A DNA stretch of 29,213 nt from IMG/VR virus record IMGVR_UViG_3300008217_000050, positions 1 through 29,213 of that record; one strand, given 5' to 3'. The notes under the pieces were generated by a model. The model ran no database searches and was not told the DNA's origin. It saw nothing but the letters and a program-made list of their open reading frames with translations. Both the position numbers and the translations under genes were made by a program. Positions 1-29,213 of this stretch are shown piece by piece. The stretch comes from a virus. How positions within the stretch are numbered: the stretch's first letter is position 1; each line of letters starts with the position of its first letter.

Positions 1-180
1 ACCACCGGACTCTCCCCCATAACACCCCCGCCGTATGGTACCACCGGGGTACCCCCCAAGGCGAATCGGAAGTCGTCAAATCGTCGCATGCGGCGTCGTC
101 AATCCGCAGATACCACGTTAGACGGCGCCGGAATTCGCCGGTCGTTGTTTGTGCCTAGTCGCGTCGTCAATTTCTTTTAG
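1..180 (+). CDS. Possible 3' end of a truncated gene, unknown product
   Basis: Frame 1 is open from the window edge to a TAG at 178-180, giving 59 residues with no start in view. The peptide begins Gly/Pro/Thr-rich and becomes Arg-rich (SSNRRMRRRQ at about residues 25-34), which would fit a basic phage protein tail. No family is recognised. An open frame of this length can arise by chance at this base composition, and the stretch also carries short repeats, so it may be noncoding leader DNA. Confidence 0.3.
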   Translation, partial: TTGLSPITPPPYGTTGVPPKANRKSSNRRMRRRQSADTTLDGAGIRRSLFVPSRVVNFF

Positions 181-245
181 TAGACGGGCAGCGGCGGTTT
201 TAGCTTCGGCGTTCGCGCCCACCTGGTGGATACACTACTAGTCGT

Positions 246-296
246 AAATCCATGTAGGAAAGGCTTGCACTCTTTGACGGCACATGCTAGATTATC
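246..296 (+). promoter_or_regulatory. Sigma70-like promoter P1, copy 1 of a repeated element
   Basis: TTGCAC at 265-270 and TAGATT at 288-293 are 17 bp apart, and a TGC just before the -10 box gives an extended -10. The 51-bp block is repeated in diverged form at 3244-3294 with the same -35 position. It lies about 115 bp upstream of the 428-aa gene, leaving room for a long untranslated leader. Confidence 0.6.
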
Positions 297-410
297 CAAA
301 CGTCTTACGGCGAAGGGCCGGACGACGGGCACATTAACAACCGAATAAGCGAAGCGGCAATAGTCGTTGTCTTCCAAGCAAATCAAATCTAATTGGAAGG
401 ATTAACGACA

Positions 411-1697
411 ATGGTAGAACCAGTAAAAAACACCATAGCCATTGAAGCATTGGAGTTAGCAACCAAAGCGGGAATGGACGACGAACCCGTAGACCTGGAA
501 GCGGTAGCGGAAGCGATGATAGCCGAAGCGGAAGCAACGTCTACCACGCCGGAAGAGCCCGACCAGGAGTCCGACCAAGAGTCCGAAGACGTGTCGATTG
601 CGTACATCGAAGAACGGATCGACGCATTGATGGACAAAGGGCGCGCTAACTGGACGCAAGACGAACGGCGCGAATATCGCCGTCTTGACCAAGCAATGGA
701 AGCCTACGAGACCGGCGAATCGGTCGAAGCGGTATCCAAAGCCGATGCGACGGGCTCAAGGGCAATGGGTGAGGATGCAATCACGGCGGCGAACATGGGA
801 AAGTTTGCTTCCATGAAAGAGCGTCTAAACCTTGAGTACGGCGAAACCGACGCCTTCGCAAAAACCCTAGTCCGCACGACCAACACCGAAGCGCGCATCC
901 AATATGGCATAGGTGGCGCCACCAGGTACGCCGTGGTTGTAGGCGATGATTACGACGGGCTCCGAAGCGGAACGCATTCCTACACTTGGAACCAGTCGGA
1001 ACCGTCACTTACAATCGACCACCAAATTCGGAGACTTGTTGACCAAGTCTTGAGCCTTGAGCAAATCCGCACGTTAGTAATCGACGGTCTCAATATAAGG
1101 AAAGGAACCATCGAATTCACAATTCACCACGATGCGGACACAAGCGAGACCACCATAAGCAATCCTAGCTACTTCGCCAAAACCGGCAAAGGGAAAGGCG
1201 CGGTATTAGGCGCAAAGTCTCCCAATAAATGGTTCCCGGAAGGGAATATATCGTTAGATGCAAACTTCATCTACACCGGCGCGCATGGCACAACCATAAT
1301 TCCCGCCGGAGTATGGAAGACGATAGCTTCCATGTTTGACTCCAAGCGGGATGCTTCCAAAAACTTTAGCGAAGAAAACCTAAACCGAAATGGTGCGGAT
1401 TGGGGGGCACTAGCCAAAGTCCACTCGTCTTCGGAAAAGACACACACGCTACACCGGAAAGGGTACAAAAATCCCAAAGGGGCAAGCACCGGCGGGCGCG
1501 TAATCGAAGCCTTGTTAGAGGCCATGCCTCCGGAAGATGGGAAGCGGTTGGCCAAGCTTTTAATGGTCAAAAATGGCGCGCTATCCTTCGCCGAAGTATC
1601 GCCGGTATTCCGCAAATTGTGCGGATACGACGACGACGACGGCGAAGCAATCGACGGCGCAACCGCAACCGATAACAACGTAGACGGCAACGAATAA
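411..1697 (+). CDS. Hypothetical early phage protein, 428 aa
   Basis: First complete gene behind promoter P1 and followed by a strong palindromic terminator, so it looks like a single-gene transcription unit. The ATG at 411 is preferred over an in-frame TTG at 393 because GGAAGG at 395-400 sits about 10 nt before it. The protein has an acidic, Ser/Glu-rich N-terminal region (roughly residues 20-65), a mixed alpha/beta middle, and a C-terminal region ending in an acidic tail with four consecutive Asp. No catalytic motif or known family is recognised. Residues 24-30 (DEPVDLE) are encoded by the same 22 bases as part of the gene at 8131-9141. Function unknown; position suggests an early, abundantly made protein. 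Confidence 0.8.
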   Translation: MVEPVKNTIAIEALELATKAGMDDEPVDLEAVAEAMIAEAEATSTTPEEPDQESDQESEDVSIAYIEERIDALMDKGRANWTQDERREYRRLDQAMEAYETGESVEAVSKADATGSRAMGEDAITAANMGKFASMKERLNLEYGETDAFAKTLVRTTNTEARIQYGIGGATRYAVVVGDDYDGLRSGTHSYTWNQSEPSLTIDHQIRRLVDQVLSLEQIRTLVIDGLNIRKGTIEFTIHHDADTSETTISNPSYFAKTGKGKGAVLGAKSPNKWFPEGNISLDANFIYTGAHGTTIIPAGVWKTIASMFDSKRDASKNFSEENLNRNGADWGALAKVHSSSEKTHTLHRKGYKNPKGASTGGRVIEALLEAMPPEDGKRLAKLLMVKNGALSFAEVSPVFRKLCGYDDDDGEAIDGATATDNNVDGNE

Positions 1698-1757
1698 TCG
1701 CGAACTAAGCAACCAGGAACACTAGGCAACGACTAAAAGTCGCTTCGCTTCGGTTGG

Positions 1758-1783
1758 AAGGGCTCCCAAATTTGGGAGCCCTT
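1758..1783 (+). terminator. Perfect 26-bp palindrome, probable terminator
   Basis: Two 13-base arms (1758-1770 and 1771-1783) are perfectly complementary, with AAATTT in the middle and GGGCTCCC in the stem. The palindrome begins about 60 bp after the stop of the 428-aa gene. A short T run follows directly (TTT) and a longer run of six T occurs at about 1833-1838 behind a second GC-rich dyad (GGGCCGGCC). This fits a rho-independent terminator or tandem terminators. A protein-binding operator is the alternative. Confidence 0.6.
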
Positions 1784-1859
1784 TGCTATTGGTTGGAACA
1801 TCGCCCGGCCATGACGGATTTGGGCCGGCCAATTTTTTCAACCAAATTTTTCTCCCAAC

Positions 1860-1903
1860 GACGTGCTGGATGTAAGTAGAAAAACACATACATCTAGCAC
1901 GTC
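1860..1903 (+). promoter_or_regulatory. 15-bp stem hairpin upstream of small zinc gene
   Basis: Arms 1860-1874 and 1889-1903 pair over 15 positions with one G-T wobble around a 14-nt A-rich loop. The 3' arm belongs to an 18-bp element (1893-1910) that recurs with one mismatch at 3205-3222. No gene fills this stretch, so a regulatory RNA structure or operator is likely; its target is unknown. Confidence 0.5.
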
Positions 1904-1944
1904 GAACCGATACTACATCGAACCTATCGAACCGAGGAATCATC

Positions 1945-2103
1945 ATGACCATCTGCAATTATTGTGGCAAACCCATCTGTGATAAGAACCAACAGTTTCG
2001 GGCAATCTTGTCAACGGACTCCAACGATTGGCTTTACTACCACGATGCATGCTTCATAGTAGCAACGCCGCCAGAGCATAGAACGCGCGGCGGATACCGA
2101 TAG
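1945..2103 (+). CDS. Small zinc-binding protein, 52 aa
   Basis: ATG at 1945 follows GAGG at 1934-1937 with 7-nt spacing. The peptide starts MTICNYCGKPIC, giving a CxxC knuckle, and has HDAC (His then Cys) at about residues 33-36, so a four-ligand zinc site is plausible. It resembles small phage zinc-ribbon proteins that show a CxxC...HxxC pattern, but no specific family is recognised. It is the first gene of the second early unit and lies directly before the hairpin leader of the 154-aa gene. Function unknown; protein or nucleic-acid binding is inferred only. Confidence 0.65.
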   Translation: MTICNYCGKPICDKNQQFRAILSTDSNDWLYYHDACFIVATPPEHRTRGGYR

Positions 2104-2112
2104 TTCAATCAT

Positions 2113-2161
2113 CCGCTCCCAAGCAACAAAGATTGTTGCTTGGGAGCGGGCCATTGAGCCC
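2113..2161 (+). promoter_or_regulatory. Structured leader (a): 17-bp hairpin plus small second stem
   Basis: Arms 2113-2129 and 2133-2149 form a perfect 17-bp stem with a 3-nt loop. The 3' arm runs into GGGC (2148-2151) that can pair with GCCC (2158-2161). The two stems share two bases, so they may be mutually exclusive. GAGGAG at 2163-2168 is the ribosome site of the next gene, ATG 2177. Similar leaders precede ATG 2731, 4352 and 7744. There is no T run, so it is not a typical terminator. Confidence 0.6.
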
Positions 2162-2176
2162 AGAGGAGAGTAAAAA

Positions 2177-2641
2177 ATGTCTACAGAAGAATCCTTGGTC
2201 TTGGCTAAAGCCTCAGAAGAATCCTTGAAGCAGGAGTTGGCAACGCGATTCGGGCTAATGCAAAACAACGAATGGTTCAGAACGAACATATTCCAAGCGA
2301 ACCCTACCCCTGAAAATCCGATGCTGCGCGTCATGCGATTGGTACAAATGATATCCGATGGTACGCATTCCTCAACAGATATTGTGCCGGCACGTATGCT
2401 TGGCCGTGCAATAGATATTGTTGCTTGGGCACGGATAAACCGTCTGTTCCTTCGCATGATTGATTCGGAACCTGAGCCCGCTAATCTATCGTTAGTCCAC
2501 AACGACTCAAACGAGGACTGGATATCTGGGAGCGGGCTTCTGACCGAAGACGAAATCGACGCGCTAGAAAAGCTAGGGCTGAACGAACAATACGAAGTAG
2601 GCACTCACTTCGGAGCGATGGCAATCAAACGTATCGAATAG
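2177..2641 (+). CDS. Hypothetical early protein, 154 aa, paralog A
   Basis: Start ATG 2177 follows GAGGAG with 8-nt spacing. The last 55 or so residues closely match those of the neighbouring 154-aa protein at 2731-3195: both contain a LTE[DE]EIDALEKL segment followed by Y-x-[VI]-G-x-HFG and end in [IA]-[KQ]-R-I-[EK]. The N-terminal two thirds differ. No enzyme motif, signal peptide or membrane segment is visible; the protein is acidic and probably soluble. Both copies have the same length and the same type of hairpin leader, which points to a local duplication of gene plus leader. Function unknown. Confidence 0.75.
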   Translation: MSTEESLVLAKASEESLKQELATRFGLMQNNEWFRTNIFQANPTPENPMLRVMRLVQMISDGTHSSTDIVPARMLGRAIDIVAWARINRLFLRMIDSEPEPANLSLVHNDSNEDWISGSGLLTEDEIDALEKLGLNEQYEVGTHFGAMAIKRIE

Positions 2642-2672
2642 GGAAGGTTACAAATAGTTCCTTAGTCCATTT

Positions 2673-2714
2673 CAAGGCAACGGAAACGTTGCCTTGGCGT
2701 GGGCCAATGAGCCC
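2673..2714 (+). promoter_or_regulatory. Structured leader (b): hairpin with GAAA tetraloop
   Basis: Arms 2673-2682 and 2687-2696 form a perfect 10-bp stem closed by a GAAA (GNRA) loop. It is followed by GGCGTGGGCC and a GGGC/GCCC stem at 2701-2714 that matches leader (a) at 13 of 14 bases. An AAGGAG-type ribosome site then precedes ATG 2731. It is the second member of the four-copy leader family. Confidence 0.6.
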
Positions 2715-2730
2715 AGAGAAGGAGAAGACT

Positions 2731-3195
2731 ATGGATAAGGTAATCCGACTCACAGAGTGGCGTGTGAAACCCAGATTATATTTGTTAGACGATTTCATCA
2801 AGTCCCAGTGCTTTGATCTGCAAGGCAACCACATAATGCCAGAAGATGGTGGACTGCCGGACGAAGAGATTGACTCGCTTCGCTCTCTGGAAGTCGGTGA
2901 CAAGGTACGCCTAGGCGACCCAAGCTGTACCGAGATATATGTCGAACGTCTGGACAACATAGAAGAATTCTTAAAGCGGGAGACGTCAATACCGCCAAGT
3001 GAAAATACGATGGCGCGCATGCTTCGCATCATTGACTTGGAATCTGAGCCCGTCGATACATCGTTAAACGATTTTCTCGAATCGAACGATGGTCTGACCG
3101 AAGAAGAAATCGACGCGCTGGAAAAGCTAGAACTGCACAGATACTACGCCATCGGCGTCCACTTTGGGTGGGTAGCCATCCAACGTATCAAATAA
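2731..3195 (+). CDS. Hypothetical early protein, 154 aa, paralog B
   Basis: ATG 2731 is chosen because AAGGAGAAG lies just upstream; the in-frame TTG at 2689 would fall inside the leader hairpin. The C-terminal part is homologous to paralog A. The protein also repeats its own module: DGGLPDEEIDSLRSLEVG in the N-terminal half resembles NDGLTEEEIDALEKLELH in the C-terminal half, each followed by a short beta-like stretch ending in an E/Q-R-[LI] pattern. So paralog B carries two copies of a roughly 35-residue unit and paralog A one clear copy. No function is recognised. Confidence 0.75.
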   Translation: MDKVIRLTEWRVKPRLYLLDDFIKSQCFDLQGNHIMPEDGGLPDEEIDSLRSLEVGDKVRLGDPSCTEIYVERLDNIEEFLKRETSIPPSENTMARMLRIIDLESEPVDTSLNDFLESNDGLTEEEIDALEKLELHRYYAIGVHFGWVAIQRIK

Positions 3196-3204
3196 TGCTG
3201 GCCG

Positions 3205-3228
3205 TCTAGCACATCGAACCGAGTGCTA
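3205..3228 (+). repeat. Second copy of the tctagcac element, with small hairpin
   Basis: TCTAGCACATCGAACCGA at 3205-3222 matches 1893-1910 with one mismatch. TAGCAC (3207-3212) can pair with GTGCTA (3223-3228). It lies between the end of paralog B and promoter P2. A regulator binding site is a possible role. Confidence 0.45.
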
Positions 3229-3243
3229 TATTCAGCGAGCTGA

Positions 3244-3294
3244 AAATCCGTGTAGGGAAGGCTTGACCACTATGACAGGCCATGCAAATATATG
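3244..3294 (+). promoter_or_regulatory. Promoter P2, copy 2 of the repeated element
   Basis: TTGACC at 3263-3268 occupies the same place as the P1 -35 box, and the block from AAATCC onward is clearly related to 246-296. The -10 is AAATAT at 17-bp spacing (3286-3291) preceded by TGC, with TATATG three bases later as an alternative. The AAA+ gene begins about 45 bp downstream. Confidence 0.55.
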
Positions 3295-3337
3295 CACCCC
3301 GGACACGGGAAATCAAACTATATAAGGAGCAGACGAA

Positions 3338-4255
3338 ATGGTTACGGCAACTCTGACTAAGTGCCCTAAGTGCACTGAAGTCTTCGAAGATAGGGCGCAA
3401 GCGGTCGCCCATCTGAAAGACAAGCACCTAAATACAATACAACCAGTAAAAAACGCCCCCACCGCACAGAAAGAGAAGCCTCTCCGCGCCTACTTCAGCG
3501 AGTACGGCCGGGAAGTCTTCGAAGATTGCAAGATAGTCTTCCACGCAGAGCGAAACCCGCTGTTGTTGACCGGGAAGACCGGCGTAGGCAAGAGTCTCAT
3601 AACACGGGCTCTTGCAGCAGACCTCGGCCTCAACTACTCCGCCACCAATGCCCACCCAGAGATGGACATATCTCTCTGGGTTGGGCAATGGACTCCGGAA
3701 AACGACGACGGCATCATAATCCAATGGATTGATGGAGTGCTGACTCAGTTGGTCCGGTCGGGCGGTATGTTCTTGCTGGAAGAATTCACCCGCGCCCCAC
3801 AGGAAGTCATGTCAAGGTTGTTCGGTCTGATGGACGACGGCTTCCGCTATTGGACGCTCCCAGAAGCCGGCGGCATCGACGTACCAGTTGCTGAAAACTT
3901 CTGGTTGGTCGGTACTGCCAATCCTACTGGCGGTGGCTACTACACCGCCAAGATTGACGAAGCTGCCAAGCGCCGCTTCGTAATCATGGACATCGACAAA
4001 CCCCTGGCAGATGAAGTCCGTATGCTCGAAGACATATTCGAGAAGGGCGACTTCTGGATAGGCAAGTTGATGAAGTTTGCTACCGAGCTGCGCGAAGGCG
4101 TAAGCCATGAGTGCTACTTGAATACGGCAGACCTTCGCACCATGGCGAAGCTGATTAGCCATGGTATGCCGCCAATCAAGGCTGTTAAATTCGGCGTCGC
4201 GCCGAAGTATAACAAACCCGAAGGTATCCTAACTCTGGCGGAGGCTCATTTCTAA
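3338..4255 (+). CDS. MoxR/CbbQ/CobS-like AAA+ ATPase with N-terminal zinc finger
   Basis: Start ATG 3338 has AAGGAG 8 nt upstream. Residues 9-30 form a C2H2-type finger (C9, C12, H25, H30). An AAA+ domain follows: Walker A GKTGVGKS (79-86), Walker B-like FLLEEF (145-150, with Glu in place of the usual Asp), a sensor-type GTANP segment (192-196) and a candidate arginine-finger region AKRRF (210-214). The family includes MoxR, CbbQ/NorQ and CobS, chaperone-like ATPases that act on partners paired with VWA proteins. The next gene encodes such a partner, which supports a functional pair. The zinc finger at the N-terminus is an extra. The target in the infected cell is unknown. Confidence 0.85.
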   Translation: MVTATLTKCPKCTEVFEDRAQAVAHLKDKHLNTIQPVKNAPTAQKEKPLRAYFSEYGREVFEDCKIVFHAERNPLLLTGKTGVGKSLITRALAADLGLNYSATNAHPEMDISLWVGQWTPENDDGIIIQWIDGVLTQLVRSGGMFLLEEFTRAPQEVMSRLFGLMDDGFRYWTLPEAGGIDVPVAENFWLVGTANPTGGGYYTAKIDEAAKRRFVIMDIDKPLADEVRMLEDIFEKGDFWIGKLMKFATELREGVSHECYLNTADLRTMAKLISHGMPPIKAVKFGVAPKYNKPEGILTLAEAHF

Positions 4256-4281
4256 ATCGAGTAGTTAGCGAACTCCCGTTT

Positions 4282-4336
4282 CAGCACCGAAGCTACGGTT
4301 TCGGTGCTGGCGCGGGCTAAACTAAATCTACAGCCC
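4282..4336 (+). promoter_or_regulatory. Structured leader (c): 12-bp hairpin with UACG loop
   Basis: Arms 4282-4293 and 4298-4309 pair over 12 positions (one wobble) around TACG, which in RNA is a C(UACG)G tetraloop of the stable UNCG type. GGCGCGGGCT follows, and GGGCT (4314-4318) can pair with AGCCC (4332-4336). AAGGAGG then precedes ATG 4352. Third member of the leader family. Confidence 0.6.
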
Positions 4337-4351
4337 GAAGGAGGTATCAGT

Positions 4352-6148
4352 ATGGCAGAGGCCATAACTACTGAACGCTTCGGCGGTATCAAAGAAGCGT
4401 TTCAGATACTGACCGACTGTCCAAGGGTCGAGGTCTACGCAGACCCCAACGGAGACAAAGTGTCCCGCGAAGGTGGCCGTGGCAGACCTGAATCTTGGCG
4501 CATCGGCATGAAGGTAGGCGACGGCCATTGGGCAGTGCTCCATGAGATGGGACACGTCATATTTGACAGCTTCGGTGGGGCAGAGAAACTCCTTGCCAAG
4601 TTCGAAGATAAACGTATCCATACTATATGGAACGCTGCCGAAGATGTACGCATCGAACGACTCGCACAGCGACACTTCGATAAACCCATATGGCGCCATC
4701 ATAAGCAGGCTCTGATTGACCAAGCTGAGTCCGACGGCATGGAGTCGTTAGACAATCTTGTACACATGGTGCAGGGACTGTTGTACGACTTGCCGTTGCC
4801 GTTGGGTGGTACTGAGACCGAGCGTAAAGCTCTGGAGTATTTCAAAGAAGATTTGATTGCTTCAACCAGGTCGAAAGACTCAGCGGACACGGCGAAGGTT
4901 GCGATACGAATCGCACACTACATGGCCTGGTTGGACAAGGTGTCTGCGCCACCTAAACCACCGGAGCCAAGGACTCCGACAGACGAACCAGGCGACGGCG
5001 ATGGCGACGATGGCGACGATGGCGACGACACCGAACCGGGCGACGGCCCATCGGGCGACCCAGATAGACCGGCCGATGTGGAGTCAGAGGATGTGCCTAC
5101 CAGTTACACAGGTCAAGGGGTGAAAGACCACGACGACGACGCGGTGCCAGATGTACCGGACGACGATGTGCTTGACATCTTTATAAAAGATGCGCCGCCG
5201 TCACCAATCTACGACGAATCAAGCGAAGATGATTTGCTTGAGACGTTGGGCAAAGCGGCGAAGAGTATCCATACAAGCGAACGCCGCGCCGAAACTAGGG
5301 AAAATAAAAAGAAGGAAGAGGCGGAGCAGAAGCTGGCCAGCAAGGGCCATCGAATCGTCTACGGCTTCGATGAAGACGGCAAGTCTAAAGCTGACGAAGA
5401 CGACCACGTAGTGCATATGCTGAAATGGGTTGCTGAAGACGTAGTCCTGAGCGACGCTTCCCGGTTTGTACTTGAGAACGCTGAATCCGCTGGGGCCGGC
5501 CGTAGCCGGTACACTGGCATGCCGTCGCGCAAAGCGTGGCGGTTGACATACGGCGACACTAAAATATTTCGGAAGCCGCCGAAGCACAAGGGCAAACTGG
5601 TCTGCCTGGTGGATATGTCCAGCTCTATGGGATGTGGTTGCGAACGGCATAAAGACAAATATAGAACAGTAGCCAACGCGTGGCTGGCGTGGCAAACGGT
5701 ATCTGTACTCAGCAGTCGTTTCCCGGATATGGAAGTATTCGGGTTCACGTCCAGCGAAAGTAAGAACTACATCGTACCGTTCCCGTCACAGAAGCAACCG
5801 GATTGCCGCAGTAAACAGATGAGACGCGGGCATGAAATTGGCGGCGGCAACGCCGACTGCGCATCCTTGCTGTGGCTCGATGAATACCTCGGGTTGTTCA
5901 GTAACGGCAGCTCGGCAATCGTCATATCTGATGGTATGCCGGCTGGCCCCTTTCCTCTGCGGTGCGGATGTGCCACCCATACCAAAGAGGTAGCGAAGAT
6001 GATGAACGACAAGGGCGTCAGCTACGCTAGCGTGTTGATTCGTACCGCAGATAGGGGTCTGTATCCAAATGAATTGACGACCACTATCAACGAAGTAAAC
6101 GACATACGCAATCTGCAGGAGGTACTAGATTGGATAAACACCAAGTAG
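4352..6148 (+). CDS. CobT-like protein: metallopeptidase-like region plus VWA domain
   Basis: 598 aa from ATG 4352, which follows AAGGAGG; a start at 4304 would fall in the leader hairpin. Residues 64-68 are HEMGH, a zinc-peptidase HExxH motif, and NAAEDVRIE (94-102) could provide the third ligand as in gluzincin-like folds. A long acidic, repeat-rich linker (about 205-320) leads to a C-terminal VWA domain with a MIDAS-type DMSSS (421-425), then GGGNADC and VISDGMP, the pattern seen in CobT and related VWA proteins. Together with the AAA+ gene before it, this matches the MoxR-VWA/CobS-CobT pairing. Whether it cleaves protein, remodels a complex or chelates metal cannot be told; no cobalamin genes are nearby. 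Confidence 0.8.
   Translation: MAEAITTERFGGIKEAFQILTDCPRVEVYADPNGDKVSREGGRGRPESWRIGMKVGDGHWAVLHEMGHVIFDSFGGAEKLLAKFEDKRIHTIWNAAEDVRIERLAQRHFDKPIWRHHKQALIDQAESDGMESLDNLVHMVQGLLYDLPLPLGGTETERKALEYFKEDLIASTRSKDSADTAKVAIRIAHYMAWLDKVSAPPKPPEPRTPTDEPGDGDGDDGDDGDDTEPGDGPSGDPDRPADVESEDVPTSYTGQGVKDHDDDAVPDVPDDDVLDIFIKDAPPSPIYDESSEDDLLETLGKAAKSIHTSERRAETRENKKKEEAEQKLASKGHRIVYGFDEDGKSKADEDDHVVHMLKWVAEDVVLSDASRFVLENAESAGAGRSRYTGMPSRKAWRLTYGDTKIFRKPPKHKGKLVCLVDMSSSMGCGCERHKDKYRTVANAWLAWQTVSVLSSRFPDMEVFGFTSSESKNYIVPFPSQKQPDCRSKQMRRGHEIGGGNADCASLLWLDEYLGLFSNGSSAIVISDGMPAGPFPLRCGCATHTKEVAKMMNDKGVSYASVLIRTADRGLYPNELTTTINEVNDIRNLQEVLDWINTK
5000..5026 (+). repeat. Three tandem copies of GATGGCGAC
   Basis: Exact 9-bp tandem repeats inside the linker of the CobT-like gene. 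They encode an Asp/Gly run with a three-residue period, so copy-number change would keep the frame. Confidence 0.7.
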
Positions 6149-6486
6149 TCCTGTGGATTTCACGGCACGAACCAACGGACGACATGGTTACTTCGCTCAG
6201 GGAAATCCTGGGCGAAGTAACCATCGTGCTGCACAAGAAAGACATAGGTCGAGCGAAGAGTTTGTCTACCATCTTGGATGTGCATGAGCCAGACCGGGTG
6301 GTAGCCACGTTACCGATAGACATGCAGGAACTATTGACTGCAGAACTATTCAAGCGTGGCATGCAGCCGATGTTGCGGCCTGTCTACCATCACCGTCGTA
6401 CCGCTGGAGAGTTTGTCTTTCGCGGCTACGAAGAGGTTCTGGAAATTCGGGTGCGTACCAGACCAGCATCAAAGGAGCTGCTATGA
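6130..6486 (+). CDS. Hypothetical small alpha/beta protein, 118 aa
   Basis: The start is TTG 6130, supported by AGGAGG at about 6118-6123; it overlaps the end of the CobT-like gene by 19 nt, so translation is probably coupled. Hydrophobic strands recur: VVLWIS near the N-terminus, VTIVLH, RVVATLP and PMLRPVY, with helices between, suggesting a small Rossmann-like alpha/beta fold. The opening LWISRHEPT-x-x-MV reminds me of uncharacterised phage proteins with a SRHxPT start, but no function is known. Its coupling suggests it works with the AAA+/VWA pair. A large hairpin lies inside the coding region. Confidence 0.7.
   Translation: MDKHQVVLWISRHEPTDDMVTSLREILGEVTIVLHKKDIGRAKSLSTILDVHEPDRVVATLPIDMQELLTAELFKRGMQPMLRPVYHHRRTAGEFVFRGYEEVLEIRVRTRPASKELL
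6184..6224 (+). repeat. 18-bp hairpin inside the 118-aa coding region
   Basis: Arms 6184-6201 and 6207-6224 are complementary over 18 positions with one G-T wobble; the loop is five bases. It lies about 55 bp after the TTG start, so it could affect translation or mRNA processing. It is one of the longest stems in the window. Confidence 0.7.
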
Positions 6487-6559
6487 CCTAACAGCAGTCG
6501 GCGCAGCGCCGGCCATCTAGGTTATCCAACGTAAGAACCAAATTAAAACTTAGGAAATT

Positions 6560-7594
6560 ATGTCTACAAATAAAGGCTCGCGTCAGCCTGTTCGACGCAC
6601 AATCGGGCAACTCATGGACGACCAACAATCGAATAACGATATCATGCCTCTGGTAGGCGGGAACAAAATCAACCGCCGCGTCCAAGCAACGCAGGACAAG
6701 CTGCTTACTGACTCGTTTACGCCATTAAAGCACATCGACAGCAAGTTAAAGTTCAAGCCCAGAGAAGGCGACCAACTCATAGCCCCAGAGACATGCCTTT
6801 ACTGGTTGTCTCTGAATATCAGCAACCGCACGGTTACTGATGCTCGGGTAATGGAACTAGCTGAATACATGGTAGCAGATGACTGGCACAATACATTCAA
6901 CCCGGTCATGTTCTACACCGGCGACAATGGCAAGACGTTCATCTTAGCCAACGGTCAGACCCGGATGTGGGCTGGGTGGCTCACTGGTTGTACGGTCGAA
7001 CACACTATTCGAATCACCGACGACCCGAAAGTTCTGAACCACATCGACGACCATAAAGCTAGGAGCGTGGCAGACTTACTGTCTACGCATAAGTATGCCA
7101 ACTACAATGTGCTTGCGTCAGCTACTGGCATCGTGCGGGCCTATCAAGAATACGACCCACCGTTCGCTGGCGCATCTACTCTGCACAATGCGCCGAAGTT
7201 CAACCGTGACCAGGTTCTGGAATACTGCCAGGAAAATCCAGAGTTCGTTGAGACAGTAGGCACCGCGCACCGTGTGCTGCCGTGGACGAAGCGCATGCTG
7301 CGGTCGCCCTCGCTGGCATGCTCGTTGTACTACCTAACGTGGGCAGCAGCCAGTGACAGATATAGCCACGCTAGGTTCTGGGACTTAGTGGAAACCGGCG
7401 CCGGCCTGGATACCAACCACCCGGTCCTGCGGTTACGCCACATCTTGACCCAGAATATGACCGCTGCCAAGCGGTACGACATCCTCACCGTAGCTGCCAT
7501 GGTCGTCAAGGCATGGAACCTGCTGCGTGCTGGCCGGGTGCGTGGCCGCATCGCATGGGGAGCGCAGACGGAGCGGTTCCCTTCCATCACCTAA
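6560..7594 (+). CDS. ParB-like nuclease-fold protein, 344 aa
   Basis: ATG 6560 follows an AGGAA sequence. Residues about 85-175 look like the ParB N-terminal/sulfiredoxin-like fold: a stretch of positions controlling which residues vary, then FILANGQTRMWAGW, where GQTR takes the place of the ParB GERR-type motif, then a helical HIDDHKARSVADLL segment. That last segment is common in phage and mobile-element proteins annotated as ParB-domain proteins. The first 80 residues are polar and may be disordered; the C-terminal half is helical. Such proteins may bind DNA or nucleotides, act as nucleases or modulate transcription. No ParA partner is seen, so plasmid-type partitioning is not supported. 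Confidence 0.65.
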   Translation: MSTNKGSRQPVRRTIGQLMDDQQSNNDIMPLVGGNKINRRVQATQDKLLTDSFTPLKHIDSKLKFKPREGDQLIAPETCLYWLSLNISNRTVTDARVMELAEYMVADDWHNTFNPVMFYTGDNGKTFILANGQTRMWAGWLTGCTVEHTIRITDDPKVLNHIDDHKARSVADLLSTHKYANYNVLASATGIVRAYQEYDPPFAGASTLHNAPKFNRDQVLEYCQENPEFVETVGTAHRVLPWTKRMLRSPSLACSLYYLTWAAASDRYSHARFWDLVETGAGLDTNHPVLRLRHILTQNMTAAKRYDILTVAAMVVKAWNLLRAGRVRGRIAWGAQTERFPSIT

Positions 7595-7602
7595 GTCCGT
7601 TT

Positions 7603-7635
7603 CTGCCCCGCGTGTCGGCGGGGCAGGCGCGGGCC
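7603..7635 (+). promoter_or_regulatory. Structured leader (d): hairpin before the 54-aa gene
   Basis: Arms 7603-7611 and 7618-7626 form a perfect 9-bp GC-rich stem with a 6-nt loop, followed directly by GGCGCGGGCC. A second dyad, CAGGGGG/CCCCCTG, follows at about 7668-7683. The gene starts at 7744 after a complete AAGGAGGTG site. Fourth member of the leader family; the hairpin also starts only 9 bp after the stop of the ParB-like gene. Confidence 0.5.
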
Positions 7636-7743
7636 TACGTGTCCGATAGCATCTGCCGAAGCTGGAGCAGGGGGCTCCCCCTGTCTTGAATATATGAGCA
7701 TCCAGCTAGGCAGATAACTAAATCTGTAAAGGAGGTGTAAACC

Positions 7744-7908
7744 ATGAACTATGTCTCGGATTGCTGTGGTGCCCATGCTGTTGCGGGAACCCTCAACACA
7801 TGGACTTACTACGGTAATAGCACAGAAGATGCAACTGTCGTGACCTACGGCACATGTGCAAAGTGCAAAGGGCCTAGCCTATTCAGCGAAGGAGAGCAGG
7901 GAGAGTGA
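7744..7908 (+). CDS. Small zinc-ribbon protein, 54 aa
   Basis: ATG 7744 has an almost perfect anti-SD match (AAGGAGGTG) 7 nt upstream. The peptide holds SDCCGAH near the N-terminus and CAKCKG at residues 38-43, the two halves of a probable zinc ribbon. The stop TGA shares one base with the ATG of the next gene, so the two are coupled. Similar short zinc ribbons are common in phage early operons. No specific role is known. Confidence 0.7.
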   Translation: MNYVSDCCGAHAVAGTLNTWTYYGNSTEDATVVTYGTCAKCKGPSLFSEGEQGE

Positions 7909-8159
7909 TGTTGGAATTTGCCCGAACGCTTATGGGTAAGAAATTCTGCTCCGATGTAGCAGCCATACCATCAAGCATCGACCGATTGTGCCGGGCTGTC
8001 GAAAGGCTTGAATTACAGCTCATGGAACTTAACAGCCACGTTAAGCGCGGCGTGTCGATTGATGTAACCAGCATGCCTATCGTAAAACAATATGATGCCA
8101 TGCCAACCCTATTGGCAAAAGGAGAAAATGATGGCGACAGAGATAACACCTTGGCGTAA
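7908..8159 (+). CDS. Hypothetical protein, 83 aa, helical
   Basis: The ATG at 7908 overlaps the previous stop (TGATG) and follows GGGAGAG; a GTG one codon earlier is an alternative. Residues about 20-45 (SSIDRLCRAVERLELQLMEL) have a heptad-like pattern and may form a short coiled coil. Its 3' end overlaps the next gene by 29 nt. No family is recognised. It may be an accessory of the recombination block that follows. Confidence 0.65.
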   Translation: MLEFARTLMGKKFCSDVAAIPSSIDRLCRAVERLELQLMELNSHVKRGVSIDVTSMPIVKQYDAMPTLLAKGENDGDRDNTLA

Positions 8160-9141
8160 TACCATGTCACCGGCAGAGTTCGACGATGCCGTTGACGCAG
8201 CCAAAGCTAAGGCCAAGACATTCGTTGACATAGTGGAACAACAAGAACTGTTCACGATGATTGGCCCAAGCAAGCATCTGAACCATGAAGCATGGGAGAC
8301 CATAGCCGCTGGCTATGGTCTGACTGCTGCGGTAGACAGTACGACCTACCACTGGAAGAAAGACAGCGAAGAAGACAAGGGTGATGAGCTGTTCATGGTC
8401 GAAGCCCACGCTGTTGTCTTAGACAGAGATGGCACCATCCGTGGCGGCGCCGTCGCATCATGCGGCAGAGATGAACCGAACTGGGCAACCAAGCCGATTC
8501 ATCAAGTCGCGTCGATGGCTGGCACCAGGGCCTCTGCCAAAGCATTGCGGCTCATGTTGTCTTGGGTTGTGGAAATAGCGGGCTATGAACCAACGCCATC
8601 GGAAGAGATGGTTGACAAAAAAACCAGAGCCGAGCGCAGCAAGGCCGCCGCAACCCCTAGAAATACCAGGAATCGCGCTGAGAGCCCAAATGCGGGGTCT
8701 TCCCAACGGCAGGCGGCTCCAACGTCGGATGACCATGGCATATGCCCCATTCACAACGTACCTTGGCGGCAGAATACCAACGACCGAGGTACTTGGTTGT
8801 CCCATAAGGACGGCGTTGGGTGGTGCAACGAGACCGCAGTCCGACGTCAGATGGAAGAGCGGTCGGATTTACCAGAAGAGCCACCGTCCAATGAACAAGA
8901 CGACGGCCTTCCTGAATTTACATCCGCCGTCATCAACGTCAACGGCGAGATAGTCCCAGATGACGAACCCGTAGACCTGGAAGGCGTCTTAGCTTTCCTT
9001 GGCATTAGCCAGCAAGAGTTGGAGAAGAATGTTCTGGCTATGCCATGGGTCGAGTTCATCAGGCTGGCAGGCGACCGTGCCCCCGAAGTTGCCATCGAAC
9101 GGTACCGCAAGATACAGGAGGAAAGAGATGGTGACGTTTAA
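8131..9141 (+). CDS. Putative phage recombination/ssDNA-annealing protein, 336 aa
   Basis: AAGGAG at about 8119-8124 supports ATG 8131 (or the adjacent ATG 8128). The N-terminal 160 residues hold SKHLNHEAWETIAAGYGL and SMAGTRASAKALRLMLSW. This layout matches a widespread group of phage proteins with an S-M-A-x-T-R-A motif, sometimes linked to Rad52/Erf-type annealing proteins; that link is from memory. A low-complexity linker leads to a likely zinc site (CPIHNVPW, then H and C further on) and an acidic tail. The nuclease gene follows with a 14-nt overlap, as in exonuclease/annealase pairs. DEPVDLE near the C-terminus is shared at DNA level with the 428-aa gene. Confidence 0.6.
   Translation: MATEITPWRNTMSPAEFDDAVDAAKAKAKTFVDIVEQQELFTMIGPSKHLNHEAWETIAAGYGLTAAVDSTTYHWKKDSEEDKGDELFMVEAHAVVLDRDGTIRGGAVASCGRDEPNWATKPIHQVASMAGTRASAKALRLMLSWVVEIAGYEPTPSEEMVDKKTRAERSKAAATPRNTRNRAESPNAGSSQRQAAPTSDDHGICPIHNVPWRQNTNDRGTWLSHKDGVGWCNETAVRRQMEERSDLPEEPPSNEQDDGLPEFTSAVINVNGEIVPDDEPVDLEGVLAFLGISQQELEKNVLAMPWVEFIRLAGDRAPEVAIERYRKIQEERDGDV
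8297..8321 (+). repeat. 11-bp perfect hairpin inside coding region
   Basis: Arms 8297-8307 and 8311-8321 are perfectly complementary with a 3-nt loop. The encoded peptide (about ETIAAGYGLTA) is part of the conserved domain, so this is not an inserted element. Confidence 0.6.
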
Positions 9142-10036
9142 GCCAGAGTACCAGGGCAGACGCATCGGCCGCCGAAGCGTCCGCATGAAAACTGCCAAAG
9201 GTGTCAGCGAATGGGTTGATGCTGAAGAAGGTGGTACTAGGCTTTACTCTGTCGAAGGCTACGACGATGACTTCCCGTCGGTAACGACGGTCCTGCAGGT
9301 GTTGGACAAGCCATGGCTTGCGCCGTGGAAGACCAACCTCATGCTGGATAAACTCAGGTCGGAGTTCAACGGCAGATACACCAGACTGGCCGGGCTGGGG
9401 ATTAGTCCCTGGCCCGGCGATCTTGGCAGAACGGGTCCACCCGTTCTGCCTTGGTTTGATTCTATGATAGCCAAGGCCAAGGCCAGACCCGACGAAGTGC
9501 GGGACGCTGCCGCAGAGTTCGGCACCTTGGCCCATGCCGCCATCGAACTACTCTGCAGGTTCGGGCATCGTACCGACATGCCAAACATGCAACGTGTCTT
9601 GGAAGCCTTCGAAGACTGGCGCGACTCTAGCGGATTGACCATCGAACTCAGCGAGGTTATGGTATGGCACCCCTCTGAATATTACGCCGGCGGCATCGAC
9701 GCCGTTGCCCGTACAGAGGATGGGGAGTTGGTCGTAATCGACTTCAAGACTGGCGGGCTTTACGACGAAGCGGCCTACCAGCTTGCCGCTTATGCGGTAG
9801 CACTGGAAGAACTCACCGGAGAACCGGTGCGGCAGGCATGGGTGGTGCGCATACCACGCGACCAGCCCGAAGAAGGCAAGGCAGTATTTGAAACCAAACA
9901 ACTGTACGACATTGAAGGAGCGTATGCCACATTTTATTGGGCATTACAGTTATGGAAATACGTGAAGAGCCTAGAGAAAGTCAGACCATGGCGGAAACCA
10001 TTGACCCCAGCCATGGAAATATCTACATCAACCTAA
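9128..10036 (+). CDS. PD-(D/E)XK nuclease of the RecB/Cas4 type, 302 aa
   Basis: ATG 9128 follows AGGAGG with 5-nt spacing and overlaps the previous gene by 14 nt. The core shows the usual order of motifs: a helix GTLAHAAIE with H136, GGIDAVA with D191, VVIDFKTG with D205 and K207, and AAYQLAAYA with Q218 and Y222. This is the metal-dependent exonuclease fold of RecB, Cas4 and many phage exonucleases. It probably makes single-stranded DNA for the neighbouring annealing candidate. Residues about 88-108 (Gly/Pro-rich) correspond to two adjacent DNA hairpins and look like an insertion between the N-terminal segment and the nuclease core. Confidence 0.85.
   Translation: MVTFKPEYQGRRIGRRSVRMKTAKGVSEWVDAEEGGTRLYSVEGYDDDFPSVTTVLQVLDKPWLAPWKTNLMLDKLRSEFNGRYTRLAGLGISPWPGDLGRTGPPVLPWFDSMIAKAKARPDEVRDAAAEFGTLAHAAIELLCRFGHRTDMPNMQRVLEAFEDWRDSSGLTIELSEVMVWHPSEYYAGGIDAVARTEDGELVVIDFKTGGLYDEAAYQLAAYAVALEELTGEPVRQAWVVRIPRDQPEEGKAVFETKQLYDIEGAYATFYWALQLWKYVKSLEKVRPWRKPLTPAMEISTST
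9389..9450 (+). repeat. Two tandem dyads inside the nuclease gene
   Basis: Dyad 1: GCCGGGC at 9389-9395 pairs with 9412-9418, extended inward by six more positions with two wobbles around a TTAG loop. Dyad 2: arms 9425-9436 and 9439-9450 form a perfect 12-bp stem with a 2-nt loop. Together they encode a Gly/Pro-rich stretch in frame. They may be an inserted palindromic element. Confidence 0.65.
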
Positions 10037-10527
10037 GATATGCAGAGAAAGCAAAGCACCATGGGCAAGGGTTCGTCTACCACCCGAATATGCGCACCAG
10101 CAAGACCGGCAAAAGAATGCCAACCCCTGACGATATGTGGCAGCTTGAATGGTCTTCTGGAATACGCAAATCGAGCGGCCGACTCAGGTACTACAAGATA
10201 AACCTTAGAGGCACAAGACAACAGGCTCGGGACTTACTGGATATTATCGTCCAAGTACCATACAGAACATACGCCGAAGCATCTGCTGTCATCGAGCCGT
10301 TCATTGAATGGCTTAAAATACCACGCACGGGTTCAAAATCGCGGCATGCGAAGGGACTGATACCCAGCGTGCCTACTAACTATCAACTGCAGCACCGGGA
10401 ACAAATAATACGTGACTACCACCGCATCAAATTATTAGATGCCATGGCAAATCTATGTAGAGAGATGGAAAATAATGAGTGTGAGGGCGATGGCGTGGGC
10501 GTGGGTGCAACAAATCTCAGGGCCTGA
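9988..10527 (+). CDS. Hypothetical protein, 179 aa
   Basis: I chose ATG 9988, behind an AGAGAAAG sequence, giving a 49-nt overlap with the nuclease gene; ATG 9952 or TTG 9937 in the same frame are possible. The protein is rich in Arg, Lys and Tyr (for example RYYKINLRGTRQQARDLLD) and basic in the middle, which would suit DNA or RNA binding, and ends in a Gly-rich stretch. No family recognised. It lies between the nuclease and the replication initiator and overlaps both, so a role in replication or recombination is likely. Confidence 0.65.
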   Translation: MAETIDPSHGNIYINLRYAEKAKHHGQGFVYHPNMRTSKTGKRMPTPDDMWQLEWSSGIRKSSGRLRYYKINLRGTRQQARDLLDIIVQVPYRTYAEASAVIEPFIEWLKIPRTGSKSRHAKGLIPSVPTNYQLQHREQIIRDYHRIKLLDAMANLCREMENNECEGDGVGVGATNLRA

Positions 10528-11212
10528 GAAGTTAGTGCTTATGGCACTGGCAGACCATGCTGACGAAGATGGCATCTGCTGGCCGGGCAACGCACACATA
10601 GCCCGCAAATGTAATCTAAGTCAGCGTAGTGTCCAGCGTCATATCAAGAACCTAATCGACAACGGATACATGACGGCACATCGGCGGTACAGAGACACCG
10701 GCGGGCAGACTTCCAACCGGTATGTCCTAAGCGTAGACGGGGTGACAAAGAGTCATGGGGGGGGTGACAGACTGTCGTGGGGGGATGACAGTGGTGTCAC
10801 CCCTAGAACCATCATAGAACCATCAGTTGAATCAACTACTACTACTGTACCGGAGTGGATGGAAGTTTTAGATGAGATTGAAAAGCCAGACCCCGACACG
10901 GTTAAGCGGTTGTTGAAGTGGGCAGTCCCACATGACGACGCCGCGTTGCGTGAGACTGCCTACTCGTTGGCCGAGAAGTGGCCGATGTACAAGACCAAGC
11001 GCAATAATATATGGTCTACGTTTCAAGGCTGGGTTCGGGTTGCCGAACGTAGCGAAAAAAAGCGTGGGCCTATCCGCACGTATGGCACCAGGCTTAGACC
11101 CCAAGACAGCATAGCGATAGAGAAGGCTATCGCTGATGCTGGTCTGCATCCTGGCTCGCCCAAGGCCAGAGATATGAGGAGGAGGTTACAGGAAGATGGA
11201 GTCATTGAGTGA
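10475..11212 (+). CDS. Helix-turn-helix replication initiator-like protein, 245 aa
   Basis: ATG 10475 is favoured because related HTH_36-type phage proteins begin M-S-x-[RK]-A-M-x-W-A as here; earlier starts lie deep in the previous gene. Residues about 15-75 form a winged helix: LVLMALADHADEDGICWP, IARKCNLSQRSVQRHIKNL, then a wing. The rest is linker plus a helical C-terminal part. Such proteins act like lambda O or DnaD, binding the origin and bringing in helicase loader. A DnaC-like loader is encoded next, with a 17-nt overlap. Three iteron-like repeats lie in the linker-coding DNA, matching the idea that the origin is inside the gene. Confidence 0.75.
   Translation: MSVRAMAWAWVQQISGPEKLVLMALADHADEDGICWPGNAHIARKCNLSQRSVQRHIKNLIDNGYMTAHRRYRDTGGQTSNRYVLSVDGVTKSHGGGDRLSWGDDSGVTPRTIIEPSVESTTTTVPEWMEVLDEIEKPDPDTVKRLLKWAVPHDDAALRETAYSLAEKWPMYKTKRNNIWSTFQGWVRVAERSEKKRGPIRTYGTRLRPQDSIAIEKAIADAGLHPGSPKARDMRRRLQEDGVIE
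10742..10800. repeat. Three iteron-like dyads, candidate replication origin
   Basis: Units at 10742-10757, 10764-10779 and 10785-10800 each read RTGACA...GTC plus two or three bases, so each is a direct repeat with internal twofold symmetry. Spacing between units is 22 and 21 bp, about two helical turns, with G-runs between. A less GC-rich stretch with a repeated AGAACCATCA follows at about 10806-10850. Phage lambda has its iterons inside the O gene in the same way. Confidence 0.55.
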
Positions 11213-12038
11213 GTCATTGGCGCGTTTTCAAGAGTTAGTCCATTACTTGCCAGAAGAAGCAAGGTTTATTCCCGACGATGGCATATGCAGCGACTGTTCG
11301 TTGATTGTGCATAACAATCCTGCGGTCGAGAAGCTGCTCGCTATACGGGGGCTGAAATATTATGACGACAAACAGAACAAAGTCATAAACAAAGGCGTGC
11401 CGTATTGCCGATGCAACGTTGTCGCTGACGAAGAGAGGCGTACCAACGCCTCGCAGTATCTTTTAACCGTGCGCAGCGCAGGGTTGCCGTCGTCAGTAAA
11501 AGGCCCAACGCCACGCGAGTTCGTGGCCGGGACATTTGCGAACTTCACCAACCGCCAAGGCACAGAAGATGCACTGGAAATGGCCTTGGATTTTACAGTA
11601 GGCAACAGCCCTCCCGTCCTTGTCTTTGTAGGTCCGCCAGGCTCTGGCAAGACCCACCTGCTTGAAGCTATCGGGCGCCAGTTCCTAGACCAAGGACGGA
11701 CAGTGCGCTATGAACTTGTGGCCCACCTGCTGCAGCGGTTGCGTAGCAGCTACAACATGAACGAAGAGTCCCGTGTCATGGAAGTCTGCTATGGAGCAGA
11801 CGTACTGCTGCTCGACGACCTTGGCATGGAAAAGCCGAGCGATTGGGTGCGCGAGCAGATAACGTCATTGGTTGATGAGCGGTGGCGGAACAACAGACTG
11901 CTCGCTGTCGGCACCAACGAAAACCACACCACCATCGAAGAGCGGCTGGGGCCACGCATATCGTCCCGGTTATTCGACCGTTCCAGCGGTAAGTCACAAG
12001 TAACATACCTTGTGACCGGAGACTACAGAGCAATATGA
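11196..12038 (+). CDS. dnaC: DnaC-like helicase loader ATPase, 280 aa
   Basis: Start ATG 11196, after a GAGGAGGAGG stretch, overlaps the initiator gene by 17 nt. The C-terminal two thirds is an AAA+ domain: Walker A GPPGSGKT (146-153), Walker B VLLLDDLG (203-210), sensor GTNEN (239-243) and Arg residues in RISSRLFDR (254-262). This is the DnaC/IstB/DnaI pattern, where the protein loads the replicative helicase onto the origin. The N-terminal region has C31, C34, C71 and C73, as in DnaI-type loaders with a zinc-binding helicase-contact domain. No DnaB is in the window, so it may use the host helicase or one encoded elsewhere. Confidence 0.85.
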   Translation: MESLSESLARFQELVHYLPEEARFIPDDGICSDCSLIVHNNPAVEKLLAIRGLKYYDDKQNKVINKGVPYCRCNVVADEERRTNASQYLLTVRSAGLPSSVKGPTPREFVAGTFANFTNRQGTEDALEMALDFTVGNSPPVLVFVGPPGSGKTHLLEAIGRQFLDQGRTVRYELVAHLLQRLRSSYNMNEESRVMEVCYGADVLLLDDLGMEKPSDWVREQITSLVDERWRNNRLLAVGTNENHTTIEERLGPRISSRLFDRSSGKSQVTYLVTGDYRAI

Positions 12039-13126
12039 AACCAGTTTTTGACAACGGTGTGTCGAAACTTTTTCACACGGATGCACGGTCACTTCCGCTG
12101 AAAGATAAGAGCGTGCATTGCATCATAACTAGCCCGCCTTATTACGGCATGCGGGCATATGACGTTGAGCCCGCTGTGTGGCATGGCGACCTGTTCCCCC
12201 ATAACAAGCAATGCGAACACGAATGGGAGTACCGCGAACGCAGGCACCCCATGAGCCGTAGCAGCTATGGCTCGTCGTACCAGCCACAGGCACGGGGCGT
12301 AAACACAATGGATGAGCCCATCCATGATGGCAAGTGCATCAAGTGTGCTGCGTGGTGGGGAAGACTTGGCGAAGAAGAAACGGCCAATGAATACCTACAG
12401 AATCTGATGGAAGTCTTCATAGAAGCCAAGCGCGTCTTACGTGACGACGGCGTGATGTGGGTCAACATGGGGGACACCTACCGCAACGGTGGTGCGCTGG
12501 GCATACCTTGGCAGTTCGCCTTGGATATGATTAAGCCATACATGGGCATGTTGCTGCGCTCAGAAGTCATATGGTCTAAGTCCAATCCATTTCCAGAGAA
12601 TCTGCACGGATGGCAATGGACTGAGGTTGATGGCAAGCGACATCTTACCCGTGGCTCGTGGCGCTGTACCGAGTCGCATGAGCCCGTGTTCCAGTTCGCC
12701 AAAAGCATGGGCTACTATGGTCAGAATCCTGGCTATAGACCCTCAGCGCCGAACCACCGTTCTGTGTGGGATATACCCGTCTACAACGCGCCCAACGCCC
12801 ACTATGCCATGTTCCCTGAAGCACTACTGAATACCTGCATCCTGTCATCTACACCTGATGGTGGTGTCTGCGCGAAGTGCGGTGCGCCGTGGGCCTGGGG
12901 AGTAGAGCCCATACTACAGTGGCTGCGTACCTGCGAGTGCGAAACATGGGGCATAGACATAGGCCCAACCAAAGCCACGGTCCTTGACCCGTTCTGTGGT
13001 GGAGCCACAACTGTAGTGGTAGCCCAGAAGTTAGGGCGCGCTGGTATAGGCGTAGATTCCAGCGAGAAATACTTGAAGGATGCGGTGAAGCGCATGGAGG
13101 CTGTGCCATTTGCGATGTTCTCATGA
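12035..13126 (+). CDS. DNA N4-cytosine/N6-adenine methyltransferase, 363 aa
   Basis: ATGA overlap with the helicase-loader gene. The catalytic motif IV is TSPPYYGM near the N-terminus (about 30-37), and the AdoMet-binding motif LDPFCGGATT is near the C-terminus, giving beta-class order; SPPY is most often seen in N4-cytosine enzymes. Between them are two Cys-rich stretches: CEHEW...CIKCAAWWG and CAKCGAPWAWG...CECE, so zinc knuckles are likely, possibly for target recognition. No restriction endonuclease is next to it, so it is probably a solitary phage methyltransferase protecting against host restriction. Target sequence cannot be read from the gene. Confidence 0.85.
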   Translation: MKPVFDNGVSKLFHTDARSLPLKDKSVHCIITSPPYYGMRAYDVEPAVWHGDLFPHNKQCEHEWEYRERRHPMSRSSYGSSYQPQARGVNTMDEPIHDGKCIKCAAWWGRLGEEETANEYLQNLMEVFIEAKRVLRDDGVMWVNMGDTYRNGGALGIPWQFALDMIKPYMGMLLRSEVIWSKSNPFPENLHGWQWTEVDGKRHLTRGSWRCTESHEPVFQFAKSMGYYGQNPGYRPSAPNHRSVWDIPVYNAPNAHYAMFPEALLNTCILSSTPDGGVCAKCGAPWAWGVEPILQWLRTCECETWGIDIGPTKATVLDPFCGGATTVVVAQKLGRAGIGVDSSEKYLKDAVKRMEAVPFAMFS

Positions 13127-13488
13127 TAAGCATAACCATAGGCTCGCTGCCACCTGCAGAATACAGTCCGAACTCACGGGCGCATTGGGCCAAAAAGCGC
13201 AAAGCCCGGATCCTGGCTTACGATGAAGTCATCGTCTTAGTTAATGAGCAAGGATGGCATGGGCCTGCTATCGACCCTGCCTATGTCACTGTCTCTTGGG
13301 GCGTGAACGACAAGCGTCGCAGAGATACAGATAACTTCGTTGCCAGGACCAAGCCCTACATGGACGGGCTGGTGCATGCCGGTGTCCTGGTCGATGACTC
13401 TCGTCGCAACGTCATCTATCAATTCCAGTGGCATGAGGCAAAGCAGAAAGAAACTATCATTACGGTGAGGCCATGTCCAATAGAGTAA
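13123..13488 (+). CDS. rusA: RusA-like Holliday junction resolvase, 121 aa
   Basis: ATGA overlap with the methyltransferase gene. The length equals that of RusA (about 120 aa). The acidic metal site is seen in RRRDTDNF (D68, D70) followed by a YMDGLVHAGVLVDDS segment with D81 and D91/D92, in the order known for RusA endonucleases, which cut four-way junctions left by recombination or replication. The N-terminal stretch with PNSRAHW and basic residues also fits. It sits at the end of the recombination/replication block. Confidence 0.85.
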   Translation: MISITIGSLPPAEYSPNSRAHWAKKRKARILAYDEVIVLVNEQGWHGPAIDPAYVTVSWGVNDKRRRDTDNFVARTKPYMDGLVHAGVLVDDSRRNVIYQFQWHEAKQKETIITVRPCPIE

Positions 13489-13787
13489 TGCTGACACACA
13501 AAGCAGTAAAAGAAGAAGTAACTGTCTATTATCATCCGACGCTAAACCTGTGGACGCCAGATATAGGCCAGCCTGTCACCCTGCGTATCTACGGCAAGGC
13601 AGCCATACGTTCTGGAGAGGCTAGCTGGACTACAGATTTAGTAGATATAGAGGACGGCGAGCTTCCCTTCATGAAGCAAAAAGAGTTGCGGTCATTGATT
13701 GCCTCGGTAAGAATTGCACTAGGAGAAGCATTACCCAATATTAAAATCCGAGAGATTATCCAACATGTCGTCAACTACGCAAGATAA
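13473..13787 (+). CDS. Hypothetical protein, 104 aa
   Basis: Start ATG 13473 after GGTGAGG, overlapping the RusA-like gene by 16 nt. The first half looks beta-rich (TVYYHPTLNLWTP, VTLRIYG), the second half helical (KELRSLIASVRIALGE). No family recognised. It overlaps the zinc-ribbon gene downstream by 23 nt, so it is part of the same translated string. Confidence 0.65.
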   Translation: MSNRVMLTHKAVKEEVTVYYHPTLNLWTPDIGQPVTLRIYGKAAIRSGEASWTTDLVDIEDGELPFMKQKELRSLIASVRIALGEALPNIKIREIIQHVVNYAR

Positions 13788-13968
13788 ATGTATCCATCAT
13801 TGGATTATCGACACCGCCGATGGGCCGTCTAGCAAGGGCGTATGTCAGTTATGCCATAAAACATCTGAGTTCTTAAACTCAATCTACCTGGGGAGCTTGG
13901 GCAATCCAGCAGCCTTCGATTATTGGCACAAAGATGTAGTCGGAAACAAGTGGAAAGTGGAATCATGA
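13765..13968 (+). CDS. Small HHW/CxxC zinc-ribbon protein, 67 aa
   Basis: The peptide has KCIHHWIID near the N-terminus and GVCQLCHKTSEF in the middle, so C9, H11 or H12, C27 and C30 could bind one zinc. I recall many short proteins with a C-x-H-H-W-x-I...S-x-G-x-C-x-x-C layout in phages and genomes linked to Chloroflexota; this is the main, weak hint of host. The stop TGA (13966-13968) lies inside the start region of both methyltransferase frames. Role unknown; transcription or nucleic-acid binding are guesses. Confidence 0.7.
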   Translation: MSSTTQDKCIHHWIIDTADGPSSKGVCQLCHKTSEFLNSIYLGSLGNPAAFDYWHKDVVGNKWKVES

Positions 13969-15089
13969 CATGGATATACACACCGAACTCAGTCTCTTCA
14001 CCGGGTACGCCGGGTTTACGCTCGGGCTCCGGCTCGCCGGCATCAATGCCCGCACCGTCTGCTACGTCGAACAAGACCCCTACTGTCAGTCCGTCATACA
14101 AACCCACATACGAAACGGGCACCTCGATGACGCCCCCATTTGGGACGACGTCCGAACCTTTAACGGACATCCTTGGCGCGGAACAGACCTCATTACCGCA
14201 GGGTTCCCCTGCCAACCACATAGTATGGCAGGGAAACGAAATCTCGACGACAACAGAAACCTCTGGCCCGACACACTCAGGGTCATTAGCGAAGTGGAGC
14301 CCAGATACGTCTTGTTGGAGAACGTACCAGGCATCAATGTGGGCGATGATGGACGGACAGCTTATGGGGGAACCGTGGTCGGGCAACTTTCCGAACTGGG
14401 GTACGATGCTGAATGGGGAACTTATTCCGCTCTCGAAGCCGGAGCCCCTCATCACCGAAGAAGGTGGTGGGTTTTGGGCTACGCCAACGGTGAACAACTC
14501 CAAGAATAATGCTGGTCCAAGTCAGATGGATAGGCACGGCCCTGCACTAGACGTACAGGTTGCACAGTATCCCACCCCAACTGTGAGTGAGGCTATCCAT
14601 GGGCATGGTTATCAGATGAGTGGTGGTCGAGATTATCCAACCTTGACCGGCGATGTCGGTGCGGCCCCTGCAAGAGGTGGTTCCCGTTGGCCTACGCCTG
14701 CGAGGATGCTCCCCACGCCCACATCGGGCGGGGAGAGCGGAGGGCCGCACGGCCTCCGGGGTGGGAGTTCGGCCGGGGCAAAGCTGGTCGAGATATTCGG
14801 GGAGGAGGACGCCGTCGCCATGAGCTGTGGCTCCCTTTCGCCCGACTGGACCTCTTGGCTCATGGGTCTGCCCGTGGGCTGGACATCGCTGGAGCCGCTG
14901 CCCATAGAAGAATACGACCAGTGGTTCCAGATGCAACAGGACGGGACATGGTGGCTGGAGGAGCGGGGTCTGCCGAGGGTGGCAACCGGCATCAAAAACA
15001 GAGTAAGCCGCTTGAAGATGCTGGGTAATGGCATAGTCCCAGGAACAGCAGCTCTAGCAATCAAAGAACTATCCGCAAGGCTACTCTAA
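13965..15089 (+). CDS. Overlapping-frame protein with C5-methyltransferase C-terminal motifs
   Basis: Open for 374 aa from ATG 13965, covering the whole catalytic methyltransferase gene in another frame. Residues 1-105 are Ser/Thr/Pro-rich. From about residue 110 there are motifs I recall from phage methyltransferase-linked proteins: PDTSCWRTYQ, NFPNWGTMLNGEL (141-153), FWATPT (170-175), then, outside the overlap, YPTPTVS, SPDWTSWLMGLPVGW and the motif X-like LGNGIVP near the end. The actual start is uncertain: ATG 13965, or an internal ATG such as 14046 or 14127. It could be a separate subunit, or the 3' half of one gene joined by a +1 frameshift near 14400-14509. Confidence 0.7.
   Translation: MTWIYTPNSVSSPGTPGLRSGSGSPASMPAPSATSNKTPTVSPSYKPTYETGTSMTPPFGTTSEPLTDILGAEQTSLPQGSPANHIVWQGNEISTTTETSGPTHSGSLAKWSPDTSCWRTYQASMWAMMDGQLMGEPWSGNFPNWGTMLNGELIPLSKPEPLITEEGGGFWATPTVNNSKNNAGPSQMDRHGPALDVQVAQYPTPTVSEAIHGHGYQMSGGRDYPTLTGDVGAAPARGGSRWPTPARMLPTPTSGGESGGPHGLRGGSSAGAKLVEIFGEEDAVAMSCGSLSPDWTSWLMGLPVGWTSLEPLPIEEYDQWFQMQQDGTWWLEERGLPRVATGIKNRVSRLKMLGNGIVPGTAALAIKELSARLL
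13970..14509 (+). CDS. C5 cytosine DNA methyltransferase, catalytic part, 179 aa
   Basis: Motif I LFTGYAGFTLGL (9-20) binds AdoMet; motif IV GFPCQPHSMAGKR carries the catalytic Cys81; motif VI is LLENVPG (115-121); motif VIII is HHRRRWW (161-167). The frame stops at 179 aa, directly after motif VIII, so the target-recognition part and motifs IX-X are missing. A motif X-like MLGNGIVPGTA is in the second open frame ending at 15089. Known C5 enzymes are usually over 300 aa, so this one needs a +1 shift, or a separate second subunit as in split M.AquI. Start ATG 13970 lies five bases after ATG 13965 of the other frame. Confidence 0.85.
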   Translation: MDIHTELSLFTGYAGFTLGLRLAGINARTVCYVEQDPYCQSVIQTHIRNGHLDDAPIWDDVRTFNGHPWRGTDLITAGFPCQPHSMAGKRNLDDNRNLWPDTLRVISEVEPRYVLLENVPGINVGDDGRTAYGGTVVGQLSELGYDAEWGTYSALEAGAPHHRRRWWVLGYANGEQLQE

Positions 15090-15221
15090 GAATATCCAGT
15101 AGAGTCCAGCGTTGCTATCGTACATGCGTTGCTCTTTCTTGCTACACAGCCGGCATGCGCGAACGCCCCATCCTTTACTGAATGACCACCAATGGCCTGT
15201 CAGACGACATAGTTTAAGCAT
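15081..15221 (-). CDS. Small zinc-ribbon protein, 46 aa
   Basis: Last gene of the leftward operon. Its ATG overlaps the previous stop (TGATG), and its stop overlaps the end of the rightward methyltransferase frame by 9 bp. The sequence opens MLKLCRLTGHWW and continues with ACRLCSKKE, the C-x-x-x-GH-x-W...CxxC layout of short phage zinc ribbons, with many aromatic residues toward the end. Role unknown. Confidence 0.6.
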   Translation of the reverse strand: MLKLCRLTGHWWSFSKGWGVRACRLCSKKEQRMYDSNAGLYWIFLE

Positions 15222-15373
15222 CAGTCATTCTCGAGGACCTTCATCCCCAATGCTACCATCCCACCTACGGTGCCTGTGGCTATCTCTACCATGTTTGCGT
15301 ATATAGCGTAGCCTGTTATCAGCGAGAGCATGAACAGGGCCATGAATATCTGTGGTCGAATCTTGCCTATCAT
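15221..15373 (-). CDS. Small membrane protein, 50 aa
   Basis: ATG at 15373 directly follows a TAG stop, and its own TGA overlaps the next ATG. Residues about 9-27 (from IFMALFMLSLITGYAIYA) form one clear membrane segment; a second, weaker hydrophobic part is VGGMVALGMKVL. Two basic residues precede the first segment, so the N-terminus is probably cytoplasmic. It could be a holin-like or other small phage membrane protein. It fills DNA that would otherwise look intergenic. Confidence 0.6.
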   Translation of the reverse strand: MIGKIRPQIFMALFMLSLITGYAIYANMVEIATGTVGGMVALGMKVLEND

Positions 15374-15460
15374 CTAATAGCTACAGAAGCATCCAATGAC
15401 ATCTTCGTTAGATGTACCCAAGCGCAACTGTTCTCCTTTTCGCTCTCCTAGTTCGTACAT
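15374..15460 (-). CDS. Very short possible ORF, 28 aa
   Basis: ATG 15460 begins inside the last codons of the PP-loop fragment and the frame ends in TAG immediately before the ATG of the 50-aa membrane gene, a TAGATG junction typical of coupled genes. The peptide starts MYELGERKGEQL and ends with two Cys. It may be a coupling peptide, a decayed continuation of the PP-loop gene, or nothing. Confidence 0.3.
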   Translation of the reverse strand: MYELGERKGEQLRLGTSNEDVIGCFCSY

Positions 15461-15744
15461 CGGAACGGCTTAACCTTTAATTCAAACGAACACGGGGCGA
15501 TGTTGTTATTAGGGATAATTTTGTGCTGCTCCGCTACTTCCAACGGAGTTCGACCATCCTTGTAGCGTACAATCGTGACCTTCCAGTGGGCTTCAAGGTC
15601 TTCAAGGAAACGGTAAAGGTCTTCATCTTCCCAACTGGTATCAGCGAACCACAGCGTGGTGTTCTCTGGCCCGTAGCGTTTCAGAATTCTATCAGCCGCT
15701 ACCGCTGAAGCTGTTCCTCCTGACAAGCTCACTATATGTTTCAT
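15448..15744 (-). CDS. PP-loop/PAPS-reductase-like protein, truncated, 98 aa
   Basis: Begins MKHIVSLSGGTASAVAADR with the SGGxxS PP-loop that binds ATP pyrophosphate, then LWFADTSWEDEDLYRFLED and IIPNNNIAPCSFELKVKPF. Phage members of this adenine nucleotide alpha-hydrolase/PAPS-reductase group are, as I recall, about 200 aa or more; here a TAG ends the frame after KPFRCTN, so the C-terminal half is missing. Start overlaps the upstream stop (ATGA). It may be an active minimal protein or the first half of a gene broken by a frameshift or stop. Possible roles in this family include base or tRNA thiolation or sulfur transfer. Confidence 0.65.
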   Translation of the reverse strand: MKHIVSLSGGTASAVAADRILKRYGPENTTLWFADTSWEDEDLYRFLEDLEAHWKVTIVRYKDGRTPLEVAEQHKIIPNNNIAPCSFELKVKPFRCTN

Positions 15745-15950
15745 TTCATGACCCCTTGGATAACGATGGCGACCAATTCACCTATCGTAGCGGCGGCTAT
15801 CAGGCCCACTATCATGAGCAGAATCTTTAGCTGACCCTTTACGTTTGCCACATCAATAGCCAGATGCCGGAAGTCATTCTCGATGAACCGCTCCAGCTTA
15901 TCGCGCACCGATTCTCTAGGCACGACGCTTACCTGTTGGCTTCCATCCAT
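15741..15950 (-). CDS. Membrane-anchored protein, 69 aa, holin-like
   Basis: The N-terminal 40 residues are charged and helical (VRDKLERFIENDFRHLAIDVANVKG), followed by one long hydrophobic segment (about 42-66, starting LKILLMIVGLIAA) and MK at the end. This tail-anchored layout is seen in some phage holins and haemolysin XhlA-like proteins, which have an amphipathic helix before one membrane span. It overlaps the 52-aa gene upstream by 35 nt and the PP-loop gene downstream by 4 nt. No endolysin is seen next to it. Confidence 0.6.
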   Translation of the reverse strand: MDGSQQVSVVPRESVRDKLERFIENDFRHLAIDVANVKGQLKILLMIVGLIAAATIGELVAIVIQGVMK

Positions 15951-16074
15951 GCTTCACGGCACGCAAGAGATTAGTCTGCCGCTTGGCCTTGGCCTTGGTT
16001 GTGCCCTTGGCTTTGGTCCCGTGCGGAGATGTGACCTTGTATTTGCCGCCCGATTTGCTGATGCGGTAGGGCAT
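15916..16074 (-). CDS. Small Lys-rich basic protein, 52 aa
   Basis: ATG 16074 overlaps the stop of the 54-aa gene (TAATG). The peptide, starting MPYRISKSGGKYKVTSPHG and followed by repeated KAK units, is strongly basic and resembles short phage proteins beginning MPYK-x-x-K-S-G-x-x-Y-x-V. Nucleic-acid binding is plausible but not shown. It overlaps the start of the 69-aa membrane gene by 35 nt. Confidence 0.65.
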   Translation of the reverse strand: MPYRISKSGGKYKVTSPHGTKAKGTTKAKAKRQTNLLRAVKHGWKPTGKRRA

Positions 16075-16238
16075 TAGGCGTAACGACGGCGCATGGGCCT
16101 AAGCCGTACTGGTCGCGCTAATGGGCTAGATGCGGCCCCGGCGCGGCGACGGCGTACAGGTCTGGCTGGTTCTGGTAGGGTGCGTCTACGCTTTCTGGGC
16201 AGGTTGTGCGGATTACCTGGCGGACCATGTCTGGGCAT
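16074..16238 (-). CDS. Small Arg/Pro-rich protein, 54 aa
   Basis: GGAGG seven bases before ATG 16238 is contained in the last codons of the 742-aa gene, so it is clearly translated after it. The peptide is nearly all Arg, Pro, Ala and Leu (for example LPRKRRRTLPEPARPVRRRR). It could bind DNA or be packaged with it, or be a disordered virion protein. No family recognised. Confidence 0.6.
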   Translation of the reverse strand: MPRHGPPGNPHNLPRKRRRTLPEPARPVRRRRAGAASSPLARPVRLRPMRRRYA

Positions 16239-16239
16239 A

Positions 16240-18468
16240 TTAAACCTCCGCTAACGTGAAACTTACTCGGTACTCTGGCGACCGGCCTTTCTCTAGTACC
16301 ACTTCCTCTTCTACCAATGTGCCCGGCAGAAACACTACGTTTCTTGCAGTAGTGTTTTGTGCTATCCCTGCCTCGTCAACATATACATCATTTGTATATA
16401 AGATTAGGTCATTGGCTCCGGCGTTCCATTGACGCAACTGACCAAGGTCCCCCTTGGGCTTCCCACCTACAGCCCCATTCAGCAACTGCTGCCGTTCACC
16501 CAGATATACAGTCAGCGGCAACAGCTTAGATGGCGACGGCCGCAACTGCATCTTTACACGGAACGACAGTAGCTCTGGTGATGTAGTGCTAATAGAACTT
16601 CCAAACAGTTTGAACTTCAACTGCAATACTTTTCCACTTGTGCCGCCAGGGAATGACAGAGATTGTAGCGGACTAATGGTCGCTGTGCCTAAGTCACTCC
16701 ACTGTGTAGCAGAGTCAATCTTGTATTGGATTGCGATTTGCCGCACGGATGGGCTGAGATTGGCCGATTCTATCTCTATCTCAGCGAACCGCTTAGATAT
16801 GCGGGGCATGTTAGCATCAAACTTGACAGTGACCGCCTCGACGTCAGTGTCGTCGGTGTAGCTGTCGGTCTGGTCTAGCGTATCGAACGGCAAGAACTTC
16901 GGGACCTCATCTTCTCCGGCCTCTGTATACCCTACCCATACGCGCCGATGGTCAGACAGCGTGGTATCAACCATGAGCCCTACCCGGCTAGTCTTGATTG
17001 CGCCGTCACTTCCAAGCGTTGCAACATTGTGCCACCGGATGGCGGTCGTACCGTCGTCCATCGTGATTTCGTTGCCACGTAGTAGATACATGGTTGTTGC
17101 CGTGTCCCCATCTTGTAGCACCATGAATAGGTTGATGGGGTCGCCGTGCATGGCTAATATCTTGCCATGTAACGCCGTTTCTAGGGGTGCCGTTACCTTG
17201 AAGCTAATATCCTTTATCGCCAAGGTTTCGAAGTTGAAATCAAGTAAGCCGCCGTGCCCCAAGGGAACCAAGATGTGCCCATTCCACGAGTACATGTTGG
17301 CGAAGTTGCCTTCGTGGCCGAACTGCCTGAATAGCGGCGTCAGGTTTCGCACCTGAGCGTCAGCAGCATACGAGTACAGACCATCTGTCTTGGCAATAAG
17401 AAGTGTGTCTGTGTCGCCATCCACTATCAACCCGGTGATTGGCTGGTCGTCTTGACCTATGGTGACAGCAGTAGACCAGCTACCGGAGTTAGTGACGTTG
17501 GTACTGGAACGCACCACATGTGGTAGATACAGGTAAATCTTCTCACCGCCAGATGGGTCAGTAGCGTCCGTACCGTATCCTCTGACCACGGTCAAGTGCG
17601 GGTCTGAAGATGAGATGGCGGTGACAAGCATCCTCTCCCTGGAGCCAGGCTCGCCCATGATAACTATATCGTTGACAGCGATGGTGCTGGTCGGGTCGCC
17701 GCTCAGGGTAAGAGTGGTATCCGAATTGTCGTGGTCGCCGCTCAGGGTCAGTCCAGAGTAGGTTATATTGTGCCCACCCCAGACGACTTCATCGCCCGAT
17801 GAGTTGCGGGCCTTAACGAAATACTTGAACTGCCCCTCGTTCTCGGTAGATAGCGTCCAGTTGGCGCCGGATGGCGTCTTGTAGATGAACGGGGTCGGAG
17901 AGTCCTCCAAGTCTGTGCTTGCGTTCCACCCCGGCGCAAGGACATCTGTGCCGTACTGCAAACCGTTCTTGTAGAATACAGCGGCGTTGTATGGTTCCGT
18001 CCCCAAGGTCCAGTTGTCGTCGCCGCCAGAATATACGTCCCTGCCGATGAACGCCCACAGTCTCGGCAAGTTGGTGGTCTCGCTTTGAGTGACCGCAAAT
18101 CCGCTTGGCTGGTAGTGGTTGGGTGCAGAGTTGAGCGTAGTGGCACGCAACTCACGGCTCAGTTTTATCTTGCCGTATTCAGTGGCGTCAATCTTGGCAG
18201 ATGAGGCCAAGGAGTTCGGGTTGAGCCTGTGTGTGATGCCGCCGATGCCCGCTTGCCAGTTCTCTTGGAACCATATGAGTTCTAGTTCCGGTGGGAATTC
18301 AGCTTGGGTCATCTCACCCATGCTCATGACGCGGGGGCTAATGGTCTGGCCGTCTTGGATACGCATACGCCGCTTGCCCCGACGGTCACGGGTCAGCATG
18401 AACCCACGCCTATTACGCGCGTTGGCATCTTCAATGGTGATGTCGTGAGTTGTGCCAGCAGAAGGCAT
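16240..18468 (-). CDS. Large virion protein, 742 aa, possible tail nozzle or propeller
   Basis: Largest gene in the window. The start overlaps the previous stop by one base (TGATG). The sequence is beta-rich throughout, with repeated blocks of aromatic/Gly segments such as LWAFIGRDVYSGG, TLLIAKTDGLYSY and GHILVPLGHGGLLDF, which suggest blades of a beta-propeller. Segments TLSGD repeat in the middle (DNA repeat at about 17695 and 17740). With the 436-aa protein before it, this could be a nozzle/adaptor pair of a short tail, or a distal tail/receptor protein. Neither is proven; no lysin or hydrolase motif seen. Confidence 0.7.
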   Translation of the reverse strand: MPSAGTTHDITIEDANARNRRGFMLTRDRRGKRRMRIQDGQTISPRVMSMGEMTQAEFPPELELIWFQENWQAGIGGITHRLNPNSLASSAKIDATEYGKIKLSRELRATTLNSAPNHYQPSGFAVTQSETTNLPRLWAFIGRDVYSGGDDNWTLGTEPYNAAVFYKNGLQYGTDVLAPGWNASTDLEDSPTPFIYKTPSGANWTLSTENEGQFKYFVKARNSSGDEVVWGGHNITYSGLTLSGDHDNSDTTLTLSGDPTSTIAVNDIVIMGEPGSRERMLVTAISSSDPHLTVVRGYGTDATDPSGGEKIYLYLPHVVRSSTNVTNSGSWSTAVTIGQDDQPITGLIVDGDTDTLLIAKTDGLYSYAADAQVRNLTPLFRQFGHEGNFANMYSWNGHILVPLGHGGLLDFNFETLAIKDISFKVTAPLETALHGKILAMHGDPINLFMVLQDGDTATTMYLLRGNEITMDDGTTAIRWHNVATLGSDGAIKTSRVGLMVDTTLSDHRRVWVGYTEAGEDEVPKFLPFDTLDQTDSYTDDTDVEAVTVKFDANMPRISKRFAEIEIESANLSPSVRQIAIQYKIDSATQWSDLGTATISPLQSLSFPGGTSGKVLQLKFKLFGSSISTTSPELLSFRVKMQLRPSPSKLLPLTVYLGERQQLLNGAVGGKPKGDLGQLRQWNAGANDLILYTNDVYVDEAGIAQNTTARNVVFLPGTLVEEEVVLEKGRSPEYRVSFTLAEV

Positions 18469-19778
18469 CAGGACACTCCTGTATATGCACCATACCGCAC
18501 GCGGTCGAAGCGGATGTATTTGCTCTCGCCGTCACGTTCCATATGCCATACGTGGTGGTTGCCTTCGGCTGAAGGCTTGGGCATCTTCATGCCAGACATG
18601 GTTGCCATGCGACTAGCATCAGATGACCAAATCTGTGAATTCGTTAGATACCTATCGCTCTGTTCTATTGCAGATGACGCTGCCATCATCCTGAACATGA
18701 ACATGGCGGCATAAGAAATCAACATGCTGACATGTGGCTCGCCTATCTCCACTGCCCCTGTATCAGTAGTCGGCCGAGACAGCAGCCCTATGCCAATCAA
18801 TCGCAGCCGGCGCCCAGTGACTGGGGCGGTCTCGGGCAAGATGGGGTAGTACGGCCCGTCAGGATTGGTGTCACTGTTCTGTTGCAGTACCTTGTACGGT
18901 CCATTCAGCATGGAGCTGGGCACGGTGTATTGGAACTGCGGCTCCACCGCCAGCCAACAAGCATCGAAGTATGCTGTCGTGCTGGTGTCTACCTCGCATA
19001 TCACCTTGACCTGAGTAGCGGTGCTAGGCACGCTCACAGTCACGTCGAGCAACTCCCACTCACTTTGGCCGGCGTGGTAGTCCGAGTCTTCGAGGTTCGA
19101 GCCGTCCCAATCTAGCCGTATCCGCGCCTTGCTGGCCGTATCGCACCATACCCAGCACTTGAATGTGGCGGTCTTCTGGCTTATCGCATTGACATTAAGG
19201 GTAGGAGCCTGGGTCAACTGAGCGGTCGCGCTGCCTGATGCCTCTACCTTTGCAGAGTATGTCCCGTGCATGCGGTAAGTCGTATCGGTCGTGACGGTGG
19301 TGGGCGAGCCTACTTCAGTCCAACCAGTGAAGCCATCAGAGAATGTCTCAAAGTCGCTGTTACTAAGCACGTCGTCCACAACAAGGGTCTCATCGCTAAT
19401 CGGTAAGTATATGAACGGGTAGAGTTCTTCGATGGCCCTGTTGATGGCGTTGTGCTTATCATTGGGGTGATAGCGGTGGAGTTCGTAGGTGATGCCAGTA
19501 TCTACCGCCGAGTCAAATGCTTGTTCAACAACCAAGGTGGTCGTGCTGGGTGAGTAAGACCTTATGCGCCGGATAGCGCCTCCATTGGTCTGACCAGCAC
19601 CGATGAGCGCGTACCACTCTTCAAATGCTCCGGGGTCTCCACCGCCGGGCAGGTTCTTCAGGTTGGCATCAACAATATCTGTCGTGCCTGTGGATGCGCT
19701 AGTGGTCGTCAGCGACTGGTAATCACCTATCGCCTCGGATAAACGTTGCCGTAGCGTCGCCCGTGTCGTTGCAGCCAT
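18468..19778 (-). CDS. Virion protein with jelly-roll-like domain, 436 aa
   Basis: TAATG overlap with the 111-aa gene upstream. Residues 1-110 are helical/beta with NDKHNAINRAIEELYP, which looks like a neck or adaptor segment. Residues about 140-275 (SDFETFSDGFTGW, TYRMHGTYSAKVEASGS, AYFDACWL) follow the pattern of CBM_4_9-type jelly rolls seen on phage proteins. The C-terminal part returns to helical (LISYAAMFMFRMMA) and ends with a beta strand. I interpret it as an adaptor or tail protein with a carbohydrate-binding insertion; the name is an inference from layout. Confidence 0.65.
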   Translation of the reverse strand: MAATTRATLRQRLSEAIGDYQSLTTTSASTGTTDIVDANLKNLPGGGDPGAFEEWYALIGAGQTNGGAIRRIRSYSPSTTTLVVEQAFDSAVDTGITYELHRYHPNDKHNAINRAIEELYPFIYLPISDETLVVDDVLSNSDFETFSDGFTGWTEVGSPTTVTTDTTYRMHGTYSAKVEASGSATAQLTQAPTLNVNAISQKTATFKCWVWCDTASKARIRLDWDGSNLEDSDYHAGQSEWELLDVTVSVPSTATQVKVICEVDTSTTAYFDACWLAVEPQFQYTVPSSMLNGPYKVLQQNSDTNPDGPYYPILPETAPVTGRRLRLIGIGLLSRPTTDTGAVEIGEPHVSMLISYAAMFMFRMMAASSAIEQSDRYLTNSQIWSSDASRMATMSGMKMPKPSAEGNHHVWHMERDGESKYIRFDRVRYGAYTGVS

Positions 19779-20113
19779 TACGCAATATCATCCGTAATCT
19801 TAACGGTTGCCTGGGTGTCATTCGGGAATGTTTGAATCGTACCATCACTGTACGTGACTTCGAACTCGGCCTCGTATGTGTCGGCCGTATCGGTATCGGA
19901 AGCACTAAAAGAATACTGGACTTGGCCTTGTGTGGCATTGTTGATGGTTACTGAGCCCGCCGAAATCTTGGTCGTGCCCGCAGGATATACCCGCATGTGG
20001 AATTCAATCGCTGCGGCAGTCAAGTTGACAGGCAGTTCTTCAGCATCAAGCAGTTGGGCCTTCAGGATAGGCCGGGTATCATTCTGTTTTATCGAGAATG
20101 TTTGTACTGGCAT
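19778..20113 (-). CDS. BppU-like N-terminal domain protein, 111 aa
   Basis: The sequence IKQNDTRPILKAQLLDAEELP, FHMRVYPAG, GQVQYSFSASDTDTADTYEAEFEVTYSDG and TFPND is the pattern of the baseplate upper protein BppU N-terminal domain, an Ig-like fold found on tail and capsid fibres. Here it is the whole protein. TAATG overlaps on both sides show coupling with its neighbours. Probable structural role at the tail or as a joining domain. Confidence 0.75.
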   Translation of the reverse strand: MPVQTFSIKQNDTRPILKAQLLDAEELPVNLTAAAIEFHMRVYPAGTTKISAGSVTINNATQGQVQYSFSASDTDTADTYEAEFEVTYSDGTIQTFPNDTQATVKITDDIA

Positions 20114-20370
20114 TATGTTGTCTGCACATCTATAGACGTTCGGCCCGGAGAATCAAGTAGTATCTTGGTTGGACCTGCCACTGACGTACCATCAGGAGGA
20201 AAGATGGGCGTACTCAGTTGCATGAAGAAGAACGGCAGATAGAACCTATGTTTCGGTGGAAAATAGAGTTCGATGGGCTGACGCACCGCCTCGTTCATGC
20301 TCACCCCTGCCACGAAATCGGCTGGGAGCGCGATAGGAAAGGTCAGAGTATTGGTCACTAGGAAAAACAT
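20113..20370 (-). CDS. Hypothetical virion-operon protein, 85 aa
   Basis: Coupled on both sides (TGATG upstream, TAATG downstream). A hydrophobic N-terminus (MFFLVTNTLTFPIALPA) is followed by Phe/Pro-rich sequence (PPKHRFYLPFFFMQL) with no charged cluster. It does not look like a typical signal peptide, since no basic residue precedes the hydrophobic part. Beta-structure is likely. No family recognised. Confidence 0.6.
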   Translation of the reverse strand: MFFLVTNTLTFPIALPADFVAGVSMNEAVRQPIELYFPPKHRFYLPFFFMQLSTPIFPPDGTSVAGPTKILLDSPGRTSIDVQTT

Positions 20371-20630
20371 CAGGCCCTATCCATGGCCTTTCGAAGTTCG
20401 AACCGCCGTTCATGTCGCTCTAGCTTCTTCAAGAATGGGACGCACTCCATACAGTTCTTACGCCCACATGTGGGGCCATTACACAGATGACAGTAGCCGC
20501 GTTGCTTGCCGCTGCCAGGCCGTATCATACAGACACCGTTACAGTGCGGACAAGTGAACGTATCGAACTCTTCAACCTCGCCTGCTTCGCCAGTGATTAT
20601 CCCGTATCCGCCTACTCTTCCCACAGGCAC
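20370..20630 (-). CDS. Cys-rich zinc-binding protein, 86 aa
   Basis: Start is GTG 20630 within the end of the previous gene (19-nt overlap); a later GTG at 20624 is possible. Residues 25-65 carry CPHC (27-30), CHLC (47-50) and CGRKNCMEC (55-63), enough for two zinc sites, followed by a basic helical tail with FLKKLERHERRFELRKA. This matches, from memory, short proteins in phage virion operons with a TCxHCNxxxxxxPG...GxC core and F-x-K-x-L-E tail. Role unknown, perhaps an assembly factor. Confidence 0.7.
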   Translation of the reverse strand: MPVGRVGGYGIITGEAGEVEEFDTFTCPHCNGVCMIRPGSGKQRGYCHLCNGPTCGRKNCMECVPFLKKLERHERRFELRKAMDRA

Positions 20631-21061
20631 CCCACGCGCCAGTCAGTCGTAGCTGAGGCGTGTAACGCGGTAAACCCGATGCCATTATTGTCAGTGGCCG
20701 GCGTTATGATTTCACTACCGGGTGCCGCCACCCATCGGAACGTAGCACGGTGGTTAAGCGGAATCTCTAATAACTGGGTATTAGACGTGTATGTAGGCTC
20801 ACTGGAGTGGTTCTCAAGGCAGGTACACTGTGAGGCACGGTCTGCAGGGTCTATAGCTGTAGGTGTTACAGCAGTCCCTGAGCCATCAGTAGTGATACGC
20901 TGTACGGTGTGTACCGTAACTAGGTCCGCCGGCGCACCAATGTTCCCGAACCACATCTCATAGACAGAGTTGCGATGTGCAGTTGATTGAGCAGCTAAAC
21001 CTAATGCAGTAACTGCGCTAGTTGTAAGCGTTTGGCTACCCGAAGCTGAGTATCTAGCCAT
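20612..21061 (-). CDS. Hypothetical virion protein, 149 aa
   Basis: ATG 21061 follows AGGAGGAACT. The protein is beta-rich with many Thr, Ala and Ser residues (TLTTSAVTALGLAAQS, VHTVQRITTDGSG, ATFRWVAAPGSEI) and resembles small decoration or tail-associated proteins with a single beta-sandwich. There is no signal or membrane segment. It starts a new unit after a 72-bp gap and leads the tightly coupled series down to the end of the operon. Confidence 0.7.
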   Translation of the reverse strand: MARYSASGSQTLTTSAVTALGLAAQSTAHRNSVYEMWFGNIGAPADLVTVHTVQRITTDGSGTAVTPTAIDPADRASQCTCLENHSSEPTYTSNTQLLEIPLNHRATFRWVAAPGSEIITPATDNNGIGFTALHASATTDWRVGCLWEE

Positions 21062-21133
21062 AGTTCCTCCTAGTATATAGACACCAGATGCACATTATAA
21101 CGCTACTGCATCTGCAATCTGTTTACCTGCGTA

Positions 21134-22021
21134 TCACTTCACCGTTATGGGCGTGTCTACAAGATTGTCGGTGATGACCCGTGCTTTCACGCTGCTATTA
21201 AAAACGGCACTGGCTGAGTTAATACCTGTACCGTCGCCAAACTGGTTGGTCGATTCAAACACGATGCAGCCAGCCTTGACATAGTCCCAGTCCCAGGCCC
21301 CAACCGAAGCGTCCACATTGTCGATCAGAATCTCGCCAATAGTCGCGCCGGTGTCGCCGTTGGTGTTGATGATGATGCGGTCAACGACGCTGTCCTCTGC
21401 CACATAACTGCCGCTTCCACGGTCACTATCAACCACAAGAGTGGAAATAGTCGAATCAATTTGGACGGCGTTGGTATGGCCGTCAACTTCACCCGCCAGG
21501 GTGATGCAACCCGTTTCGATGTTGGCAAAGTCCAACGTCGGGGCCGAACTATTTCTGATGGTAATCAATCCTACGTTCACTTGCGCGCCAGTAACGCCGC
21601 TGGTTCTGGAAACCTCAAATGACTTAGCAAGACCAGCCTTCCCCAGGGCTATATTCTTCAGATGCAGTCTATCAAGTCGTACCCCATCGGCCAGGTTTAT
21701 CTGGAGCGTCTGGCTTCGCGTTGCCGGGTCGCTGTCATCAGGGGCGAGTCGCTGGCCGTTGGTGTTGGGGAGTGCATAGACTGCCCCCGCCTCAGGCCAC
21801 GTCGGTACATCAGATGTGCCATGAATAACGAGAGCAAAAGCGGCACCGAACCCTCCAGCCACCACCAGGATAGACATAAGTGCGGCACGGCCTCCCCCTA
21901 TCTTGAACGCCTTTGGGATCGGAATCCTGACAGCCGTCAACAGTTTCAGATACGGCAGTCCGATCTGAGGCATCCGCGCCGAAGGTATCGAGAATGTCTT
22001 AGGACCGAGCTTGAATATCAC
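21134..22021 (-). CDS. Membrane-anchored beta-solenoid-like protein, 295 aa
   Basis: Starts with GTG in a GTGA overlap with the holin-like gene. Residues 1-45 are basic and Pro-rich; residues about 46-66 (GRAALMSILVVAGGFGAAFALV) form one membrane segment. After that, repeated strands with Ile/Val/Thr/Asp (LTLAGEVDGHTNAVQID, STISTLVVDSDRG, DRIIINTNGDTGA) look like coils of a beta-solenoid. An anchor in front of a solenoid is unusual for a virion protein; it could act at the host surface, or the hydrophobic segment may be buried in a trimer. No catalytic motif is visible. Confidence 0.65.
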   Translation of the reverse strand: MIFKLGPKTFSIPSARMPQIGLPYLKLLTAVRIPIPKAFKIGGGRAALMSILVVAGGFGAAFALVIHGTSDVPTWPEAGAVYALPNTNGQRLAPDDSDPATRSQTLQINLADGVRLDRLHLKNIALGKAGLAKSFEVSRTSGVTGAQVNVGLITIRNSSAPTLDFANIETGCITLAGEVDGHTNAVQIDSTISTLVVDSDRGSGSYVAEDSVVDRIIINTNGDTGATIGEILIDNVDASVGAWDWDYVKAGCIVFESTNQFGDGTGINSASAVFNSSVKARVITDNLVDTPITVK

Positions 22022-22329
22022 TGTTCTTTCTTCTTCCCTTCATCTGAGAATCTAGACGTAATCGCTGCCAGTCCAGCCCCCACCGGGGTGGCGAAAATTG
22101 CAAAAGCGACCAAGATTATGTCAAGGTGAGGGGCCACTTGCTCAGGATTGCTTGTCGCTTTCCAGATAATCGTGGTGCCTAAAATTACGAAAGCCGCCAC
22201 GACTGGCCCCAGCATGAGCAGAGTCAGGAATTCCGTGCCAGAAAGCGTTGTAGTCGCTTTGATCCTTAATGATGCAATATCCTCACGCGCCAGCCGCAGC
22301 TCCTCGCGCATATCATCTATTTCAGTCAC
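22018..22329 (-). CDS. Two-span membrane protein, 103 aa, holin-like
   Basis: GTG start at 22329 in a GTGA overlap with the preceding gene; an internal ATG at 22311 is possible. A charged amphipathic helix (DDMREELRLAREDIASLRIKA) precedes two membrane segments (about 35-55 LTLLMLGPVVAAFVILGTTI and 70-90 IILVAFAIFATPVGAGLAAI) and a charged tail (DEGKKKEQ). Size and layout fit a class II-type holin, but no lysin gene is next to it, so this remains a candidate. Confidence 0.6.
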   Translation of the reverse strand: MTEIDDMREELRLAREDIASLRIKATTTLSGTEFLTLLMLGPVVAAFVILGTTIIWKATSNPEQVAPHLDIILVAFAIFATPVGAGLAAITSRFSDEGKKKEQ

Positions 22330-22573
22330 GGTCTATCCACCATTCCAGCGGGATGCGGGTGATTGGGAGGAACCGTCTACATGCTACGCACTGCCCTTCA
22401 GTGTTGCGGTTGGCCGGGTTGACCTGGGGGATGATCCGGCCATGCAGTCCCATGCGGCAGGCCATAGACCTGCCCAGCCGCCACGGTCCAATCACCAGCC
22501 AGGGTGCCATTGCCAGCGGCGTCCAGATTGCCAGCACACAACCGAGTAGAAGCATCAGAAGATACCGTCTCAT
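22322..22573 (-). CDS. Small membrane protein with CxxC, 83 aa
   Basis: Starts MRRYLLMLLLGCVLAIWTP: two Arg then a hydrophobic run, which could be a signal anchor or lipoprotein-like signal (LLGC at residues 9-12 is near a lipobox, though the run continues after the Cys). The rest is basic with a CVACRR knuckle and a second earlier Cys. It is the first gene after the only large gap in the late operon, and is coupled to the next. No family recognised. Confidence 0.6.
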   Translation of the reverse strand: MRRYLLMLLLGCVLAIWTPLAMAPWLVIGPWRLGRSMACRMGLHGRIIPQVNPANRNTEGQCVACRRFLPITRIPLEWWIDRD

Positions 22574-22730
22574 TCCACGGACTACCTAGGATTGTCCGTT
22601 ACTACGTTGTGCCGTTTGATTCCCGGTGTTACATATATTTTGCGACACTGAAGAGACTCCCTTTTATTAAAATTTCCCAGACCATGGAAACTTACCTAGG
22701 ACGCCATTCGCAGGTTAAGGGTTTCGTAGG
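22574..22730. repeat. 157-bp intergenic gap with direct repeats and hairpin
   Basis: TACCTAGG occurs at 22583-22590 and 22693-22700, each within a longer imperfect repeat that starts CCA[CT]GGA. Between them is an AT-rich stretch. GCAGGTTAA (22710-22718) can pair with TTAACCTGC (22731-22739) across a 12-nt loop at the end of the 216-aa gene. I could not settle on a promoter. It separates two coupled gene blocks and may mark a junction. Confidence 0.5.
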
Positions 22731-23381
22731 TTAACCTGCTGCCTGCAACTCCGTGTCATAGAGGTGGGCCACATCGAACTTGTCGATGATGGCGTAGCCG
22801 TTGTGGTAGATGTGGGCGATGCTGTCATTGGCATGCCACTCAGCGTTCAAATCACCAACATAACTCTTGGTAAATATCAGCGCATCGGGATGATTCCCCA
22901 TGCGCTCGTCGCGGAGCCGCCATTCCTCCGTAGCGCGGCGGTAGCAGAGGCGGTTGTGGGTCTTCTCGCGCCTGGTGCCTTCGACTTCCTCGTGGCGGGG
23001 AGCAAGAAGGTCACGCCACATGGTCAGTGTCTCGCCGTTTATCTGGGCCATAGCCCGTAGATAAATACGTCCTTCCTCGTTGTCGGTTCCCAATACCTGT
23101 GCTTTACCCAGGTATTCTTTGAACCAGAACGTATAAGGATGGACCAGTCCACCGTACTGCTTGCCGTCTTTGACATACCCGTGGTGCGGGTGAGGCACCT
23201 TCGCGTCTGGGTCATCGGTCAGGTCACGGAATATAATTCTCATGTACCCGCCGTCGATACGGCAGAACCTATCCCAACTGAACTCGATGTTATGCACCCC
23301 TAGCGGAAGCTGCTCTTGGGGCCATATAGGTTGAGGCGATTGGACTTGTGTGTCCTCGTAGACTTCCTGGCTAGCCAGCAT
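22731..23381 (-). CDS. Hypothetical virion-region protein, 216 aa
   Basis: ATG 23381 overlaps the previous gene by 11 nt and lies near AAGGAACTGG. The protein is rich in aromatic and His residues (FSWDRFCRIDGGYMRIIFRD, HPHHGYVKDGKQYGG, HIYHNGYAIIDKFDVAHLYD) with a basic middle. It may be an enzyme-like alpha/beta fold, but I see no standard catalytic motif. Its place among late genes suggests a structural or assembly role. Unknown. Confidence 0.65.
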   Translation of the reverse strand: MLASQEVYEDTQVQSPQPIWPQEQLPLGVHNIEFSWDRFCRIDGGYMRIIFRDLTDDPDAKVPHPHHGYVKDGKQYGGLVHPYTFWFKEYLGKAQVLGTDNEEGRIYLRAMAQINGETLTMWRDLLAPRHEEVEGTRREKTHNRLCYRRATEEWRLRDERMGNHPDALIFTKSYVGDLNAEWHANDSIAHIYHNGYAIIDKFDVAHLYDTELQAAG

Positions 23382-23679
23382 TGACCAGTTCCTTCTCAGG
23401 CTTCTTACCGTTCTTGTCTGGCTCCTTCACGCAAGTCTCGGTGATGGGTGGCATTGGCGGGAGCAAGCGAATCTCCCCAGTCTCCATGACCTGTATCCTG
23501 TCCATCGTGACGGAGCCACCGTTCATGTGGGCATCAGGGTTCTTCAGGCCACGGACGATGTTCTCGGCAAAAGCCTGCTTGATAGATACCTCGCCAATGT
23601 TGCGGCCCAGTTCCTTGATGGCCTCTCTGAGGTGCTTGTTCTCAACTTCTAATGCGAATTCTTCGCCTGTGTTAGCCAT
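23371..23679 (-). CDS. Hypothetical protein, 102 aa, with helical N-terminus
   Basis: AAAGGAGG 5 nt before ATG 23679 gives a strong ribosome site. Residues 5-50 form charged amphipathic helices (EEFALEVENKHLREAIKELG) that may be a coiled coil; the end is Pro- and Lys-rich. It begins a new unit after a 47-bp gap and overlaps the 216-aa gene. No family recognised. Confidence 0.65.
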   Translation of the reverse strand: MANTGEEFALEVENKHLREAIKELGRNIGEVSIKQAFAENIVRGLKNPDAHMNGGSVTMDRIQVMETGEIRLLPPMPPITETCVKEPDKNGKKPEKELVNAG

Positions 23680-23726
23680 ACTCCCTCCTTTCTGCCCTGA
23701 AGCGTTATAAAAATTCTAAGGCGTGG

Positions 23727-24032
23727 TTAATTTCCTAGCGCGCTAAGGTCAGTATCATTTAGCCCCAATGCCCGCAACTTAACGTCCAGTGCTCCCTTTG
23801 CTATTCGCCTTGCCTCGCGTATCGGGTTGAGTTGGAACTCTACCTCGTTACTCTCAGACAGGACTGCTACCATTCCTAATGATGGGGGTGTCTCTGATGT
23901 GACGTAAACATAGTCAGCCTCAACCCCACCTTCATTGCTCAAGCAGGACGCTTTTTCACTTATGTGCTGCGCCTCGGTGTAGGCCACATAGAGCAACGCA
24001 CTGTCGGCCTTACGAAAGATGTAATAAACCAT
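23727..24032 (-). CDS. Hypothetical tail-fibre accessory candidate, 101 aa
   Basis: ATG 24032 is chosen over the TTG one codon earlier; AGGCAGG lies just upstream. The end of the protein, EARRIAKGALDVKLRALGLNDTDLSALGN, resembles C-terminal helices of small phage proteins encoded after tail fibres (some are fibre-assembly chaperones). It lies 10 bp after the large fibre-like gene, which supports that link. The identification is by position and general look only. Confidence 0.55.
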   Translation of the reverse strand: MVYYIFRKADSALLYVAYTEAQHISEKASCLSNEGGVEADYVYVTSETPPSLGMVAVLSESNEVEFQLNPIREARRIAKGALDVKLRALGLNDTDLSALGN

Positions 24033-24042
24033 CAAACCTGCC

Positions 24043-25470
24043 TTACTTTAAATAAAGTATGCGGAAACTGTTCTGAGTACCAGAGCCTGTTTTTGTCCAA
24101 GTAAGCGTGACCCCATCAGAATTAAAGGACTTTACAATTGCTGTTTGGGCATCGTTACCTGAATTGCTGGAGATAGCAATAACATTTGCGCCAGTCACGA
24201 ATCTAGGTGTGCCACTCATGCGAGTAAGCTCTAGTACGCCTTCATCTAAGGCTGAATCGGAAAACCCAACGGACACAGAATCATCATTATCGTCGTTAGC
24301 TGCCACAATTATGACTGCCGTAGGAGTAAAACTTGAACCTGTGTAAGCTACATCCCCACTAGCGGCGGCGGCGGCGCGGGTTCCGCTTGTGGAGTCAGAT
24401 GAAAGTCCACCGCCAGCATCTTCCCATGCCACAGCCGCACCAGCACCGCCAGAGGTCAGCACCTGGCCGTCTGTGCCGTAGTTGGCACCAGCGATTCCTA
24501 TCTCATTCTGGCTGGTGAACCTGAACCGTTCAGCCGCCGCCTCGCTATGGCCTGTGTAGAAGATGAGGTCAGTCGCGTTTACGGCACAGGTGAACGTGGC
24601 TTGGGCTACCGCCCTGATTCCAGCGGCTATGGCTATAGCGTCAGTCCCGCCAGCTTCCGCAGGAGCCTGGAAGTTTATGGAGCCGATAACGTCACAGGCA
24701 TTGATGTTGGTGAGGGCCGTGGTGAGTAGCAGTTTACCTGTGCTGGTGGCCGCGTCAGCAGATGCACCCCTGATTTCCAACTGGTCGCATGAAAAGTCGT
24801 AAAGCATGTATGCGCCAGCCGCCGCACCAAAGAATTTCACATCGTGCCCGGCATCATCGACGCCCACCGTGATGGTGCCTTTAATCGTCAAGGCAGCACA
24901 TGCAACAGTCATCAGGTCTGTGTCACAGGTGTGGCCGATGGTGGTGCCGTTAATGAGTACGCTGTCTATATCTAGGGAGCCGCCAGAGATCAAGCCTGTA
25001 GTGGTGATAGTGCTGGAACCTACGCAAATCGCTCCACCAGCAAGACCGCCCGTGGCCGTAAGAACACCTGTCACTCCCAGCGTCCCGCTCATGGTCACGC
25101 CTTCGGAGCAGTTAGTCGTTACGATGTCGATGATGCCTGCTTTACCAGAAGCATCGAAGCTAAGGGCAGAGGCGTTGTTGTCGATGAGGTCGATGTCAGT
25201 AGCGGCACCAGTTAGCGTGATGCAACCGCCGCTGATGGTTAGGTCGGTCACGGAGGGCGATGCAGTCCAAGCAGGGATGCAGGAACAACCCATATTCAGG
25301 ATGGTGCCAGCCGCGCCCTTGCCCAGCTTCGACAACACCGTTGCCGACGAGGCGTAGGCTATGTCGCCGGTAGCCTGACATGCGAATATGTGGCCGTCAC
25401 CGCAGGCCCCGATGTACTCGGCCTGGGTAAGCGTGCTGCACGGGTCTTTGTGCTTGAACTCGTTTGCCAT
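24043..25470 (-). CDS. Tail-fibre-like protein, 475 aa
   Basis: TAATG overlap with the upstream gene. Long stretches of short beta strands rich in Gly, Thr, Ala and Ser (LTISGGCITLTGAATDIDLID, MSGTLGVTGVLTATGGLAG) are typical of trimeric phage fibres, and EIGIAGANYGTDGQVLTSGGAGAAVAWED is the linker often seen before a C-terminal binding or chaperone domain in fibre proteins. Many Cys residues are odd for a fibre. The last 110 residues form a separate domain, probably for receptor binding. No peptidase motif for self-cleavage was found. Confidence 0.75.
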   Translation of the reverse strand: MANEFKHKDPCSTLTQAEYIGACGDGHIFACQATGDIAYASSATVLSKLGKGAAGTILNMGCSCIPAWTASPSVTDLTISGGCITLTGAATDIDLIDNNASALSFDASGKAGIIDIVTTNCSEGVTMSGTLGVTGVLTATGGLAGGAICVGSSTITTTGLISGGSLDIDSVLINGTTIGHTCDTDLMTVACAALTIKGTITVGVDDAGHDVKFFGAAAGAYMLYDFSCDQLEIRGASADAATSTGKLLLTTALTNINACDVIGSINFQAPAEAGGTDAIAIAAGIRAVAQATFTCAVNATDLIFYTGHSEAAAERFRFTSQNEIGIAGANYGTDGQVLTSGGAGAAVAWEDAGGGLSSDSTSGTRAAAAASGDVAYTGSSFTPTAVIIVAANDDNDDSVSVGFSDSALDEGVLELTRMSGTPRFVTGANVIAISSNSGNDAQTAIVKSFNSDGVTLTWTKTGSGTQNSFRILYLK

Positions 25471-25748
25471 TAGGCATACCCCACCGTAAGAGTGATGTTG
25501 CTCCCTGGTATGTCGGCATAGATGCCGGTCCCGAATCTAATCGGGAAACCCGAGAAGTCCAGAAAGGTCTGGGTATTGGCAGCGGCAACGCCACTTACAA
25601 TGTCAGTGCCACCATCATCTGTACTGTCGTTGATTTGCCATGCTCCACCTGTAGCAACTACAGAGACAAGTATCCAATAGACATAACCGGGTCCAGCCTT
25701 AACCTGACCATCCGAAGTGAGAATGGTCGTATGTTCCGTATTAGGCAT
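25470..25748 (-). CDS. Small beta-rich virion protein, 92 aa
   Basis: ATG 25748 lies within the end of the zinc-finger gene (8-nt overlap) and the stop overlaps the fibre gene start. The sequence TILTSDGQVKAGPGYVYWILV, AWQINDSTDDGGTDI and ANTQTFLDFSGFPIRFGTGIYAD follows the pattern of small phage structural proteins with a single beta-sandwich, found near capsid or tail genes. A decoration or head-tail role is likely, not shown. Confidence 0.65.
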   Translation of the reverse strand: MPNTEHTTILTSDGQVKAGPGYVYWILVSVVATGGAWQINDSTDDGGTDIVSGVAAANTQTFLDFSGFPIRFGTGIYADIPGSNITLTVGYA

Positions 25749-26382
25749 GTTTCTTCTCCCACTTCAAGTGCTTCTTGGTGCGGTCGTGGTGTCGCTTGTA
25801 CACCTTCTTGATGCCTGCCGCGCCGCATTCGCAATCGAAGTATTCAGATGATGGTGGGTTAGCGATACCACTGGCGGCAGCCTGAATGAGCATCCGTTGG
25901 AAGTCTCTCTCTTCTTCTTTCTCGGCTCGTTCTCGTTCTTCACCGATAGTGGCATACTCCATGCGGTGCCGACCAGTCATATGTCTTTGCAGTTGATACT
26001 GTGAAGGTATGTATTGCTTAGGGCACGTCGCAAAACCAAGAGCGTCGTAATGTGCCCTATCTGGGTCATCAGGGTGCAACATACACTTGATGCTTCCCTT
26101 CTCAGGTTCAAACGGTAATTTCTCAGTCGTGAACGCCCGGCTGCCATCTTCTAAGGTCTTGGTCAGTTGCATCGCCAGCATGTTGCTATTGATGCGAGAG
26201 CGGTCGCCGGTCTGTGTATGGTACACATAGACATGTCCACCGAACTCCAACGAAGAGACGCCCATAGGCATGGGCACATCATCGTTACCAGTATGAAGAA
26301 CCCGCCCTTCGGTTAGTCCTCCTGGTTCGTTGACTTCCTCTGCTTCAATCAGTAGTTCTTCTAGCGACTTTTCTGTCGTCAT
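25741..26382 (-). CDS. Zinc-finger protein in the virion operon, 213 aa
   Basis: ATGA overlap with the previous gene. The middle carries a C2H2-like finger, CMLHPDDPDR...FATCPKQYIPSQYQLQRHMTGRH, followed by a highly charged helix (ERERAEKEEERDFQRML) and a second Cys/His cluster near the end (FDCECGAAG...HHDRTKKHLKWEKKH). Two zinc fingers on a charged helix suit DNA or protein binding. Its presence between structural genes is notable. Function unknown; perhaps an assembly or host-takeover factor carried in the virion. Confidence 0.7.
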   Translation of the reverse strand: MTTEKSLEELLIEAEEVNEPGGLTEGRVLHTGNDDVPMPMGVSSLEFGGHVYVYHTQTGDRSRINSNMLAMQLTKTLEDGSRAFTTEKLPFEPEKGSIKCMLHPDDPDRAHYDALGFATCPKQYIPSQYQLQRHMTGRHRMEYATIGEERERAEKEEERDFQRMLIQAAASGIANPPSSEYFDCECGAAGIKKVYKRHHDRTKKHLKWEKKHA

Positions 26383-26771
26383 CTGCCTAGCTCCTTCATC
26401 AGTTGGCGTTGTTGCTCTTGGCGAAGGTCATGTTCGCCGATGATGTCCCGTGGTTGAATATCTGGTACCACTCTAGGGCCGAGCCTGACATTCTCAGCAA
26501 TGTCCTTCAACTCGGCCACAGAATGGACTATCTCAATTCGACGGGTATCGGCATCCCATACCCCGCCAGGGATACGAAACGCCTCAGCGGTGAAGTTCTC
26601 TCTTGGGCCTAAGTCCTCACGGTATTCCGCCAGCTTGTCGTTGCGTATGACGTAGATGATTTGATACCTACGCCACCCGCTGCTGTCCGGCGGTTGGAGA
26701 TTAACCTCCGCTAGTGCGAAGGCTGGCTCATCTCCTTGGACATCAACGGCCCCTGACATTAAGCCACTCAT
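26379..26771 (-). CDS. Hypothetical protein, 130 aa
   Basis: ATG 26771 overlaps the previous stop as TAATG, as in most joins in this operon; ATG 26780 is possible, and earlier starts would run into the previous gene without support. The protein is acidic and mixed alpha/beta: RRYQIIYVIRNDKLAEYRED, FRIPGGVWDADTRRIEIVHSV and DLRQEQQRQLMKELGR. The two short peptides at the N-terminus (MSGLMSG) are flexible. No family recognised; possibly a head-completion or scaffold-related protein. Confidence 0.6.
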   Translation of the reverse strand: MSGLMSGAVDVQGDEPAFALAEVNLQPPDSSGWRRYQIIYVIRNDKLAEYREDLGPRENFTAEAFRIPGGVWDADTRRIEIVHSVAELKDIAENVRLGPRVVPDIQPRDIIGEHDLRQEQQRQLMKELGR

Positions 26772-27067
26772 TAGGTCCATGCTGGAATGTACATCACTAC
26801 TCCACTGTTGTCGGTAACAGTCAACCACTTGCTGATGGTAGCTGTGCTTACACCAGATGGAGCGACGTTGGATATGGTGACAGTGCCCGAAGCGTTTGCC
26901 GTCCATTGGGCACTGTCATTCAGTGTAATCGTGCCGTCCACGGTGACGCCATTTACGACGGTAAGGAAGGGGGCGACGTTGTTGAACCTTGCGGCTACAA
27001 CGCCGTCCACCATCACCTCTAACCGTGAACTGCCACGGTCGTATCTAAAGCCTCTTCGTGTTGTCAT
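26771..27067 (-). CDS. Small virion protein, 98 aa
   Basis: GAGGG lies shortly before ATG 27067. The N-terminus TRRGFRYDRGSSRLEVMVDG and FNNVAPFLTVVNGVT resembles phage proteins that start RGFxYDxGxxRLxVYVxGxxVARF, found near capsid genes; the rest is a beta-strand repeat with Thr and Val. It is likely a virion decoration or fibre-base protein. Confident as a gene, less so in name. Confidence 0.65.
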   Translation of the reverse strand: MTTRRGFRYDRGSSRLEVMVDGVVAARFNNVAPFLTVVNGVTVDGTITLNDSAQWTANASGTVTISNVAPSGVSTATISKWLTVTDNSGVVMYIPAWT

Positions 27068-27110
27068 ATACCCTCAGCCGCAAGGCGGCACTTGATAAGG
27101 GTTAGTCTAC

Positions 27111-27866
27111 CTAGACAGTCCAGTCGCGGTTGGCCTCGACCGTCAGATAGTCACATTCGATGATAGCCATCTGAGTAGTATTAGCGGCAGCGGCAAGGCA
27201 TACAGCCACATTAGTAGTTGTCGAAGCCGCGCCCTCGACAGTCTTTTTCAGTACACCATCTATGTACCACTCAGCCGTGCCGTTAGACATTACTTCCAAA
27301 CGAAGTACCTGCCACTCACCAGCTACTGCATCATCGCCTAAGTTAACGTCAGTGGTAGTGGTCGAGGCAGAAGCAGTCCCGCCGCTGTAAATGGCGTGCC
27401 AGTCCTCATCATCACTGAGTTCGTCACTCCAGTAAAACCCAACAAGGTCTGCTGGCATAGTAATGGTGGTGGATGATGCGTTTATCACGATGTCTTGCAG
27501 TTGCTCATCAGTCGAAAGGATGCTAGTTAGCCCAAAGAATATCTCTTTGGTGTCCAAGTCAGGGAGTTGGACTCTAGCCTCTAGCGTAATCGGCCCCATC
27601 AAAGCAAGGTCAAAACCAATCTGTGTGCCAATGAAGGCTGTGTCAGCATCGGTATCGGCACTGTTAATCGAAATAGCACCAGAGAGCGGCGCGGCCGAAC
27701 TCGGCGCGAAACCAGCGTCACCATCCTCAATGCCTTCACCACCACCATAGAAATCTCCAAATGGATACGCGAACGCGGATGCAGGGTCAGCAGTCATTGC
27801 CAAGAAGGTCGCTACACTAAAGAAGTCATTGAATAGTCGGATTCTACCGTTACCTGATTGAGCCAT
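27111..27866 (-). CDS. LamG/concanavalin-like virion protein, 251 aa
   Basis: ATG 27866 is favoured, with AGGTG a few bases upstream; GTG 27875 is an alternative. The region 70-235 reads like a concanavalin-type sandwich: GPITLEARVQLPDLDTKEIFFGL, FYWSDELSDDEDWHAIYS and WQVLRLEVMSNGTAEWYIDG. Such lectin-like domains occur on phage capsids and tails and may bind sugars on the host. It lies two genes after the capsid gene, which fits a capsid-decorating protein. Confidence 0.7.
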   Translation of the reverse strand: MAQSGNGRIRLFNDFFSVATFLAMTADPASAFAYPFGDFYGGGEGIEDGDAGFAPSSAAPLSGAISINSADTDADTAFIGTQIGFDLALMGPITLEARVQLPDLDTKEIFFGLTSILSTDEQLQDIVINASSTTITMPADLVGFYWSDELSDDEDWHAIYSGGTASASTTTTDVNLGDDAVAGEWQVLRLEVMSNGTAEWYIDGVLKKTVEGAASTTTNVAVCLAAAANTTQMAIIECDYLTVEANRDWTV

Positions 27867-28071
27867 TGTATTCACCTATTTGTTTGAGCTTTAGCTCTAA
27901 ATTTCGTATCCGCTCCCTGTAGGGTGCGGTTGCCAGAAAGATGTTATCCCTAGGGACGGCGGCCAGATTCTCTAACCGCACATCCGCAGGTTGCCCATTC
28001 AGATTATGTACCACCCATCCTTTAGGTATGGGGCCATGGGCCTCAGACCAAACGGTGCGGCGGATATTCAT
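27850..28071 (-). CDS. Small HNH-endonuclease-like protein, 73 aa
   Basis: RRTVWSEAHGPIPKGWVVHNLNGQPADVRLENLAAVPRDN is the core of HNH proteins of the phage type, with H22 and N39-like positions. The usual HH-x-D/N-G pair is HN-L-N-G here, so one His is replaced by Asn, and the usual N-terminal zinc or NUMOD part is absent. TAATG overlap with the capsid gene. It is either a minimal HNH enzyme or a decayed homing endonuclease between structural genes. Confidence 0.6.
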   Translation of the reverse strand: MNIRRTVWSEAHGPIPKGWVVHNLNGQPADVRLENLAAVPRDNIFLATAPYRERIRNLELKLKQIGEYNGSIR

Positions 28072-28952
28072 TAGCTGGTCGGCGCGGTAGCGTCGGCGAT
28101 GACCTCAAAGAGCCAGTTACCTGCGGAGCGTTCGCCGTAGGCATACTCGTCGTAGAGGTAAACCACTGTGGCCCCGCCACCGATGTCTTCCCGCCGAATC
28201 GTGGCGGTGCGTGGGGAACGACCTTGAACGAGAACGATGGCTTCCTGGGCGAACACGCCGCCTTTGGCGTCGCCGTCGCTGTCGATGGTCAGGTTGCCGT
28301 CTTCATAGATTTCACATCCGGCAATCTTGCCCCGGAGCCCTTCAGTGAAGACCCTCGCGGTGATGCCCGAGATGTCTGCCCGGTTCGTTGTATCGACAGC
28401 GGCAGTCAGCTCGTCCCAGATGTCTTTAAGGCTGAAGCCGTGGAAGACCGCCCGAAACGGAGGGTTCCCAGGTTCAGTGGTGTTGCTGCTGATTTGATAA
28501 ACAGCAGCGGCGATGAAGCCGGAAGCTAAGGCGGAGTTAGCACTATTAAGCTGCGTGCTGGCACCATCAATGACTGCAAGGCCATCCTCATCCTTCTTCC
28601 GTTGGATGGAGTTCTGAGCAAGGCTGCCCAGTTGAGCGTAGGACTTCTTGTTGACGCGGGCCGCCACCCGGTCAGTGATGAGGGTTTGGATACCCACGAC
28701 CGTCGGGGTGATGGCGAACGCGGTGTCGGACATCTGCTGTGGGTTGTCCAACCGCGTGGTTTCAGTGATTGCTTGAGCGGTAAGCTGGGCCATCGAGATT
28801 TCGCGCCAGCTTGTTCCAGTCCCTTCGTCCAGAGTTACTTTATCAACAAGGTTGGGCATGACCCCCTCTTGTTCACGCACCTGCCTGGCAGAAGCGACTA
28901 CGGTATCAAGGCTGTCAGCCAGTGACTGGGTAATGGTATCGCCTGCGGCCAT
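28071..28952 (-). CDS. Probable major capsid protein, 293 aa
   Basis: AGGAGGG about 8 nt before ATG 28952 is the strongest site in this block. The protein is of the right size for an HK97-fold capsid and has the expected layout: a helical N-terminal part (SLADSLDTVVASARQVREQ), a region with VARVNKKSYAQLGSLAQNSIQRKKDEDGL like the spine helix area, then beta-rich domain with a C-terminal DEYAYGERSAGNWLFEVIAD segment typical of this group. It follows a possible scaffold gene. No search was run; the family name is by memory and context. Confidence 0.75.
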   Translation of the reverse strand: MAAGDTITQSLADSLDTVVASARQVREQEGVMPNLVDKVTLDEGTGTSWREISMAQLTAQAITETTRLDNPQQMSDTAFAITPTVVGIQTLITDRVAARVNKKSYAQLGSLAQNSIQRKKDEDGLAVIDGASTQLNSANSALASGFIAAAVYQISSNTTEPGNPPFRAVFHGFSLKDIWDELTAAVDTTNRADISGITARVFTEGLRGKIAGCEIYEDGNLTIDSDGDAKGGVFAQEAIVLVQGRSPRTATIRREDIGGGATVVYLYDEYAYGERSAGNWLFEVIADATAPTS

Positions 28953-28968
28953 GATGTGGCCCTCCTAA

Positions 28969-29213
28969 CTAGAGATTGGCTAGTAGGCGACGAGCCCGCA
29001 GATGGTCGTCCGGCGTGTTATGCCGCTCTGGATTCCTTGCATATGATGTAAGGAAGTCATCGTCTTGGACCCCAGCTCCGCTCGCGGCGACACCTGTGTC
29101 CATGTCGTAGACTCCAGCTTCTTCTAACTGCCGTTTGGCCGCTGCACGCTCTTGGTCGCGTATAGCACTAACTTCGTCTTGTGAGCGCGTCCGTTCAATC
29201 CGTCGGACTACCC
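28969..29213 (-). CDS. Partial gene before capsid, possible scaffold protein
   Basis: Runs off the right edge; 80 residues are visible and end at TAG (28969-28971). The visible N-terminal part is strongly charged and helical, RRIERTRSQDEVSAIRDQER and AAAKRQLEEAGVYDMD, as in scaffold proteins, and the end is basic (HLRARRLLANL). It lies 16 bp before the capsid gene, where scaffold or protease genes usually stand. The missing 5' part would decide. Confidence 0.6.
   Translation of the reverse strand, partial: VVRRIERTRSQDEVSAIRDQERAAAKRQLEEAGVYDMDTGVAASGAGVQDDDFLTSYARNPERHNTPDDHLRARRLLANL

Follow-up and report, generated by a model that had tools for sequence, protein, structure and literature searches.

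Putative cis-acting RNA elements of recurring geometry fill early-gene gaps in a group of tailed marine viruses

Among the described systems closest to the elements reported here are the RNase III sites of bacteriophage T7, whose early RNA is cut by the enzyme at five sites (PMC4858673). Hairpins can also stabilise an mRNA when they lie near its 5' end (PMC3997798). The present elements lie in the window, by which we mean the whole 29,213-base stretch analysed, an entire IMG/VR record of an uncultured marine virus with its early genes on the + strand and its structural genes on the − strand. They appear to belong to a family of RNA elements, acting in cis, that occupies the gaps between early genes in a group of tailed marine viruses, and across three viruses their geometry recurs while their stem sequences are unrelated.

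A sequence-only reading had proposed four structured hairpins before early genes, and its description of them held throughout. The hairpins are present at 2112–2150 (18 bp), 2672–2697 (11 bp), 4281–4310 (11–13 bp) and 7602–7627 (10 bp); the flank GGMGYGGGCY (M, A or C; Y, C or T) occurs as GGAGCGGGCC, GGCGTGGGCC, GGCGCGGGCT and GGCGCGGGCC at 2143, 2696, 4309 and 7626, and the start codons downstream (ATG 2177, 2731, 4352 and 7744) each have a ribosome site. The second GGGC/GCCC stem claimed for three copies was found in copies 1–3, and the GAAA and UACG loops are those of copies 2 and 3, the loops of copies 1 and 4 being AGA and GUGUCG. A terminator T run is absent after all four hairpins, as had been stated, and a terminator scan lists none of them. 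Three copies have CCR-UUU-C(stem)G-GCG-YGGGC in common, which amounts to a U·C mismatch flanked by two G·U pairs atop a CCR/YGG helix. In copy 1 that place is taken by CUC/GAG. Among the sequences searched, only this virus shows the GGMGYGGGCY flank, and the wider signature is the geometry together with the GGGC-CAWUGA-GCCC hairpin. An 18-bp hairpin at 6184–6224, which lies inside the reading frame 6130–6486 and whose flanks are unlike those of the four elements, is not a family member.

The earlier term 'leaders' stands only in part. The elements do precede genes, but their folds fill intercistronic gaps, and because most start at or beside the upstream stop codon, 'intercistronic elements' is the better name: they are at once the 3' end of one gene and the leader of the next. 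All lie on the + strand. The long fold of element 1 (2103–2159) combines an outer helix, GUUCAAU/AUUGAGC, with the 18-bp stem, and its pairing starts at the final base of the TAG that ends ORF 1945–2103; the alternative hairpin GGGC-CAUUGA-GCCC (2148–2161), with the 17-nt motif GGGCCAWTGAGCCCAGA, sits just 5' of the ORF 2177 ribosome site. Element 2 has a long fold with three 1x1 mismatches (2657–2712), 15 nt past the TAG stop of ORF 2177–2641, and an alternative hairpin GGGC-CAAUGA-GCCC (2701–2714) 5' of the ORF 2731 ribosome site. The long fold of element 3 (4261–4331; 13 bp, 1x1, 5 bp, 6x5, 4+4 bp) begins a few nt past the TAA stop of ORF 3338–4255, and its alternative hairpin GGGCU/AGCCC with a 13-nt loop (4314–4336), seen in the sequence and in a constrained fold, is 5' of the ORF 4352 ribosome site. 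Copies 1–3 finish just 5' of the next ribosome site. Element 4 (7595–7634), a 10-bp stem on a 6-bp lower stem, directly follows the TAA stop (7592–7594) of ORF 6560–7594, and neither an outer helix nor a GCCC partner was found for it. In a possible fifth, weak copy (6483–6525), belonging to the gap 6487–6559, the outer helix spans the TGA that ends ORF 6130–6486; its folding z-score of −1.9 is alone not significant.

Some neighbouring features may be recorded here. The ORFs 2177–2641 and 2731–3195 are tandem paralogues of unassigned function (37% identity), each with its own element. An identical AACTAAATCT stands at 4320–4329 and 7716–7725, 5' of the ribosome sites downstream of elements 3 and 4, respectively, and another large nested structure (7650–7716) lies between element 4 and ORF 7744.

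Stems of this length are rarely produced by chance in such gaps. When intercistronic gaps of at least 70 nt within 2104–7743 were counted, four of the six held a stem of at least 9 bp; in 1000 dinucleotide shuffles there were 0, 1 and 2 such gaps in 952, 45 and 3 trials and never more than 2. Folding z-scores for elements 1–4 were −9.6, −6.0, −4.1 and −4.1. In the structure-based alignment of the four window copies, pairing is retained in 57 of 60 cells, with compensatory double changes at 7 of 15 pairs (13 cells), and the covariation score of 0.767, as against 0.331 in shuffles, was reached by none of 500 shuffles and lay above every slid control; the alignment consists of four paralogous rows, which makes this strong for its size but no independent replication. 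The earlier contention that stem letters differ while pairing is kept, the mark of a selected RNA structure, is borne out by these doubly changed pairs and by a score above 500 of 500 shuffles, and selected RNA structure in the elements is well supported.

The most informative relative, L231 (IMG/VR 3300009414_002141), was picked by hairpin sequence alone. A scan for GGGCCAWTGAGCCCAG matched nine contigs, of which only L231 has the sequence just 5' of a ribosome site and start codon; its MoxR protein was then found to be 42% identical to that of the window (E 2e-45). Window positions 2701–2717 are identical to L231 at 17 of 17 bases of the second hairpin region. In each of its four intercistronic copies L231 has a 12-bp hairpin A whose loop is four bases long, together with a middle helix M and an outer helix O; the 5' strand of O contains or abuts the stop codon of the preceding gene. 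A hairpin B draws on the 3' strands of both M and O, and a hairpin C, its loop CANGA or CAAUGA, lies 5' of the ribosome site. Double compensatory changes occur in helices A, M, B and C across these four paralogous copies. At column 57 three copies have A and the fourth has G, and with this change its partners in M and in B both go from U to C; column 59 co-changes with both partners in three of four copies. That these columns change with both partners implies two alternative L231 helices, each kept by selection, and two mutually exclusive, conserved helices, the pattern expected of a bistable switch, are found in the four copies. The energies of the two states are within about 3.5 kcal/mol of each other. 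From these sequence patterns the L231 RNA is probably bistable, the middle helix competing with the downstream hairpin and both covarying.

The window has the same topology as these competing helices. In copies 1–3 the GGG of GGGC can pair either upstream, in the lower main stem, or downstream, with GCCC, and the hairpin formed by GGGC/GCCC has a loop complementary to the outer 5' strand. Since GGGC/GCCC is invariant in the window, covariation speaks neither for nor against that small helix. When a model built from L231 only was run without filters over window 1900–8000, copies 1, 2 and 3 ranked first, second and third (11.3–11.9 bits, E 0.08–0.10). The same model gave 11.4 bits at one site of a 14-kb control, so that each single window match is marginal and it is the joint ranking that counts. 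An artefactual inverted repeat in L241 scored 18.7 bits, and part of the signal of the L231 model is therefore that of any long hairpin; the repeat itself (L241:6981–7064), 40 bp long, perfectly matched and located at the end of a contig, is probably an assembly or amplification artefact.

Further members had been named as a check on the family, and related elements do occur in two other viruses, L231 and G002 (3300030090_004288). The capsid protein of G002 is 82% identical to that of the window, and the genome carries two such folds. One is matched by the L231 model (locus L210, 7628–7740; E 1.4e-4 in 5.5 kb): its outer strand contains the stop codon, its apical stem has 12 bp and a loop of four bases, and its sequence is wholly different. 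Eleven bases of its 5' arm recur further downstream, where they are able to pair with the 3' arm instead (alternative pairings of −46.2 against −41.3 kcal/mol). The other, at 11897–11970, runs 13 bp, 1x1, 7 bp, 1x1, 2 bp, 1x1 and 6 bp, which is the layout of window copy 2. The geometry that recurs is an apical stem of 10–13 bp, a small internal loop, a middle stem of 4–7 bp and an outer stem of 4–9 bp, with total pairing usually of 23–28 bp (23–26 in elements 1–3, 24 in all four L231 copies, 28–31 in G002 and 16 in element 4).

Searches elsewhere were less productive. Three scans of the relatives G003 and G005 with the L231 model, at the 4-kb scale, were without a convincing member, and a covariance model built solely from the window copies found nothing significant elsewhere. 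Among the matches listed outside the window for the exact pattern CCRTTTC-N-GGCGYGGGC in viral contigs, none pairs over more than 6 bp; the exact motif is absent from 14 capsid-relative records, and BLAST of the elements against phages gave nothing convincing. Against Rfam 15 the window showed no hit at the gathering score, and neither window 1900–8000 nor L231 had one at E≤1. A search of mainly open-access papers found no description of such elements. A protein search of viral contigs found 199 relatives of the window's capsid protein, mostly in records holding structural genes, and its 26–29% identity to Pelagibacter phage capsids is a distant likeness only. The VWA, MoxR and ORF 8131 proteins of the window, each as sole query, returned no relatives; the ORF 6560 protein found one distant locus, L004, whose hairpins do not resemble the window elements, and a MoxR alignment search of bacterial genomes found two distant cellular loci. 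A MoxR-type AAA ATPase gene adjoins a von Willebrand-type protein gene at 3338–6148, and this pair is also kept in G002 and G005. Promoter-like stretches at 252–292 and 3250–3292, both with GTAGGRAAGGCTTG followed by a −10-like sequence, precede ORF 411 and the MoxR ORF 3338, respectively. Upstream of ORF 1945 is an inverted repeat (1859–1903; GACGTGCTGGATGTA ... TACATCTAGCACGTC), perhaps a repressor operator.

There is reason to read the elements as intercistronic processing or stability signals akin to the RNase III sites of T7, with possible gating by the ribosome that terminates upstream; to this tentative reading our analysis assigns a probability of roughly 0.42. Free stem sequences, a recurring geometry, many copies, the lack of a U tract and a placement from stop codon to ribosome site together fit RNA processing and end-protection signals, and that the elements precede unrelated genes argues for a generic function. 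As at RNase III sites, they are imperfect hairpins of about two turns in early-operon gaps, element 4 with its 16 bp being the short one. The long imperfect hairpin, its first strand overlapping or near the upstream stop codon, would be the processing form; its cutting would give a separate message for each early gene, and the hairpins remaining after the cut would protect the message ends. The competing helices and the position of the stop codon at the outer strand suggest that the choice of state may lie with the terminating ribosome. By covering the outer 5' strand, a ribosome at the end of the upstream gene would tip the balance towards the short alternative hairpins, and cutting of the long form may in this way be gated by translation, which is the least certain step. 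A full strand-exchange switch at the stop codon, in which the ribosome decides between the long cut hairpin and the short protective hairpins and each early message is processed according to the translation of the preceding gene, appears unlikely.

Against the processing reading counts the conserved CAWUGA/CANGA loop, which a nuclease that reads geometry does not need and which suggests sequence recognition. The conserved loop of the small hairpin would allow for a binding protein, and the elements could be operators at which a viral or host RNA-binding protein reads GGGC-CAWUGA-GCCC, the UUU/GCG loop or both and controls several early genes together. The 17 bases identical in a distant virus just 5' of a ribosome site, the CANGA/CAAUGA loop held constant in L231 while its stem covaries and the constancy of UUU/GCG in three window copies with changing stems would all accord with such a role; however, the CAWUGA loop is missing in elements 3 and 4, the ribosome site lies outside the hairpin and a candidate RNA-binding protein was not found, and operators seem plausible if rather improbable. 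A direct translational switch, in which upstream translation refolds the gap and so opens or closes the next ribosome site, is a more doubtful proposition. The outer strand contains or adjoins the stop codon, the covarying helices of L231 are mutually exclusive, coupling by unfolding has precedent (PMC12548453), and in some single alternative folds the ribosome site or start codon is paired. Promising as these single structures were, the alternative fold failed as a mask on ensemble exposure, which (element 1 excluded) hardly differs between the two modelled states; the ribosome sites are mostly open in both models. The lack of a robust difference in modelled exposure makes a direct switch less favoured, and the roughly 70–150 nt from stop to start are long for coupling.

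Other readings fare considerably worse. Strong GC-rich stems after stop codons might act as transcription terminators or attenuators even without a U tract, but same-direction genes resume a few bases on, and at other places in the relatives G002 and G005 runs of seven Ts do follow hairpins, which makes the elements unlikely to be plain terminators; termination or attenuation of this kind is very improbable, and an intrinsic terminator, for which a U tract must follow the GC-rich hairpin, was rejected with a T run at none of the four elements. Inverted repeats look alike in DNA, and the least credible account is that the palindromes act at that level, as REP-like mobile repeats, operators or sites of recombination, the RNA fold being incidental. 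Stem sequences are unrelated among copies, G·U pairs and one-sided mismatches are retained, and the elements keep a fixed orientation to genes and a position tied to stop codon and ribosome site; a REP-type or mobile palindrome was rejected because the stems of the four copies share no repeated sequence. A riboswitch was likewise rejected, the stem sequences being free and the downstream genes unrelated.

If the family is real, it would be an undescribed phage RNA family known by its shape and missed by ordinary sequence searches. It would bear on whether translating one gene can gate how the RNA of the next is processed, and offers a hint of the means by which marine viruses that lack known regulators may adjust their early genes.

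Set beside known systems, the elements most resemble the T7 early RNase III sites (R1.1 and others), where several imperfect hairpins in one operon precede different early genes. Unlike these sites, the window folds, known here from sequence, start at or near the stop codon and repeat one geometry closely, and a relative has kept a downstream hairpin that competes with the long fold. Like the coupled pairs MS2 coat/lysis, f1 VII/IX and rpmI-rplT, they present a structure from stop codon to next gene that an upstream ribosome could open (PMC12548453), but in those pairs the structure masks the ribosome site, which in the window is mostly open in both modelled states. As with the phage mRNA operators of MS2 coat, T4 gp43 and RegA, the sites lie close to where ribosomes bind on several early genes; the sites of RegA lack structure (PMC3014915), whereas the window has a long covarying helix upstream of the ribosome site. 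REP-type and other intercistronic stabilising hairpins also stand just past stop codons without a U tract, but REPs are repeated sequences, and in the window the stems are unrelated among copies and only geometry and flanks recur. Conservation at the level of geometry and, likely, bistability are the parts that set these elements apart among intercistronic phage RNA elements.
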